Shown here: positions 1 through 64,000 of the stretch, in pieces
Layout: each line of letters begins with the position of its first letter
How positions within the stretch are numbered: position 1 is the first letter of the stretch
Notes under the pieces: model-generated
Told to the model about the DNA's origin: nothing
The model's input: only the letters and a program-made list of their open reading frames with translations
Databases searched by the model: none
Source of the DNA: Abyssogena phaseoliformis symbiont OG214
GTDB lineage: Bacteria; Pseudomonadota; Gammaproteobacteria; PS1; Pseudothioglobaceae
DNA length: 64,000 nt
Direction of reading: 5' to 3'
Assembly: GCF_016592595.1 (NCBI RefSeq)
Contig: NZ_AP012977.1
Span: forward strand, 124,001 to 188,000
Translations under genes and position numbers: made by a program

Positions 1-80
1 GCAATTACACCTATAATAGGGGCTAAATCTTTAGCACTGTCAGTTAGATTGTTAATAAACTGTCGAGCAGTTTTTTTCAT
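1..80 (-). CDS. 5' end of an unidentified gene running off the left edge
   Basis: An ATG on the minus strand at 80 opens a frame that stays open to the window edge (26 codons, beginning MKKTARQFINNLTDSAKD). The residues before the edge (LAPIIGVI) are hydrophobic and could start a membrane segment. It is divergent from pabC, with about 125 bp between the two starts. Too little is present to name the family. Confidence 0.45.
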   Translation of the reverse strand, partial: MKKTARQFINNLTDSAKDLAPIIGVI

Positions 81-204
81 GAATACTTTGGGCTTGCGTT
101 ATTTTTTTTGATGAGGATATTGAGTTAAATGATGAAAATTTATTTTTAAGTGATTTTCATATCTCAAGATAGCAACCTTATACATTGAATTATAATGTTA
201 TTTT

Positions 205-1125
205 ATGAATAGTGCCTTATTAATTAATGGGAAAAAACAAACCAAGCTCAATGTGCTTAATCGCCTTGTTCAATTTGGCGATGGTTTGTTTGAAACTTGT
301 TTAATTGAAGATACTAGATTGTTATTTTGGTCCAAGCATTTTTCAAGGCTACAAAAAGGCTGTGATAAGTTAAAAATTCATCAAGTGAGTGAAGCTATTT
401 GGCTTAAAGAAATTGCTAAAGCGCTTGGCATTTCCAAATTAGATCAGGCGGTGGTTAAAATCATACTTTCTCGTGGTGAGAGTACAAGAGGCTATGGCTA
501 TGAGAAAAACATTAAGCCAACTCGTATTGTGATTGTTTCTCCTATGCCTGATTTGCCTTGGCAATATGAGTTGGGTGTGTGTTCTAGTGGCTACGTAAGT
601 AATCAATTATTGTCTGAGATTAAGCATTGTAACCGCTTGGAGCAAATCCTTGCAAGGTCAGAATTGCAAGTGCAAGAGTGCATTATGTTGGATGAAAATT
701 CTCAGGTCATTTCAGTGACTCAGGGTAATATTTTTGCCATTCGCAATCAGGTGATTTTTACACCCAGTTTGACTGATTGTGGTATTGAAGGCACTCGAAG
801 ATCCGTGGTTTTTGATTTGGCACAAGCATTAGGTCTGCAACTTGAAACTTGTTCTTTGTCATTGACTGAACTACTTGAAGCGGATGAAGTATTTATTACT
901 AATAGTGTGATGGGTATCAAGCCCGTGGCTAAAATTAATCAGCAACTATTTAGCCATCATCAAGTCACAAATCAATTAATCAGTGCTTTTGCTCGCTCTA
1001 AAAATAACCACTCATCATCAGTTTTGCTTAAATCAAAACGATCTTATTTGAAGCTTATTGTTGTATTTGTAGCAATTTTTTTGCTATTTTGGATGTATTG
1101 GGCAAATAATTTAGGTGTGTACTAA
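205..1125 (+). CDS. pabC: Aminodeoxychorismate lyase, fused in frame to the MltG N-terminus
   Basis: PLP-dependent fold-IV lyase that converts 4-amino-4-deoxychorismate to p-aminobenzoate and pyruvate for folate synthesis. The N-terminal QFGDGLFET motif, the SEIKHCNRLEQ segment carrying the PLP-lysine, and the late EADEVFITNSVMGIKPV segment are all typical of PabC. The family is usually about 270 residues, but this frame runs to 306. The extra residues (SKRSYLKL followed by one hydrophobic helix, about 280-300) look like the membrane anchor of MltG, which normally follows pabC. No stop codon separates the two, so either the pabC stop was lost or mltG starts inside this frame (TTG at 1024). 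First gene of a pabC-mltG-tmk-holB string. Confidence 0.85.
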   Translation: MNSALLINGKKQTKLNVLNRLVQFGDGLFETCLIEDTRLLFWSKHFSRLQKGCDKLKIHQVSEAIWLKEIAKALGISKLDQAVVKIILSRGESTRGYGYEKNIKPTRIVIVSPMPDLPWQYELGVCSSGYVSNQLLSEIKHCNRLEQILARSELQVQECIMLDENSQVISVTQGNIFAIRNQVIFTPSLTDCGIEGTRRSVVFDLAQALGLQLETCSLSLTELLEADEVFITNSVMGIKPVAKINQQLFSHHQVTNQLISAFARSKNNHSSSVLLKSKRSYLKLIVVFVAIFLLFWMYWANNLGVY

Positions 1126-1986
1126 ATACCTTAAGGGACCAGCCTTTATTCAACTGCAAATAATCTAGAGCATCTGGGTTATATCAACTCTAGTATTTTT
1201 ATGCGGCTACTTGCCAAATCGTTCAATCTTGAGTTAAAAATTAAATCGGGTTATTATGATATTAATGCGGATATGAGCGTGATTAATTTGTTGAATCATT
1301 TTATATCTGCAAAAGTGGCGACCAGAAGTACCAGCTTAATTGAGGGCAATACTATTGATGACTATTATCAAAAGCTGGTTAATATGAGAGCGCTAAGATC
1401 TAGTTAAACTTTAACAGAAATCATGATTGAAATTAAGCATAGCCATCCGCATGATGGCTATTTTTGGCCAGATACTTATCAAATTAATTATGGTGATAGT
1501 ATGCTTAGTGTGTTTAAAAGAGCCCATCAGATAATGCGTCAAAAACTTGAACTTGCTTGGCGTAATAGGGCTGACGCTCTTCCCTTGGAAAATTCTAAAC
1601 AAGCGTTAGTACTTGCTTTTTTAATTGAAAAAGAAACGGCTAATGCACAAGAAAAACTCAAAATTGCAGGTGTATTCATTCGTCGCTTACAAAAAATCAT
1701 GCGCCTACAAACCGATCCAAGTGCGGTTTATGCACTGGGTGAACATTACCAAGAACCACTCAAAAAACGAGATTTAAAACTTAAAAGCCCTTACAATACC
1801 TATAGAAATAAAGGCTTGCTACCAGGGCCAATCTCCTCAGTAGGTGCGGATTCGTTATATGTAGCCAGGTACCCATACATGAGTGATGCGCTTTATTTTG
1901 TTGCTAAAAAGGACGGCACTCACGCTTTTGCAAATACCTATCAACAGCATAAAGACAATATCAACAAGTACCTAAAAAACCAATAA
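1024..1986 (+). pseudogene. mltG: Endolytic transglycosylase MltG, interrupted by three in-frame stops
   Basis: MltG is an inner-membrane lytic transglycosylase that cuts nascent glycan strands and sets their length. The reading continues in one frame from the anchor in the pabC tail: TAA at 1123, TAA at 1132, the GTSLYSTANNLEHLGYIN segment, MRLLAKSFNLELKIKSGYY, TAA at 1405, then the catalytic domain. Only nonsense codons break it; there is no frameshift. The catalytic part (from ATG 1423, 187 aa) keeps the IEKET motif with the catalytic glutamate, plus MRLQTDPSAVYALG and the YNTY...GLLPGPISS signature. The lost codons fit Gln or Lys turned to TAA. Restart at ATG 1201 or 1423 is possible but would give unanchored pieces. 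Gene identity is secure; loss of function is inferred. Confidence 0.85.
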
Positions 1987-2008
1987 ATATCTATATAAAA
2001 TATCTGAC

Positions 2009-2626
2009 ATGCAAAGAGGAAAATTTATCACTATTGATGGCGTTGATGGTGCTGGGAAAAGTACACAAATTGATTTTATTTGTGACTATTTAGCCAAAAA
2101 AAATATCAATGTTATTTTAACGCGTGAACCGGGTGGCACAGAGTTAGGTGAAAAAATCAGGACATTATTAATAAGCACTGACACCCAATCAATGCATGCT
2201 GATACTGAATTATTATTAATGTTTGCTGCTAGAAATGAGCATATTAAGACTAAAATTACGCCAGCGCTTGAAAAAGGTGATTGGGTGTTGAGCGATCGTT
2301 TTACGGACGCTTCGTATGCTTATCAAGGCGGCGGTAGAGGTTTGAGTGTTGAGCTCATTACACTTTTGGAAAAATGGGTGTTGCAAGATTTTACCCCTGA
2401 TGTGACTTTACTATTAGATGTACCAGTTGCACTAGGCATGTCACGGGTTGAATCTAGAAGCCGCAAGGATAGAATTGAACTTGAAACACATGACTTTTTT
2501 AATCGTGTGAGAAATGGCTATATTGAGAGGTCTAAGCAATTTCCCAAGCGGATTAAGCTCATTGACGCTTCAAAAACACTTGAACAGACCACTCAACAAA
2601 TCAAAACCATTTTACAAACATTATGA
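2009..2626 (+). CDS. tmk: Thymidylate kinase
   Basis: Phosphorylates dTMP to dTDP with ATP. The 205-residue protein has the P-loop GVDGAGKSTQ near residue 10, the TREPGGT motif, the DR motif in SDRFTDASYAYQGGGRG (about residues 95-110) and a lid region rich in Arg (ESRSRKDRIELE). Length is normal for the family. Its TGA stop overlaps the holB ATG as ATGA, a translational coupling that is the usual arrangement for tmk-holB. Confidence 0.97.
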   Translation: MQRGKFITIDGVDGAGKSTQIDFICDYLAKKNINVILTREPGGTELGEKIRTLLISTDTQSMHADTELLLMFAARNEHIKTKITPALEKGDWVLSDRFTDASYAYQGGGRGLSVELITLLEKWVLQDFTPDVTLLLDVPVALGMSRVESRSRKDRIELETHDFFNRVRNGYIERSKQFPKRIKLIDASKTLEQTTQQIKTILQTL

Positions 2627-3636
2627 ATCTTCCTTGGCACGCAAATGCATGGTCTAAACTACAAAAGATGATTGATCAAGATCATCTGCCTCATGCATTA
2701 TTGATTACGGGTGCTGAAAAAATTGGCAAATTTGAACTCATGCAACAATTAGTGGGCGTGTTGTTAAAAGATAACGTTATTATTAGAAAAGACAATATTA
2801 GAGAGGATTTGGATTATCCTGTATTAATCAGGCGTTCAAATTATCCTAATATGGTTTATTGTCGCGCAGGAGAGATGGTTGAAAAAAGCAAAAACAGGTC
2901 TAAGGATATTCGTATTGACCAAGTGCGTGTTTTTTGTGATGCTTTGAACAAAACTGCTGATCAATTACAAATTGGGGTTGTTTTTTATGGCGATCAAATG
3001 AATATGAATGCCGCCAATGGTTTGTTAAAAACCCTTGAAGAGCCTAGAGAAAATACGCTCATTATTATTTTGGCGCACCATGTTGAAAATTTGCCAGCCA
3101 CGATTGTATCAAGGTGTCAAAATATACATATTGCACCGGCGTATGGTCAGCAAACTTGCCAGTGGTTAATTGAACATATTGGTAAAACTCAAAATGCAGA
3201 TTTTGATATTCCGCAGTTATTAGAAAATACACATGGCGTTCCATTTAAGGTGTTGTCTGAGTTGTCTGATGGCAGTTTTATCCATTATCAAAATTATCAA
3301 AACCAGTTACTTAATATTGCCATTAATCCATTAATGGTGACACAGATTAAAGATTTTGAAGGTGATGAGTTGGTGGTTTTAAATTGTTTGCAAAATATTA
3401 TTATTGAAGGAATCAGGTTAAAAACCATCCATCAAGAAGGCGGACTGATTGAGCTTAATCAAGTCATCAAGGCAGTAAAATTTGAGTTTTTATTTAAACT
3501 ACTTGATGATATTTATCATGCCATTAAACTGTCAAAAACCACCGTTAATATTAAGTTATTATTGGATAGTATTTTAATTGTATGGTCGCATATTGTTCAT
3601 TTAAAACAATATCCACAAATTACCCAAAATGCATAA
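2623..3636 (+). CDS. holB: DNA polymerase III delta' subunit
   Basis: Clamp-loader subunit that opens and loads the beta clamp together with gamma/tau and delta. The 337-residue protein opens with NLPWHANAWSKLQKM and has the HALLITGAEKIGK P-loop-like segment, the NAANGLLKTLEEP sensor region (about residues 127-140) and the SRCQ motif, all typical of delta'. It is shorter in its zinc-finger region than many homologues: the four Cys of a zinc module are not evident after GVLLKD. Coupled to tmk by ATGA. Confidence 0.93.
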   Translation: MNLPWHANAWSKLQKMIDQDHLPHALLITGAEKIGKFELMQQLVGVLLKDNVIIRKDNIREDLDYPVLIRRSNYPNMVYCRAGEMVEKSKNRSKDIRIDQVRVFCDALNKTADQLQIGVVFYGDQMNMNAANGLLKTLEEPRENTLIIILAHHVENLPATIVSRCQNIHIAPAYGQQTCQWLIEHIGKTQNADFDIPQLLENTHGVPFKVLSELSDGSFIHYQNYQNQLLNIAINPLMVTQIKDFEGDELVVLNCLQNIIIEGIRLKTIHQEGGLIELNQVIKAVKFEFLFKLLDDIYHAIKLSKTTVNIKLLLDSILIVWSHIVHLKQYPQITQNA

Positions 3637-3666
3637 GGCTCGTTTATTAACAAAACAGGAGAAGAC

Positions 3667-4953
3667 ATGAATCAATCAGAAACTTTATTTGCACAAGCAA
3701 AAAATGTCATTCCTGGTGGGGTGAACTCACCAGTTAGGGCGTTTAATGGTGTAGGTGGTAGCCCTATTTTTTTTACCCGTGGCGAGGGTGCTTATCTTTT
3801 TGATGCGGATGGTAAAAGGTATATTGACTATGTTGCCTCTTGGGGTCCAATGATTTTAGGTCATGCCAATCAAGCGGTTATTGGCGCTGTTAAAGCCACC
3901 TTGGAAAATGGCCTTGGTTTTGGTGCGCCTACTCAGATTGAAACAATATTGGCAGAAAAAGTATGCGAGTTAATGCCTTCAATTGAACTGGTTCGTATGG
4001 TCAGTTCAGGCACAGAAGCAACCATGAGTGCCATTCGTTTAGCGCGTGGTCATACGGGCAGAGACAAAATTATCAAATTTGAAGGTTGTTATCATGGCCA
4101 TTCTGACTCATTACTGGTTAAAGCAGGTTCTGGTGCTTTGACATTGGGTGTACCAACCTCACCTGGCGTGCCTGAAGATTTTGCAAAGTACACACTAACT
4201 TTAGAATACAACAATATTGACCAAGTACGCGAAGTGCTAAGTGAAGTGGGCGCTGAAGCGGCTTGTATTATCGTTGAACCTGTGGCAGGCAATATGAACT
4301 GCATTCCACCCACTGACGGTTTTTTGCAAGGATTACGTGAATTATGTGATGAGCATGGGGTTATTTTAATTTTTGATGAAGTAATGACAGGTTTTCGTGT
4401 CGCGCTTGGTGGTGCACAAGCATTTTATAACGTAAAACCTGATTTAACAACATTGGGCAAGGTGATTGGCGGTGGCTTGCCAGTGGGTGCGTTTGGTGGT
4501 AAGCGTGACATTATGCAATCGATTGCACCACTAGGGCCTGTTTATCAAGCAGGAACACTTTCGGGCAATCCAATATCAATGTCAGCAGGCTTGGCAATGT
4601 TAAATGCATTGTCAAAAGATGAGGATTTTTATACCACCTTAAATGCCAAAGTTCAGAAGTTAACAAAGGGTATTTTAGCCAAGGCCAAAGAAAGCAATAT
4701 TGGTATGACTGCTAATGTTGTGGGCGGTATGTTTGGCCTGTTTTTTACCGATTCTCAATCAGTGACTAACTTTAAAGAAACTTCACAATGTAATGTTGAA
4801 TTGTTTAAAAAATTCTACCACCTAATGTTGGCAGAGAGTGTGTATATGGCACCCTCTGTTTATGAAGCGGGTTTTGTTTCCAGTGCTCATAGTGATACAG
4901 ACATTCAAAATACCATTGATGCGGCTGGACGTGCATTTGCAAAATTGGAATAA
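3667..4953 (+). CDS. hemL: Glutamate-1-semialdehyde 2,1-aminomutase
   Basis: PLP enzyme of the C5 pathway, converting glutamate-1-semialdehyde to 5-aminolevulinate, the first tetrapyrrole precursor. The 428 residues match family length. The protein starts [25 protein letters not shown], carries [10 protein letters not shown], the [10 protein letters not shown] segment with the PLP-interacting Asp, and the Schiff-base lysine in [19 protein letters not shown] good AGGAG ribosome binding site lies just before ATG 3667. Together with hemW and cysG it supplies haem and sirohaem in this window. Confidence 0.97.
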
Positions 4954-4959
4954 ATTCTT

Positions 4960-5556
4960 ATGAAGATTGATGTGGTTAAATCAGAGCTGATTAATGCTGC
5001 TAAGTTGTTGGGTAATTTTAGCAAAAATATCACTATTTTTGGCTCTGCAAGAATTAACCAAGAGCATGATTTAGCAAAAAAAGCGTATCAATTGGGTAAA
5101 TTATTATCTGATAGTGGGTTTAATATACTAACGGGTGCTGGTCCTGGCATTATGCAAGCTACAAATCAAGGCGTATTTGATGGAAAATCAAGTAGTATCG
5201 GGCTTAATATTAATTACCCAAGGAACAAACCCCCAATCCATATTTGGACGAATGCTTGCTATTTGAGCATTTTTTTACCCGCAAAGTCATCTTGATTAAG
5301 TATGCAGATGCTTGTGTCTTTTTTCCTGGCGGTTTTGGCACAGCTGATGAACTGATGGAAGTATTGACTTTGGTGCAAACAAGAAAAGGCAAGCACATTA
5401 AATTTTTTGCTGGGCGTGTCATTTTAGTCGCCCCTCATCACTTGGTTTAAACCGCTTGCACAGCAAGGCTATATTAGAGTAGTCAACAAGATTTAAATTT
5501 ATTTTGCCTTGTTTGATGGGATAGAGCAAATATTAGCTAGTATTAAGGAGGCGTAA
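4960..5556 (+). pseudogene. LOG-family (lysine decarboxylase-like) protein, frameshifted
   Basis: LOG proteins are Rossmann-fold nucleotide 5'-monophosphate phosphoribohydrolases. The N-terminal part (4960 to about 5225) reads ITIFGSARINQEHDLA and NILTGAGPGIMQATNQG. The frame then changes at a run of five C near 5230, and the middle part continues NPYLDECLLFEHFFTRK and PGGFGTADELMEVLTL, the PGGxGTxxE catalytic signature. A second frameshift near 5425 and a further stop separate the C-terminal remnant (ITWFKPLAQQGYIR, then FDGIEQILASIKEA). The final TAA overlaps the ATG of the next gene. All domains are recognisable, so the decay is recent. Confidence 0.8.
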
Positions 5557-6209
5557 TGGCACTTGCAATTTTTGACTTAGACAAAACACTGATTAAAGGA
5601 GACAGTGATTTTCTTTGGGGGAAGTTTTTAAGTGAAATTGGTGCTGTTGATGCAGGTATTTATCAAAGCAAAAATCAGTATTTTTTTGACCAATATGCAC
5701 TTGGAAAATTAGACATTAATGAGTATTTAGAATTTTGCTTAATGCCTTTGTCTCAATATTCTATACAGACATTAAATCAATGGCATCAGCAGTTTATGAG
5801 CCAGAAGATTGAGCAAATTTTATTGCCTAAAGCTCAAGCAGCAGTTGATGCACATAAAGCTAAGGGTGACATTGTAATGGTGATTACTGCCACCAATCAC
5901 TTTGTCACTGCGCCCATTGTGGCTAGATATGGGATTGAACATTTACTAGCCACTAACCCTGAAATTAAAGAAGGTCAATATACAGGTAAAGTTGAGGGTG
6001 AGCCGTGCTTTCAATCTGGCAAAATTAATCATCTTAATAAATGGCTGAAAGAGACTGGCGAAAACATCAAAGGCGCAAGTTTTTATTCAGATTCGTATAA
6101 TGATTTACCCATGTTAGAATTGGTAGATTATCCAATTGTTGTTCATGGTGATGACAAGCTAAATGCCCTTGCAATTGAGCGAGACTGGCAGCGCTTAGAT
6201 TGGACATAA
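5556..6209 (+). CDS. HAD subfamily IB phosphatase (SerB-like)
   Basis: Phosphomonoesterase of the haloacid dehalogenase superfamily. It has motif I DLDKTL at residues 7-12, motif II threonine in VITATNHF, and motif IV SDSYNDLPMLELVDYPIVVHGD near the C-terminus, in 217 residues, the usual size. The cap insert between motifs I and II is alpha-helical and typical of class IB. Substrate cannot be read from sequence; relatives act on histidinol-phosphate or phosphoserine. A separate, classic SerB lies at 46,054, so this one probably has another substrate. Its start overlaps the stop of the broken LOG gene (TAATG). Confidence 0.85.
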   Translation: MALAIFDLDKTLIKGDSDFLWGKFLSEIGAVDAGIYQSKNQYFFDQYALGKLDINEYLEFCLMPLSQYSIQTLNQWHQQFMSQKIEQILLPKAQAAVDAHKAKGDIVMVITATNHFVTAPIVARYGIEHLLATNPEIKEGQYTGKVEGEPCFQSGKINHLNKWLKETGENIKGASFYSDSYNDLPMLELVDYPIVVHGDDKLNALAIERDWQRLDWT

Positions 6210-6250
6210 TACCGTTTCTTTTTTTATTGATGGATAATAATAACTATATA

Positions 6251-6766
6251 TTACATATAGAGGTTATGATTTGAGCCATCACATTCTTCAAAGTAAGTCG
6301 CCGCACCTGCAAATTCAACACCATCAATGAAGTCGTCTTTACTATAGCCAAATAAATCAACGGTCATTTCGCAAGCGATAAATTTAACATCAAATTCCTG
6401 ACACATAGAGCGTAACTCATCAAGCGTGGCAACGCCATTTTTCTTCATGGTTTTTTTCATTAAAAAAGTAGCTAAGTATTCTGTGAATGGCAAAGACCAA
6501 AAGATATTTGGAATTTTTGGACCGAAATCAATTTTTTGTAGCCATTCAGGGCCAAAAGGTAGTTTCATTGGCATGGCTGGATTACCTATAGGGGAGACAC
6601 GCAATTTAGAGGTGTCTTTTAATAAAAGATTAAGCCCGTAAAAGGTAAAAAAGATGGTGACTTCTTTATCCATTGCAACACCAGTAGAGGCAATAATGAA
6701 AGGCGGAAAAGCCCAATCAAAAGCTCCTTTAGTGGCAATAATAGTCATTTTTTTATTGTTTGACAT
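6251..6766 (-). CDS. dsrE2: DsrE2-type sulfur-relay protein
   Basis: A 171-residue DsrE/DsrF-like fold protein of the DsrE2 class: IIATKGAFDWAFPPFIIASTGVAMDKEVTIFFTFYGLNLL at the N-terminus, a hydrophobic stretch around residues 85-105, and C-terminal cysteines (SMCQEF, FIACEMT, EECDG). In sulfur oxidisers such proteins accompany TusA in cytoplasmic sulfur transfer to DsrC or the sHdr system. It lies 28 bp downstream of tusA on the same strand, the standard pairing. AGGAG is present just upstream of its ATG. Individual catalytic role is inferred from family and context. Confidence 0.88.
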   Translation of the reverse strand: MSNNKKMTIIATKGAFDWAFPPFIIASTGVAMDKEVTIFFTFYGLNLLLKDTSKLRVSPIGNPAMPMKLPFGPEWLQKIDFGPKIPNIFWSLPFTEYLATFLMKKTMKKNGVATLDELRSMCQEFDVKFIACEMTVDLFGYSKDDFIDGVEFAGAATYFEECDGSNHNLYM

Positions 6767-6794
6767 AATGATTCTCCTGTTAAATAATTAGTAC

Positions 6795-7019
6795 TTAAGC
6801 CCTTTCAATGGTGAAGATGTATTTGCCACTTTCTTCAACGGTGGATATAAGTTTGTTACCTGTTTGATTACAAAAAGCTTCAATGTCTTTTACTGAACCA
6901 GTATCAGTTGAAATTACGTCTAAGATCTTACCAGTATCCATCTTAGATAATGCTTTCTTAGTTTTTAAAATTGGTAGTGGGCAGTTTAAGCCTGATGCGT
7001 CTAAAGTTTCGTCAGCCAT
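6795..7019 (-). CDS. tusA: Sulfur carrier protein TusA
   Basis: Small persulfide carrier of 74 residues. It has the diagnostic CPxP motif (LNCPLPILKTKKAL, Cys13) and the two-layer sandwich pattern of SirA/TusA proteins. TusA carries sulfane sulfur from rhodaneses to downstream acceptors. It is placed directly upstream of dsrE2, so the pair likely moves sulfur in dissimilatory oxidation rather than only in tRNA thiolation. A strong AAGGAG lies upstream of the start. It is divergent from the M48 protease gene, with about 105 bp of shared promoter region. Confidence 0.95.
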   Translation of the reverse strand: MADETLDASGLNCPLPILKTKKALSKMDTGKILDVISTDTGSVKDIEAFCNQTGNKLISTVEESGKYIFTIERA

Positions 7020-7125
7020 TTGTGGACTCCTTAATATTTTTTAAAGTTTAATTAATATATTAGAAATAACTAATAAGTTTGCTATTTTAGTCGTTCATCG
7101 GTAAAGAGTCAAATATAATAAGTGT

Positions 7126-8448
7126 ATGATTAAACTTTTAGTAATGTGGGCATTGATTGCTCTACCTGCGTCTGCATTAGAAGTGCCTGAGTTGGTCTTA
7201 TTTGAATCGTTACAGGAGCAAAAGCAAGGCAATGAATTTTTAAAAATTATTTGGGATACCAGTTCTGTGGTGGCCGATATTGAAACCCAAGTTTATTTAA
7301 AAAAGTTAGGCCATGAATTGTCTGCTTATAGTGAAAATCCATCTAAGCATCTTGATTTTTTTATGCTGAATGATGATAGTATTAATGCTTTTTCAGGCCC
7401 ATATGGTTATATTGGTGTGCATACTGGTATGTTGCTCAGTTCTGATTCTGAATCTGAGCTTGCAGGTGTTCTTTCTCATGAAATATCACATGTTACTCAA
7501 AACCATCTGGCTCGTTTTAGTGAGAAGACGGGCAAACAAACTTATATAATGCTAGCCAGTATGCTAGCTGCAGTATTGGCGAATAATTCCACTATTGCAG
7601 TTTCTGGCGTTGCAGCAATTGCACAGCAAAGTATTAATTTTACCCGTGCACATGAGTGGGAGGCGGATCGAATAGGTACTAAAATACTATTAAAATCTGG
7701 CTTTGATCCTAAAGGTATGGCGCAATTTTTTAAAAAACTTAAAGACAATTCAGGTGCAAATGAATTTTTACGTACCCACCCACTCAGTATCAACAGAATT
7801 TCTGATTCTATACAACGCTCTGCTAGAGAACATGGTGATTATCGAGCTGATTCATTTGAGTATTTAACCATTAAGGCCAAGTTGTATTACCATCAACACA
7901 AGCGCGTTAAATTGGAAACAAACAAAGCGCTCAACTTGTATATGTACGCTTACGATGCTTTAGAAAAACAAAAGTATCGACAGGCTAAAAATCATATTGA
8001 CCAACTTTTGAAACTAAATAACGACAATCCAACTTATATTCTGGCAGGTAGAATATATTCAAAACTTACACAAATAGATAAGGCACAAGTATATTTCTCC
8101 AAAGCGAATGACAACGAAACTAGCATATATTATGCAGCTAAAGCTTATGCAGCTAATAATAAAATCACTAAGGGTATTAGTATATTAAAGCGCTATTTAA
8201 AACTTAATATAGGTACTTATCATTCTCATAAGTTGCTTTCATATTTATATGTAAATGCTGGCAAGTTAGACCGCGTACATATTCACAACGCCAAAGCATT
8301 GGTATTGCAAGGTAAGTTAAGCGAAGGTGTTACTCGTTATCAGCGAGCAAAATCTGTCACTCAGTCGCGAGATTTGTTTGATGTCTTAACAGTCAGAATT
8401 GAGCGCTTAAAGCAGTTGATAAATCTGTATCAGAATTTATCCAATTAG
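7126..8448 (+). CDS. bepA: Periplasmic M48 metalloprotease with TPRs (BepA/YfgC-like)
   Basis: A 440-residue exported protease and chaperone family member that supports outer-membrane protein assembly. A signal peptide ([17 protein letters not shown]) precedes the M48 domain, which has the zinc motif HEISH near residue 120 and the third ligand in HEWEADRIG near residue 180. The C-terminal half holds repeated helix pairs ([33 protein letters not shown]) typical of TPRs. Its stop overlaps the convergent rpiA stop by a few bases. Confidence 0.88.
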
Positions 8449-9107
8449 ACAGTTACGACTTTCACGCCATTAGGCGTGCCTAATAATAAAACATCTGCAC
8501 CACGATTAGCAAAAAGCCCATTAGTCACCACTCCAGTAATGCTGTTTAATTCTGTTTCCATTACTTTGGGGTTGGTAATTTTCAAATTTTTAATATCAAG
8601 GATTGAGTTACCATTGTCACTGACAAAATTTTCTCTAACTTTAGGTGTTCCACCAATTCTTTGACTAATTTGATGTTTGACATAGTTAGATGCCATTGGA
8701 ATAACTTCAACAGGTAGTGGAAAGCTACCCAACATTGTCACTAACTTTGATTCATCAGCAATACAAATAAATTGATCAGCCGCCGCCGCTACAATTTTTT
8801 CGCGCGTGAGCGCACCACCACCACCTTTGATAAGATTTAGACTACCGTCTGATTCATCTGCACCATCAATATAAACTGAAATAGCTTCTACCTCATTAAG
8901 ATCAAATACTTTAATGCCATAGCCTTCTAATCGCTGTGCAGTTGCTTTAGAACTTGCAACAGCGCCTTTAATGTCGTTTTTTATTTTTGCCAGTGCATCA
9001 ATGAAAAAATTAGCAGTAGAGCCAGTGCCTACGCCTATAATGGTATTTTTTACTACGTACTTGAGTGTGGCTTGTGCAACAGCGAATTTCATTTCGTCTT
9101 GAGTCAT
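8445..9107 (-). CDS. rpiA: Ribose-5-phosphate isomerase A
   Basis: Interconverts ribose-5-phosphate and ribulose-5-phosphate, feeding the pentose phosphate pathway or the Calvin cycle. It shows [15 protein letters not shown], the catalytic DGADESD with Asp and Glu, [14 protein letters not shown] and the EVIPMA segment. Reading from the second ATG ([12 protein letters not shown]) gives 220 residues and the normal N-terminus; an ATG four codons upstream (9119) is an alternative start. It converges on the M48 protease gene. Confidence 0.96.
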
Positions 9108-9150
9108 AATGAGTTCCATACAATCTAAATATTAGGTCAAATTATACACG

Positions 9151-9759
9151 ATGAAAAAAATCATTCTTGCCAGTAATAATCAAGGCAAAATCAAAGAGTT
9201 TAACGCCATGTTAAGCAGTATTTACCAAGTTGTATCTATGCAAGATATGCAGGTTGCAGAAGTGCCAGAAACAGGGCTAACCTTTGTTGAAAATGCACTG
9301 ATTAAAGCACGAAATGCCAGTGAACAATCTGGACTACCAGTACTGGCTGATGACTCAGGTATTGTGATAGATGCACTGGGGGGTGGTAGCCCTGGTATTT
9401 ATTCTGCACGTTATGCGAATTGTCATAGGGATGATGAGGCGAATACTCAAAAAGTATTAACTGATATGAAGGATGTGCCAGAGGGTGAGAGAACTGGACG
9501 ATTTTGGTGCGCAATTGTTTTTATTAAGCATGAAAATGACCCAACACCCGTTATCATCCAACGTAGCTGGGAGGGCGAAATACTGCGTGAAAGGATGGGT
9601 GATAATGGTTTTGGTTATGACCCAATTTTTTATTTGCCGACCCGTAATTGCACTTCTGCTGAGCTCTCATCTGTAGAAAAAAACAAAATTTCTCACCGAG
9701 GCAGGGCTTTATCAGCGCTACTTAAAACGCTCAAAAAAAATCAGTGGGTTGCGCATTAG
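9151..9759 (+). CDS. rdgB: XTP/dITP diphosphatase (RdgB/HAM1)
   Basis: House-cleaning pyrophosphatase that removes deaminated purine triphosphates such as XTP and dITP. The 202-residue protein starts IILASNNQGKIKEFNAML and has LADDSGIVIDALGGGSPGIYSARYA and the later DNGFGYDPIFYLP and SHRGRAL segments, which complete the family signature. The end overlaps or abuts the start of hemW, forming a common gammaproteobacterial pair. Confidence 0.96.
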   Translation: MKKIILASNNQGKIKEFNAMLSSIYQVVSMQDMQVAEVPETGLTFVENALIKARNASEQSGLPVLADDSGIVIDALGGGSPGIYSARYANCHRDDEANTQKVLTDMKDVPEGERTGRFWCAIVFIKHENDPTPVIIQRSWEGEILRERMGDNGFGYDPIFYLPTRNCTSAELSSVEKNKISHRGRALSALLKTLKKNQWVAH

Positions 9760-10862
9760 AATTGCCACCATTGGCGTTGTATATTCATTATCCGTGGTGT
9801 GTTAAAAAGTGTCCTTATTGTGATTTCAACTCGCATGAGGGCAATCAACAAAGTGGCTATATTACGGCGTTGTTAAAAGACCTTGATGAGGATTTAGATT
9901 ATGTCCAGGGTCGTTCCATTCAGTCTATTTTCTTAGGTGGTGGCACACCCAGTTTGATGAATGAGCAGGCGCTTTTTGAGTTATTTTCTGGTTTAAAAAC
10001 GAGACTAAAATTTGCAGATGATATTGAAATTACGCTAGAAACTAATCCGGGTACTTTTGAGATTGAAAAGTTCAAGGCATTTAAACGTATTGGTATTAAT
10101 CGACTTTCAATTGGCGTGCAGTCTTTTAATGATCAGCATCTCAAATCATTGGGTCGTATTCATAATGCCGATGAAGCAATTTATGCTTGTGAGAAAGCCA
10201 AGCAGGTAGGTTTTGAGCATTTTAATATTGATATTATGTATGGCTTGGAAAACCAAACATTAGACGACTACCTGTCTGATATCAATCAAGCTGTGAATTT
10301 AAACCCTGAGCATATTTCTTTTTATCAATTAACCATTGAGCCCAATACTTATTTTGCCAAATTTCCACCGACTTTACCAAATGATAATGACATTTTTAAA
10401 ATGGGCAATAGAGGTGTGAATTTATTAGAGAAAAATGGTTATATACGCTACGAAGTATCTGCTTTTGGAAAGACACCATCGAGGCACAATCTAAATTATT
10501 GGCAATTTGGTGATTATATTGGTATAGGCGCTGGTGCTCATGGAAAAATTACCTGCTCAAACGAGCCTTATTCATTTAGAACGACAAAGGCGCGCTCACC
10601 AAAGGATTATCTAAAAAATAGGCAAAATCAAGTCAAATCCATTGAAAATTTAAGCTTTGATTTTATGCTCAATGCGCTTAGGCTAAAGCATGGGTTTGAT
10701 TTGGCTTTATTTACATTAAGAACAGGACAATCAATACAAGCAATTGAGTGTCAATTAAACAAGGCCCAAGCATTGGGACTACTTGAATTGAATGATAGAC
10801 GCATTCAACCTAGTGAAAAAGGCTTTGATTTTCTGAATGACTTACAAGCTATTTTTTTGTGA
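9744..10862 (+). CDS. hemW: Radical-SAM haem chaperone HemW
   Basis: HemW is a haem-binding radical-SAM protein related to HemN and often misnamed coproporphyrinogen oxidase; it is thought to insert haem into respiratory enzymes. The 4Fe-4S motif CVKKCPYC is at residues 19-26, followed by FLGGGTPS, ETNPGT, GVQSF and the HemW-typical RHNLNYWQFGDYIGIGAGAHG. No extra HemN-type N-terminal Cys is present. The start is either GTG 9744, overlapping rdgB, or TTG 9762, which begins LPPLALYIHYPWC; both fit. Confidence 0.92.
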   Translation: MGCALELPPLALYIHYPWCVKKCPYCDFNSHEGNQQSGYITALLKDLDEDLDYVQGRSIQSIFLGGGTPSLMNEQALFELFSGLKTRLKFADDIEITLETNPGTFEIEKFKAFKRIGINRLSIGVQSFNDQHLKSLGRIHNADEAIYACEKAKQVGFEHFNIDIMYGLENQTLDDYLSDINQAVNLNPEHISFYQLTIEPNTYFAKFPPTLPNDNDIFKMGNRGVNLLEKNGYIRYEVSAFGKTPSRHNLNYWQFGDYIGIGAGAHGKITCSNEPYSFRTTKARSPKDYLKNRQNQVKSIENLSFDFMLNALRLKHGFDLALFTLRTGQSIQAIECQLNKAQALGLLELNDRRIQPSEKGFDFLNDLQAIFL

Positions 10863-10880
10863 TATAATTAAATTATAAAA

Positions 10881-11012
10881 GTTTTGTTGTCATTAGTTTT
10901 GCTTGTATTTATGTCATTGGCTGGTGATGTTTCTATGTCTGATAATATTGAGTATTGCTCAGTGGATGATAAATCGATGAATATGTCCGCTGTAGAACAT
11001 TTATCAGAATGA
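10881..11012 (+). CDS. Possible small exported peptide or gene remnant
   Basis: A short frame reads LLSLVLLVFMSLAGDVSMSDNIEYCSVDD and continues to a TGA at 11,010. The beginning resembles a signal peptide, but the start codon would be TTG, or a mutated ATA just upstream. It could be the ruined 5' end of a small periplasmic metal-binding protein of the adjacent copper cluster. No family is recognised. Confidence 0.25.
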   Translation, partial: VLLSLVLLVFMSLAGDVSMSDNIEYCSVDDKSMNMSAVEHLSE

Positions 11013-11298
11013 TATAATATAACCTGCGTTTAATGTTTGGCTTTTGATAAAAAAATTGTGTTTCTTGAGCGCTACACTCCTCAGTCACTTTCAGTGGCTT
11101 TCATTTTTAATGCCTTTTATACTTCTTTCTCCTCAAAAGTAAACATTCCTCCTCCAATCGTTTAAATTTTCTAGCGTATTGACACAAATTTGTTTTTTAT
11201 AAAACAAATTTTTATTATCATCAATCAATCTAAGTTTTTTTTAGTGGTATTTAAGGATTGTTTATCAATTCAAATAGTTATTGATTAAGGAGAATAGA
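11013..11298 (+). other. Upstream region of the copper cluster
   Basis: No gene was recognised. A TGATATAATATAACC stretch at about 11,009-11,023 contains a -10-like TATAAT. There is a small palindromic segment CACTTTCAGTG. The far end holds an AAGGAG ribosome binding site at 11,287 for the copA-like gene. A copper-responsive operator could not be identified. Confidence 0.3.
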
Positions 11299-13008
11299 AT
11301 GAATAACAAAACATTATCACGTAGGCAATCTGTTACTGGTGTAACAATAGGCGCTGCGACATTAGCGATTAACCCAAGTATTTTATTTACAGGTATGTGC
11401 AACAATATAACAACTTTAACAGGCAACACTTTTAATCTAAGTATTGGAGGACAAAGTGCGAACTTTACCGGTATAATGCGTACTGCCACTACAGGAAATA
11501 ACTCACTTCCAGCACCTTTATTAAGATTTAAAGAAGGTGAAATGATTACCTTACATGTTAAAAATAATCTTAAAGAAAGCACTTCTATTCATTGGTATGG
11601 TTTGATTTTGCCATCAAATATGGATGGTGTGCCTGATATTAGTAATGACTTTCATGGTATTAAATCAGGCGAAACCTTTACTTATCGTTTTAAAGCTAAA
11701 CAAAGCGGCACCTGTTGGTATCACTCGTATTCTGGTTTCCAAGAACAAACAGGCTTATATGGTCCGATTGTGATAGAGCCAGTTGAAAAAGATCCAGTAA
11801 TTTATGATAAAGATTATGTTGTCTGATTGGACGGATGAGAATCCGATTGATATTTATCATAAGCTTAAAAAGCTCTCACATTATTATAATTTTAAAGAGC
11901 GTACACACTCGGATTTAATGAATGATTTTGAGAAAAAAAGACTGGAAAACACTTGGAATGATAGAAAAACGTGGAATCAAATGAGCATGAGTCAGCGTGA
12001 TTTGTCTGATGTAACAGGATATACCTACACTTATTTCACTAACGGCGTAACGCCAGATAAGGGCTGGGTTGGCTTGTTTAAAAAAGGTGAAAAAATCAGG
12101 CTGAGATTTATCAACGGCTCAGCAATGACATTTTTTGACGTACGTATTCCTGGTTTAAAAATGATCGTGGTGTCTGCTGATGGGCAAAACATTCAACCCG
12201 TTTCAATCGATGAATTTCGCATTGGTGTGGCTGAAACTTATGATGTGATTGTTGAACCAAAAGATGGTAGAGCGTATACCATTTTTGCACAAGATATTGT
12301 ACGTTCTGGTTATGCACGTGGCACATTAACACCTGATGTTTCTATGACTGGTGAAGTGCTAAAGTTAGATAAAGTACCAAACCTGACTCACAGTGATATG
12401 GGGATGGACATGTCGCACATGAATTACGGTTCAATGGACATGTCTAAATTTGCACAAGGTATGGATACCAAGATGAATATGGACAGCGGTAAAAAAAATG
12501 CCAATCATGGATTCAATGGTAACTCATGTAGACATGCGTTCTGCTAATCTTCAATATCGTCTTGATAATCCAGGTGTTGGACTACGTAATGATGGCAGAA
12601 AAGTCTTGACTTATGCAGACCTACGTAATTTACATATGACTCATAATTATCCTGATCCAGATAGAGAAATTCAATTGCATTTAACTGGCAATATGAGTCG
12701 CTATATGTGGTCTATTAATGGTGTGAAGTTCGCCGATGCCGAGCCACTTAAATTTAAATTTGGTGAGGTTGTTCGTATCATTTTTGTTAATGATACGGTG
12801 ATGAACCATCCAATGCATTTACACGGTATGTGGAGTGATTTAGAAACTGGAGATAATATGTACATTCCTCGCAAGCATACTGTGATTGTTTAACCAGGAG
12901 CAAAAATTAGTTATCGAGTTAAAGTTGATGCTAAAGGCTCGTGGGGCATATCATTGTCATTTGTTATATCACATGTTGGGCATGTTTCGTCGTGTGGATG
13001 TGGTTTAA
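11299..13008 (+). pseudogene. copA: CopA-type periplasmic multicopper oxidase, multiply broken
   Basis: Copper-resistance laccase-like oxidase, normally exported by Tat. The N-terminus has a twin-arginine region (SRRQSVTG) and cupredoxin 1 with STSIHWYGLILP and GTCWYHSYSG, which are type-2/3 copper ligands. The frame changes near 11,815 (KDYVV into MLSDWTDENP). The middle carries the Met-rich MDMSHMNYGSMDMS segment. The frame changes again near 12,510, and the last cupredoxin keeps NHPMHLHGMW. A TAA at 12,891 replaces the residue before PGAKISYRVKVDAKGSW. An extra G in a GGGG run then shifts the frame, after which AYHCHLLYHMLGMFRRVDVV gives the HCHxxxHxxxM type-1/3 site. Every domain is readable, so loss is recent. 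Confidence 0.85.
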
Positions 13009-13023
13009 TTAGAGGAGAAAATA

Positions 13024-13732
13024 ATGAAATATTTAAAAGTAATAACAATCAGCTGCTTATTTGCTTTGACATCACAGTCATTTTCAGGGGGCATAGAAGA
13101 CGACCCTATTTTAATTAAGGTGATAGGTGAAGTGGAGTTGCGAAGTACAGATGGTGCTAATCCTAGGGCTTGGAATATTGAGGCTTGGATTGGATGGGCT
13201 GAGATTTAAATAAATTTTGGGTTAAAACCAAGGGCGAAAAAGTTGCAGGGAAGACCGAAAAGTTTGAGTTATAATTACTTTGCTCAAAAGCAATAGCACC
13301 TTTTTGGATTTGCAACTCGGGGTGAAAAAAGACTTTCAGCCTAAAACGCAACGCAATTAGGGAGTGATTGCTGCCAAGGGCTTGGCACCTTATTTATTCG
13401 AAGTTGATGCTTCGTTATTTGTGGGTGAATTTGGCAGATTAGGTATACGTTTGAATGCTGAGCATGAGTATATGCTTAGTCAAAAATTGATTTTATCGCC
13501 AGAAGTAGAGATTAATGCATTTAGCAAAGACGATGAATTAACAGGTACAAGGAAAGGTTTGTCTAGTGTTGAGACAGGATTGAGGCTGCGTTATGAAGTT
13601 ACACGTGAATTTGCACCTTATATTGGCATTAACTGGGAGAAAAAATATGGTAATACGGCTGATTTTTCTATTGCTGAAGGCGAAGATATTGAAGGTACAC
13701 AAATTGTAGTTGGTGTGCGTTTTTGGTTTTAG
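13024..13732 (+). pseudogene. copB: CopB-type outer-membrane copper resistance protein, frameshifted
   Basis: CopB is an outer-membrane beta-barrel partner of CopA. A signal peptide (MKYLKVITISCLFALTSQSFS) leads into DPILIKVIGEVELRSTDG and WNIEAWIGW, the CopB opening strands. The frame is lost at about 13,205-13,360 through at least three shifts (fragments FWVKTKGEKVAGKTEKFEL and AIAPFW remain). It resumes with AKGLAPYLFEVDASLFVGEFGR and ends FAPYIGINWEKKYGNTADF...VVGVRFWF, a classic barrel C-terminus ending in Phe. It sits 15 bp after copA, with AGAGGAG before its ATG, so the two formed an operon. Confidence 0.82.
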
Positions 13733-13934
13733 TCTGACAATATAAGATTATTAATCTGACAATTAAATACTATGCACCCAAGATTCAAATAAAGGCATTT
13801 TGGTTAAGATGTGGCTTGCTAGTTATGAGTAAAATTTACAACAAAAATCAAAAGAGTTTATTGGGGTTTTGTGCATGGTGTTTAACTAATAGGCTGATAG
13901 CTTGGTATGGTGGTTTTATTTTGGAGCATAAAGA
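13733..13934 (+). other. Spacer between copB and the cytochrome genes
   Basis: About 200 bp with no convincing gene. It includes a short open stretch reading SKIYNKNQKSLLGFCAWCLTNRLIAWYGGFILEHKE, which ends at the cytochrome ATG. This may be the remnant of a small membrane protein of the operon, but it is not identifiable. Confidence 0.3.
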
Positions 13935-14550
13935 ATGAAAAATTTATTAAAAGTATTGTTTATTATCAGTATATTGTTGTTCTTATTAGTTTGGTTTGGG
14001 GCGTTTAATATTTCTGCCAAAAGAAACACTGGGGTATTACAACAAAGTTATTGATATTTGTAAAAGAGCGTTCTATTACAGTGTATGCGTATGATATTAA
14101 GGCGCCTAATTTATCAAAACCCGATATGATTAAGAGTGGCGCCAAGAACTTTGATGCAATGTGCGCTCAATGTCATTTATCTCCTACAAAAGAATCGACA
14201 GAATTAAGCCTTGGGCTTTAACCCTAAGGTACCTGTATTTTATCAACAAAACCATACAGGTCATGGCTCAGGAAATATATTCTGGACTATTAAAAATGGA
14301 CTTAAGATGACTGGTATGCCAGCATGGGGGGAGATTCCCATATTGATTAACAAATATGGGAAATGGTGGCTTTTTTAGAAAAACTTAATGACATGTCTGC
14401 TTCTGAATACACACAATTGGTTGGCGATATGGTGTATATACGCATAAAAATACTGTGTGTATAGAAAAACCAATTGCCCCTAAGAGTAACAATGACCATC
14501 AAGAGGATGGACACTTGCATTTATTTAACATAAAAAAGATGAAAAGATGA
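13935..14550 (+). pseudogene. Membrane-anchored c-type cytochrome, broken
   Basis: An N-terminal anchor (MKNLLKVLFIISILLFLLVW) is followed, after a frame change, by ERSITVYAYDIKAPNLSKPDMIKSGAKNF and the haem motif MCAQCH. A further shift and stops break the part that reads LGFNPKVPVFYQQNHTGHGSGNIFWTIKNGLKMTGMPAWG; its Met is the likely axial haem ligand. IWEMVAFLEKLNDM follows. This is the architecture of single-haem cytochromes found beside copper oxidases. Reading the last frame (YTHKNTVCIEKPIAP...) ends in a TGA that overlaps the next ATG as ATGA. At least four lesions are visible. Confidence 0.75.
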
Positions 14551-14936
14551 AAATATTAATAATATTATCAAGCGCGTTGTTTTTAAGCAGTTGTTTTGAT
14601 AGTGGTGATGTGCAAGCAAAAGAAGCAGACAAGGTGCAATTAGGCAAAACAACTTTTGATAAAAATTGTCTAGTGTGCCACGGGAAAGCAGGTGGTGGTC
14701 TTGTCAAAGATTGGAAAAAGAGGCAAGCTGGATGGCAATTTTCCAGCACCACCTGTGAATGGTACAGTGCACACTTAGCATCACTCACCCGTACAATTAT
14801 TACGTACTATTAATAACGGTGGCGTACAATTTGGTGAGCAAATGCCAGGGTTTAAAAACAAGCCTTACTTAATTATATTCATAGTCTGTAGTCTAAAGAT
14901 ATACAGCAAAAATATGACGCAAGGTTTTCAAAATGA
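14547..14936 (+). pseudogene. Lipoprotein-type c-type cytochrome, broken
   Basis: An N-terminal lipobox-like signal (ILIILSSALFLSSCFDSGD) precedes the haem-binding CLVCH motif (GKTTFDKNCLVCHGKAGGGLVKDW). The frame shifts near 14,720 into DGNFPAPPVNGTVHT, a TAG where Trp is expected, then HHSPVQLLRTINNGGVQFGEQMPGF with the methionine ligand. A last shift gives NYIHSL, a second TAG in place of Trp, SKDIQQKYDARFSK and TGA. Both nonsense codons fit TGG to TAG. The TGA overlaps the ATG of the following oxidase (ATGA). Relatives shuttle electrons near multicopper oxidases. Confidence 0.75.
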
Positions 14937-15673
14937 TTAGTAGAAGACGATTCCTTCAAGCAAGTTTGGCTTTGATAACCTTACCCAAGCAAATGGTTTT
15001 GGCAAGTGGGCGATTATTTAAAAATCGTTTTCAAGTGCTGATACTAGAAACAGGCAAAAGGATTGGCAAAGATGTGTATTGTGATTTAAATATCCAATTT
15101 GGATACAGTCCCATTTTACCCAATCAATTAACCCCAATATTAGGCATTAATCAGCCTTTTTTAAGCGTGACTTTGAGGGCTAATAAAGGTGAACGAGCGC
15201 ACATTAAGGTTAAAAATAGCCTTGATAAAACCACTACGCTACATCGGCATGGGATGAAACTGCCTGCCAAGACAGATGGCGGGCCTCATCAACCAATCCA
15301 GCCGAGTGGCACTTGGCTAAGTGAGTTTGATATTGTTCAGGATGCAGCAATATTGTGGTATCACTCTCATCAAATTCATCAAACAGGTAGGCAGGTTTAC
15401 CAAGGATTAGCAGGGATGTTTATTATTAATGATGAGTCCGCTAAGAACTTAAATCTACCTATGGAATATGGTGTGGATGATTTTCCAGTCATTATTCAGG
15501 ATAAGGACTTTAAGAAAAATGGTGCATTTGCCTATATTCGCTCCATACCAGATAGAATGATGGGCAAGAAGGGGCAAACTGTTTTGGTTAATGGTGTTAT
15601 TAATCCTGTTTTAAAAGCAAAGGAATCATTATTGCGTTTGTGCCTATTGAATAGCTATAATGCCAGAACATAG
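14933..15673 (+). pseudogene. CueO-like multicopper oxidase, C-terminally truncated
   Basis: A Tat signal (SRRRFLQASLALI) starts the protein. Cupredoxin 1 has TLHRHGMKLP and ILWYHSHQIHQTGRQVYQGLAGMFII, carrying the first pairs of His ligands. Cupredoxin 2 opens with DFPVIIQDKDF and VLVNGVINPVLKAKESLLRLCLLNSYNART, where the frame stops at 246 residues. Full members have about 450-500 residues and end in a HCHxxxH motif, which is absent from everything downstream, so the missing half was deleted. The break lies just before an accessory block of different origin. Confidence 0.8.
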
Positions 15674-15697
15674 TGTAAGCCGCGTTTGATTTTACAA

Positions 15698-15716
15698 AAG
15701 TTTTAAGTTTGTTTTG
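15698..15716 (+). repeat. Left copy of a 19-bp direct repeat
   Basis: AAGTTTTAAGTTTGTTTTG occurs here and again at 32,178-32,196, 16.5 kb away in the same orientation. Similarity continues imperfectly for about 17 bases beyond the identical core. The copy lies 25 bp after the truncated oxidase and before the prophage remnant. It could be an island boundary or a dispersed AT-rich repeat. Confidence 0.55.
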
Positions 15717-15739
15717 CAAAATTATTTTTAACTATCTTC

Positions 15740-15784
15740 CTTGTCTATCAAAAATTATCAACAAAACTACTTGTCTATCAAAAA
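15740..15784 (+). repeat. Two 15-bp direct repeats, 30 bp apart
   Basis: CTTGTCTATCAAAAA occurs at 15,740-15,754 and at 15,770-15,784, followed by an A-rich run (AAAAAAATAAAAAAATAAAAAAAATG). It lies between the 19-bp repeat and the phage gpD remnant. The arrangement resembles iterated protein-binding or recombination sites, but no function can be assigned. Confidence 0.5.
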
Positions 15785-15851
15785 AATAAAAAAATAAAAA
15801 AAATGATACATAAAATAAAGTAATTTTAATTTGTACTTAATCAATGATTAA

Positions 15852-16799
15852 TCATTTCTTATTAAGCAATTTAATCGATGTTTTATAACCTTGTTCGTCA
15901 AGCACATGTGCGCAGCTTTCGCACTTAAAATCATTAAATCTAAAGCCAATCAATTGAATCTCAAACTCACTGGCTATTTTTGGATTGCCAACGGTTGTCA
16001 AACTACCGCTAATGCGTCCATGCATTAAGTCGTTATATTTAGTTGTCGCCTTGTCATTTGCCTCCTCTCGCGATGCAAAGATTGTTTTAAGCGAGTAGAT
16101 GTTCTCACCTGAGCTAATTGTACTTATTTAGTCTCTCCAGTCTCGTTATCCCGTCACTTAGTAATAACTGCATCATATTTGGGTCTGTCAGTTTGACTAA
16201 AGTTCCAACGAGAGCAATCACCTTTACTTATGAAAATAGGCTTCAGTGCTTCACCGCTTACTTTTTTAAAATCATCTTTTGAATAGCCTAGCAAAGTAGA
16301 GCTGATAGACTTAAATTTTGCATCGTAATTGCCACTCAATCTAGTGAGCAAGTTTAAGTCAGTTTCGTTGTTTTGATTTAATTGATTAATGGGCATGTCT
16401 GTTAAGAATTCGCTAACTTTAGAATCTAGCACATTACGCTTGACGATAGTGTTGATTAAATCACTTAGTGTTGTGTTATTGTATGTTCGCGTGCGTGCGT
16501 GATTGATTTGAGTGACTTGTTAATCCTAGAGCCTTTTGCAATAATACTGATATGCCCGATGTAATCACCTCATCAACTTCAAAGCTACCTTTGTTGTACA
16601 GATCATCACCATAACCTAACCAGCACTCAATCTCAACGTCTGTGCGTGGGAGCACCACCTCGTTACCTCTATCGTCAATGACAATACTTAGTGTGTCATT
16701 TTTAATACCATCGTTAGACAGCGTCAATGATACAAATCTTGACCTAATAGCATCAGTAATGTCTTGATTGTCAGCTAGTAGTTTGAAATTCGGCTTCAT
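15852..16799 (-). pseudogene. Phage late control/tail protein D (gpD) remnant, copy 1
   Basis: gpD is a hub protein of contractile tails, related to the gp27 part of VgrG. The N-terminal third (KPNFKLLADNQDITDAIRSRFVSLTLSNDG, LPRTDVEIECWLGYGDDLYNKGSFEVDEV) is followed by frame changes, then DLLTRLS-type text (NETDLNLLTRLSGNYDAKF) and GDCSRWNFSQTDRPKYDAV. After TAG near 16,135 the end reads NIYSLKTIFASREEANDKATTKYNDLMHGRISG...FKCESCAHVLDEQGYKTSIKLLNKK, the conserved GYxTxIxL gpD terminus. At least four lesions. The ATG overlaps the stop of the upstream fragment. Confidence 0.7.
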
Positions 16800-16939
16800 A
16801 ACGGTACACCTGCGTCTTTGTTTTGAGCTCGAAATTCATTAATAACCGCTGTCAATTGATAAGGTTTTAGTTGCTTGACTTCATCAACACACCACAGTCT
16901 TTGTGCTAAGTTATCGGCATGTGCCCAGCCTTTTTTTAC
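16796..16939 (-). pseudogene. 3' end of a phage gene upstream of gpD
   Basis: The minus-strand frame reads YVKKGWAHADNLAQRLWCVDEVKQLKPYQL and ends TAVINEFRAQNKDAGVPL, with its stop overlapping the gpD ATG (ATGA). That coupling suggests a genuine tail-module gene. Its beginning is missing because the opposite strand from about 16,940 encodes the portal remnant, so a rearrangement joined them. I do not recognise the family. Confidence 0.4.
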
Positions 16940-17574
16940 ATATAGCAACAAGTGGGAGATATCAAAGACTGTTTTAGGGCAAACAATGACGACCGACAAT
17001 GGCTCGTCAAATGCGCAGGCGTGTGTGCATAACGAAGTGCGTGCTGATATTTTGCGCGCTGATGCTAAAGCACTAGCAAATACGCTTAATCGTGACTTGG
17101 TTAAGCCGTTTATTGATTTAAATTTTGGGGTGTAAGAAACGTATCCGACCATTATCCTGCCTGTGCCAGAGCCAGAGGATTTGGCACAGCTCAGTAAAAG
17201 CTTGTCTGAATTAATCCCCTTTGGCTTTAAGGTCAGCCAAAGCCAAATTAGACAAAAGTTTGGACTAGATAAGCCTAAGGATGAAGATGATATTTTGATG
17301 TTGTCTAATACTGCCTAAAACCATTTCTCTGATGCTAGCAAAATGGTGACAATGAATGTGGCACAAGGCCAGATTGGGGCTGATGAATTATCAGACTAAG
17401 AGGTGATGGTACCAATGATTAACCCGATTGATGAGCTCTTACAAGAGTGCAAGGACTTGGCAGAATTTGAGGCACACTTACCTGAATTGTTACAAACGTA
17501 AGATCCTCAACAAACTAATAAAACTATTGACAGAGTCAGCGTTTAAAGCGAAAACTGACGGGCTAGGAAAATGA
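16940..17574 (+). pseudogene. Mu gp29-like portal protein (DUF935), C-terminal remnant
   Basis: The portal forms the ring through which DNA enters the phage head. Remaining text is EISKTVLGQTMTTDNGSSNAQACVHNEVRADILRADAKALANTLNRDLVKPFIDLNFG, which fits the DUF935 C-terminal half (GQTLTT, VHNEVR, LNRDLV). It is followed after a frame change by ILPVPEPEDLAQLSKSLSELIPFGFKVSQSQIRQKFGL, and NPIDELLQECKDLAEFEAHLPELL near the end. The N-terminal half is missing. The last TGA overlaps the next ATG (ATGA). Several stops and shifts are present. Confidence 0.72.
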
Positions 17575-19266
17575 GTGATTTTAAAAACCTTAATGACAAA
17601 TTAAAGTATTTATATCGAAAAGGCATGCCGGAATAACAACCCAAGGTAGTAGCTGGTCTTGTACGCTTGAATATTATCAAGACATTTGGGGCTAATAGTT
17701 CTCTTTATCGTTGTGTCTCTGGCAACCATAAGTATCCTGAGAAAGCAGTTGATGCTTGTATTTATAATTACAAGCATTGGGGGCTAACCATAAACTATGA
17801 ACAGCCTCATGCCAGTTTGTAGACGAATTAAAAGAATGACTTTTATTGAAAAAAAGACTTATGCGTTGATTGTAAAAAAGCCATTTGAGTCGGAAAAAAA
17901 CTATCAAAATCGTGTCAATATCCAGCAAGAATTTTTAAAGCAAGAGGCTTTAGAGATTCCCCACTGTTTGCTATGAAATACGAGCCAGCACCGCCATTAA
18001 AAGAAGTATTAAGATTACTTCAATACTAAGAAACTAAAAGTCAGTTTTGATTATCGCGATATTTGGCGTGATGAACACATCTACAGCTTCACTGTTGCTA
18101 AAGTGATGAGGATGGATATCTTAAGTGGTATTCAATCTGCGGTGCATGATAGTCTTAAGAATGGTGCAACTTTAGCGCAATTTAAAAAAGAACTAAAGCC
18201 TTTATTACAAGACAAAGGCTGGTAGGGTAAAGCGTCCATGACAGACTCGCTCACTGGCAAAACTAAAATGGCTCAATTGGGTTTACCACGGAGTTTGTAT
18301 ACTATTTATGATACTAACAAAAGCACCGCATATGCAGCAGGGCAATGGCAACGCATTCAACAAACTAAAGACTCACACCCATACTTACTTTATCAGTTAG
18401 GACCTAACGCTGAACACCGGCCCGAACACCAATCTTTTAGTCAATTATTACTATCTGTAGACGATCCGTTCTGGTAAAAGCACTATCCGAAAAATGCCTA
18501 CGGTTGCATGTCATGTTCGTTCAGTAAGCAAAGCAGAATATCAGCAGCTTAAAAATGACAGTGTTACAGATACAAAAAAATTAGCCATTGAACAGGTAAA
18601 ACAAACAAAGATGGCAAGACTGTTTACAAATCTTATGGCACTACGAAGCAATAGATAAATAAACGCACAGGGAAGATTGAAAACCTGCCAATTGGCATTG
18701 ACCCTGGTTGGGAATTACAATGTTGGCAAAAATCGCAGCAGTTGGGATAAATATGGACACTTATCTGATTGTAACGGCATTGCGCTCAACACGTTTAACA
18801 AAGGCGCTTGTGCTAAGAAGCTACCTGACCAGCCGAATTGGAAAACATTAGGATTAATGTCAGCAGTACTCATACCAAATAGTTTCAAACCCAAAATACC
18901 TGCACTCCTGAAAAAACCAACTGATTTAAAGCAAGCTCTGTTAGGCGATAAAGACTCACGGATTATCATCACGCCAGTAGATGATGTGATTATTGATAGC
19001 GCTATTGTCAACTATCTAACGGAACACAGTAGAGATAAGGAAAGGTATCAGTTTGGTTCTTTAATTATTCCAACGCTAGAAAATCCAAATGAAGTGTGGT
19101 TACCACAATATAGCGGTGGCAGTATTTGTCCTAACTATATCACTTACTTATGGTTGTTATTGTTAAGATTGCCAAGGATGGACAACTGGTTTGGGACGTA
19201 ATACCTGTAAATGCGAGATATACCAATAATAGTAGAATAGGTATTTTTCATCATATAAAAAAGTAG
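17571..19266 (+). pseudogene. Mu F-like head morphogenesis protein with C-terminal nuclease-like (PBECR) domain
   Basis: Minor head protein of Mu-like phages. An odd 350-bp opening (MSDFKNLNDKLKYLYRKGMPE, stops, then LYRCVSGNHKYPEKAVDACIYNYKHWG) is not recognised. Then come AMKYEPAPPLKEVLR, RDIWRDEHIYSFTVAKVMRMDILSGIQSAV, LPRSLYTIYDTNKSTAYAAGQWQRIQ and VDDPFW...NAYGCMSC, the F/SPP1-gp7 core. LPIGIDPGW leads into a C-terminal unit (ITPVDDVIIDSAIVNYLTEHSRDKERYQF, SLIIPTLENPNEVWLPQY, VVIVKIAKDGQLVWDVIPVNARYTNNSRIGIFHHIKK). That unit resembles phage-associated barnase/ColicinE5-like (PBECR) domains. Broken by several stops and shifts. Confidence 0.68.
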
Positions 19267-19523
19267 CACTTGCTGTGGGCTTAGCCAACTTAACTAAGCG
19301 TTGACTAGCATATTTTTCCATATTACCGAACCTAGTTTCAATGTAGCAAGCTGCAACAAGTGCCTAATTCCAATTATACGCTTTAATAAAATAAGTGTAA
19401 ACTCTGTAATTTCACGATTAAAAAATAGTTTCTTTTTTTGAAACTTAGTTTAAAAAAACTAATCCCACGTAATCCATAGATTTTCCATTGTCACCCGCAT
19501 TTATCTTGCGTCAGCCCTATTAT
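19267..19523. other. Spacer between prophage remnant and secretion locus
   Basis: About 260 bp, AT-rich, without a recognisable gene. It separates the plus-strand phage remnant from the convergent minus-strand DUF2927 gene. A weak inverted pair (GTTTCTTTTTTTGAAAC near 19,430) could serve as a terminator; I see nothing else. Confidence 0.35.
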
Positions 19524-20306
19524 TTATCTCTTCTTGTAATAATTAATACTAAGTTCTTGCGCTCTTAGTATGGAAGATTCAATCATGTCCCGACGCTCAA
19601 AGTCAATTAATATTTTATCCACTAAAGGACTACTTATTTTTGCACTCATGCCTGCATGAAGGTGATTGTCATAAAGAATTTTTAACAACAAATAATCTAA
19701 ATCTGTTAATAAATCTAGTACACTTTTGTCATTTGTAATGGAAGGGCTAACCCAATCTGAATCATTTGGAAGTCCCATTGCTTGTGTTAATTCTTCAACA
19801 ACACAAGCAGGCAATAAGCCATAACGCATTGCGTGGTCAACAGGAATAATAACCAGTGCATTGGTTAATTTGAACTTCTTATTATGCTTAAAATGTAACA
19901 AGCAGTTGCTTTGAGTGCCAAGATCTTTTATTTTGGTGTTGGTATAACGACTAATCGCTAATTTATAATACGATTTTTTGGTTAACAATATTTTAAAATT
20001 GGGTTTTTGTCGTCTTTGTTAATGGCTACTCTTGTAATTTTAGGTAGATCTTGAAGATGGTCTTGAATAAGCGTTTCGGCAATATCACCAGGCGCATTTA
20101 AATTGAAATAATCGATCCGATATCTAATAGGTTGTTGCCAACGTCTTAATTTTGTTTGTCCTTAATTGGTACTCGTTTTTATAAGCAACCCCAAAGAATG
20201 CTTTTTTGATATAACTCTTAGATTGCCATGGTGCTAATAACTCAGTACATACAATACTTGAGTAAAAACCAACTAATAATATCCACACTCCGCTCAAAAG
20301 CGACAT
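19524..20306 (-). pseudogene. DUF2927 family protein of the secretion locus, frameshifted
   Basis: Begins at ATG 20,306 with an N-terminal hydrophobic signal or anchor (SLLSGVWILLVGFYSS), five bases after the hlyD stop. The frame shifts near 20,150 (RRWQQPIRYRIDYFNLNAPGDIAETLIQDHL) and again near 20,005 (KPNFKILLTKKSYYKLAISRY). The C-terminal half carries the DUF2927 core: LVIIPVDHAMRYGLLPACVVEELTQAMGLPNDSDWVSPSITND, then LLLKILYDNHLHAGM. The EExTQ...PNDSD pattern is metalloprotease-like in style, but no HExxH is visible. Function unknown. As the last gene of the operon it may process or assist the exported adhesin. Confidence 0.7.
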
Positions 20307-20310
20307 TTGA

Positions 20311-21480
20311 TTACTTCTCGTTAAGAGCGCCACTAAAGCCGCGGCTAATTGGCTTGGTTAAATAAGTAAACAAAGAACGTCTTCCAACTTTAACATCAAT
20401 CGTACCTGACATACCTAATTTAACCTTAATCGCTTTGGATTTAACATTATCTTCATGTTCTGGGCCTTCAATTTTGACATTTACTTGATAAAAGGTTGTT
20501 TGTCTTCCTAAAGGGTCTTTGTCCAATAAAGTGTCCGAACTGATGTAATTTAGTGTGCCCTTTAAGGCACCAAAAATAGTATAATCAAATGCATCGAGTT
20601 TGATTACCACTGGCATGCCTAATTTTAGTCTGCCAATATCAACAGGATTAATTTTTGCCTCTAAAATAACACCGCCCTGAGAGGGGGACACTTCCATCAA
20701 TTGCTCTCCAGCACGTAAAACACCGCCAACAGTAGTTACTTTTAACTCTTTAACAATGCCTGATACAGGTGAATGAATATTGGTATATTCTAAAACGCTT
20801 TTTTGTTTTTTAAGTTTATATATATTTTTAGCCAACTCGCCTTCCAGCTTTTCAATTTCAGCACTGGTTTTTTCGTAATATTTGTTTTTAGTATCTACCA
20901 CTTTACGCTTAAAATATAATACTTTTTGTTTAGCTCTTAAAACCTCTAATTGACTAACATCGCCTGTTTTTTCTAAACCTTGAGTAATTTCCCACTCCTC
21001 AGTACTCATTGCAAGACTTTCCTCTAGCATGGACACCTCTTGATTTAAAGAGCGTTTCTTCTGAACATACAAAGCTTTTTGTGCACTCATAAAATCAGGA
21101 TAATCTTGAGTTAACTCATCAAATACAATGGGTTTTTCTAAAATCTCTGCATTGGCTCTTGCTAGTGCTGACTTCAAGTGTGCCACTTGAGACCGCACCT
21201 CGTAATAGCCTGCTTGTGCGCGATCTTTTTCAAGTGTTGCTAGCAGCTGTCCCTGCTTAACATGCTCACCTTCACTGACTAGTAATTTAGATAAAACACC
21301 ACCATCAGCCACTTGAATAATTTGGCTACTACCATTAGCAACCACTTTACCTTGAGAGCGAACCGTTTCATCAATATCAAATAGTGATGCCCACAGTATA
21401 AAAGCAATGAAGCCACCCAATAAAACATAAACAATCGAAAATGAATGCTCAATTTTTAATAAAATTTTCTCTAAATTCAT
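20311..21480 (-). CDS. Type I secretion membrane fusion protein (HlyD/LapC family)
   Basis: Periplasmic adaptor bridging the ABC exporter and TolC. 389 residues: a short cytoplasmic tail, one membrane segment (IVYVLLGGFIAFILWASLF, about 16-34), DIDETVRSQGKVVANG, a biotinyl-lipoyl half motif (VADGGVLSKLLVSEGEHVKQGQLLATL), a long coiled coil (about 85-225) and the second half lipoyl (IHSPVSGIVKELKVTTVGGVL). It ends with the HlyD beta-barrel signature GMSGTIDVKVGRRSLFTYL. Intact. Its ATG overlaps the ABC transporter stop, so the two are coupled. Confidence 0.93.
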   Translation of the reverse strand: MNLEKILLKIEHSFSIVYVLLGGFIAFILWASLFDIDETVRSQGKVVANGSSQIIQVADGGVLSKLLVSEGEHVKQGQLLATLEKDRAQAGYYEVRSQVAHLKSALARANAEILEKPIVFDELTQDYPDFMSAQKALYVQKKRSLNQEVSMLEESLAMSTEEWEITQGLEKTGDVSQLEVLRAKQKVLYFKRKVVDTKNKYYEKTSAEIEKLEGELAKNIYKLKKQKSVLEYTNIHSPVSGIVKELKVTTVGGVLRAGEQLMEVSPSQGGVILEAKINPVDIGRLKLGMPVVIKLDAFDYTIFGALKGTLNYISSDTLLDKDPLGRQTTFYQVNVKIEGPEHEDNVKSKAIKVKLGMSGTIDVKVGRRSLFTYLTKPISRGFSGALNEK

Positions 21481-23567
21481 GACTTGGTCTCTTGTGCTTT
21501 GCCAGAAAGTTGGGCAATTACATCAGCCTTTGGCCCATCCATCACTATTTGATTTTTATTAACCACAATTAAACGGTCAACCAATCCTATCATTTCCATC
21601 TTGTGCGTTACCAATACCAATGTATCTTCTGCCTTTATTGTTTTCTTAAACATGTTGATTAACAATGTTTCTAAGTTGCGATCAACAGATGCAGTTGGTT
21701 CGTCTAATAACCATATTTTTGGTGCTCGCAAAACTACCCGAGTTAAATTAAGTAATTGCTTTTGTCCACCAGATAAGCCCATTCCACCTTCAAATATTTC
21801 CTGCTCTAGCCCTTTTTCAGTAGTAGAGATAACACTATCTAATAAGCCTGTTAATTTAGATACCTCTAAAATTTTATCATCACCCGGATCGACTAAACCT
21901 AAAATTAAATTTTCTCTAAGTGTGCCTTTGAATAGTCGCCCTTCTTGTTGTAAAAAACCAATTTTTTCAGCTAAAACAGGTTTTGAAATATGGGCCAAAT
22001 CAATGTCATCTAATAAAATTCGGCCAATATTAGGCTTGTACATGCCACTTAACAGGCGTAATAATGATGTTTTTCCAGAGCCAATAGGACCTAAAACACC
22101 AATTTTTTCACCTGGGTTGATTCTCATTTCTGGCAAAGCTAAAGCCGCCTTTTCGCCATAATTTATTTGTGTTTTTGCTTCAATATAGAATTCACCACGT
22201 AGATTTTCAGGCACAATAGGTGAGTCTATGCCATCATGGTCACATTTTAAATCCCAAATCACATCTAGCGATCTAATTGCTGACTTAGTATTTGCCCATT
22301 GAACTAGGTGAGATGGAATTTGTGCAACAGGTGCCAAAATTCGACCTGACAAAATAGAGCAAGCGATCAAGCCACCCATTGTTAAGCCATCACCAATCAA
22401 CAATGCACCTGATGCCACCATCAGCACAAACGAAGATTGTTGAAAAAATGCCACCATATACTGAGACTGATCAGTCATTCGCTTCATCTCTAAATCATAA
22501 CCACGGCCTTCGTCGGTGACATTCATCCAATTAGAAAGCATACGCCAACCACCTTGGCCCGATTTAATTGTTTCAGCGCCTTCAACTGATTCTACCAATA
22601 AACCCACTTTAAGATTAACAGATTCGTTAATATTAACTGCTAGCGCTTCTATCTTCTTATGGAAATATAATCCTGTCAAAGTTGCTATAACAAAAAATGT
22701 CATAGGCACCAAGGCTAAATAACCACCAATAGCAGCAATCAATAAAACATAAAACAGAACAAATGGAACATCAACTACCAGATAAGTCGTGATGGCGGAT
22801 AAAAAACTACGTACCGACTCATAGCCCCGCATTTGCGAAGCCAAACTACCCACACTTTTTGGCAATTGATCCATGCGTAATGCCAAAAACCGCTTGTACA
22901 CATCTCTAGATAGGCGTCTATCTATATTATCAATTAACTTTTCGTATAACCCTGCACGCACTAACTTAGCAATAAAATCTAATATCGTTATTGCTAACAC
23001 GCCTATTGTCAGTACTAATAAAGTTTGTTGAGCGCCTGTTGGCACAACGCGATCATAAATCTGCATAGAATAAAAAGCACTAACTACAGCCACAATATTA
23101 ATCAAAACTCCTGCTAAAGAAGCGTCAATTAGCCATTTCTTATGAGTAATTAATTCGGTTTTAACCATTTTAAAAATTCGACTATTACCTGTATCGAACT
23201 TTTTTTTCATTTTTATGGCAAAAATCTCATACTTGCTCAAATCATCAAGTATTACTTCTAACCAGGTATTTTTCTCTTTAGAGAACCATTCTGACACCCA
23301 TTCGCCTTTGGCATTAAAACTTTTAAGGATGCCCCATTGCTGGAATTCATCAAAAATCAATAAAGGCAACAAAGAGGGGTCATTAATAGATTTTAATGCT
23401 TTAGGATTAGGAATTAATAATGCATGGCATACATTGCGCAACATTGCCATTTTTTCAATTGAGTCACTGTATTCATCCTCAACAACTTGTTGTAATTCTA
23501 AAGCATCAAAACGAGACCTTTGCAACTGTGATAAACGCTGCAAACTGGATAATAAACTTTGCTCCAT
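21477..23567 (-). CDS. Type I secretion ABC exporter with C39-like domain (LapB family)
   Basis: 696-residue inner-membrane exporter. The N-terminal 130 residues form a degenerate C39-like domain (no obvious catalytic Cys) that in LapB-type proteins binds substrate. Membrane segments run from about 160 to 425. The nucleotide-binding domain has Walker A GPIGSGKTSLL, a Q-loop (GFLQQEGRLF), signature LSGGQKQ and Walker B IWLLDEPTAS, with a switch His (VTHK). Fully open, unlike its cargo gene. It follows the lipoprotein gene by 17 bp and is coupled to hlyD. Confidence 0.93.
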   Translation of the reverse strand: MEQSLLSSLQRLSQLQRSRFDALELQQVVEDEYSDSIEKMAMLRNVCHALLIPNPKALKSINDPSLLPLLIFDEFQQWGILKSFNAKGEWVSEWFSKEKNTWLEVILDDLSKYEIFAIKMKKKFDTGNSRIFKMVKTELITHKKWLIDASLAGVLINIVAVVSAFYSMQIYDRVVPTGAQQTLLVLTIGVLAITILDFIAKLVRAGLYEKLIDNIDRRLSRDVYKRFLALRMDQLPKSVGSLASQMRGYESVRSFLSAITTYLVVDVPFVLFYVLLIAAIGGYLALVPMTFFVIATLTGLYFHKKIEALAVNINESVNLKVGLLVESVEGAETIKSGQGGWRMLSNWMNVTDEGRGYDLEMKRMTDQSQYMVAFFQQSSFVLMVASGALLIGDGLTMGGLIACSILSGRILAPVAQIPSHLVQWANTKSAIRSLDVIWDLKCDHDGIDSPIVPENLRGEFYIEAKTQINYGEKAALALPEMRINPGEKIGVLGPIGSGKTSLLRLLSGMYKPNIGRILLDDIDLAHISKPVLAEKIGFLQQEGRLFKGTLRENLILGLVDPGDDKILEVSKLTGLLDSVISTTEKGLEQEIFEGGMGLSGGQKQLLNLTRVVLRAPKIWLLDEPTASVDRNLETLLINMFKKTIKAEDTLVLVTHKMEMIGLVDRLIVVNKNQIVMDGPKADVIAQLSGKAQETKS

Positions 23568-23584
23568 ATATGTACTATCAAGGG

Positions 23585-24717
23585 TTACTTAGAAAATTTA
23601 GAAGTAATGTTTTTTTGCACAGCACCTAACACGGGTAAGGAATTATTATTCTTTAAAAGTTGTGCTGGATAGACTTTATTTAAAAAGTCCGCACTAATTT
23701 TAGCAATAGATAACGCTTTTCTACTTGTGTTAAATTCTAACACAGGAAAGGTTTGAGTAATATTAGCTTTAAATAACTTGGCCTCTTCAATTGGCAAATC
23801 AATTGCAACTAATTTATTAAAATTACTTTTCTTAGAGGATAGATATACAAACATTTTTTGAGTATCAGCATTGTATGTTGGATTAGAAAAATAAAGAGCT
23901 CCGAGCACGTTAATAATGCTCGTGTTAACAAAGTCTAAATAAACATCTTCACTACGACTTTGTCTTTGTTTTTTCTCATCAGAAAGAGAGGTATCAGACT
24001 CCAATGCTTGATTATAAATAACCGTTTTTTCCTTATGTCTCTGTTCTACAAGATAGTCTTTAACCTCAGTTTCTTTCTGGACTGAAATAACTCTTTTATC
24101 AAAAGCTTTACTGGTTTCAAATTCACGCTTGATTAAAGATAATGCTCGCGGATTGTACTTTATATTTTCAGGTGGTTTCATATTAAATAATGGCACGTTT
24201 GATTTTCTTGAGAGCCATTTTTTTAACTTAAAACTAGCCTCTTCTACAATATACTCTAAAGGCGTTGTTAAGGCGTTGTTATTTTTTTAAGCAGTTGAGA
24301 GGCTAATTTATTGCCTGAATTGTTATCAGAAAAATTACTTAAATAACTCTCAGCACTTGATATGTCGCCACTATTATATAAACACAATGCGTATTCATAG
24401 CCAACATAATACTTTTGTAAGCACTCTTGTGCTTGAATGGTTAATTCTGTATATCGAAAAGATGTAATTTTGGGTGTTGAAACACGCTTAACAACTGGGG
24501 TGTTTTTAGCGGCTGGAGAGGCTGCTACTACTTCTTTATTTAAGCCATTCTTTTTCTGCTTGCCACTATCAGCAGCAAAAAACAATTCTTTCTCACTACT
24601 TGATTTTAATTGATTGCTTTGGTTGGGCTAAATTTTACCAAAAGAGCACCCTGAAAGCATCGTAATAACTATACCCAACGCTAAAATATATTTAACTAAA
24701 CTCATATTCTTATCCAT
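23585..24717 (-). pseudogene. Lipoprotein of the type I secretion operon, broken
   Basis: Starts at ATG 24,717 with a lipoprotein signal (SLVKYILALGIVITMLSGCSFGK, lipobox LSGC). A TAG directly after SFGKI interrupts the frame, which then runs through AQECLQKYYVGYEYALCLYNSGDISSAESYLSNF, a TPR-like pair, to about 24,270. A tandem duplication of 11 bp (AACAACGCCTT) near 24,270 shifts the frame. The remainder reads EYIVEEASFKLKKWLSRKSNVPLFNMKPPENIKYN, a charged coil region, LVAIDLPIEEAKLFKAN and LNKVYPAQLLKNNNSLPVLG. No family recognised. Position between tolC and the exporter suggests a periplasmic accessory of the secretion machine. Confidence 0.65.
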
Positions 24718-24893
24718 ATTTTTTATAAATAAAGTCGCCAAAATGAGAGATGAATTATAACGCTATAACACTCGTTTAGTGTATTTTTTCACTTTTTACA
24801 TTCACTTCAAAAATAAGTTTCTTTATTAGTGCTGCTTCTTACGCCATATAATCTTTTTAGTGGATTGCTCGTTGTTAAGAAGGGTTTTTGTAT

Positions 24894-25207
24894 TTAATTT
24901 AATTTTAAATATTTTTTCACTAAGGCTTTTTGATTTTCTTCATCTTTCTTAACATTGTATGTTTTGTCTTGCGTACTTTTAGCACTTTTAAATTCAGCAA
25001 TTTTATTAAGGTATTGATGCTGAGAGTTAACATTATTTTTACGCCGCACACTTTTACCCAAGGCATTGGATATGACTTTAACTACTTCATTTTGTTTTTT
25101 TCTTGTAACTAACACTTCTTTTCTTTTGATTGGTTTTTGTATGGCATTGCTTTGTTTTTTATCCTACTCTTGCTTAATACTTATCTGCTCTTTTTGCGTA
25201 ATGTCCT
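24894..25207 (-). pseudogene. Detached basic C-terminal extension of the TolC-like protein
   Basis: Past the TolC stop at 25,208 the reading continues in another frame (INPVEDITQKEQISIKQE, TAG, DKKQSNAIQKPIKRKEVLVTRKKQNEVV) and on to NVKKDEENQKALVKKYLKLN at 24,894. The Lys/Gln/Glu-rich text matches the style of the TolC tail, so a frameshift near 25,215 probably cut off about 100 residues. It could instead be a separate small gene starting at GTG 25,115. Confidence 0.5.
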
Positions 25208-26779
25208 CTACTGGATTAATTTTTGTTGTCTTTTTTGAATAGCAGCTTTAGTTAATTTTTCACGACTAGGCTTTTCTTCTTTATCAAAAAACTCTACAAA
25301 TGTTACGAAATCTCTTTTCTTTAAAGACGATTTAAAGTTTTTAGTACTATCAATATCAAAGTACCAGATAATTTTTTCTACTGGCTTTTCATCAGGTATG
25401 ACAAAATTTAGTATTTTATCAATGACACTTTGCTCTTCTTTAGGGCTCATTGTTGGATGCCACAATATCTTATCTGTTCGATTAAGTGCCAAACTTTCAT
25501 TAAAAGTTGTCACAACAGCGCCAATATCTTCAACATAAACAAAAATACGCCAATTCGCTAGTATTATCTCGCCGTAAACACTAGCCAATTGAGACTCCAA
25601 TTGAGAAACCTCACGAATGGAGTTCATAACATCTTGCCATGTTTTTCTACCTGCCAAGAATTGTCGATAATAGGACTTTCGTACTTTTTCTGTATTGGCC
25701 AGTGATGACTCAAGCAACGCTTTTTGTTTTTTCAAAGAGATGGAGGACATCCAATCTAGTTCAATTTGCTGCGCGACTTTACTTTCTTCGTCTTTAATTT
25801 TTGCTTGTAGAGACTGATAGCGACTCTTAATTTGTCTAGTTTGTGAAAAATTAGACAAGCCTGCACCAAAACTACTGTTAAATTCAATAAAAACACGATT
25901 TTCAGTCTTGGCATCTTTATCAATAAAACTACCCCATTGGCGTTCCAATTTAAGATTAACACCTGGATAAAGTTTGGCACGACTTTGATCTAGTTCAGCC
26001 TCAATCACCAAACTTTCCGCTCTAATTTGCTTAACTCTAGGATTGGTTAGTAATGCCTTTTTACTTAATTTGGCTTGACTAGTTTTAAACTTAACAATAC
26101 TAAAGTCTCTAATTAAATCTTTTGGATCTAGCGAAGTGCCCAATAGCTCTTCCAAATTAAGCAGACTATTTTCATGTTGAATAATAGCCGAATTAAGGCC
26201 TGCTTCTGCCTGGGTTGAACGTGAATTTGCCAAATTTAAATCACTACTAGAAGACAAACCTTGTTTAATGCGACGCCTTAAACGGGCGCGTAATATGTCA
26301 TGCTCCTCTTGACTCTTACTATACGACTTTTTTTTTAAATAACTGTCATACCATTTACTATAAGCATTGATTACTTTTAAAGCCAAATCTTGCTGTGCAA
26401 CCTTGGTTAATGCCTGAGCTGATAAAAGCTGAGCTCTTGATTTTGCCAAGCCTGCATCAATAGATCCACCCGCCCAAAGTGGTTGCGTTAAACTGATAAC
26501 TAAAACACGACTATCACCATTTTTATAACTAAGGTCTGTACTAGAACTATCAACTTGGCTTACTGAAAACTTAGGGGTTGGAAAATATTGCCATTTAGCA
26601 CTGGTAATCTCATTTTTAGCAGCTTCCTCTAAAAAAACATTACTTTTAATAGAAGGGTGATAGGCAATTGCCTTATTGATTAAATCAGATAAATTAAACC
26701 CACCTTTTGATTGCTCTTGTGCGCTCACACCGCCAAGGAAAAAGCCAAAAAATAATAATAGAACTGTTCCTTTAATCAT
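25208..26779 (-). CDS. TolC-family outer membrane efflux protein of the type I system
   Basis: Outer-membrane channel component. ATG 26,779 begins a signal peptide (MIKGTVLLLFFGFFLGGVSAQ). The body has the two OEP repeats typical of TolC, with long heptad helices (LALKVINAYSKWYDSYLKKKSYSKSQEEHDILRARLRRRIKQGLSSSSDLNLANSR) and LYPGVNLKLERQWGSF in the second half. About 90 residues beyond the channel (from about residue 430) form an unusual extension with FVEFFDKEEKPSREK, and it was probably longer before a frameshift. Starts 8 bp after the adhesin stop. Confidence 0.85.
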   Translation of the reverse strand: MIKGTVLLLFFGFFLGGVSAQEQSKGGFNLSDLINKAIAYHPSIKSNVFLEEAAKNEITSAKWQYFPTPKFSVSQVDSSSTDLSYKNGDSRVLVISLTQPLWAGGSIDAGLAKSRAQLLSAQALTKVAQQDLALKVINAYSKWYDSYLKKKSYSKSQEEHDILRARLRRRIKQGLSSSSDLNLANSRSTQAEAGLNSAIIQHENSLLNLEELLGTSLDPKDLIRDFSIVKFKTSQAKLSKKALLTNPRVKQIRAESLVIEAELDQSRAKLYPGVNLKLERQWGSFIDKDAKTENRVFIEFNSSFGAGLSNFSQTRQIKSRYQSLQAKIKDEESKVAQQIELDWMSSISLKKQKALLESSLANTEKVRKSYYRQFLAGRKTWQDVMNSIREVSQLESQLASVYGEIILANWRIFVYVEDIGAVVTTFNESLALNRTDKILWHPTMSPKEEQSVIDKILNFVIPDEKPVEKIIWYFDIDSTKNFKSSLKKRDFVTFVEFFDKEEKPSREKLTKAAIQKRQQKLIQ

Positions 26780-26786
26780 TTTAAGT

Positions 26787-29700
26787 CTACAACACAATTA
26801 AGTTGTTCACCTCAAAATCAGATAAAGTCAACGCACCTGTGCCAATACCAGATAAGGTGATACTTAAATCTGTGCCACTATTATCTATCATTAGTATCAA
26901 TATTAATCACAACATCCCCACTAGAACTAGCATCTGTGATGCTTAAAAAGTTACTCAAAGTATCTCCTGCTTGATAACTTAGCAAGTCTTTAAGACTTAG
27001 TCTATCGCTATTATTACCCTGCCTATGACAAAATCAGTGATGGTATCATTGCCGTCGGTTGTAGCGTTGTAATCAAAAGAAAAGTATCAACACCATCATT
27101 TCCTGTAAGCGTATCATCGCCTAAACCTCCTATAAAAGTGTCGTTAGAACTTATGCCAGCTAATGGAGTATCAGCATCTTTTGTGCCAATTTTCAAGTTA
27201 TTAACCAAATTACCTGCCTTGTCTTTTAGATGATAGCTATCGCTACTAGGTCTGGTGTAGCTTACATCAATAGCACTAGCATCATCAACTGTATTCTGAA
27301 TAGAAAGATATGCCTTGTTACCATCAGTTTTCACTTTAGTAACTGTGTTACCCTCAACAGTAAATGCACCTGTTGCAGTGCTGGTTGTTGCATTAATAGA
27401 AGATAAGTCTTCGCTAAAAATTAGAATAATCGTGTTACCACTACCTTCTGTTGATTGATATTCAGGCGCAATACTATCAACAATAACTTTATAATTAATG
27501 CTTAAAATAGCCTTATTTCCAGCCTTGTCGGTTTGACGTATTTTAATGTCTTGTGCCTCATAGGCGGTGTTTGCCGTCAGGCTGAAAGAATACTTAGTAT
27601 CGCTAGAATTACCATTATTGTCTGCTGTCCAATCTTCACCACTATTTAGTGAATACTCCCAAGTAGCGCTCGTCTCTATATTGCTCACCTCAACAGTGGC
27701 AATACTGGTAGTGTGATCTGAGGTAGGTAAGCTTTTATCTATTAATTTAATAGTGGGTGCATTGACCGTAGCATCAACGCTGAAGTTTTTTAAATCCGAC
27801 ATAACACTCACATTATCCGACTTGTCAATAATTTTAACGCCTAATTCGTAAGCTTTTCTATCGGCTGAATTATCAAGGCTTAATGTTACTGTCTTACTTC
27901 CTTTGGCGATATCTTGGCTGTCAAGTGTAAAAGAGTTGGCTAATTTTTCTCCTTTATTGTAAAAGAACAACCCGCCTCCTGCAATAGCACTAGCGCCACT
28001 AATATCAACGATAATACTTAGCACATTATCATCTGTTAGTACGTTGTTTCCCACTTCGCCTGTAACATCTCCTTTGTCGTCAAAAATACTACTAATGGTT
28101 GGCTGTGAAGGGGGTGTATTATTAACACTATAAGCTTTGCTTGCTATACCGCTAATGCTATTTCCTGCCAAGGCCTTAACATTATCACTTTGATTGTATG
28201 CTACACTAATTTCAGCTGATGCTGATATCACATTGCCTGAGATATAAATCAATACTTTTTTACCATTGGTTTCAACTCTGCCGATTGTTTGGTTAGTGCC
28301 ATTAATAGTAATGGCAAAGGAGTTATTGTCAAAAGTAGCAGGTTTTACGATATCTTCATCAAACGTAAGTGTAATTTGGCTTTCTTTAACTGTATCGCTA
28401 TTGTCTTCAAAAATTCTGACAAAATCTAAATCGCCATCTGGCTTATGGATGGCTGCTTTATCATCACTATCATAAACAACAGCGCTTGTTAGCGTTATGC
28501 ACCCATCGCCACCATCCAAAATATATTCTACTTTAGCGCCTTTTTCAATGTTGCCGATTATTGTCGTCTCATTACTGGTAATGCCGTCCGCACTATTTGC
28601 ACCAGTGTCCTCCTTTAAGTTGAGCGTTAATTCCTCAACATTACCATCAAAAGTGATTAAATACGCATCTGATAACGCACTTTGATTACCCGCTTGATCA
28701 ATAATTCTTACCTTAAAATTATAATCTTTATTAGCCTTATTATCACCTGTAGTCAAAGCTGACAATGCCACATCTTTCCAACCTTTCTCAATATCAGCTT
28801 CACTCAGCCTTACATATTTAGAATGCGTGTAACCTGTACCGTTATCTTTCATCACCTGAATTCTATCGCTTTTTTCCGTAATAATATCGTTATCGCCATT
28901 CAAACCAAATGCCGTAGCAATATTCCCATTAGTAGCGCTAATTTGAGCAGACGTAAAATCTGATAAATCAGTGTCTACATTACTACTATCTTGAAATAAT
29001 TGACGTGTGGCTATTTCAGTTAACATATTAAGATTAACAGTCATGTCGCCACCATTTGAACTAGCAATAACGCGTAAATCTTTGTTTTGGCCTGTGCCTT
29101 CATCTAAATAATCTGCGCCTGTTCCTGCATCTTTCAAGCGAATAAGAATATTACCCGTGTAAGCTTCGTTGACTTTTATCGTAAACGAGCCAGCATCTTT
29201 AAAACTAATTGTTGTTTTTAATATTTCTCCATCCTTGCCATAAACCTCAATTGTATAAGCACTCGTATCAAAAATCTGCCCTGCACTAATACTATCTAAA
29301 ATAGTAAATATAGTTGTATCACCACCAGAACCAGAGCCCGAACCACCACCTGCCAACCTAAGCGCACCTAGAGTACCTGTACCCAAAGTTGACAATGACC
29401 ACGAAGAGTCTGGACTCACGTGTGATTGACCTAAAAATTGCAACAACGCGTTATCGCCAGAGGCTATTTCTTGAAGTACGGACTTATCACCATAAGTATA
29501 AACAACCTCAGTACTATCGGCCAAAACCATAGACTGATTGCCAACAATATGATGCAACATTCCTAAAGCAGGCAAAGAAATCACGCAGCTCAAATCAATA
29601 CAGGCTGAAAAACAACCATGGTAGAGTCATCTAATAATAAAGATAAATCATCATCCACCTTCTTGGCAATAACATCAAAATCCACATCTAATACTTTATT

Positions 29701-29832
29701 ATTTTGTTGAAAAATAATTTTATAAGCTTTGCTGTGCTTATCTTGAACCTGATTAACAACAATATTTTTCTGCTTTAAAGCACCAGAATTAATTGCTTGT
29801 TGTGCTTTAATTTGTTGTTTATTTTCCACCAT
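26787..29832 (-). pseudogene. Large repeat adhesin exported by the type I system, frameshifted
   Basis: The secreted cargo. ATG 29,832, with an AAGGAAAAT site, starts VENKQQIKAQQAINSGALKQ. After 80 codons a shift in a T-run moves into SACIDLSCVISLPALGMLHHIVGN, and an open 856-codon stretch follows. A Gly/Ser linker (GGGSGSGSGG) precedes Ig-like/Big repeats (FDEDIVKPATFDNNSFAITING, VSVMSDLKNFSVDATVNAPTIKL, NTIILIFSEDLSSINATT). The end has RTX-like GGLGDDTLTGNDGVDTF, a shift near 27,070, another near 27,015 and one near 26,890. It closes with a T1SS C-terminal target unit (LSITLSGIGTGALTLSDFEVNNLIVL). Four shifts; all modules present. Confidence 0.8.
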
Positions 29833-30129
29833 ATTTTCCTTATAAAAACTTTGGATGTTCTATTAGAAAGTATTAACTTCATTAGAATTATGCGCCAAAA
29901 ACTTAGTAAGATACTAAATTTCAGCATTATACACAATCAAAAGTTTATTTTTCCCATGAATTGCTAAACTCGACAAAGTCGCCTTTGATAAAAATGATTA
30001 CTTGTATAGTATTGCAAATAACTTAAAGTATTAACATTTAACCAACATTAACAAAAAATATTTACATATATATGTAAAAAAATTATATAAATAAAGTTAT
30101 AATAGAAAATAGTATTGGGTCTCTCTCAC
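29833..30129. other. Promoter region of the secretion locus
   Basis: Roughly 300 bp, strongly AT-rich, with no gene. It holds the likely minus-strand promoter of the adhesin operon and an 18-bp perfect palindrome at 30,061. A -10-like TATAAT for the plus strand lies at about 30,098, just before the heptanucleotide array. Confidence 0.45.
30061..30078 (+). promoter_or_regulatory. 18-bp perfect palindrome, operator-like
   Basis: TTTACATATATATGTAAA is its own reverse complement. It lies about 230 bp upstream of the adhesin ATG and 50 bp before the heptanucleotide array. A dimeric regulator site is plausible; the AT-rich context means chance is also possible. Confidence 0.35.
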
Positions 30130-30241
30130 ATCAGCCATCAGCCATCAGCCATCAGCCATCAGCCATCAGCCATCAGCCATCAGCCATCAGCCATCAGCCA
30201 TCAGCCATCAGCCATCAGCCATCAGCCATCAGCCATCAGCC
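30130..30241 (+). repeat. Tandem array, 16 perfect copies of ATCAGCC
   Basis: 112 bp made of 16 identical 7-bp units with no mismatch. On the plus strand all three frames are free of stops across it, giving a 7-residue periodic text (ISHQPSA); the minus strand has TGA in every frame. It starts right after GGGTCTCTCTCAC and ends 8 bp before the 3' end of the decayed integrase gene. Confidence 0.97.
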
Positions 30242-30248
30242 TTACTCT

Positions 30249-31537
30249 CTACCATAACTTTTTGAAAGTGCTCTGTAAATGTTTGCAAGCCTTGTTGCTT
30301 TTCTGACAGATGTTTGCTATGGTCATAATGCTTAAATCAATGCTTAAATCAATGCTTGTTAATCCATGACCTTGAATTAAATTTCGGGTTTCTCTACTAA
30401 TCATAGCATCTACCATTAAGCGTTTGCATGTTCTACGTAAATCCTTCAATACAAAATGCTCGTGCCCTTCATTGTGCTTAATGTATTTTCTAATAGCTGT
30501 AGAAACGGCATTGACAGTCAATGGTGCTCTGCCTGTATAAGTAAATAGCTAGTTTAAATTTTGTGTGGTTTTTCGCACTTCTTCTAAAATAGCAAGTGCT
30601 ATTTTGGTCAAAGGCACAACATGTTTTTTTAGTCCGATTTTCCTTACAATCTATAAAGAGTAACTGTGCAACGTTGAAAATCATAATCAGACCAGCAACA
30701 AGCCAAAAGTTGTTTAGGGCGCTGATCACCGCAAGCAATAACTAGTTTGATTGCATGGGAAGTTAACAAACCCACATTAGGAATGGCGTCAATATTTTGA
30801 CATAATTTCGTCACCTCGTCATCTGTTAAAGCTCGTTCGTGTACACGCTCATAATCACGCTGTAGTGGAATTTCATCAATCAACAGGGTTGGTTTTTAAA
30901 TCAAAGTGTTTGGTATGCCCATAACGTTGACGAGGGTCATTCTGGCTTCGGAGTACATAGTTAAACGCAGCGCATAAATATGATTTCATGCGATTAACGT
31001 CAGTAGTAATATCTTTGTTTATCATGCAACGAAGCACTTTAACAAAATCTTCAGGTACTACTTTTTTGGCTAACTTTTCTGCCAGTTGAGGAAGGGGTCT
31101 CAATACATATAAATCTAAATGATACTCAACATTATTTGCGCTTGTTTTCTTTTGATTTTTAAGATAAGCAACGTAAACTTACAGCAAGTCTTCAAGTGTG
31201 CCTTGCTTAGCCTTTTCTTCTTGCTGTATTTCAATGTCCTTAATTCGAACTTTTTCTTGTAAGAGACGTTCCTTAAGATTGGGTAAGATACTTTTAGGTT
31301 AGCCAGTTTAATTGCCTTAGCCCTGATTTCTTTGAGGGACAAACCCACACCTTTATAGATATAGCTACCAATTTTGACTCTAATATCTCTGCCTTCCATT
31401 CTATACCTATAATATGCCTCTTTAACACCTCGAGTATTACATTCAAACAAAAGTGCACCAGCTCCTCTAGCACCACCTTTTTCTGAAATTTTACCCCGCT
31501 TCACATTGTTTAATTTTGCACTTGTTATATTTGCCAT
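30249..31537 (-). pseudogene. Phage/island tyrosine integrase (DUF4102 type), multiply frameshifted
   Basis: Site-specific recombinase remnant. The N-terminus (ANITSAKLNNVKRGKISEKGGARGAG, then YYRYRMEGRDIRVKIGSY and LSLKEIRAKA) is the arm-binding domain. The SAM-like domain reads LAEKLAKKVVPEDFVKVLRCMINKDITTDVNRMKSYLCAAFNYV. The catalytic domain keeps the RALTDDEVTKL entry, IKLVIACGDQRPKQLLACCWSDYDF, the R..R-type FVLKDLRRTCKRLMVDAMISRETRNLIQGHG and a damaged tyrosine region. The last part carries a tandem CTTAAATCAATG duplication (near 30,330-30,353) in place of the usual HYD segment. At least five frame changes. Confidence 0.8.
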
Positions 31538-31813
31538 TGCCGCTGCCGCCCTATCAACACTTTGTTAAAATCTAACTATATTCACTCCCTGTTTATACTC
31601 AAAAATAGAATTTTTTAGATTAATTTTCTTAAAAAATCAAAAAAACTCCCCGTATCACTCCCTATGTTTAATAACATAATTCATTCTTTAATGATTTATA
31701 CTTTTCCATTTATCGCTTTTCTCAGTCTTATGTGGTTAGTTTCTATAATTTTTCTAAAATCATAACTCTGTTTAATTTAAAAAAATTATACTATTAATAT
31801 ATGGGTTTTAAAT
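31538..31813. other. Region upstream of the integrase, possible att area
   Basis: About 275 bp without a gene. It contains repeated CACTCCCT words (ATTCACTCCCTGTTT near 31,580 and ATCACTCCCTATGTTT near 31,654) and ACTCCCC between them. Sites next to the N-terminal end of an integrase gene are often attachment or arm sites; this is only a suggestion. Confidence 0.3.
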
Positions 31814-32098
31814 AAAACCCTGACTTTCAGTCACGGTGTAACCTCCAGTTTCACCTTAAACGACGTCGTTTAAGTAGATGCCTCAAAAAAGGGGGGAGTA
31901 ATAGACACCAAAAACTGGACCATAGGTACCCTTACTGAGTTTTCAGGAAGTTCTGGCATACAATGGACTGTTTCAGTCATCCCGCCTTCAGGTGCAAATG
32001 CCATTGATGTTACTGTGGCTCGTCTAAAAATAGAAAAAACAGGGCTGACAGATATCTATGGCAATGATCCTTTTGATATAAACCACTATGGGATATAG
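31814..32098 (+). pseudogene. Fragment of an Ig-like (Big) repeat surface protein
   Basis: The frame reads KTLTFSHGVTSSFTLNDVV, a TAA, VDASKKGGVIDTKNWTIGTLTEFSGSSGIQWTVSVIPPSGANAIDVTVA, and ends TDIYGNDPFDINHYGI. The pattern (SFTLxDV, GTLxxFxGSG..WxVxVxPP, DxxGN) is that of bacterial Ig-like repeats in large adhesins. It has no start, lies on the opposite strand from the secretion locus, and is the tail end of a lost gene. Confidence 0.6.
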
Positions 32099-32177
32099 GT
32101 AGTTTTGAAAAGTAGAGAAACTTAAAATTTGAGTAAATCCTTTTAAGTGTAAAGACTTTCAGAGATTAGAAACAATC

Positions 32178-32196
32178 AAGTTTTAAGTTTGTTTTG
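32178..32196 (+). repeat. Right copy of the 19-bp direct repeat
   Basis: AAGTTTTAAGTTTGTTTTG, identical to 15,698-15,716 and in the same orientation. It lies 80 bp after the Ig-like fragment and 160 bp before the methylase fragment. Together the two copies flank the gpD-portal-F remnant, the type I secretion locus and the integrase. Confidence 0.55.
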
Positions 32197-32355
32197 AAAA
32201 ATAATTGTTAGTTTCAATACTTTTTTTATACAAAAAAGTATCAGTTAATTAATAAATAAATATCTATTAAACATCAATTAATCGCTAATTTTATTACTTT
32301 AGTAGTTGGTAATTATCAATTCTACAAATTTCTTACCTTCTTTTTTTCTACTAGG

Positions 32356-32568
32356 CGTATATTTCAGTTCAGTAGTACTAATATTGAATTCAGAAAATAT
32401 GTCCCTCATTTCTTTGCAACGTCAATTAAAGGCAAGATTATCATCACACTTAATGATTGTGATGAGATGCGCAAGGCATTTAGTAAGTTCAACATCAGGA
32501 CTAAATATACGCTAAGCAGAAAGAACAAGTATAAAAAATCTACAGAACTGATTATTTGTAATTTTTAA
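32356..32568 (+). pseudogene. C-terminal fragment of a Dam-like adenine methyltransferase
   Basis: The frame reads RIFQFSSTNIEFRKYVPHFF, then KGKIIITLNDCDEMRKAFSKFN and KYTLSRKNKYKKSTELIICNF before TAA. This matches the end of D12-class N6-adenine methyltransferases (NDxxEMRxxF, then ELIIxNF). No N-terminus or DPPY remains. It is shorter than and different from the methylase remnant at 54,645, so the two come from separate phage genes. The 250 bp before it (32,099-32,355) carry only AT-rich sequence and the direct repeat. Confidence 0.6.
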
Positions 32569-32662
32569 CGCATAAAATGCAAGATAGTTTATTTTTTGTA
32601 AACTTCAAATAATATTATTTATCTTGCGTGCGTATATTAGTAAATACTTTAATTAATTTTTT

Positions 32663-33451
32663 TTATTGACTTTCAAGTGCGATATTACCAATATTAGTTG
32701 TTTTTTTCCACGCATGTCCATAAATTACTTCGTAAGTGGCTGGTAATTTTCCATTATTTTTGTAAGATTCATACATTTTAATCATCAGTTGAAACTTGTT
32801 TTTACCAGTTAGGGATTTTGAGCCTTTAGTGACTGTTTGGGCGCCAATGGCTTTAAGATCGCGCAATAAATCAATGACTGTTTGATAAGTGAGCGTCAAA
32901 GTTTCCATTTCCATCACAGGATTTTGAAATCCGTTTTGTAACATTTGATCACCAATGTCGTGCATGTCAATAAAAGTATTAACATGTGTTTTATCATCCA
33001 CAATTGACCAACTTTTTTTTAACTCTTTAAGTGTGTCTGGACCAAAAGTAGAGAACAAAAATAACCCATTGTTTTTAAGCACGCGAAAACATTCTGAAAA
33101 CAAAATGTTAAGGTCTGGACACCACTGCATCATCAAGTTAGAAGTGATCATATCAATACTATTATCTAGTAGTGGCAAATGATTAGCATTAGCACAAATC
33201 TTGCTGCTAGATGGGTTGTGTTTTAAGGGCTGCTGGGCAAAGTCTAGACAAATAATTTTTGAGTCTGAAAAGCGCTTAGTTAGTTGCTGGCTAAGTAAAC
33301 CGGTGCCAGCACCAAGATCAAGAATGATGTCAGCTTTGGATGAAATGGCATTAAGTTTTTGATCCAACCTAACAGCAATTTCTTTTTGTAAAAATGCATG
33401 ATTATTATAATTATTTGAGGCTTTATTAAAGGCAAATCTTACCTGAGACAT
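32663..33451 (-). CDS. bioC: Malonyl-ACP O-methyltransferase BioC
   Basis: SAM-dependent methyltransferase that masks malonyl-ACP to start pimelate synthesis for biotin. 262 residues with the opening FNKASNNYNNHAFLQKEIAVRL typical of BioC, motif I ILDLGAGTGLL, LDFAQQPL, and ITSNLMMQWCPDLNILFSECFRVLKNNGLFLFSTFGPDTLKEL. The TFGPDTLxEL segment is diagnostic. The start overlaps the znuA stop by 13 bp. No other biotin genes are in view. Confidence 0.95.
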   Translation of the reverse strand: MSQVRFAFNKASNNYNNHAFLQKEIAVRLDQKLNAISSKADIILDLGAGTGLLSQQLTKRFSDSKIICLDFAQQPLKHNPSSSKICANANHLPLLDNSIDMITSNLMMQWCPDLNILFSECFRVLKNNGLFLFSTFGPDTLKELKKSWSIVDDKTHVNTFIDMHDIGDQMLQNGFQNPVMEMETLTLTYQTVIDLLRDLKAIGAQTVTKGSKSLTGKNKFQLMIKMYESYKNNGKLPATYEVIYGHAWKKTTNIGNIALESQ

Positions 33452-34335
33452 TGGACAATTTTATTGGTGATATTATGCATTAGTTTAAAATAATGGCTAG
33501 ATCCTTGCTGAATATTAAAACCTATAATGTCAATGTTTGCTGAATTTATATTTAGACCTTTGATTAATGAATTAGTGCGTTTTTTTGGTACTTCTATGGT
33601 GGTGAGTAAACACTTTGTTTGTGTATTTCTCATTATCTTTTTAGACTCAAGCATTTTAAATATACTCAACCTTTCACCGTGGTAACTCATAATATTGATT
33701 GATTTATTTAAATGATTGGCATTGGTAAAATAATCAAAAGTATTGGAGTAACTTGCAAGTACTTTAGGTTTATAGACTGATAATTTTTGATTAATATCTT
33801 GTTTGAGTTTGTCTAAATTTTTGTTAAGTTTGTCTAAATTAGTTGTGTAATTCGATTGGTTATCAGGATCAATTTTAATCAATCTTTCAATTAATTTTTT
33901 TGCAAATATTTGCATATTATTTACATCTAGCCAAAGGTGATAATTGACCTTCTCCTGATGTTCGTCATGCTCATGTTCTTTACGCTCTTCATTATGTTCC
34001 TCATTGCGAATAAGATGAATATTTTTTACATTGCCAATAATTAGTTTTTTGTTAGCATCAAGATTAGCCAATACTTTTTTAAGTCGGCCTTCAAAAGTAG
34101 GGTGAATAAAAATAGCTAAGTCCGCATGATTCAATAAAGATAATTGGGAGGGTTTGAGATGAGTGTGATGCGCTGACTGATTGGTCTTCAGTAATAATTT
34201 TGGCTCTGTTATTCCTTGAGTTAGGTTGCTAACAATAGAGTGAATGGGCTTAATACTAACTACAATATTTAGTGCCGCAAAGATATTTGCAGAAAGTAAC
34301 AGCGTTATTATTGTTAAGGGTGAACGAAAAATCAT
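33439..34335 (-). CDS. znuA: Zinc ABC transporter substrate-binding protein ZnuA
   Basis: Periplasmic metal receptor of the cluster A-I/TroA group. Signal peptide (FRSPLTIITLLLSANIFA), then SIKPIHSIVSNLTQG with the first His ligand, TNQSAHHTHLKPSQ, and an acidic His-rich loop (EHNEERKEHEHDEHQEK, about 114-130) typical of zinc rather than manganese receptors. NYHLWLDVNNM and SYHGERL follow. 298 residues, full length. The partner znuB/znuC genes are not adjacent, which is unusual. Confidence 0.9.
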   Translation of the reverse strand: MIFRSPLTIITLLLSANIFAALNIVVSIKPIHSIVSNLTQGITEPKLLLKTNQSAHHTHLKPSQLSLLNHADLAIFIHPTFEGRLKKVLANLDANKKLIIGNVKNIHLIRNEEHNEERKEHEHDEHQEKVNYHLWLDVNNMQIFAKKLIERLIKIDPDNQSNYTTNLDKLNKNLDKLKQDINQKLSVYKPKVLASYSNTFDYFTNANHLNKSINIMSYHGERLSIFKMLESKKIMRNTQTKCLLTTIEVPKKRTNSLIKGLNINSANIDIIGFNIQQGSSHYFKLMHNITNKIVQCLR

Positions 34336-34374
34336 AATATTTTTTTCTAAAAAAGAATAATTATACTACTCAAT

Positions 34375-35331
34375 TTATTTTTGACAAATAAAAATTGCAC
34401 GCTTAGGCGCTGGCAACCCTTCGATGGTTAAGTCGCTATTGTTTGGGTCAAGAAAGTCTTTAAGAGATTGTGTGTTATTGCCAATCCAATAGGTTGCTCG
34501 TTGTTCTTTTGATGTGGTTTTTGTAATGTTCAACAACTTAATGTTTTTAAATTCTGCATCTTCAAGCCAAGTGCGCAGTTTATTTTCTGATGGTAAGCAG
34601 TAAACGTTTCGCATTTTAGCATAACGTCCTTTTGGAATGATTTTTTCAACTTTTTCCAAATCAATAATGAGCGTTTCTAAGATGAGCTCTCCACCTAGTC
34701 TCATAACATCTTTTAGTTGTTTTAAATGCAACCTATGATCTTTTTGGTGATATAAAACACCCATTGAAAATACCGTATCAAACAAAGGTTTTTGGGGTAT
34801 TTCTTCTAGGCGTAATGGTAGTACAAACGCATTTGGTGGATTGTTAATTAAGGTGTGAATGGCTTGAAATTGATAATTAAATAATAAGAATGGCTCAATG
34901 CCTAGTGCAATTTTAGCATTTGACATGGCCATGAGATAAGTAAAGTATCCATTGCCAGAACCAACATCAAGCACAACCTTATCTTTGAGTGGCTTGATAT
35001 GAGGAATGATTCTATGCCATTTCATATCACCACGCCATTCGCTATCAAGTTGCAAATCGCCAATTTGATAAGGCCCTTTGCGCCAGGGTATAAGCTGTTT
35101 TAAAGATTTTTCCAAAGTGGGATTATTAATACGGTGAGCGCTAATGTTCAAATAAGGCGTTATAAAATCAAGACTGCCAGTATTTTGAGTTTTAATTTGT
35201 TCAATGGCTTGTTCCCATTTTGGTATATTGCCGTTATTTGCATTAAATGCACGGGTTGATAAGTTGATAAGTTGTGTGCATATCAAATCTAATTGTGTTG
35301 ATGTGGCACATTTATAAAAATCACTAAGCAT
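34375..35331 (-). CDS. cmoB: tRNA U34 carboxymethyltransferase CmoB
   Basis: Transfers carboxymethyl from carboxy-SAM to 5-hydroxyuridine at wobble U34 of tRNAs. 318 residues: LIPWRKGPYQIGDLQLDSEWRGDMKWHRIIPHI is the CmoB signature, followed by VVLDVGSGNGYFTYLM (SAM motif I) and FDTVFSMGVLYHQKDHRLHLKQLKDVMRLGGELILETLII. The end matches the family (GLPAPKRAIFI). cmoA is not present nearby. Confidence 0.96.
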   Translation of the reverse strand: MLSDFYKCATSTQLDLICTQLINLSTRAFNANNGNIPKWEQAIEQIKTQNTGSLDFITPYLNISAHRINNPTLEKSLKQLIPWRKGPYQIGDLQLDSEWRGDMKWHRIIPHIKPLKDKVVLDVGSGNGYFTYLMAMSNAKIALGIEPFLLFNYQFQAIHTLINNPPNAFVLPLRLEEIPQKPLFDTVFSMGVLYHQKDHRLHLKQLKDVMRLGGELILETLIIDLEKVEKIIPKGRYAKMRNVYCLPSENKLRTWLEDAEFKNIKLLNITKTTSKEQRATYWIGNNTQSLKDFLDPNNSDLTIEGLPAPKRAIFICQK

Positions 35332-35431
35332 AAATTTATGTAAAGATGGCTATCCTATAATAAGTAGTATAAAATATAGAATCAAAAGGGGGAATAAGTC
35401 AACTTTTTTTGAATAATTTGGAGATATAAAA

Positions 35432-35818
35432 ATGATAAATAAAACACTGAGTCTTGTCATAACGTTTGCATTAGTAGGCAGTGTAATGGCTGGTGGAGAC
35501 GATCGTGATATGGGACCTGTTGAGCCAATTTTTGATAAAGTTGTGGTGAAGGGTGAGCATAATATTGTCACAATGACACTAACTGACACCTCTAAGGCGG
35601 TGATTGGCCAGACTACAACCGGTATTCCAGTGACAATAGCAGCACATGAGGCTTGTAAAGATAGACTTGATTTATCTAATATCAACATAGAAAGATTCAA
35701 ACAAGCATTTGCGAGTGGGTTTTTGTATAATACAGGTCCGCTTGATGAAATGGGTACATTGTTCTCACCAAAGAGATGGGAAGATTATTCCACCTGTGTA
35801 GAAAATCATCAAGATTAG
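35432..35818 (+). CDS. Small exported protein of unknown function
   Basis: 128 residues with a clear signal peptide (MINKTLSLVITFALVGSVMAGG) and a mature part DDRDMGPVEPIFDKVVVKGEHNIVTMTLTDTSKAV. It has two Cys (EACKDR, STCVEN) that could form a disulfide. GGAGATAT precedes the ATG. It is monocistronic and followed by a strong bidirectional terminator. I do not recognise the family. Confidence 0.8.
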   Translation: MINKTLSLVITFALVGSVMAGGDDRDMGPVEPIFDKVVVKGEHNIVTMTLTDTSKAVIGQTTTGIPVTIAAHEACKDRLDLSNINIERFKQAFASGFLYNTGPLDEMGTLFSPKRWEDYSTCVENHQD

Positions 35819-35829
35819 CACTTATTAAG

Positions 35830-35867
35830 TCAATAAAAAGCCCGTTTTATATCGGGCTTTTTATTGA
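35830..35867. terminator. Bidirectional rho-independent terminator
   Basis: 15-bp perfect arms (TCAATAAAAAGCCCG and its complement) around an 8-base loop. The core AAAAAGCCCG...CGGGCTTTTT gives a U-tract on both strands. It lies between the convergent 35,432 gene and frr. Confidence 0.93.
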
Positions 35868-35887
35868 CTAGCTGTTTAAAACCTAGA

Positions 35888-36445
35888 TTAAATTTCTAAT
35901 AGAGCATTTTCTTTTTCATCAAGTTTGGTTTCTATTTCTTTAATATGCGCATCAGTAATTTTTTGAATATCATCCTCTGCTTTTCTAGCCTCATCCTCTG
36001 AAATTTCCTTTTCTTTTAACAGTTCTTTAAAATCAGAATTGGCGTCTCGGCGAATATTGCGGATGGCAACCTTAGCTTGCTCTGCTTCATCTTTGACGAC
36101 TTTTACCAACTCACCTCGGCGCTCTTGGGTAAGTGGCGGTAAAGGAATACGCATGACTTGTCCCATAGTTTGTGGGTTAAGCCCTAAATCTGATGTCATA
36201 ATGGCTTTTTCAATCACAGCAACCATGTCCTTTTCCCATGGAGACACTTTAAGCGTACGTGAATCCTCTGCACTGATATTGGCTACTTGGGACAGTGGTA
36301 CCATAGAGCCATAATAATCCACATGAATTTGCTCAAGTAGTGATGGGTGTGCGCGACCTGCTCTAATTTTACTAAAAGCACTTTCAAGTGAGGTGACACT
36401 TTTATTCATTCTGCTTTGTGCGTCTTGTTGTATTTCATTTAACAT
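35888..36445 (-). CDS. frr: Ribosome recycling factor
   Basis: Splits post-termination ribosomes with EF-G. 185 residues, normal length, with [52 protein letters not shown] and [36 protein letters not shown], the family's conserved blocks. It lies 3 bp downstream of pyrH, so the two are one operon; the usual rpsB-tsf are not directly upstream here. Confidence 0.97.
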
Positions 36446-36448
36446 AAT

Positions 36449-37162
36449 TTATTTCCTTATGATGGTGCCCAAAGGCTCACCTTTTAAAATATCTGATAAT
36501 GTGTTGGTGTTTTCTAGCATACTGAATGCACAAATTTCTAAATCATGTTCACGACATAGTGCAAATGCAGATATATCCATAATTTGAAGATTTTTCTCAA
36601 TTGCTTCATCAAAACTTAATGAATCATAGCGTTTTGCATTAGGATTTTTGATAGGGTCGCTAGTATAAACGCCATCTACTTTGGTGGCTTTAAATACAAT
36701 ATCTGCATCAATTTCAATAGCGCGTAATGCTGCGCCAGTGTCAGTGGTAAAACATGGGCTGCCTGTGCCTGCACAAAAAATGACGACCTTGCCCTTGTTT
36801 AAAGCTTGTTTAGCACGCACGTGGTTAATCGAATCACATACACCACCACCAATTGGAAAACCAGACATGACCAGCGCATCAACCTTATTTTTTTGACAAG
36901 CATCTGCAATAGCGAGTGCATTCATAACTGTTGCTAACATACCCATATGGTCACCAGTAATACGATTCATGCCAGCTTGTGCGAGTGCTGCACCTCTAAA
37001 AATATTACCGCCACCAACAACAATTGCTATTTCAACATTTTGACTAAGTACTGATTTGATAATATCAACCACTTTGTTTAATGTTGCTGGGTCAATTGTA
37101 TTTTCAGTGCTGGCTAAGGCCTCACCACTGAGTTTTAATAAGATGCGTTTGTATTTACTCAT
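36449..37162 (-). CDS. pyrH: UMP kinase
   Basis: Hexameric bacterial UMP kinase of the amino-acid-kinase fold. 237 residues with RILLKLSGEAL, IAIVVGGGNIFRG, GDHMGMLATVMNALAIADA, FCAGTGSPCFTTDTGAALRAIEIDADIVFKATKVDGVY and SDPIKNPNAKRYD. Divergent from uvrA; the two starts are about 80 bp apart and share the promoter region. Confidence 0.97.
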   Translation of the reverse strand: MSKYKRILLKLSGEALASTENTIDPATLNKVVDIIKSVLSQNVEIAIVVGGGNIFRGAALAQAGMNRITGDHMGMLATVMNALAIADACQKNKVDALVMSGFPIGGGVCDSINHVRAKQALNKGKVVIFCAGTGSPCFTTDTGAALRAIEIDADIVFKATKVDGVYTSDPIKNPNAKRYDSLSFDEAIEKNLQIMDISAFALCREHDLEICAFSMLENTNTLSDILKGEPLGTIIRK

Positions 37163-37244
37163 TAACGTGCGCTAAAGTCATAATATTGGGGTGATTTTAC
37201 CTGTCTTGGTGGTTATAATTAATCCTTTGTCCGACATATTTTAT

Positions 37245-40061
37245 ATGGATCAAATTAGTATTCGTGGTGCCAGAGTCCACAATTTAAAAAATATCGATAT
37301 TGACATCCCTAGAAACAAGTTAGTTGTGATTACTGGCTTGTCTGGTTCAGGTAAATCTTCACTGGCTTTTGATACCATTTATGCAGAAGGGCAACGTCGC
37401 TATGTAGAATCTTTATCGGCTTATGCACGCCAATTTTTATCACTCATGGAAAAACCTGATGTTGATCATATTGAAGGATTGTCTCCAGCCATCTCTATTG
37501 AGCAAAAAGCCACCTCGCATAATCCGCGCTCAACGGTCGGTACGATTACAGAAATTTATGATTATTTAAGGTTGTTGTTTGCTCGTGCAGGCATTCCTAA
37601 GTGTCCAGAACATCAAATTAATCTTGAATCTCAAACCATTTCTCAAATGGTGGATAGTATTGTCAAATTACCAATGGGTGAAAAAATCATGTTGCTAGCA
37701 CCCATTGTGCAAAATCGCAAAGGTAGCCATACAAAACTATTGGAAGAATTAAATCACCAAGGTTTTTTAAGGGCTAGAGTTGATGGTGTGGTTGTGTATA
37801 TAGATGAAATGGAAGCACTTAATGGTAAGGTTAACCACAGTATTGAAATTATCATTGATCGTTTAAAAATACGAGAAGACATGGCTTCGCGTTTGTCTGA
37901 ATCGTTAGAAACTGCACTTAATCTAAGTGCAGGTTTGGTGCGAGTTGCATCTATGGAAGATGAGCCGTCTTGGCAAGACGAGGTGTTTTCTGCTAAATTT
38001 TCTTGTGTTGAGTGTGGCTACTCATTGAGTGAATTGGAGCCTAGACTTTTCTCATTTAACAATCCAGTTGGTGCTTGTCAAACTTGTGATGGATTAGGTG
38101 TAAAAGATACATTTGATGAGCAGAAAGTCGTGGCCAATCCTAGCATGAGTTTGGCAGATGGTGCTGTTTATGGCTGGGGGCGCTCAAATGCTTATTTTTA
38201 TCAAATGCTAATGTTGGTAGGCAAGTATTACGGTTTTAGTATTGAAACCCCTTATGAACAATTAAGTGATAAGCACAAAAAAATTGTCCTTTATGGGAGT
38301 GGTGTAGATGATATTGATTTTTCCAAAATAAAAGGGCGTAAAGGCTGGTCTAATAAGGCTAAGCCATTTGAAGGCATTATTCCAAGAATGATGCGACGTT
38401 ATGAAGAAAGTGAGATTCGTAATGTTAGAGAAGAGCTTTCTCGTTATGTAGTGAGTAAGGATTGCGGACAATGCCATGGCGATAGGTTGAATGAATCGGC
38501 TAGAAATGTATTTATTGATGGGCAAAGCTTATCAAACATCACCAAACTTTCTATTGCTGATATTTATGATTTTTTCAAAGAGTTGAAGTTGAAAGGCGCT
38601 CGTGGTCAAATTGCGGATAAGATTTTAAAAGAAATTGTTCAGCGTTTGGCATTTTTAATTAACGTAGGTTTGGAATATTTAAGTCTTGACCGTAGAGCAA
38701 ATAGTTTGTCAGGTGGTGAAGCGCAGCGCATTCGCTTGGCCAGCCAGATTGGTGCAGGACTAATGGGCGTGCTGTATGTGCTTGATGAGCCATCAATTGG
38801 TTTGCACCAAAGAGACAATCAAAAGTTATTAAATACACTGACCTATTTGCGTGATATTGGCAATACAGTGATTGTGGTAGAGCACGACGAAGAGGCGATT
38901 AAACAAGCCGATTACGTGATTGATATTGGCCCTGGTGCTGGTATTCATGGCGGTGAAATTGTTGCAATGGGTAGCCCTAAAGACATTGAAAACAACCTTA
39001 AGTCTTTAACGGGTGATTATTTAAGTGGCCGTCAAAGTATTGAAGTGCCTGCTAAACGTAAAAGTGCCAGTCAGTGGTTGCACATTAAAGGTGCTAGGGG
39101 TAATAATCTTAACAAGGTTGACTTATCTATCCCTGTGGGTGTATTAACTTGTGTGACAGGTGTATCTGGCTCTGGAAAATCAACCTTAATTAACGACACC
39201 TTGTATGCTTTAGCGGCTAGAGAACTTAATCGTGCACAGACAACGCCTGCTGAGTATGAATCAGTTGAAGGTTTGGATTATTTTGATAAGATTGTCAATA
39301 TTGACCAAAGCCCAATTGGACGTACGCCACGCTCTAATCCAGCCACTTATACGGGTGTGTTTTTATTAGTACGTGATTTATTTTCACAAACTTTAGAGGC
39401 AAGAACACGTGGTTATAAAGCAGGGCGTTTTAGTTTTAATGTTAAAGGTGGTAGATGTGAAGCATGCAAGGGTGATGGGCTAATTAAGGTAGAAATGCAT
39501 TTTTTGCCAGATGTTTATGTGTCATGTGACGTGTGCCAAGGCCAACGTTACAATCAACAAACTTTAGAAATACTTTACAAGGGAAAGAGTATTGCACAAG
39601 TGCTTGATATGACTGTAGAACAGGCTTGTGAATTTTTTCAACCCATGCCCAAGATTAAACAAAAATTACAAACTTTAATGGATGTTGGACTTTCTTATAT
39701 TACGCTTGGACAAAATGCAACCACCTTATCTGGTGGTGAGGCACAACGCATTAAATTAGCAAAAGAGTTGTCAAAAATGGATACTGGACAAACGCTCTAC
39801 ATTCTTGACGAACCAACAACAGGCTTGCATTTTCATGATATTAAACTCTTGTTGTTAGTTATTAATAGGTTGCGTGAGCGCAACAATACCATTGTGATTA
39901 TTGAGCACAACCTTGATGTTATTAAAACTGCAGATTGGATTGTTGATTTAGGCCCTGAAGGGGGTAATAAGGGTGGACAAATTATTGCGTTTGGTACGCC
40001 AGAAGAGGTGGCAAAAGTTAAAGGCTCGTATACGGGTCAATATTTAAAAGCTTACTTGTAG
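37245..40061 (+). CDS. uvrA: Excinuclease ABC subunit A
   Basis: Damage-recognition ATPase of nucleotide excision repair. The start at ATG 37,245 ([16 protein letters not shown]) gives 938 residues, the usual length; an upstream frame extension from 37,191 is unlikely. Walker A sites GLSGSGKSS and GVSGSGKST, two signature motifs (LSGGEAQRI, both copies) and two zinc modules (CVECG...CQTCDG and CEACKGDG...CDVCQG) are complete. A fully open gene of this size argues that the local sequence is reliable. Confidence 0.97.
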
Positions 40062-40787
40062 TTTGCCTTTAACTCCATTTTCAATTTGTAAATTGGTAAG
40101 TTTGTATGTGTAGTTTTTGCCGTTTTTATTTCGCTCTATCAATGCAGGTAAATACCCATACTTGGGTAAAAAATAGGCTTTTATATTATTATTGCTAGCG
40201 TTGATTCTACTAATTTTAATGGCTTTAACAGATTGGTTGTTGATTTTAATCAGGCGTTCGTTGGCTCTTTTGTATTGATGCTGTTCGATTGATTTTCCAT
40301 TGGCTACTTGGTAGGTAAATATAGATTGGTTAGGGCTATGCTCTAAATCATTTGATAAAGCTAAAAACAAACTTAGAGGGTCAACAATATTACTACCTTT
40401 AGACTGCCAAGTTCTAATTTTTGGCTGGGTTTTAGTGAGAATAGACACAACAGCATGATTTTTTGAGTAAATGTCAATGGCATAATTTTTAACCAATGCC
40501 CCGTCTTCTAGCTCTATGATTTGGTAATGTATGGCATTAACACCTTGATGACTAACCAAAAAGGTAGAACTTGCCGCTATAGAATAGTCTTTTATGAAGG
40601 CTGTAAGTCCTGAGGTTCTAGCATTTGCAGTATAAAAATAATGTTTATCTAGTTTGTGTAATGTCCTAACTTCTTCAGCTATCTTAAAACCATTAATAGA
40701 TAATTGGTAGTTGGCAGTATGTGTTTTTAAGGCGTGTGCTACGGGGTTAATTAAGATTGTGAGTATAATTAAGGTAAGCAATCTCAT
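40044..40787 (-). CDS. DUF3108 family exported protein
   Basis: 247 residues with a signal peptide ([19 protein letters not shown]) then [24 protein letters not shown], the typical DUF3108 opening. A later YKLTNLQIE segment follows. The beta-rich profile suits a periplasmic lipoprotein-like domain. The role is unknown; in gammaproteobacteria it is frequently downstream of purN, as here. It overlaps the purN stop (ATGA) and the convergent uvrA 3' end by 18 bp. Confidence 0.85.
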
Positions 40788-41389
40788 AAGATTTTTCCAT
40801 CTAGCATGGCGTGATTTTTTTCAAGTTTTAGCCTGCCTTGTGTGAACCAATGAATGACTTTTAGGAATAATTTATGCTCCTCAAGCAGAACACGTTTTGC
40901 CAAAGATTCTGTTGTATCTGTATCAATGACCTCAACACTAGCTTGGGCAATAATTGGACCTCCATCAAGCTGCTCAGTCACAAAGTGAATACTAACACCA
41001 TGCTGACTTTCTTTAGCTTCTATGACTCTTTGATGGGTATTAAGTCCTTGAAATTTTGGCAATAACGAGGGGTGAATATTGAGCATTTTTCCTGAATATT
41101 GGCGCGTAAATTTAGCGCTTAGTATGCGCATAAAGCCGGCAAGAATAACAATTTCAGGATTGTATTGATTAATAATGCTGCTTAACGCTTGGTCAAACTC
41201 TTCTCTAGAAGAAAATTGTTTATGGCTTAGTATGTGGGTAGGAATGTTTGCACGTTCAGCACGTTTAAGCCCATAGGCATTGTTATGATTGCTAATAATT
41301 GCTTTGATGTCTAAATCAATAGCAGTAGAATGGTTAATAATTGATTGTAAGTTTGAGCCACTACCAGAAATTAAAACAACGCCATTCAT
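40784..41389 (-). CDS. purN: Phosphoribosylglycinamide formyltransferase
   Basis: Third step of purine synthesis, transferring formyl from 10-formyl-THF to GAR. Start ATG 41,389 gives MNGVVLISGSGSNLQSII, with IKAIISNHNNAYGLKRAE, ILAGFMRILSAKF, catalytic Asn/His in LNIHPSLLPKFQGLNTHQRVIE and the catalytic Asp in LDGGPII. The ORF could extend two codons upstream to TTG. It is followed by DUF3108 and preceded by purM. Confidence 0.96.
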   Translation of the reverse strand: MNGVVLISGSGSNLQSIINHSTAIDLDIKAIISNHNNAYGLKRAERANIPTHILSHKQFSSREEFDQALSSIINQYNPEIVILAGFMRILSAKFTRQYSGKMLNIHPSLLPKFQGLNTHQRVIEAKESQHGVSIHFVTEQLDGGPIIAQASVEVIDTDTTESLAKRVLLEEHKLFLKVIHWFTQGRLKLEKNHAMLDGKIL

Positions 41390-41403
41390 GCTCAATATGC
41401 AAG

Positions 41404-42405
41404 CTAAATAATAACTTGAGTGCCTTGATTGTTTGTAATTTCACCCACTAGCCAAGCATGTTCGTCCAGCTCATTTAAGTGTTGAATGGCATTAGAACTT
41501 TGTTCTGCTGGCACAATAATAACCATGCCTATGCCACAGTTAAATACTCGATACATCTCCATCATATCAATATTGCCATTGTCTTGTAAAAATTGAAAAA
41601 TACTGGGTAGTTGCCAAGAGTCAATGTCAAGTTTTGCGCTCAAGTTTTCAGGCAATACTCTAGGAATATTTTCCAACAAGCCACCACCTGTAATATGTGA
41701 AATAGCATGTACTGAGAACTTTTCAATCAATGACAATACTGATTTTACATAGATTTTAGTAGGCTCAATTAGTGCATTTAATTGCGCATCAGTTGGGTCT
41801 GATTGCGCCAGAACTTTACGTACTAGTGAATAACCGTTAGAGTGTGGGCCTGAAGATGCCAAGGCAATGATGTGATTGCCTTTAGTGACTTTTGTGCCAT
41901 CAATTATTTTGTCTTTATCAGCAATACCCACGCAAAAACCAGCAAGGTCGTATTCTTCACCTTGATACAAACCTGGCATTTCAGCTGTTTCGCCACCAAT
42001 TAAAGCACAACCTGATTGCTTACAGCCTTCACCAATGCCATAAATAACGGATGTGGCCAGTTTGGTATTTAACTTGCCTGTTGCATAATAATCTAGGAAA
42101 AATAACGGCTCAGCACCTTGGACAATTAAGTCATTCACGCACATGGCAACTAGATCAATGCCAATCGTATCATGTTTGTTTAACATTTGCGCCACTTTGA
42201 GTTTGGTGCCAACGCCATCCGTGCCTGAGATTAGAACCGGGTTTTTATATTTAAAAATAGGCAATTCAAACATTGCACTAAAGCCGCCAAGACCAGCTAA
42301 TACCCCAGGTCTAGTGGTTGATTTAGCAATCGGTTTGATTTGTTCAATCAGCGCATTACCTTTGGTAATGTCAACGCCTGAGTCAAGGTATGAGAGTGAT
42401 GACAT
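41404..42405 (-). CDS. purM: Phosphoribosylformylglycinamidine cyclo-ligase
   Basis: AIR synthetase, fifth step of purine synthesis. 333 residues: [100 protein letters not shown] and [19 protein letters not shown]. It forms a purM-purN pair with 14 bp between. Divergent from pgsA. Confidence 0.97.
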
Positions 42406-42459
42406 GACAGTTTTTCCGTATAATTAATTTCTTTATAAATTCTTTTTAGTAAATAAAAA

Positions 42460-43026
42460 ATGAGTTTTTCATCATTGCCTAATGCGCTTTCAATTTTACG
42501 CATTATTTTAACAGTGCCAGTTGTCATGACTTTGTTAAATCACCAATATTTTTTGGCAATGGTGCTGTTTTTTATTGCAGGCATTACTGATGCGCTGGAT
42601 GGATGGATTGCCAAACGCTTTTCCTTTCAAAGTAGATTGGGTTCTATTTTAGATCCGATGGCGGATAAGTTGTTATTGATCAGTAGTTTTGTGGCTTTAT
42701 ATGTAATTGGATTATTGCCATTGTGGCTATTGGTGCTGGTCTTTTTACGTGATCTTATGATTGTTTCAGGCACAGTTGGGTGTTTTATTGGCTCAGGCGC
42801 CTCTAAAAATGATTTATTATCGCCCTCAAAACTTTCAAAAATTAATACCGTGCTGCAAATCGCACTAGTTTTGTTTTTGGTGATGGCGCAAATTTACCCA
42901 GTCTTGCCACAATATAGCACTATTTTCTTTATTATTACAGCCACATCAACCGTCCTTAGCGGTGCAGATTATGTGTGGATTTGGATTGAACAAGTCATTT
43001 TGCAAGAGAAAAAAAATCCTCAATGA
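42460..43026 (+). CDS. pgsA: CDP-alcohol phosphatidyltransferase (PgsA-like)
   Basis: Membrane enzyme making phosphatidylglycerophosphate from CDP-diacylglycerol. 188 residues with several membrane helices and the family motif D..DG..A (DALDGWIAKRFSFQSRLGSILDPMADK). The opening LPNALSILRIILTVPVVMTL is standard. The last bases overlap the hda start (ATGA), a common neighbouring pair. Class I versus other CDP-alcohol transferases cannot be separated by eye; PgsA is the most likely. Confidence 0.85.
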   Translation: MSFSSLPNALSILRIILTVPVVMTLLNHQYFLAMVLFFIAGITDALDGWIAKRFSFQSRLGSILDPMADKLLLISSFVALYVIGLLPLWLLVLVFLRDLMIVSGTVGCFIGSGASKNDLLSPSKLSKINTVLQIALVLFLVMAQIYPVLPQYSTIFFIITATSTVLSGADYVWIWIEQVILQEKKNPQ

Positions 43027-43697
43027 ATCAACTTGGATTATCACTTTCATTGAATTCAAAAATGTTGTTGTCCAATTTTATTGGTAAGAGAAATCAGCAA
43101 GTCCTAGATTTTGTTAATCAGTTATTTATTCAAAAAGACTCAGTTGTTGTCTTTATTTCAGGTGTCAAATCTAGCGGTAAAACTCATCTATTGCAAGGTT
43201 GTGCTTTTAGTGCGCTAGATAAGCGATTAAATATTGTTTTTATTGATATAAAGCAAGAGCTACCAAAGGAGGTAATAAGTGATTTAGCACCTGTTGATTG
43301 GATTTGTATTGACAACGTTGATTATTTGAGTATCGTCCAACAAGAAGCGTTATTCGATTTACATAACAGAATTAAGTTAACTAGTACTAAGTTGATTGTT
43401 TCTGCAAGCGGTTTACCTAGTGAGTTGAACCTATTAAAGGATTTGAAAACACGCTTGTCTTTGGCGGTTGCTTTCACACTGGAGGCGCTTAATGATGAGC
43501 AAAAAATTCTTATTATTGAGCGTAAAATGGCGGATAAGAATATTAACATAAATAGCAAGGTGTACCATTATTTGTTCAAAGTTTTTTCACGTGATTTGAA
43601 TGATGTTTTGAACATAATTAGTGTTTTAGATGAAGCATCATTACAGAAAAAGAGTGATATTTCCATTCCCTTTGTTAAACAAACACTGGGTATTTAA
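43023..43697 (+). CDS. hda: DnaA regulatory inactivator Hda
   Basis: AAA+ protein that promotes hydrolysis of DnaA-ATP with the loaded beta clamp. An N-terminal clamp-binding-like QLGLSLSL, the SGVKSSGKTHLLQG P-loop, DWICIDNVDYL in the Walker B position and a DnaA-like lid (LKDLKTRLSLAVAFTLEAL, with sensor-like Arg) are visible in 224 residues. It converges on the Cys-rich gene with a 4-bp overlap. Confidence 0.92.
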   Translation: MNQLGLSLSLNSKMLLSNFIGKRNQQVLDFVNQLFIQKDSVVVFISGVKSSGKTHLLQGCAFSALDKRLNIVFIDIKQELPKEVISDLAPVDWICIDNVDYLSIVQQEALFDLHNRIKLTSTKLIVSASGLPSELNLLKDLKTRLSLAVAFTLEALNDEQKILIIERKMADKNININSKVYHYLFKVFSRDLNDVLNIISVLDEASLQKKSDISIPFVKQTLGI

Positions 43698-44101
43698 GGT
43701 TTTTTTCTAAATTTGAATTGTGCAATTCTAGGCATGAGTTTTGAAAAAGGGATGTATTCAAAATCTGTATATTTTTCTTCAACAACTTTTACTAAATTAG
43801 ATATATCCTTGATTTGATTGCTATTTTCAATGTCAAGTATTTCTTGCAAAGCCAACAGTCCGCCCATTTTAATTTTTGATTGCTGTCCGACTGACAAATT
43901 ATTTTGATGGTGCGTGTTTAAGACAAAATCGCTATTATCGCGTAAATGAGCATACAACGATTGGCACTGCTTGGAAGACGAGCCATCCAAACAAGCGCCA
44001 AATTCTTTTTCTGCAATGCAATCTTTTGTCCAAAATTTACAACCACATCTACCGCTAAGTATCGGGTGGGAAAAAGGACAGGTATAGTGTTTACTGGGCA
44101 T
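43694..44101 (-). CDS. Cysteine-rich conserved protein of unknown function
   Basis: 135 residues. The N-terminal half carries six cysteines (YTCPFSHPILSGRCGCKFWTKDCIAEKEFGACLDGSSSKQCQSLY), which suggests a metal or iron-sulfur site. The C-terminal half is alpha-helical and basic (KMGGLLALQEILDIENSN and FSKLMPRIAQFKFRKKP). No signal peptide. It is a cytoplasmic, probably metal-binding protein that I do not recognise, located between hda and cysG on the opposite strand. Confidence 0.75.
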   Translation of the reverse strand: MPSKHYTCPFSHPILSGRCGCKFWTKDCIAEKEFGACLDGSSSKQCQSLYAHLRDNSDFVLNTHHQNNLSVGQQSKIKMGGLLALQEILDIENSNQIKDISNLVKVVEEKYTDFEYIPFSKLMPRIAQFKFRKKP

Positions 44102-44197
44102 AATAATAAGTGTTTTGTGTCTTTATAGATTATAAAGACACTATAATATAAACTTTTATTTTACTTGTGCTAGCTTGTTAGTAGCATCAAACAATCT

Positions 44198-45598
44198 ATG
44201 AATTACTTGCCTATTTTTATTGAGATTAAGCAAAGACCTTGTCTGGTTGTTGGTGGTGGTGATATTGCTTATCGGAAAATTAATCTATTGTTGAAAGCCC
44301 ATGGGCAAGTTACTTGCGTGGCAAAAAGTTGTTGTAAAAATATTACTAAACTAGCCAATGACAACAAAATTATTTATATTGAAAAAAGCTTTGAGCCATC
44401 TGATATTAAAGGGCAGGTTTTAATTGTTTCTGCCACAGATAATGCCAGTCTGAATAAACAAGTATCTGAATTAGCCAGCCAAAATAATATCCCTGTTAAT
44501 GTGGTTGACTCCCCAGATTTATGTACGTTTATTATGCCTTCAATTGTGGACAGGTCTCCTATCGTGATTGCCATCTCATCAGCAGGAAAAGCGCCAGTAT
44601 TGGCGCGTCTAATCCGTGCAAAACTAGAAAGCACATTGCCACATGCGTATGGTAAATTGGCAGAATTAGCGGGCGATTTTAGAGACAAAGTTAAAGCAAA
44701 GTTTAACAACATTGAAGACAGGAGATACTTTTGGGAAAAAGCCTTTTCTGGCATTATTGCTGAAAAAGTATTCTCAGGTAAAGTATCGGAAGCCAAAGTA
44801 GATTTACAAGCACAACTTGATAGCGCCACTAAAGCCCAAGTGGGTGAAGTTTACTTGGTGGGTGGCGGCCCTGGTGACCCTGATTTGTTAACCTTCAGAG
44901 CTTTGCGCCTTATGCAACAGGCAGATGTTGTTTTGTATGACCGTTTGGTTTCAGAAGGTGTTATGGAGCTGGTTAGGCGCGATGCGCAACTGATTTATGT
45001 TGGCAAAGAGCGCGATAATCATGCTGTGCCACAAGGCGATATTAATCAATTGTTGGTAGATTTGGCTAAACAGGGCAGAAGAGTTTGTCGTCTTAAAGGG
45101 GGGGATCCTTTTATTTTTGGCCGTGGCGGTGAAGAGATTGAAACATTGGCTGAAAACGGCATACCTTTTCAAGTAGTGCCTGGTATTACAGCAGCTTCTG
45201 GCTGTTCTACTTATTCAGGTATTCCATTAACACATAGAGATTATTCACAATCTTGTCGTTTTGTAACGGGGCACTTAAAAGATGGCAGTATGAATCTGCC
45301 TTGGCACGAGCTAGCGGTTGAACAACAAACCATTGTATTTTATATGGCACTTAATGGTGCTAGACATTTATCAGAGCAATTAATCACACATGGTATGCGC
45401 CCAGATATGCCAGTGGCATTGGTTGAAAAAGGCACAACACCTGAGCAAAGGGTTTACACTACAACTCTAAAAGAATTGCCAGACTTGGTAGAAAATGAAA
45501 CCATTCACGCCCCCACTTTGATTATTATTGGCGAAGTGGTGACATTAAGAGAAAAACTGAATTGGTTTGATGCCAAGTCGGTACCATCTAAAAAATAA
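44198..45598 (+). CDS. cysG: Sirohaem synthase CysG
   Basis: Trifunctional enzyme making sirohaem from uroporphyrinogen III. The N-terminal part (about 1-205) has the dehydrogenase/chelatase Rossmann motif [14 protein letters not shown] and [36 protein letters not shown]. The C-terminal SUMT domain starts [35 protein letters not shown] and has the [13 protein letters not shown] motif, PGITAASG and [12 protein letters not shown]. 466 residues, complete. Sirohaem serves sulfite reductases of the sulfur pathway. Confidence 0.97.
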
Positions 45599-45607
45599 TA
45601 GAAATTA

Positions 45608-45638
45608 CAAGCTTTACTTATTTAGTAAGTAAAGCTTG
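45608..45638. terminator. Hairpin between convergent cysG and DUF2892 genes
   Basis: CAAGCTTTACTTA and its exact complement, separated by TTTAG, form a 13-bp stem. The stem is AT-rich and the following T-tract is short, so termination may be weak or act for both strands. Confidence 0.6.
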
Positions 45639-45651
45639 CGCGTAAGTGTGG

Positions 45652-45855
45652 TTATTTAGCACCCAATTTTTTTGCAATAATTGCTGCTGGGCAAAACCCT
45701 GTGAACGCTGATTGAAACAGGTTAAAACCAACAAATGCAGTTAACCACAACCAATTAGAATTATAAGCAAATGGACTGATTGCTTGTGCACCTAATAGTA
45801 GTGAAATCATAATAATAACACCAGCCATTGCTGATACGACGTTATTAACTGTCAT
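45652..45855 (-). CDS. DUF2892 small inner-membrane protein
   Basis: 67 residues with two hydrophobic segments (VSAMAGVIIMISLLLGAQAI and WLWLTAFVGFNLFQSAFTG) and the ending FCPAAIIAKKLG, which is the characteristic GFCPxxxxxxKLG tail of DUF2892/YgaP-like membrane proteins. Some relatives are fused to rhodaneses and handle sulfur. The single Cys is conserved in the family. Function here is unknown. Confidence 0.85.
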   Translation of the reverse strand: MTVNNVVSAMAGVIIMISLLLGAQAISPFAYNSNWLWLTAFVGFNLFQSAFTGFCPAAIIAKKLGAK

Positions 45856-45951
45856 GCGTTCTCCTTCATGTTTTAAAAGTCGTTACTATAACATTAATTA
45901 GGTATAATTTCAAATTCTTTAAACTCCTTGAGAGGAGTGTTAGATTTAAAT

Positions 45952-46036
45952 GCGGGAGTGGTGGAATTGGTAGACACGCTGGATTTAGGTTCCAGTGTTG
46001 AAAGACGTGAGAGTTCGAGTCTCTCCTTCCGCACCA
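45952..46036 (+). tRNA. tRNA-Leu (anticodon UAG)
   Basis: 85 nt starting GCGGGAG with its 3' partner CTTCCGC and encoded CCA. A leucine-type long variable arm follows the anticodon stem CTGGA...TCCAG, whose loop TTTAGGT gives anticodon TAG. The GTTCGAGTC T-loop is standard. A -10-like TATAAT lies about 50 bp upstream. Confidence 0.95.
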
Positions 46037-46053
46037 ATAATTAGGTTGTTAAT

Positions 46054-46863
46054 TTGAGTATGCAAATTATTATTCAACACAGTCTAGATGAGAATATTGC
46101 TAGGCAAATTTCAAGTAATTTTCAAGTTTTCAGCACCCATATTCGTCATCAAATAGCATTAATAAATCTTGATGATTTAAGACAACAATATCAAACTGAT
46201 TTTAACCATTTACCCAAGGTTGATACTTCTAACATTAAGTTGTTTGTCTGTGACATGGATTCAACCTTGATTAATATTGAATGCATTGATGAAATTGCTG
46301 ATTTTGCCAATATTAAACCACAAGTAACTGCCATTACCAAGCTTGCTATGCAAGGTAAATTGGACTTTGATGACTCTTTAATCAAGCGTGTTGCCTTGTT
46401 AAAAGGGCTTAGTGTTGATGTACTAGATAAAGTTTACACTCAACGCTTATCAGTCAATCCTGGTGGTAGGGCACTTATCTTATTTTTTAAAACCAAGTCC
46501 ATCCAAATGGCAGTTGTGTCAGGCGGATTTACTTATTTTGCCAATCGTTTGGCTCAAGATTTAGCACTAGATTATGCACGTGCTAATGTGCTAGCGGTTG
46601 AAAATAACCAATTAACTGGCGTTACAGAAGGCCTGATGATTAATGCAGAGGCTAAGGCAGATTTCATTAAGGAATTGTGCGATAAACAAGGCTTGTCATA
46701 TAGCCAGGTTATTGTAGCGGGTGATGGTGCTAATGACTTAAACATGATGCGTATTGCTGGGTTGAGCGTTGCTTATCATGCCAAGCCTAGCGTTACAAAG
46801 CATGCCAATATTGTCATTAACTTCGGTGGATTGAATAAAATAATAGATTTATTCAATCCATAA
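46054..46863 (+). CDS. serB: Phosphoserine phosphatase
   Basis: Last step of serine synthesis. HAD motif I is FVCDMDSTLINIECIDEIAD (about residues 65-85), with the regular SerB pattern NPGGRALILFFKTKSIQMAVVSGGFTYFA, TGVTEGLMINAEAKADFI and VAGDGANDLNMMRIAGLSVAYHAKP. 269 residues. The N-terminal region (about 1-60) is the ACT-like domain in abbreviated form. Starts 18 bp after the tRNA-Leu gene. Confidence 0.94.
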   Translation: MSMQIIIQHSLDENIARQISSNFQVFSTHIRHQIALINLDDLRQQYQTDFNHLPKVDTSNIKLFVCDMDSTLINIECIDEIADFANIKPQVTAITKLAMQGKLDFDDSLIKRVALLKGLSVDVLDKVYTQRLSVNPGGRALILFFKTKSIQMAVVSGGFTYFANRLAQDLALDYARANVLAVENNQLTGVTEGLMINAEAKADFIKELCDKQGLSYSQVIVAGDGANDLNMMRIAGLSVAYHAKPSVTKHANIVINFGGLNKIIDLFNP

Positions 46864-46959
46864 CCATCTATGTTAATTGAAATTAGGCATTTTGCGTTAT
46901 AATGGGGTTTATTTTAACCTAAGCCATCTATGTTAATTGAAATTGGGCATTTTGCATTA
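46864..46959 (+). repeat. Duplicated start of ccmF (36-bp direct repeat, period 60)
   Basis: Copy 1 is at 46,864-46,899 and copy 2, covering the real ccmF start, at 46,924-46,959; 34 of 36 positions match. Copy 1 encodes a complete mini-ORF (46,870-46,902, MLIEIRHFAL then TAA) that repeats the first ten residues of CcmF except one. The intervening 24 bp contains TATAATGGGG. Confidence 0.9.
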
Positions 46960-48834
46960 GTGCTTGCCTTGGTATTTGCGTTGTTACAAGTTGTTTTACC
47001 GACCATAGGTATGGTTAAACACGATGCCATACTCTCTGGCTTATCTAGGCCCCTGTTATGGATGCAATTCTTTTGGATTTTAATCTCCTTTGCTATTCTT
47101 ATGAATGCTTTTGTGATTGATGATTTTTCTGTTAAATATGTGGCAAATAATTCAAATACAAATCTGCCCAGTATTTTTAAGATGTCAGCTGTTTGGGGCG
47201 CACACGAAGGTTCTTTATTGCTATGGGCCTTTATTTTAGCCGCTTGGAGTGTGGCAGTGTCTGTATTCTCTAGACGTTTACCTGCTGAAGTATTAAACCA
47301 TATTCTCATTATTCTTGGTTTAATCAGTATTGGGTTTTTATTGTTTTTGCTATTAACTTCTAATCCTTTTGAACGTTTAGATATCGTGCCAGCACAAGGG
47401 CGAGAACTTAATCCTTTGCTACAAGATTTTGGCTTAATTATCCACCCGCCCATGCTGTATATGGGTTATGTAGGAATGGCAGTTCCCTTTGCTTTTGTTT
47501 TGTCATCACTCATCCGTGGACAGTTAGATTCTACTTGGTTGCGGTGGTCACGTCCTTGGACATTAATCGCATGGGCATTTTTAACATTTGGCATCACACT
47601 TGGTTCTTGGTGGGCGTATTACGAGCTTGGTTGGGGTGGTTGGTGGTTTTGGGATCCGGTAGAAAATGCCTCATTTATGCCATGGCTAGTGGCAACAGCA
47701 TTGGCGCACTCTTTAAGCATGAGTGAAAAGTGTGGTGCATTTAAACATTGGACTGTACTATTAGCCATTTCTGGTTTTTCGTTAAGTTTATTAGGCACAT
47801 TTCTAGTCAGGTCAGGCATTCTTACTTCAGTACACTCATTCGCTGCCGACCCTGCTAGAGGTTTGTTTATTTTGATATTTCTAGTGATTGTGATTGGCGG
47901 CTCGTTGGCACTATATGCTTGGCGAGCTTCACTCATGCAAAGTAATAATACCTTTTCTCTTTTATCAAGAGAAAGTGGTTTATTGGTTAACAATATCTTA
48001 TTAGTGGCAGCAATGTTAAGTGTTTTTTTAGGCACGCTCTATCCACTATTGTTAGATGCATTAGGTCTAGGCAAAATCTCAGTGGGCGCGCCTTATTTTG
48101 GTGCAGTGTTTGTGCCTATTATGATTCCAGCAGTATTAGCCATGGTGATTGTTCCTTTTTTGCGTTGGAAGAAAGATGCCACACAAAGGATAACGGGTTT
48201 ACTAAAGCGGGTGTGGGTAGGTGTCGGTTTGTTGTTTATTATTAGCGTATTATTGGCTGATAATATCTCAGTTTTATTGGCCGTCTTTTTGTTTATTTGG
48301 ATAGTTGCACACTCATTGGTGCTTCTGTTTCAAAGGTTAAGCCAAAAAGGCAGTACAAGTCTTGCTTTCATTGGTATGATTTTTGCTCATATTGGTATTG
48401 CTGTATTCTTGTTAGGTGCTACAGTGACAACCCAGTATGGCGTTGAAAAAGATATAAAAATGGATATTGATAAACCAATTGCCATAGCGGGTTATGACTT
48501 TATTTTTAAAGGCGTGACACGCCTATCTGGTCAAAACTATCAAGGCAATAAAGGCCATGTAGAGGTTTATTTTAAGGAGGAAAAAATAGCAGATTTAAGA
48601 CCTGAAAAACGCCAATACGTCACAGGTATGCCTATGACCGAAGCGGCGATTGATCCATCTTTATATCGTGATATTTATATTGCACTGGGCGAGTCTTTAG
48701 AGGACGATTCATGGAGTTTAAGAATTTATTACAAGCCACTCATACGCTGGATTTGGCTAGGAGGGTTATTGATTGCATTAGGCGCGTTATTAGCTGCATT
48801 TGACAGAAGATATCGATTAAGGGTGAAAGGATGA
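46930..48834 (+). CDS. ccmF: Cytochrome c maturation protein CcmF
   Basis: Large inner-membrane haem lyase subunit that attaches haem to apocytochrome CxxCH motifs with CcmH/I. 634 residues, many helices, the WWD domain GWGGWWFWDPVENASFMPWL (about residues 235-255) and histidine-containing external loops (VWGAHEGSLLLWAF). The stop overlaps the ccmI start (ATGA). A complete maturation gene beside broken cytochromes suggests other c-type cytochromes remain in use. Confidence 0.95.
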   Translation: MLIEIGHFALVLALVFALLQVVLPTIGMVKHDAILSGLSRPLLWMQFFWILISFAILMNAFVIDDFSVKYVANNSNTNLPSIFKMSAVWGAHEGSLLLWAFILAAWSVAVSVFSRRLPAEVLNHILIILGLISIGFLLFLLLTSNPFERLDIVPAQGRELNPLLQDFGLIIHPPMLYMGYVGMAVPFAFVLSSLIRGQLDSTWLRWSRPWTLIAWAFLTFGITLGSWWAYYELGWGGWWFWDPVENASFMPWLVATALAHSLSMSEKCGAFKHWTVLLAISGFSLSLLGTFLVRSGILTSVHSFAADPARGLFILIFLVIVIGGSLALYAWRASLMQSNNTFSLLSRESGLLVNNILLVAAMLSVFLGTLYPLLLDALGLGKISVGAPYFGAVFVPIMIPAVLAMVIVPFLRWKKDATQRITGLLKRVWVGVGLLFIISVLLADNISVLLAVFLFIWIVAHSLVLLFQRLSQKGSTSLAFIGMIFAHIGIAVFLLGATVTTQYGVEKDIKMDIDKPIAIAGYDFIFKGVTRLSGQNYQGNKGHVEVYFKEEKIADLRPEKRQYVTGMPMTEAAIDPSLYRDIYIALGESLEDDSWSLRIYYKPLIRWIWLGGLLIALGALLAAFDRRYRLRVKG

Positions 48835-49997
48835 GTTTATATCTATGGTTTGCTTTGATGGTGATTGCTTCTTCTATTTGGATAATTTGGTTTTTATATC
48901 GCCCTCTTAAATCTAATGACATTAATCTTGAAAGATCTAATATTGCCTTAGGCAAACAAAAATTACTAGAACTTGAGCAAGATTTACACCAGAATTTGAT
49001 TGATGAAAAACAATTCAACCAAGCCAAAGAAGAGATTTCAACAACACTGGCTATTGAACTCCAACAAGTAAGTAACATTCAAAATAATGCCCATAACAAG
49101 ACATGGGTTTTGATATTAATATTGGTATTACTACCTGTCATGTCCATTGGTGTTTATCAATATTTGACACCAAAAAGTAACATGAGTCAGCCACTTGAAA
49201 GTGCAGAAAAGCCATTAAGTTTAGAACAAAGTGCTAACAAAATTGTGCAGTATTTACAAACTAACGAAAATGATTCTGAAGCTTGGAAAATGCTCGGGCT
49301 TACGTATTTTGAGTTGGGAAAATTAGATTTATCAATAGAGGCTTATGAGAAGTCTTATCAAATCAACCCCAAAGACCCAAGATTGTTAGTTGAGTATGCC
49401 TCTATGATGATTAGTGCTAGTGATAATCAATTTTCAGATAAATCTGTTAAGCTAATCAAACAAGCCCTAGAGATTGAGCCGAATGCACCAGACGCCTTGT
49501 ATTTGGCAGGTATGTTTGCCGTGAGCCAACGAGACTTTTTTTTGGCCAAAGGGCTTTGGCAACGTGCACTTAATGCCCTACCAAAAAGTAGTATTGACCG
49601 AGTAGCTTTGGTTAATATCCTATCTGAGTTAAAAGCGGTTGAAGGGGGTAAGAACACGCTTGAGCATTCTATTAGTGTGCATGTTGATGTGTCTAACGAG
49701 GTACTAAAGTCAAGATCTAGCGAAGATTTTATCATGATTTATGTCAAAGCAACCAAGGGCAGACCGATGCCAATTGCGATTAAAAAAATCAAGTTAAAAG
49801 ATTTTACAGGCCAGGTGATTTTAACCGACCAAGATTCTGTTATACAAGGTAATCAACTGTCAACCCACGAGCAGGTGATTGCAGTAGTACGTATTAGTGC
49901 AACTGGCTCTGCCATGCGAGGTGTGGGCGATATACAAGTGCTTAGCAAAGTCATTAATGTGGCTGACAATCCATCCATTCACTTGGAAGTAAAATAA
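48831..49997 (+). CDS. ccmI: Cytochrome c maturation protein CcmI (TPR type)
   Basis: 388 residues. Two N-terminal membrane segments (LYLWFALMVIASSIWIIWFLY and WVLILILVLLPVMSIGVYQYL) flank the helical LGKQKLLELEQDLHQNLIDEKQFNQAKEEI. TPRs follow (SEAWKMLGLTYFELGKLDLSIEAYEKSYQINPKDPRLLVEYA). The C-terminal beta domain has VDVSNEVL and VAVVRISATGSAM. CcmI holds apocytochromes for CcmFH. ccmG and ccmH, which usually lie between ccmF and ccmI, are absent from this position. Confidence 0.9.
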   Translation: MSLYLWFALMVIASSIWIIWFLYRPLKSNDINLERSNIALGKQKLLELEQDLHQNLIDEKQFNQAKEEISTTLAIELQQVSNIQNNAHNKTWVLILILVLLPVMSIGVYQYLTPKSNMSQPLESAEKPLSLEQSANKIVQYLQTNENDSEAWKMLGLTYFELGKLDLSIEAYEKSYQINPKDPRLLVEYASMMISASDNQFSDKSVKLIKQALEIEPNAPDALYLAGMFAVSQRDFFLAKGLWQRALNALPKSSIDRVALVNILSELKAVEGGKNTLEHSISVHVDVSNEVLKSRSSEDFIMIYVKATKGRPMPIAIKKIKLKDFTGQVILTDQDSVIQGNQLSTHEQVIAVVRISATGSAMRGVGDIQVLSKVINVADNPSIHLEVK

Positions 49998-50001
49998 TCC
50001 C

Positions 50002-51132
50002 ATGAGTAAAACCTTAGAATTAGCAAAAAAGTTCGTCAGTATAGACTCTATTACCCCACAAGACAAGGGTTGCCAGTCTATTATGACCAATCATTTGAGC
50101 CGTCTTAATTTTGAAATCACTGATTTAAAATTTGGTGAGGTTGATAATTTTTGGGCAGTACGTGGTCATCAATCTCCTGTGTTTGTGTTTGCAGGGCACA
50201 CCGATGTTGTACCTGTGGGCGATGAGTCAAAATGGTATGTGCCACCTTTTTCTGCCCAAGTTAAAGAGGGTATGTTGCATGGTCGTGGAACAGCTGACAT
50301 GAAAGGCTCTTTGGCAGCCATGCTCAGTGCAACCGATAGATTTGTTAAAGATTATCCTAACCATAAAGGCTCAATTGGGTATTTAATCACCTCTGACGAG
50401 GAAGGGCCTGCTATTGATGGTACTGTTAAAGTTGCGCAGTATTTAAAAGAAATCAATCAAACCGTTGATTATTGCTTAGTAGGTGAGCCATCAGCTACTA
50501 ATGAGTTAGGAGATGTGATTAAAAATGGGCGTCGTGGCTCTTTAAATGGTACTTTAAAAGTCATTGGCAAACAAGGGCACATTGCCTATCCACATTTAGC
50601 AAATAATCCCATTCACCTAGTCATACCAGCGTTGAATGATTTGTGTAATGAGGTTTGGGATGAGGGTAATGAGTATTTTCCAGCCACCAGTTTCCAAATC
50701 TCTAATATCCACTCAGGCACAGGGGTGACTAATGTTATTCCGGGTGAAGGCGATATTGTTTTTAACTTTCGTTATTCCACACAAAACACTCACGAGCAAT
50801 TGAAAAGCCGAGTTTGCGTAATTTTAGATAAGCACAATTTTGAATATCAAATCACTTGGGAGCATTCTGGCTATTCATTTTTAACTCCAAAGGGCGAACT
50901 GGTTAATGCCTGTGTTGATGCGATTAAAACTGTTAAAAATATTAACACCCAATTATCCACCTCAGGCGGCACTTCTGATGGACGTTTCATCGCGCCAATT
51001 TTAGAGGCTCAAGTGGTAGAACTAGGTCCTTTAAATGCCACCATTCATCAAGTTGATGAATGCGTATCTATCCAGGATTTAGAAGATTTGAGCGATATCT
51101 ATTACCACATTTTAAAAAACATACTCACCTAG
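50002..51132 (+). CDS. dapE: Succinyl-diaminopimelate desuccinylase
   Basis: Zinc di-metal hydrolase of lysine and diaminopimelate synthesis. 376 residues with FAGHTDVVPVGD, GRGTADMKGSLAAML, the ITSDEEGPAIDGT catalytic Glu segment, CLVGEPSAT, GRRGSLNG, and a final GGTSDGRFI and NATIHQVDECV with metal ligands. It starts four bp after ccmI and two bp before trmD, giving a tight string. Confidence 0.96.
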   Translation: MSKTLELAKKFVSIDSITPQDKGCQSIMTNHLSRLNFEITDLKFGEVDNFWAVRGHQSPVFVFAGHTDVVPVGDESKWYVPPFSAQVKEGMLHGRGTADMKGSLAAMLSATDRFVKDYPNHKGSIGYLITSDEEGPAIDGTVKVAQYLKEINQTVDYCLVGEPSATNELGDVIKNGRRGSLNGTLKVIGKQGHIAYPHLANNPIHLVIPALNDLCNEVWDEGNEYFPATSFQISNIHSGTGVTNVIPGEGDIVFNFRYSTQNTHEQLKSRVCVILDKHNFEYQITWEHSGYSFLTPKGELVNACVDAIKTVKNINTQLSTSGGTSDGRFIAPILEAQVVELGPLNATIHQVDECVSIQDLEDLSDIYYHILKNILT

Positions 51133-51135
51133 TTC

Positions 51136-51816
51136 ATGCGCTTTGACGTTATTACTCTGTTTCCTGATATGTTTAATGCCATTGAGAATGAAGGTGTTAT
51201 TGCGCGCGCCATCAAAAAATCACACCTCTCAATTCACACTTGGCAACTCAGAGAGTTTAGCAACAATAAATACAAAAATATTGACGATAAACCCTATGGT
51301 GGTGGTGCTGGTATGGTGATGCAAGTCAAGCCCATTCGTGATTGCATTCACAAAATCAAACAATCAAACCCAAAAACTAAGGTCATTTATCTATCACCAC
51401 AAGGCCAACCACTCAAACATAAACTGGCTAAAGAATTATCTACGCTTGACTCAATTACTCTACTATGTGGGCGCTACGAAGGCGTAGACGAGCGAATTAT
51501 TGAGCACGATATTGATATGGAAATCTCCATTGGCGATTACGTTATTAGCGGTGGTGAGCTGGCAGCTATGGTACTTATTGATACGATTGGTCGGCAAATT
51601 CCAAACGTACTTGGTAATGCCGATTCATTAAACGACTCCTTTGCAAATAATTTACTAGACCATCCGCACTACACACACCCTGAAGTTATTGACAATCAAG
51701 CAGTGCCTGAAGTATTACTAAGTGGGCATCAAGCTAATATTGATACTTGGCGAAAAGAGCAATCCATCAAAAAAACCCAAGAAAAACGCAAGGATTTGTT
51801 ATATAAAAACTGCTAA
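51136..51816 (+). CDS. trmD: tRNA (guanine-N1)-methyltransferase
   Basis: Makes m1G37 in tRNAs. 226 residues of the SPOUT family with RFDVITLFPDMFNAIENEGVIARAIKK, KNIDDKPYGGGAGMVMQ, VIYLSPQGQPLKHKLA, LLCGRYEGVDERII, and the deep trefoil knot end ISIGDYVISGGELAAMVLIDTIGRQIP. Genome neighbours rimM and rplS are missing here; instead dapE precedes it and a terminator ends the string. Confidence 0.96.
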   Translation: MRFDVITLFPDMFNAIENEGVIARAIKKSHLSIHTWQLREFSNNKYKNIDDKPYGGGAGMVMQVKPIRDCIHKIKQSNPKTKVIYLSPQGQPLKHKLAKELSTLDSITLLCGRYEGVDERIIEHDIDMEISIGDYVISGGELAAMVLIDTIGRQIPNVLGNADSLNDSFANNLLDHPHYTHPEVIDNQAVPEVLLSGHQANIDTWRKEQSIKKTQEKRKDLLYKNC

Positions 51817-51831
51817 AAATAGCATTTTTTT
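51811..51831 (+). terminator. Short rho-independent terminator after trmD
   Basis: TGCTA-AAAA-TAGCA followed by seven T. The stem is only 5 bp, and it overlaps the trmD stop codon, which sits in TGCTAAA. Confidence 0.5.
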
Positions 51832-51908
51832 ATTAAAACTATCCATAATAATTGGTATTCTTTATGGAAAAATGCAGTTTAAGTTACGACAACTTGTTGT
51901 TTTTATAG

Positions 51909-52530
51909 GTGGATAAAAAGATGATTATTGGAGGAGGCATTGTTGGCTTTAATGCAGCGCAAATGGCTGTTGGTTTACAAGCAGATGTAACAATTCTTGA
52001 TACCAATGCCCATACGGTGGAAAAACTTAGTAATTATTTTGGCACTAAGGCACGTGTCTTGCATTCTAATGATAGTTTATTAAAAGCGTATATTACTAGA
52101 GCTGATCTTATTATCGGTGGTGTTTTAATTACTGGGGTGAAAGCGCCAAAGGTCATTAATAAAACCATGCTATCTTTTATGAAACGAGGCAGTGTTTTGG
52201 TTGATGTTGCCATTGACCAAGGTGGTTGTTTTGAAACCTCTCATGCGACCACGTACGGTTGACCCAACCTATGTTATAGATGGCGTTGTGCACTATTGTG
52301 TTGCTAATATGCCAGGTGCCGTTCCAATTACCTCTACTTATGTACTTAATAATGCAATCCTTTCAGGGCCTCTTGCTATTGCCAATCAGGGTTGGAAAAA
52401 AGCACTAAGCAATGATAAACATTTGTTAAATGGATTGAATATTTGCCAAGGAAAGGTTACTTACAAAACTGTTGCTGATGATTTGGGATACAAATATACC
52501 GAAACAAACACATTGCTCATGTCTTCGTAA
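51909..52530 (+). pseudogene. ald: Alanine dehydrogenase, N-terminally truncated and frameshifted
   Basis: NAD-dependent alanine/pyruvate interconversion. Only the NAD domain and C-terminus remain: MIIGGGIVGFNAAQMAVGLQADVTILD, ADLIIGGVLITGVKAPKVIN, GSVLVDVAIDQGGCFETSHATTY. A shift near 52,255 then gives DPTYVIDGVVHYCVANMPGAVPITSTYVLNNAIL and the end at 52,530. The first 160 or so residues, with the pyruvate-binding part, are absent. Clear pseudogene at the edge of the accessory block. Confidence 0.88.
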
Positions 52531-52609
52531 AGAAGAAGTAATGGGGAGAGTAATGGGAACAGGCTACTTTTTATGATACAATCCCCATCTTTTATTATCA
52601 AAAATCAAA

Positions 52610-53372
52610 ATGCTACGCCTCCCAAGAGGAGAAGCCCAAGGCGGAATTTATCATATTATCAATAGAGAGGTAACATGCGTATGCAAGTTTTTGATGATGA
52701 GGATGATTATGAGTTCTTTCTATCCTTGTTAAAAACAGGACTAAAAATAGAATTACATGCTTATTGCCTTATTGCCTTATTGCCTTATTGCCTTATTGCC
52801 TTATTGCCTTATTGCCTTATTGCCTTATTGCCTTATTGCCTTATTGCCTAATCATTTTCATTTATTAGTTGTGCCACAAGAAGAAAATAGCTTGAGCAAA
52901 TTTATACAATAGGTTATGACCTCACATGTGCGCTATTATCACAAGAAAAATAAAACCTCAGGACATGTTTGGCAAGGCAAGTTTTATAGTTGAAAAGGAC
53001 GGTTATTACTTAACATTGTTACGCTATATAGAGGCGAATGCATTAAGAGCGGCGTTAAGCAAAACAGCGCAAGATTGGCAGTATGGTTCATTGGCAGAAA
53101 GAGTTTTTAATAACAGAATATTACTACACAAACCTTATGCACAACTCGATGATTGGATGACCTATGTTAATACACCTCAATCTCAAAGTGAAATAGATAA
53201 AATAAGAGACAGCGTCAATAGACAAGCACCACTTGGTGGGGAAAACTGGGCAGCAAAAATAGCAAAAAAATATGGTTTATTGTCAACACTAAATGCGATA
53301 GGTAGAGTAAAAAATGATGATAAAAGTAGCCTGTCCCTATTCCTTCTCCTATTCCTTCAAGCCAGTTGTTAG
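52610..53372 (+). pseudogene. RAYT-type Y1 (HUH) transposase with an internal octanucleotide array
   Basis: REP-associated tyrosine transposase. LRLPRGEAQGGIYHIINREV, then after a frame change MQVFDDEDDYEFFLSLLKTGLKIELHAYC. Here the 88-bp TATTGCCT array replaces the HUH-motif codons, and NHFHLLVVPQEENSLSKF continues in another frame. A TAG stands where Trp is expected before VMTSHVRYYHKKNKTSGHVWQGKF. A further shift leads to VEKDGYYLTLLRYIEANALRAAL and the C-terminal IRDSVNRQAPLGGENWAAKIAKKYGLLSTLNAIGR. At least four lesions. The region 53,373-53,589 after it contains only a poorly coding stretch (SGGAIWIDEEGRANANKS). Confidence 0.82.
52762..52849 (+). repeat. Tandem array, 11 perfect copies of TATTGCCT
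   Basis: 88 bp made of 11 identical 8-bp units. It sits within the transposase where the family has tyrosine, cysteine, leucine, proline ahead of NHFHLL, so it grew from a native TATTGCC-like word. Each unit shifts the frame by 2 mod 3. With 11 units the upstream frame hits TAA right after the array; 9 or 12 units would place NHFHLL in frame. Confidence 0.97.
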
Positions 53373-53589
53373 TAGCGGTGGAGCGATATGGATAGATGAA
53401 GAAGGGAGGGCTAATGCGAATAAAAGCACTATATTAGCGAGTGGCAATGAGTTTGTGTTTGTTGTCAACAAGTCTTATAATCAAAATCAATCTATTAAAA
53501 ATAGCCTAGTAAAACAACATACCAAAGGCCATAAAAAGCCTAATTTGCATTAGCCTAGTCCAACCATCAAAACAGCACAAGCCAAGAAG

Positions 53590-53829
53590 CTACTTATTAC
53601 TTAATGCAAGTATTCCCATGGTTTGTATCATTTTTCTTTTATCAGTGTCTGATAACTGGTTGAACAACTTAATGACTATTTTATTCTCTGGATGTTCTTG
53701 GTTTTTTAGTTGTTTGGTTGCCTCCTTTTTTCCACTCATTAGCCATTCAACAGTTGTGTTTAAAGCCTTGGCTAAATCAATGATTTTTTCAGAAGAACGA
53801 CTGTCTCTTATCCTTTTACCAAGTGCCAT
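53590..53829 (-). pseudogene. Phage repressor with the helix-turn-helix core deleted
   Basis: XRE-type repressor opening (MALGKRIRDS) joined directly to the helix after the HTH (RSSEKIIDLAKALNTTVEWLMSG). About 30 codons that normally hold the recognition helices are missing, so DNA binding should be lost. The C-terminal tail (HPENKIVIKLFNQLSDTDKRKMIQTMGILALSNK) remains. It is transcribed away from the operator-promoter region at 53,877, matching the CI position of a phage switch. Confidence 0.72.
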
Positions 53830-53876
53830 GTTACAAACTCTAATTAAAAAAAAGTTATTGTAATAAATAAAACGAA

Positions 53877-53916
53877 AACAATAGTTGTTGACAAAATGAA
53901 CAATAATTGTTATTAG
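53877..53916 (+). promoter_or_regulatory. Phage switch: promoter with two matching operators
   Basis: Two palindromes share the consensus AACAATARTTGTT: 53,877-53,889 (AACAATAGTTGTT) and 53,899-53,911 (AACAATAATTGTT), with centres 22 bp apart. A plus-strand promoter overlaps them: -35 TTGACA at 53,888-53,893, 17 bp, -10 TATTAG at 53,911-53,916. The first operator overlaps the -35 box and the second lies in the spacer. This fits a repressor controlling the lytic promoter. Confidence 0.75.
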
Positions 53917-54028
53917 TAACCTACATTTAAAATAAAATATCTATACTAAAAAAACTTAAAAACATCATTCTAATAGACGAAACTCAACCATTAGAACAAA
54001 TCAAAAAACAGTACAAATCCAAAGCTTA

Positions 54029-54343
54029 TTGCTTTCTATTGTGGAAATTAGTTTTGCTGGACTTGGATTAAGTAAACAAGGATACGAGATGATTGATAAA
54101 GTGGAAGAAGTTTTAGTACAAAATGGCTATTGCACGGATACGAATAATTGCAGTAAGGACATTTTTTTTTGGCAAAATTCTAATGGTTTCAACACTACTA
54201 TTTATGGCATAACTTCTGCAAAAATTATAAATAAAATAAATACTATTACAACAGATATTTATTTTTATAAAAAATCACATAAGAATACAGGGCTTTTTAA
54301 ATCGTCATTTATAAATTTAACATTAAGCAAAGAAGGGGAATAA
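54029..54343 (+). CDS. Probable small exported phage-borne protein
   Basis: 104 codons, starting TTG, with a hydrophobic opening (LLSIVEISFAGLGLSKQGYEMIDKVEEV) that looks like a worn signal or anchor. It continues LVQNGYCTDTNNCSKDIFFWQNSNGFNTTIYG and ITTDIYFYKKSHKNTG. The two Cys (YCTDTNNC) could form a disulfide. It lies in the early, repressor-controlled area but shows no Cro-like DNA-binding motif, so it may be a cargo (moron) gene. Family not recognised. The 110 bp between the promoter and this start hold no clear gene. Confidence 0.45.
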   Translation: MLSIVEISFAGLGLSKQGYEMIDKVEEVLVQNGYCTDTNNCSKDIFFWQNSNGFNTTIYGITSAKIINKINTITTDIYFYKKSHKNTGLFKSSFINLTLSKEGE

Positions 54344-54354
54344 AAAATGAGAAA

Positions 54355-54465
54355 ATGAGAATATTAGAAATAAGAACTGATATATTTGCAGGAGAAGATT
54401 TAATTCCACACACATTTTTGTATATCTATGAAAAAGTCAAAGAAGACCAAGGTAAGTGTAAATAA
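54355..54465 (+). CDS. Short ORF downstream, possible coupled gene
   Basis: 36 codons (RILEIRTDIFAGEDLIPHTF, then YIYEKVKEDQGKCK). It follows the 54,029 gene by 11 bp, with AAGGGGAAT upstream as a fair ribosome binding site. The text looks like the N-terminus of a larger protein cut by a stop. No family. 54,466-54,644 contains nothing recognisable. Confidence 0.35.
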   Translation: MRILEIRTDIFAGEDLIPHTFLYIYEKVKEDQGKCK

Positions 54466-54644
54466 GTGTTCTAAGTGTAAACTCTAGGCTGTTTTAGGTA
54501 TTTAAGTGCTTTTGTTTTAACAATAGGCCCTTGGGGCGATTAAAGGTTCATTTTGAACGCACTTATAGATTTAATCTTTTCCCTTGAGAAATTTAACACT
54601 GAACTTTACACACAAAAGCCCAGTGAGGCTAGAAAGAACTGGGG

Positions 54645-55418
54645 TTAATAATTCATGATAAGCAGTTCATTTGATTTCTTTGTGCTTGATTTAGAGCTGC
54701 CTACAGTGTACTTAATTCCAACAGTCTTAATAGTAAAACCTTTAAAAAGTGATTTAATATCACTGTGGTCATTAATTGAAAGCAAGAACTTGCCTTCACA
54801 ATTTTGCATAAGCTCTGCCATTTTTTCATAATGCAGCCATTCAAAATCAACTGTATAACCTTCTGTAAGCCAATAAGGTCGGTCAAGATAAAAGAAAGAA
54901 AGAATGAATGCGGGCGGTCATAACGTTTGACGCAGTCATCCCAAGCCATGTGCTCAATATTGACACTAGATAGCCTTAAATGTGCTTGGCTTAAATCTTT
55001 CCTCAATACGTAGTAAGTTTAGCCTTGATGCACCTAAAGTTGATGTACCATAACTTTGCCCAGTTACTTTGCCACCAAAGCGTAACTTTTGAAGATAAAA
55101 AACCGTGCGGCTCTTTGGGTATCAGTCAACGTATCAACACTAGCCATTTTCTCCCACTTAAACACCTGCCTAGAACTTAAAACCCATTTAAACTGCGTTA
55201 CAAACTCGTTTAAATGATGTTTAACGACACGATATAGATTAATTAAATCACCATTTATATCATTTATAACCCTCTGCTTTTGATGGCTCTTTTAAAAACA
55301 ATATCGCTGCGCCACCTGCAAATGGCTCGCAATAACAAGTATGCTTTGGTATTAAAGGTAATATTTCTTTTGCTAGTCTTCTTCCCCCCATCCAAGGGAT
55401 TATTGGTTTGTGTTTCAT
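54645..55418 (-). pseudogene. Phage D12-class adenine DNA methyltransferase, multiply broken
   Basis: N-terminal [40 protein letters not shown] has the WMGGK-like SAM site and the FxGxG motif I. The catalytic region retains DRPYWLTEGYTVDFEW in two frames, where DPPY is expected (Pro changed to Arg). The C-terminal part (CEGKFLLSINDHSDIKSLFKGF and VGSSKSSTKKSNELLIMNY) is the D12 ending. At least five lesions lie between. It follows the tail module on the same strand. 55,419-55,556 holds only a short cysteine-poor stretch I cannot name. Confidence 0.72.
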
Positions 55419-55556
55419 TTTTTGAGTTCCTTTTAAAGTCGTTTAAAATAACCCTTGCAGTTCGCGAACTGTGGAGAGCCGTGCTTACTCATAGTTGTAG
55501 TATGGGTGAGGTTGCTTGTTAGTGTTGGCGCATTACTAATCATCGCTCTTCTTTTC

Positions 55557-56583
55557 TTAAAAGCCGCCTCCTTTCAAGCTTTCAAAACTTAGTGTGGTTT
55601 TCCAAGCCTTGTCCAGCACATGGGCAACCTTAATGATTTGATAAATATGATTATCTAAAGATAGTTCACTGCCAGCAAAGACCACACGTCCACGCATTGT
55701 TAAGCTACTTACTACAGTTGATTTATTAGCCTTGAGGAACGTATTTTCTGCACAAGCCAAAGCCTCAGTGTCATTACTAAATTGTTTTTTAACACTAATC
55801 GCGGGTGTGAGCCCTTGCCTGCGATTAAAGTGTGTTGTTTAGTTGTTTAGTTGTTTAGTTGTTTAGTTGTTTAGTTGTTTAGTTGTTTAGTTGTTTAGTT
55901 GTTTAGTTGTTTAGTTGTTTAGTTGTTTAGTTGTTTAGTTGTTTAGTTGTTTAGTTGTTTAGTTGTTTTCGTGTTGTGATAAACAGCCTTACACGACCTA
56001 TAAAGTTTTTTATTTGAGTAAGTAATATCACTATCAATACAACGGTCAATATCAACACACACGTAGGGCATATCAGCAGACTTATCCATTAAATACAACA
56101 AGTTATTTTTTATGTTAAAAACTAGATTGTTGTCTTTCGCCAAACGGTTCAACAAATCAGTATCAGACTTATTGTATTGCTGAATAATGCCAGTTAAAAT
56201 ATCAGTATTAGCTCTTATTTTTAGACCATGCTGCTGTGCAATAACATCAGCCAATTGCGACAATGTACCCACATCATAATTTAAATTTCAGCGTTCTTTT
56301 AAACCGCCACTAAAATCAACCCCTGCCGCACTTATTGTTAGCACTTTATTGTCTTTGACATTAGTTGTTTACACAAAGAACAAGCCAGCAAAAGTAAATA
56401 ACCTGACTACACCTTTATTTCATCTTTATAACTAGGCCTCTTGAATTTCTTTGACACTGATATCACCAACTCATCAGCCTCGTCTTTTTCATTGTCAGTA
56501 ACAGAAATACTTATTAAATAACGCCTAATATTGTTAGTCACATCCTTGCTATTTACTATAATTCTAAAGTTTGGGGTTACCAT
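55557..56583 (-). pseudogene. Phage gpD tail hub protein, copy 2, with an octanucleotide array
   Basis: The N-terminus (VTPNFRIIVNSKDVTNNIRRYLISISVTDNEKDEADELVISV and YKDEIKV) is followed by TAG and shifts. Then come MGTLSQLADVIAQQHGLKIRANTDILTGIIQQYNKSDTDLLNRLAKDNN and VYHNTKTT. The 16-unit GTTGTTTA array (TAAACAAC on this strand) follows, then the C-terminal TKQHTLIAGKGSHPRLVLKN and KSTVVSSLTMRGRVVFAGSELSLDNHIYQIIKVAHVLDKAWKTTLSFE. Every frame through the array meets TAA. The 3' part ends GGGF at 55,557. Confidence 0.78.
55834..55968 (+). repeat. Tandem array, 16 copies of GTTGTTTA plus 7 bases
   Basis: 128 bp of perfect 8-bp units (55,834-55,961) and a partial unit to 55,968. It interrupts gpD. 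On the gpD strand TAA recurs in all three frames within any three units, so unit gain or loss cannot reopen the gene; this array is not a plausible on-off switch. Confidence 0.97.
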
Positions 56584-56768
56584 AACGCATCCTCTTCACT
56601 GGTGGTTTTTCTTTGCGGCATATTAACCACATCACCAACATCTAAAGCCGTAGCATCAATTAAAAGATTAGCACCTAACACCAAATCATACATAGACAAG
56701 TCACCATAATGTTCGTGCACCAGAGTATCTAATCTAGTGCCTTGATAAATAACTGTAACCTTATCCAT
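56577..56768 (-). CDS. P2-like tail protein X (LysM-like)
   Basis: 63 residues (MDKVTVIYQGTRLDTLVHEHYG...DVGDVVNMPQRK) with the gpX pattern: short strand, hairpin around LDTLVHEHYGDLSMYDLVLGANLLI, and a VVNMP ending. It is needed to assemble contractile tails and may bind peptidoglycan. Intact, between gpU and gpD as in P2 order. An alternative TTG start lies at 56,777. Confidence 0.75.
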   Translation of the reverse strand: MDKVTVIYQGTRLDTLVHEHYGDLSMYDLVLGANLLIDATALDVGDVVNMPQRKTTSEEDALW

Positions 56769-56787
56769 AAACAACACCTAGAGAGAC

Positions 56788-57128
56788 TTAAAAGTCTTGC
56801 TTTAAAAACTCCCCATACTTTAAAAATAAAGACTTATCAGTCTCTATTTTCTAAATAACTACTTTTAAAGGCTTTACCATTTTCAAACGCTAAAGTTACA
56901 ACACCCTTAACACGTGCAATCACCTCTAAATTCTCAAGGCTTGAGTTAGGTTGTTTAACAAACGCACCACTCAATGTAATATCTTGCTCATATTGACCCA
57001 CGGCTTGCCAAATGTCGAAATGATTTAACGTCGCTAAGCGTTCAAAATCTATAACTGTGAGATTGTTTCAAGCTATCTAAATTAACACCATTAGACTCAA
57101 ACAAAAAATCATTAAGCAAACACAGCAT
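56788..57128 (-). pseudogene. P2-like tail protein U, frameshifted
   Basis: Starts LCLLNDFLFESNGVNLDSLKQ (gpU opening xxLGxFxF), then shifts into ERLATLNHFDIWQAVGQYEQDITLSGAFVKQPNSSLENLEVIARVKGVVTLAFENGKAFKSSYLENRD. A stop before the last KSLFLKYGEFLKQDF completes it. gpU caps the tail terminus. At least two lesions. Its ATG overlaps the tape-measure TAA. Confidence 0.65.
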
Positions 57129-58905
57129 TACAAGTCCTCATCCAGTAGAGAAGTATTGCTATTGTTCAGTGCCTTTCCAAAAGCGCGCTCTACATCTAGC
57201 TTACTACTCGGGTTATACCCGCTAAAGTCTTTTTAGTTGCAGCAGTGGTAGCAGTTGGCTCTTTATCGCCATCATCACCAAACCAGTTTCCAATAGTCGA
57301 AAATACACCACTAACCATGCCAGCACTATCTACAATAAAACTAAAAACCCCTTTAATCTTAGCCCATACCGCGTCAATCAACTTAGTAAAGGGTTCAAAG
57401 TTTTTATAAAGATATACAACACCTGCTGTTAGTGCTCCAACACCAGCAATTATTACGCCAATTGGGTTAGCATTAAGTGCTGTATTTAACAGCCACTGCG
57501 ATGTAGTCGCAGCTTTAGCGCCAATTGACCACAGCGCTTGTGCGGCAGTAATTGTTTTGGTTTTAATGCTACTAGCCAACATACTAACGTTTAGAATCCC
57601 TAACTTAGTGGTTAAACCTAAGAGTGATTTAGATGTACTAAGTGTGACAAGTTACCAAGCTAACTTCCGCAGCCTTTATAGCAACAATAGAAACCTTTAA
57701 AACACCAACACCTAAACTAACGATAGTTGTTGTTAACCAAGGTAGTTTTTCATCTGCCCAAGTTATTCCTTTTGCTAAAGCGCCAAAACCAACAGTAACC
57801 ATATTAATAGCAGGCTCTAATATTTTGCCAAAGGTGTAAACCTAGATACTCTACAGAATGTCCAATTTTTGCAAACCCGTAACCTCTGTCCATCGCCTTT
57901 GCTATTTGATCAGACTTTGCCATACCGTTTGCCATTGCATATTCAATATCACTCTGAGCCTTAACCAAATCACCCGATTTATCAATCAATGCCATAATGA
58001 TTTTTTTAGCGTCATCAAACCCGAACGCTTCTTTAATTTTGTCTTGAACTTCTACATTTTGTAAATCACTAAACTCAGACTTAAAATTATCCAACACGTC
58101 AACCATTGGCAACATCTTACCGTTACTGTCTGTGAACTGTATTCCGAGTTTTTCCTGTGCCTTGCCCACACCATTTAAAAACGCTTTATATCCAGTGGCT
58201 GACTCACTAGCAGAACTAAAAGCAGACTTGCTCACGCCGGTAATAGCCAACTCTTCAGCCAATGATACCCCATCGCTTTCGCCGACGCACCAATGTTTGA
58301 TAATCCTTGTGACAAATCAGAACTATCCGTTCTAAACGATTGCACAGACTGAGCAACGGAACCACTAAAAGACTTGCCAAAACCTATATCAGAACCAAAA
58401 TCTGTGCGAAAAATACCATACCCTAAAAGCGTACAACTTAGTCATTTGCTCAACCGATGCCTTAGTTGCTACTGCAGTAGTTAGTTGCTGCCATTTTTGT
58501 GAAGTCTTTAACGCCACTCTCACTCAAACTAGCAATATCACTCTTAATGTCATAACTCGCTTTGATAAACTGCGGCGCTGTTATTTGCCCAAACTGAGTC
58601 ACCATTCCACTACCAGCTTTAGTGATTGCTTGTATACCTCGCTCAGATATTTCAAGTGATGCAAGCTGTCCTTGTGCTTGCAGTTCATCCGTGGCCAACG
58701 AGTACGACTTACCCATTGCAAAAGCCGCGCCACCAGCTGCGACCATCTCACCTCCGCATGGTAGAAAACTGAGTTTTAATACTGCCAAGCCTACTATTAA
58801 TTGCGCCTAACCTTTTCTCAGCGTTTTTTTGTAGCAGTTGTAAAACTAGAGCCTAACTTACCCCTGTTTAATTCTTTAACTATAACAAGCGCTATTTTTT
58901 TGGCT
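57128..58905 (-). pseudogene. Phage tail tape measure protein, broken into fragments
   Basis: Minus-strand text begins LGAINSRLGSIKTQFST, GEMVAAGGAAFAMGKSYSLATDELQAQGQLASLEISERGIQAITKAGSG. It continues VKDFTKMAATN and SDIGFGKSFSGSVAQSVQSF, and a long piece GVGKAQEKLGIQFTDSNGKMLPMVDVLDNFKSEFSDLQ...AFGFDDAKKIIMALID. The hydrophobic ALNANPIGVIIAGVGALTAGVVYLYKNFEPF follows and it ends SKLDVERAFGKALNN. Phage TMPs have the ANPIGVIIxxV..L element. Several shifts; the total is shorter than intact P2-type TMPs, so deletions are likely. Confidence 0.75.
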
Positions 58906-59099
58906 TATTCGATACTAAGATTAACCGTCTCTCTTTCTCCATTTTCGTCTGCCACTTTTTTCCAAGGAAAGCTCTCAATTTCCAGGCTAATCATGGTATT
59001 TATAATGTTAAGAAACTGATGTGCCCTATGTTCATTAAATTCGAAATCACCTATTTTTTTACCTTCACTTAAAATTAAATCTCTTTCTACATCATCCAT
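58905..59099 (-). CDS. Small tail-assembly-like protein ahead of the tape measure gene
   Basis: 64 residues, MDDVERDLILSEGKKIGDFEFNEHRAHQFLNIINTMISLEIES. Position between the fibre-related genes and the tape measure is where P2-type tail assembly chaperones (E and E') stand. The sequence is not close to gpE by eye. A TMP-like piece continues in another frame just downstream. Confidence 0.4.
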   Translation of the reverse strand: MDDVERDLILSEGKKIGDFEFNEHRAHQFLNIINTMISLEIESFPWKKVADENGERETVNLSIE

Positions 59100-59101
59100 T
59101 G

Positions 59102-59560
59102 TTATAACTCCCTTACGATTAAATTGCTAGAACTGGCCATGTCATTACTAGAACGATCGTTAACGCGCGTAGTTCTTTTAGTACCACTCCACTTGCAAAT
59201 CACGCCAATTTTTATGGTATGAATGCCAACGTTTAAAACGACAGACGATGTGTTGTACGGCATGTGCATTAACCAACCATTATTACCATTGCTGTAATAC
59301 ACATTCATACAATCAATATGACATAAATTCCTACCCGTGCCCTTGTTGATTGCAACGTCGTCAACATAAACTGCAATTCCACAGACGTGGTAAAAAGTAC
59401 CCGCAATTGTGCCACTTATTTCAAGCTTGCATGGTGTCAAAACTTCAACCTCGCCTTGCATGATGAAGACTGGATTGCTGCTATTTATTGTAATTCTTGA
59501 CTGGCTGTTGACAACAGACAAGGGTGGGGGTATTTTGTTTTTTGAAACAACATAGATCAC
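59102..59560 (-). CDS. Tail-fibre region protein with beta-rich composition
   Basis: 152 residues from GTG 59,560 (overlapping the TGA of the preceding gene), starting IYVVSKNKIPPPLSVVNSQSRITI and containing GTIAGTFYHVCGIAVYVDDVAINKGTGRNLCHIDCMNVYY. VLNVGIHTIKIGVICKWSGTKRTT follows. The repeated short strands suggest a jelly-roll or sandwich, fitting a fibre or virion decoration protein. Function unknown; it is an accessory in the tail cluster. Confidence 0.45.
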   Translation of the reverse strand: MIYVVSKNKIPPPLSVVNSQSRITINSSNPVFIMQGEVEVLTPCKLEISGTIAGTFYHVCGIAVYVDDVAINKGTGRNLCHIDCMNVYYSNGNNGWLMHMPYNTSSVVLNVGIHTIKIGVICKWSGTKRTTRVNDRSSNDMASSSNLIVREL

Positions 59561-59799
59561 TTGATTACTCCTAAAACTGTATGCCCGAAGTTGGAGCTTC
59601 TGTCCTTTACCCATAGACTGACAGGTTGATTAAATGAAACACCCTCTAGCGACAGTGGTATCGCATTACTCTCATCAAGAATACCAACACAAATAATGAC
59701 ACCGCCAAGAATAATAGGCAGAATAGTACCTGTCTCATTTTCTAAAATTGGTTTCCATTCTGCGGATAATTTGTACCGTTTTGAGGTTAGGTGACTCAT
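59557..59799 (-). CDS. Small fibre-region protein of unknown function
   Basis: 80 residues, SHLTSKRYKLSAEWKPILENETGTILPIILGGVIICVGILDE. Ends LWVKDRSSNFGHTVLGVIK with TGA overlapping the GTG of the next gene. Its start overlaps the preceding gene's end. A hydrophobic beta-strand core suggests a small structural subunit. Not recognised. Confidence 0.4.
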   Translation of the reverse strand: MSHLTSKRYKLSAEWKPILENETGTILPIILGGVIICVGILDESNAIPLSLEGVSFNQPVSLWVKDRSSNFGHTVLGVIK

Positions 59800-60348
59800 C
59801 TTTTTTGCTCCATTTTTCAAAGTTAGTTATTATTATTTCCAGTTCATTTTTACTATTCGCCGCTTTAATATCTGCAAGTGCCTTTTTCTCAGCAATGTTT
59901 AATTGCTGAGAAGCTCTAAACACATTAAAGTGCTTTGATAAAATAAGGCTGGTTAGTTGTTCTACGCTGATATTCTTATCATCAGCTTCAGCTTGTAACT
60001 TTCTAACAGCAGTTGCCTCATTTTTGAGTGCAAATTTAGACAAAGTGGTTTTAGTTGTATATTCTGCTAATTTTCGCGGCGAAAATGGCGCTAGCTCTAT
60101 TTGATGGTTTGATGGTTTGATGGTTTGATGGTTTGATGGTTTGATGTAGCGGATGTTATTCTTTGCCTATACTGTTCTTTGCGTTTAATTTCGTTTACAA
60201 AAACATTGCCATTTTCAACTTTCAAAAATGCCAAATCGGTTGATAAATTATCATCAAGGAGGGTTAATTTATTGCCCGACTTTTTGTAATTTTTTAGCGT
60301 TTCAAAGCCAAAAACCTCAGCTGTTTTTGTATTGATACAGTGAATCAT
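59735..60348 (-). pseudogene. Tail-fibre-associated gene split by an octanucleotide array
   Basis: N-terminus IHCINTKTAEVFGFETLKNYKKSGNKLTLLDDNLSTDLAFL and VFVNEIKRKEQYRQ, a repeat-encoded stretch (SNHQTIKPSNHQTIK), then TAG. In another frame the protein continues IELAPFSPRKLAEYTTKTTLSKFALKNEATAVRKLQAEADDKNISVEQLTSLIL and EIIITNFEKW, ending at 59,735. The array is the only visible break: removing one unit or adding two would join the frames. Function unknown; the position suits a fibre assembly protein. Confidence 0.55.
60101..60146 (+). repeat. Tandem array, about 5.75 copies of TTGATGGT
   Basis: Five full 8-bp units (60,101-60,140) and six more bases, perfect throughout. It splits the gene at 59,735-60,348. 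Because 8 bp is not a multiple of three, unit number changes the downstream frame. Confidence 0.95.
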
Positions 60349-60351
60349 AAG

Positions 60352-60995
60352 CTACCTCAACTCGTATACTTTGCCATATCCAGGCACTCTATAAGTGTCG
60401 CCCGGTGGAATAATCATCGAAAATCTTGATTTATTGCCATTATTGCCACAGACTAAATTATTAATACTCGCTAAAGCAATGTTTAATTGTGTTTGTGTTA
60501 CTGGCCCACTTGTTGTGCTGTTACGCCGTGCAGGTTGTTTTTATTAGTTAAATGAGCAGACTGAGTTGCAATTTTTGGCAACCACAAGGTGCTCATTTCA
60601 GTATTGGTAACGTAGTCACTAGCTTTAAAAACAACCTTGCCAGTACTGCCTTGTAGCAATAGCTACTTTTTTAATAGTCACCGTACCACCAATACCTTTA
60701 ACTAAAGCCACCCTAGGGGTGTCAGAATTAACAACAACCTTGTTATCTGTGTCAATGATTGTAATTTTATGAAGATATTGATTAAAGTTTTGCGCAATAG
60801 GCAAATTAAGCACAAAAGTTAAAACACCCCCAGCATCAAAATAACTAGTTGCAATCTGCATTTCAAAAAAGACTTGTAATGCACTATCTACAGCGTCATG
60901 CGTTTGTGGCGCCAATCAGCTGATATTTCTTTGCGTTGGCTTTTAGATTGCTGTGCAAAACCATAATCAGTTGCTTGAGTATTTAAAGCATCCAT
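60352..60995 (-). pseudogene. Tail fibre (gpH-like) short remnant
   Basis: Begins DALNTQATDYGFAQQSKSQRKEISADWRH at 60,995, shifts into QTHDAVDSALQVFFEMQIATSYFDAGGVLTFVLNLPIAQNFNQYLHKITIIDTDNKVVVNSDTPRVALVKGIGGTVTIKKVAI, and shifts again through GKVVFKASDYVTNTEMSTLWLP. It ends GNKSRFSMIIPPGDTYRVPGYGKVYELR. The middle piece is the fibre-base unit seen in tail-collar fibres. It is much shorter than normal fibres, so the receptor-binding part is mostly lost. Its ATG overlaps the gpI stop region. Confidence 0.6.
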
Positions 60996-61471
60996 TGCAT
61001 TTCTCTCTGAACACTAATATTGGCAATTGTTTCAGGTAAACGTACCTCAAAATCACCAAAACGGCTGCGTGCGTTCTTAACTGAATTAGCAAGTGCTTTG
61101 GAGGCATTAAACTTGTTCACTGAATACGCTTTATTACTATCCAAGGTCACAACGGAGCTAAACATAAAAAGCTTATCAAACTCTTTAACTTGAGCATCTT
61201 TAAAGACACTACGTAGTGCGGTCTCTACCGCATAAACAGTACCCTGTATTTGTTTAGCATTAGCAAGCAATACTCTTTGCTCAGATTCATCTAAACCATT
61301 TAAGCTTAAGCTATGCTGCAGAGCTAAAAACCTTAGTAATTTTTTATCGCAAGTTCTGGGGCTAATGTCAAACACAGTTAAATCAATGCTTAATATTTTG
61401 TCAGTAACTTGGTCTAATGCTTTTTCAATACCAGCACTAGCAGGCGGTAAGATTATGTGAAAATCAGGCAT
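60983..61471 (-). CDS. P2-like tail protein I
   Basis: 162 residues and uninterrupted. PDFHIILPPASAGIEKALDQVTDKILSIDLTVFDISPRTCDKKLLRFLALQHSLSLNGLDESEQRVLL is the gpI opening (LLPP...LAxxxxV.W), followed by the helical QIQGTVYAVETALRSVFKDAQVKEF. The end reads RSRFGDFEVRLPETIANISV. gpI is a baseplate protein linking to the fibres. Its ATG overlaps the gpJ stop. Confidence 0.8.
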   Translation of the reverse strand: MPDFHIILPPASAGIEKALDQVTDKILSIDLTVFDISPRTCDKKLLRFLALQHSLSLNGLDESEQRVLLANAKQIQGTVYAVETALRSVFKDAQVKEFDKLFMFSSVVTLDSNKAYSVNKFNASKALANSVKNARSRFGDFEVRLPETIANISVQREMQWML

Positions 61472-62278
61472 TTAAACCTCCACGCTTAAAAGTTAATTGC
61501 ACACTGCTGATGCTAATAATTTCAGTATCCAAGCAAAGCACATCCTCATCTTTAGCTTGGCTTTTTAAATGCACTCTATAAACACCATTTATATGCAGTT
61601 TATTGATGATTTCAGAGTACGTTAAATTCTGCCCTATTTTGAGTTGAGTAGCAAAGCCGCTTAAAATATTTTCTTCAATACCTATTTTTTCATCTAAATT
61701 ATTGAGCTCAATAATTTAGATGAAAAAATAGTCGTTGGTTTTTAACCGCGCGAACAACGCTGACATTATCAGTCAGCTGGCGTACTTTTTTGTTGCTTAC
61801 AGTCTCACCAACACGCAGCAATAATTCATTACTAATAGCGCCGATACTTGATGTAATTACGATCGTAATAAATCCAATTTTCGGGCTAAAAGCATGCACC
61901 CCATCAATCAAGCTATCTACGCTCTTTGCATGAAACTTATAGCCCTCAATAGAGCCCACCGTTGAATGGCCAAAAAACACTATCTGCAACACGCTGTCTG
62001 AATGCTTCATCAGATTCACCACTAAGCCTGCTAACACCATAATCAACAGCTACAATATCTAGCGCATCACTCTTGGCGTAAAGTAGTAACAAACTTTTTA
62101 GCTGCGCGACAAACTTATGATACTTATCAACCTCACGATAATTAAAAGCTTCAAGCAATAATAGTCGCTCGTCACCCTCTATCGGTATATAGGTCAGGTC
62201 TAGTGTTTTTAAAAGTTCTAAATTAGTGGTCAATGCTTGCTCAAAAGTAGGCATATCGAATACATCAAAATCAGGCAA
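61464..62278 (-). pseudogene. P2-like baseplate protein J, interrupted by an inverted duplication
   Basis: PDFDVFDMPTFEQALTTNLELLKTLDL, then YREVDKYHKFVAQLKSLLLLYAKSDALDIVAVDYGVSRLSGESDEAFRQRVADSVF. A shift near 61,985 leads to GHSTVGSIEGYKFHAKSVDSLIDGVHAFSPKIGFITIVITSSIG and VSNKKVRQLTDNVSVVRAV. At 61,731 the 50-bp palindrome adds an inverted copy of the LNNLDEK codons and stops the frame. The tail reads IGIEENILSGFATQLKIGQNLTYSEI, ending TFKRGGLNA. gpJ forms the baseplate edge. Confidence 0.75.
61682..61731. repeat. 50-bp perfect palindrome inside gpJ
   Basis: Two 25-bp arms, exact reverse complements meeting at GAGCTC with no loop (left arm starts CTATTTTTTCATC, right arm ends GATGAAAAAATAG). 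The right-hand arm in the gpJ direction matches native coding (NNLDEKIG), so the other is an inverted copy. Confidence 0.97.
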
Positions 62279-62284
62279 TTTATT

Positions 62285-62635
62285 AATATCAAACTATTTG
62301 CAACCTCGATATAAAAACTATGCCGCCCAGTCAAGCCGTCAATATTTAAACTTAACCCTTGGCTCTCCTATTTTGAAATCGCTTCAAAAATCCAACGCGT
62401 CGCGAATATGCGCCACTCGCCGTTAAAATCCCTGTCGCTTAATAAGTGCAAATTAGAGCTAAAATCAGGGCGCATAGCGCGCTCACCAAGGCGGGGTCAT
62501 TAAAATGCGTAATATGTTGTTGGCAATACTATGTATATTGCTTTACGCTAGTTTCACGAACGCCAGACACGCCAATAAAATCAATATCTTTAAAAGATAA
62601 ATCTTTGAGTTGTAGGGTTGTATTGTTGTACTCAT
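62285..62635 (-). pseudogene. P2-like baseplate protein W (gp25-like), broken
   Basis: Minus-strand pieces are LQLKDLSFKDIDFIGVSGVRETSVKQYIHSIANNILRILMTPPW, RAMRPDFSSNLHLLSDRDFNGEWRIFATRWIFEAI, and EPRVKF...IDGLTGRHSFYIEVA. The DIxxSIxxIL..P...RxxRPxFG pattern is gpW/gp25. At least three shifts and stops separate the pieces. It lies between gpV and gpJ, the P2 order; its 3' limit is approximate. Confidence 0.6.
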
Positions 62636-62636
62636 A

Positions 62637-63098
62637 TTAATTTGGTTTACTCGTATTTGCATTGCCGCCGAAGTGGTTGCCTGAATTTTTCGGATGTGTG
62701 TGATTAACAAGGCTAATACCATTCACCACCACATCATCACCCAAGCCAGATACATTAATAATTGTCACATTAACATTAACAGTGTTTACGGCGTTAATCG
62801 TCATTGTTTTAGACGCTACGCTGTATTCAATACACGTACCGTCTTCATGCTCAGTAATGTCAATATCAGCACTAGCGCCACTTGGCTCTGATAAATCATG
62901 GCAAAAAATACCGCGGATAACAAACGCTTCATCAAGCACCAAGACTTGTTCACCCGCCCTTAAAGGTGTCCAGTGTTTTTTAAATGAGTTAGCTATTTGC
63001 AAGACAGGCAAAAAAGGGGTTAAACGCCCACAAACATCAGCACACGCCGTTGATTGCGCGTTATTTTTGATTTGTGAAATTTTGCCCACCTGCGTCAT
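62637..63098 (-). CDS. P2-like baseplate spike protein V
   Basis: 153 residues, uninterrupted. GKISQIKNNAQSTACADVCGRLTPFLP, then LRAGEQVLVLDEAFVIRGIFCHDLSEPSGASADID, the OB-fold region, and a repeated beta-helix part (KTMTINAVNTVNVNVTIINVSGLGDDVVVNGISLVNHTHPKNSG). The final HTHPxxxG is the typical metal-binding tip of gpV. First gene of the leftward tail module, divergent from the head gene at 63,234. Confidence 0.8.
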   Translation of the reverse strand: MTQVGKISQIKNNAQSTACADVCGRLTPFLPVLQIANSFKKHWTPLRAGEQVLVLDEAFVIRGIFCHDLSEPSGASADIDITEHEDGTCIEYSVASKTMTINAVNTVNVNVTIINVSGLGDDVVVNGISLVNHTHPKNSGNHFGGNANTSKPN

Positions 63099-63233
63099 AC
63101 ACTTTGTTTTTTATTAAGACGGTACAAATTATCCATACAAAATTATTACGTTTAATCCATATAGAGGTATATGAATTGCGACATTTAGAGCAAAAGAGAG
63201 TAATTCGCACTAACTTACAAAACCAAGGAACAA

Positions 63234-64000
63234 ATGAACAGATTATTAATTCAAGCGTTATGCTCAGTTTCACTAGATGCGCTAAAAGACAAATTACGCA
63301 TTACACCAGTGGGAGAAATAAAGGGTATTGACGGACGATATTTTAACGTTGACGGCAAAGCTTTTTTAAAAGACCTAAAAAAAATGCACTAGATTTGCCA
63401 CTCACCAAAAATCACGAGTGGCGCAGCGAAGCCCAAGGCTGGTTTAGTAATTTTGAACTCAGGGACGACGGTATTTATGCAACACTCGAACTTAATGATG
63501 CGGGCGAGGGATTTAATCAAGCGCAAAGCTTTTAAATACCTAAGCTCAGAATTTTTGATTGATTACGAAAGTAAAAAAGTATTCAATTTGAATGGGGTTG
63601 GGTTGGTTACAAAACCTAATCTTTTAAACGAGGCTCTAAATGAGACTCAAACAACAAGTCAACCACAGGAGAACACAATGACTGATAGTGAAAAACAAGA
63701 GTTTAAGCAGCTCAAGCAAGACAACAACGCTTTAAAAGAAACCAATAAAACGATAAAGCGGCGCTGCAACAAAAAAGCGAAGAATTGTAAGCCGAATTTA
63801 ACACACTACAGATTGATACAGCAATCAACTTAGGGCAATTATTGCCCGCCAAAAAAGAGTTTGCCTTAACGCTGGATGAAAATTCACTAACTGCATTTTT
63901 AAAGGGTGAGGCAGAAGCCACACCAAAAACCGACAACAACAATCTTACACCCGATGAACAAGGCGATATTAAAGACACAGTTGACAACAGCATCATGGTA
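63234..64000 (+). pseudogene. Mu I-like capsid protease/scaffold, frameshifted, partial at the edge
   Basis: Starts NRLLIQALCSVSLDALKDKLRITPVGEIKGIDGRYFNVDGKAFLKDL. A shift near 63,385 leads to LDLPLTKNHEWRSEAQGWFSNFELRDDGIYATLELNDAGEGF, and a second near 63,520 to KYLSSEFLIDYESKKVFNLNGVGLVTKPNLLNEALNE. This is the Mu gp32/I protease pattern (H..W...GWf..lexrddG, yLSSEFxxD...L.GxxLTNxP). After another shift the scaffold part continues QSLQIDTAINLGQLLPAKKEFALTLDENSLTAFLK to the edge. Head module of the second prophage. Confidence 0.72.

Follow-up and report, generated by a model that had tools for sequence, protein, structure and literature searches.

How does a perfect tandem array come to be born inside coding DNA? 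The question is raised by eleven TATTGCCT units in a transposase gene of the Abyssogena phaseoliformis symbiont (genome G000), within the 64,000-nucleotide stretch that we analyzed as a whole and call the window. The birth of simple-sequence arrays in bacteria is, in our view, mostly inferred afterwards. Here, sister genomes and homologues show the state before the array at several loci, in most cases a near-duplicate pair or else a short run that became uniform as it grew. We consider it probable that the transposase array is young and selectively neutral, that it came from an imperfect pair in a decaying RAYT gene, and that it belongs to a genome-wide process.

An array beside the catalytic motif of a decayed RAYT gene

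Eleven exact TATTGCCT units with a period of 8 occupy positions 52762 to 52849. TRF run on the window revealed a repeat at 52760 to 52849 (period 8, 11.2 copies, 100% match, no indels), and the unit count is 11.25 with the flanking CT included. The same positions are covered by ten overlapping exact 16-mers, which occurred in 0 of 100 dinucleotide shuffles of the window, so that both TRF and the exact cover confirm the eleven copies counted in the initial annotation. The array thereby has the at least five perfect head-to-tail units, at 100% match, of a VNTR-like locus. The exact two-unit word is found nowhere else in the single-contig genome of 1,542,177 bases. The copy numbers given here for G000 come from one assembly.

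The initial annotation had spoken of an array inside the HUH motif and had set it at the codons before NHFHLL. The array lies outside the HFH triplet: the stretch taken by the array corresponds to the five codons Y-C-L-M-P (15 nt) immediately 5' of N-H-F-H, which we take to be the HUH motif. Because the ancestral stretch has 15 nt, 8n nucleotides restore the frame only for n divisible by 3 (3, 6, 9, 12), and n = 11 is out of frame; the earlier expectation that 12 or 9 units would bring the motif back into frame thus holds. This arithmetic applies to the frame running into the array from 52675, with which the start codon at 52610 is already out of frame through a separate 2-nt insertion. All three forward frames are open across the array.

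Table 1. Features of the transposase locus and other perfect arrays of the window
Feature	Positions	Strand	Basis
Alanine dehydrogenase/transhydrogenase C-domain gene remnant, frameshifted, upstream neighbor	51909..52530	+	AlaDh_PNT_C in two frames
Left REP-like end, ACAGGCTACTT	52559..52569	+	Word search
RAYT (Y1_Tnp/IS200-like) transposase pseudogene	52610..53323	+	PF01797; comparison with G031 copy
2-nt insertion (AGAGAGG vs AGAGG), start codon out of frame with body	52664..52669	+	Alignment
9-nt in-frame deletion (27 nt vs 36 nt in L059 between the same words)	52735..52755	+	Word spacing
TATTGCCT array, 11 perfect units, period 8, in place of 15-nt Y-C-L-M-P stretch	52762..52849	+	TRF, 16-mers, homologue comparison
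Codons N-H-F-H, directly 3' of array	52850..52861	+	Sequence, alignment
Nonsense change TGG (Trp) to TAG	52910..52912	+	Alignment; one TAG also in PF01797 match
8-nt deletion, frameshift	52975..52985	+	Alignment
Right REP-like end, inverted copy of ACAGGCTACTT	53324..53335	-	Word search
Second long perfect array, CATCAGC x16.1	30129..30241		TRF, array scan
Third long perfect array, GTTGTTTA x16.9, in an apparent decayed prophage	55834..55968		TRF, array scan
Fourth perfect array, TTTGATGG x5.9, in the prophage-like region of the GTTGTTTA array	60100..60146		TRF, array scan

The host gene is dead. PF01797 (Y1_Tnp) gave a match of 24.4 bits (cut-off, 23) that spans only positions 48-103 of 121 and includes one TAG. 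The DNA 3' of the array shares 78% identity with the G031 copy, which has an open reading frame for 220 aa. N-H-F-H and the inverted REP-like ends on both sides (ACAGGCTACTT at 52559 on the plus strand and 53324 on the minus strand) are those of a RAYT, and the frameshifts and TAG make the gene a pseudogene of this family. Four lesions besides the array (+2 nt, -9 nt, TGG to TAG, -8 nt) bear out the initial annotation, which had seen other damage and had doubted a working switch. The full alignment sets the gap of the 9-nt deletion at another place than word spacing does, and a TAG at the nonsense site is also present in a decayed copy in G024. ACAGGCTACTT also precedes the RAYT copies of G031 and Gsub. 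Dispersed REP copies numbered 0 in 18 other 20-kb stretches of G000, which speaks against an active RAYT family and not against RAYT ancestry. The neighboring AlaDh remnant aligns with part of an AlaDh remnant behind trmD in G010, where no RAYT is present.

Homologues retain an imperfect pair at the array site

What did this stretch look like before the array? The ancestral reading was taken from the copies in G031 and G021, the latter truncated where its contig ends, and from 22 loci in Ca. Thiodubiliella endoseptemdiera and other bacteria. The motif scan covered 27 loci and matched 21 rows (L020 and L059 are probably one record), and no array stands in the motif of any of these. The close homologues carry TATTGCCTGATGCCT, TATTGTCTTATGCCT or TATTGTCTAATGCCT, with the pattern TATTG[C/T]CT[G/T/A]ATGCCT, and homologues in other genera have one unit and a near-copy, for example TATTGCCT-GATGCCT. 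The exceptions are the B. brooksi symbiont, with TACTGCCTTATGTCC, and the decayed G024 copy, which lacks most of the seed word. In these homologues, the usual state is thus one unit followed by a 7-nt near-copy, as dictated by the codons Y-C-L-M-P. The native TATTGCC-type seed proposed earlier is thus found in the close homologues, with these two exceptions. What that proposal had missed is that the seed appears to be an imperfect pair and not a single word, and that the near-copy was seemingly lost as the array formed; in the window copy the 7-nt near-copy is absent and there are exact units only.

When the sequence 3' of the array was compared with 58 genomes, 10 had matches, G000 included (best candidates, at most 9 per genome). 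Among those listed, matches within the genus are short pieces only, of 76 bp in G004 and some 25 bp in each of G001 and G009, and matches in the same family reach 512 bp in G031, 209 bp in G021 and 130 bp in G024. Since none of the sampled genus genomes has a comparable copy of this RAYT stretch, they give no direct estimate of the age of the array within the genus. A paralogue with the same array, which the initial annotation had said would mean old inheritance rather than recent growth, was sought in G000 by PF01797 and by DNA and was not found: the DNA search of the genome with the RAYT stretch returned the locus itself and an unrelated 54-bp piece only, and two divergent RAYT copies in G000 have no array. 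These two copies (L009 and L010; G000:C1:475186 and 797204) are far apart and identical over the matched 210 bp, and in both the match is split between frames.

The RAYTs of Ca. Thiodubiliella endoseptemdiera are 85-86% identical to the intact G031 protein in 5 of 6 loci. In Ca. Endonucleobacter from a deep-sea mussel, a GAGGCTAA x5.25 array lies just behind a RAYT-like match (L064:2688-2729); RAYTs may be exchanged among deep-sea mussel bacteria. The unit of the RAYT array also forms TTGCCTTA x5.75 in a viral contig (L089:7530-7575), beside imperfect copies and in an unrelated setting. This imperfect array was the one match to the unit in viral contigs, and we rejected it as probably a coincidence.

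Long perfect arrays are in excess in this genome

Is the array special to the RAYT gene? We sampled 424 kb of G000, consisting of the window and 18 spaced 20-kb stretches (L071, inside the window, was counted once). Long arrays were defined as perfect, with at least 5 copies, at least 40 bp and a period of 4-20, a threshold set after G000 was inspected. The kb totals leave out the short uvrD stretches L234-L245 and small loci. By this measure G000 has 8 long perfect arrays with unrelated units of 4-9 bp: CATCAGC x16, TATTGCCT x11, GTTGTTTA x17, TTTGATGG x6, TTGTGT x18, TTGC x37, TTGATA x9 and AAATAGTTA x22. They lie in unrelated genes, pseudogenes and spacers, and none of the others was seen in a RAYT gene. 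The array is therefore not special to its host gene, and an explanation that is genome-wide should be preferred over one local to the transposase.

Two of the arrays lie in a prophage-like part of the window (53590-61500), which has a CI-repressor-like match just under the cut-off and further genes that, by their appearance, we take to be phage-like. TTGTGT x18 stands at the start of an RNase D-like frame (L073:1913-2021); it is in frame and would give a long QT run if translated.

A first sampling of six relatives, 200 kb each, contained no long arrays. Wider sampling gave 1 in 400 kb in G004 and 0 in 400 kb in G010, so that the uvrD-intact relatives (n = 5) have 1 long array in 1,400 kb. G007 has 1 in 360 kb, in the stretch at 1,100,001, which was picked after an array had been seen there in L117; the other 340 kb have 0. 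The difference between 8 arrays (424 kb) and 1 (1,400 kb) gave 6e-5 in a conditional test, and 0.007 without the window, which was chosen for its arrays. When a minimum of 3 copies and 24 bp was required, the counts were 12 versus 7 (2e-4; without the window, 0.005), and with a minimum of 3 copies and 40 bp they were 8 versus 4 (0.002; without the window, 4 versus 4 and 0.06). Comparison of G000 with G010 alone, without the window, gave 4 to 0 (0.05), and comparison with G007 gave 0.034 with the window and 0.19 without.

Shorter arrays do occur in relatives, including two of 15-bp units. G004 has its long array, TTTTAATG x6.5 (L263:18806-18857), at a place that is filled in three relatives by 25 bp of different sequence; long arrays are therefore possible with uvrD intact. 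The array of G007, AAACAACAG x10 (L253:6365-6456), ends a sequence that is present at many other sampled G007 places and that is probably an insertion element.

Near-copies present in relatives are missing from the arrays

We compared 13 loci, RAYT included, with their counterparts; at 8 of them, not counting RAYT, the two flanks found matches in relatives. We named the RNase D-like, cytochrome-like and truA loci by eye from translations. At the RNase D-like locus, G000 has 18 copies of TTGTGT versus at most 2 in 3 relatives; behind typA, 36.75 copies of TTGC versus 0 to 6.75 in 10 relatives; at the cytochrome-like locus, 9.3 copies of TTGATA versus about 2 in 2 relatives; and before truA, 22 copies of AAATAGTTA versus 1 to 3 in 7 relatives with clean flanks. 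For these 4 of the 8 long arrays, the sisters thus have 0-3 copies of the unit (6.75 in one). One relative was matched at the accA locus and one at the AAAAAC locus. The CATCAGC locus has a match in G007 whose left flank is only 72% alike and a match in G002 that is too loose. No counterparts were found in relatives for 4 loci, including both arrays of the prophage region, for which there were none in 39 other genomes (best candidates, at most 10 per genome).

An imperfect neighboring copy carried by relatives is missing in G000 at the RAYT, RNase D-like, cytochrome-like, truA, accA and uvrD loci; overwriting therefore preceded or accompanied growth. Comparison of these sequences indicates that near-duplicates were made uniform and then multiplied at several G000 loci. 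Among 11 relatives compared at the uvrD locus, 6 have exactly 16 bp between the flanks, which in 4 of these read ATGGTTGT-ATTGTTG[CT]. The uvrD remnant of G000 has a nascent array at this place, ATGGTTGT x3 (24 bp; L234:1220-1243, from G000:C1:261801-265200). Here, overwriting and one added unit are caught together.

uvrD is broken in two lineages of a genus without mutS

Three panels of E. coli repair proteins served as queries (E up to 0.001), and mutS was also sought with a family model. The E. coli queries for mutS, mutL and sbcD had no match in the 12 genus genomes, and the mutS family model matched 0 of these 12, with 11 of 14 controls positive. uvrD is open in 10 of the 12 and broken in G000 and G007 only; among the panel genes kept by most relatives, it is the only one broken in G000. 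Six indels separate G000 uvrD from that of G010, among them a 246-nt one and another of exactly 8 nt, which extends the nascent array. G007 uvrD has three small indels that differ from those of G000, and the losses were therefore independent.

Long open frames in G000 match recA, recJ, sbcB, xseA, polA, recG, dnaQ and recF, as well as, among the matches listed, recR, recO, ruvA, ruvB, ruvC, topA, ssb and priA. With long open frames for these 16 panel genes, we rejected other repair genes of the panels as the cause. A Rep query hit the uvrD places and pieces of them, as well as a small number of further helicase-like frames. Broken frames or stops in relatives affect xseA in G010, sbcB in G002 and G003, and recF in G007, where a remnant is left of the gene that is open in G000. 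recA was matched in G000 and G007, with no match in G001 and G003. Passages of PMC3202245 likewise report recA as intact in the symbionts of Isorropodon fossajaponicum and Abyssogena phaseoliformis and as absent from Ca. Vesicomyosocius okutanii and Ca. Ruthia magnifica, and passages of PMC5310779 describe uvrD as collapsed in 2 of 12 clam symbionts, those of Isorropodon fossajaponicum and Abyssogena phaseoliformis, by different patterns. G000 and G007 probably correspond to this pair.

The dapE-trmD region was not enough to resolve the clade in a tree. With polA added, G000, G007 and G010 form one clade (96/97), and G010, whose uvrD is intact, is therefore the best control. Sorted by uvrD state, long arrays number 8 in 424 kb in G000 and 1 in 360 kb in G007, versus 1 in 1,400 kb in five of the ten intact genomes.

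Discussion

How might the array have grown? On the reading that we prefer, a young and neutral array from an imperfect pair, the RAYT codons Y-C-L-M-P would have supplied one unit (TATTGCCT) and a 7-nt near-copy (NATGCCT). The near-copy would have been replaced by an exact unit while the gene decayed, and the pair would then have been multiplied to 11 by misaligned copying or by recombination between neighboring units. Both steps, a uniform pair and then multiplication, would have been repeated elsewhere in G000 and only rarely in sister species. Misaligned strand exchange or slippage would be favored over hairpins, because the units barely fold. We rejected hairpin-driven expansion, since three of four folds have -0.6 kcal/mol or weaker; the fourth, the complement of the RAYT unit, has -1.4 kcal/mol, is equaled by 13 of 200 shuffles and is weak support at best.

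Imperfect repeats are stabilized by mismatch repair and UvrD. In a genus without MutS and MutL, loss of UvrD may have removed the remaining barrier to pairing of imperfect neighbors and so led to the burst of arrays, and uvrD is indeed inactive in G000, as repeat instability through UvrD loss presupposes. Judged from one strong and one weak case, the proposal that loss of this helicase started the burst falls a little short of an even chance. The link rests on the strong case, which is confounded with lineage. Against it stand G007, where uvrD is broken too and there is yet little array excess, and one array with a 4-bp unit, which is within the reach of mismatch repair. G007 lacks both UvrD and RecF, and would show little array birth if the RecF pathway fed the process. 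This extended proposal, that UvrD loss without MutS/MutL but with RecA and RecF gives two-step array birth throughout the genome, is more tentative, and as a whole we think it rather unlikely.

Ordinary replication slippage that does not involve UvrD, in a decaying symbiont genome that lacks mismatch repair and simply has more unguarded DNA or more time, has a substantial though less than even likelihood. It is consistent with the absence of mutS from all 12 genus genomes, with the position of several arrays in pseudogenes or intergenic DNA, and with passages of PMC3202245 and PMC5310779, in which reductive evolution and short repeats are a theme of the group. It also fits the 7 shorter arrays that some uvrD-intact relatives have in 1,400 kb at the loose threshold, the small excess in G007 despite its broken uvrD, and the equal counts (4 versus 4, 0.06) at 3 copies and 40 bp without the window. 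However, the relatives lack mutS too: G004, which is as large (1.52 Mb), has 1 long array in 400 kb, and the sister G010 has 0 in 400 kb. Moreover, work cited in a passage of PMC3477136 found mutS loss to be without effect on repeats with units over 5 bp. An assembly or sequencing artefact, that is, a false expansion of short near-repeats, is improbable. There is one assembly, and most long arrays were seen in one genome; but arrays of 47 to 199 bp should fit ordinary read lengths, several grew from a seed found at the same place in independent assemblies, the units vary in size and sequence, and the uvrD change is only from 16 to 24 bp.

Two further explanations concern the RAYT locus itself. 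A local effect of the element, with the repeat provoked by the transposase or by its REP ends, would suit an array within a transposase gene, beside the catalytic motif and between inverted REP-like ends. It is very improbable, as it predicts no arrays elsewhere in G000, where they exist and were not seen in RAYT genes, and as 0 of 21 matched RAYT rows have an array in the motif. The same count argues against a phase-variation (contingency) switch in which unit number toggles the transposase. An 8-bp unit does shift the frame with every step, and the array is open in three forward frames; but the gene also has the +2 insertion, the nonsense codon and the 8-nt deletion, and the other G000 arrays are in unrelated genes, pseudogenes and spacers. 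We find a switch hardly credible in general and reject it for this RAYT copy, whose other lesions show that the gene is not otherwise intact.

If the UvrD link is true, an E. coli mutS uvrD laboratory strain with the 15-nt seed would allow array birth to be measured directly, and the loss of repair genes would have one more consequence in shrinking symbiont genomes. If the part of RecF is also true, a single mutation would be enough for array birth in such lineages, and the uvrD remnant would carry its mark.

In bacterial VNTR and simple-sequence contingency loci, perfect units follow one another head to tail, and a change in their number shifts the reading frame. The RAYT array resembles them in both respects; in contrast, its host gene is dead, the homologues are without the array, and the pre-array seed is visible. 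The RAYT genes of the Bathymodiolus symbiont Ca. Thiodubiliella endoseptemdiera share the motif YCLMPNHFH, but one assembly has six RAYT loci with no array in the motif, whereas G000 has one dead copy at this locus. The vesicomyid clam symbionts with disrupted uvrD in PMC5310779 are alike in that uvrD decayed independently in exactly two lineages. Passages of that paper treat the density of short repeats as a theme; long tandem arrays such as those described here are absent from the passages covered, and a search of the open literature, mostly titles and the beginnings of abstracts, found no report of long perfect tandem arrays in these symbionts.

Two experimental systems are closest to the proposed role of UvrD. 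Mutation of yeast Srs2, a UvrD homologue, leads to triplet expansion according to passages of PMC2845805, in which Srs2 blocks expansion via hairpins, which it unwinds more effectively than UvrD. The two cases share repeat expansion after a helicase of the UvrD type was lost, but the yeast triplets form hairpins and the G000 units barely fold. In the passages covered of PMC3477136, an E. coli uvrD mutation raised contraction of the tolA tandem repeats 3.3-fold, with no significant effect of mutS; a recA mutant retained 15% of this contraction, and there were 0 expansions among 150 colonies. As proposed for G000, UvrD limits the rearrangement of tandem repeats in that system, and mutS is irrelevant for 15-mer units. 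The E. coli case differs in that 15-mer units contract in a laboratory mutant, whereas in G000 units of 4 to 9 nt expanded and the loss is a natural one.
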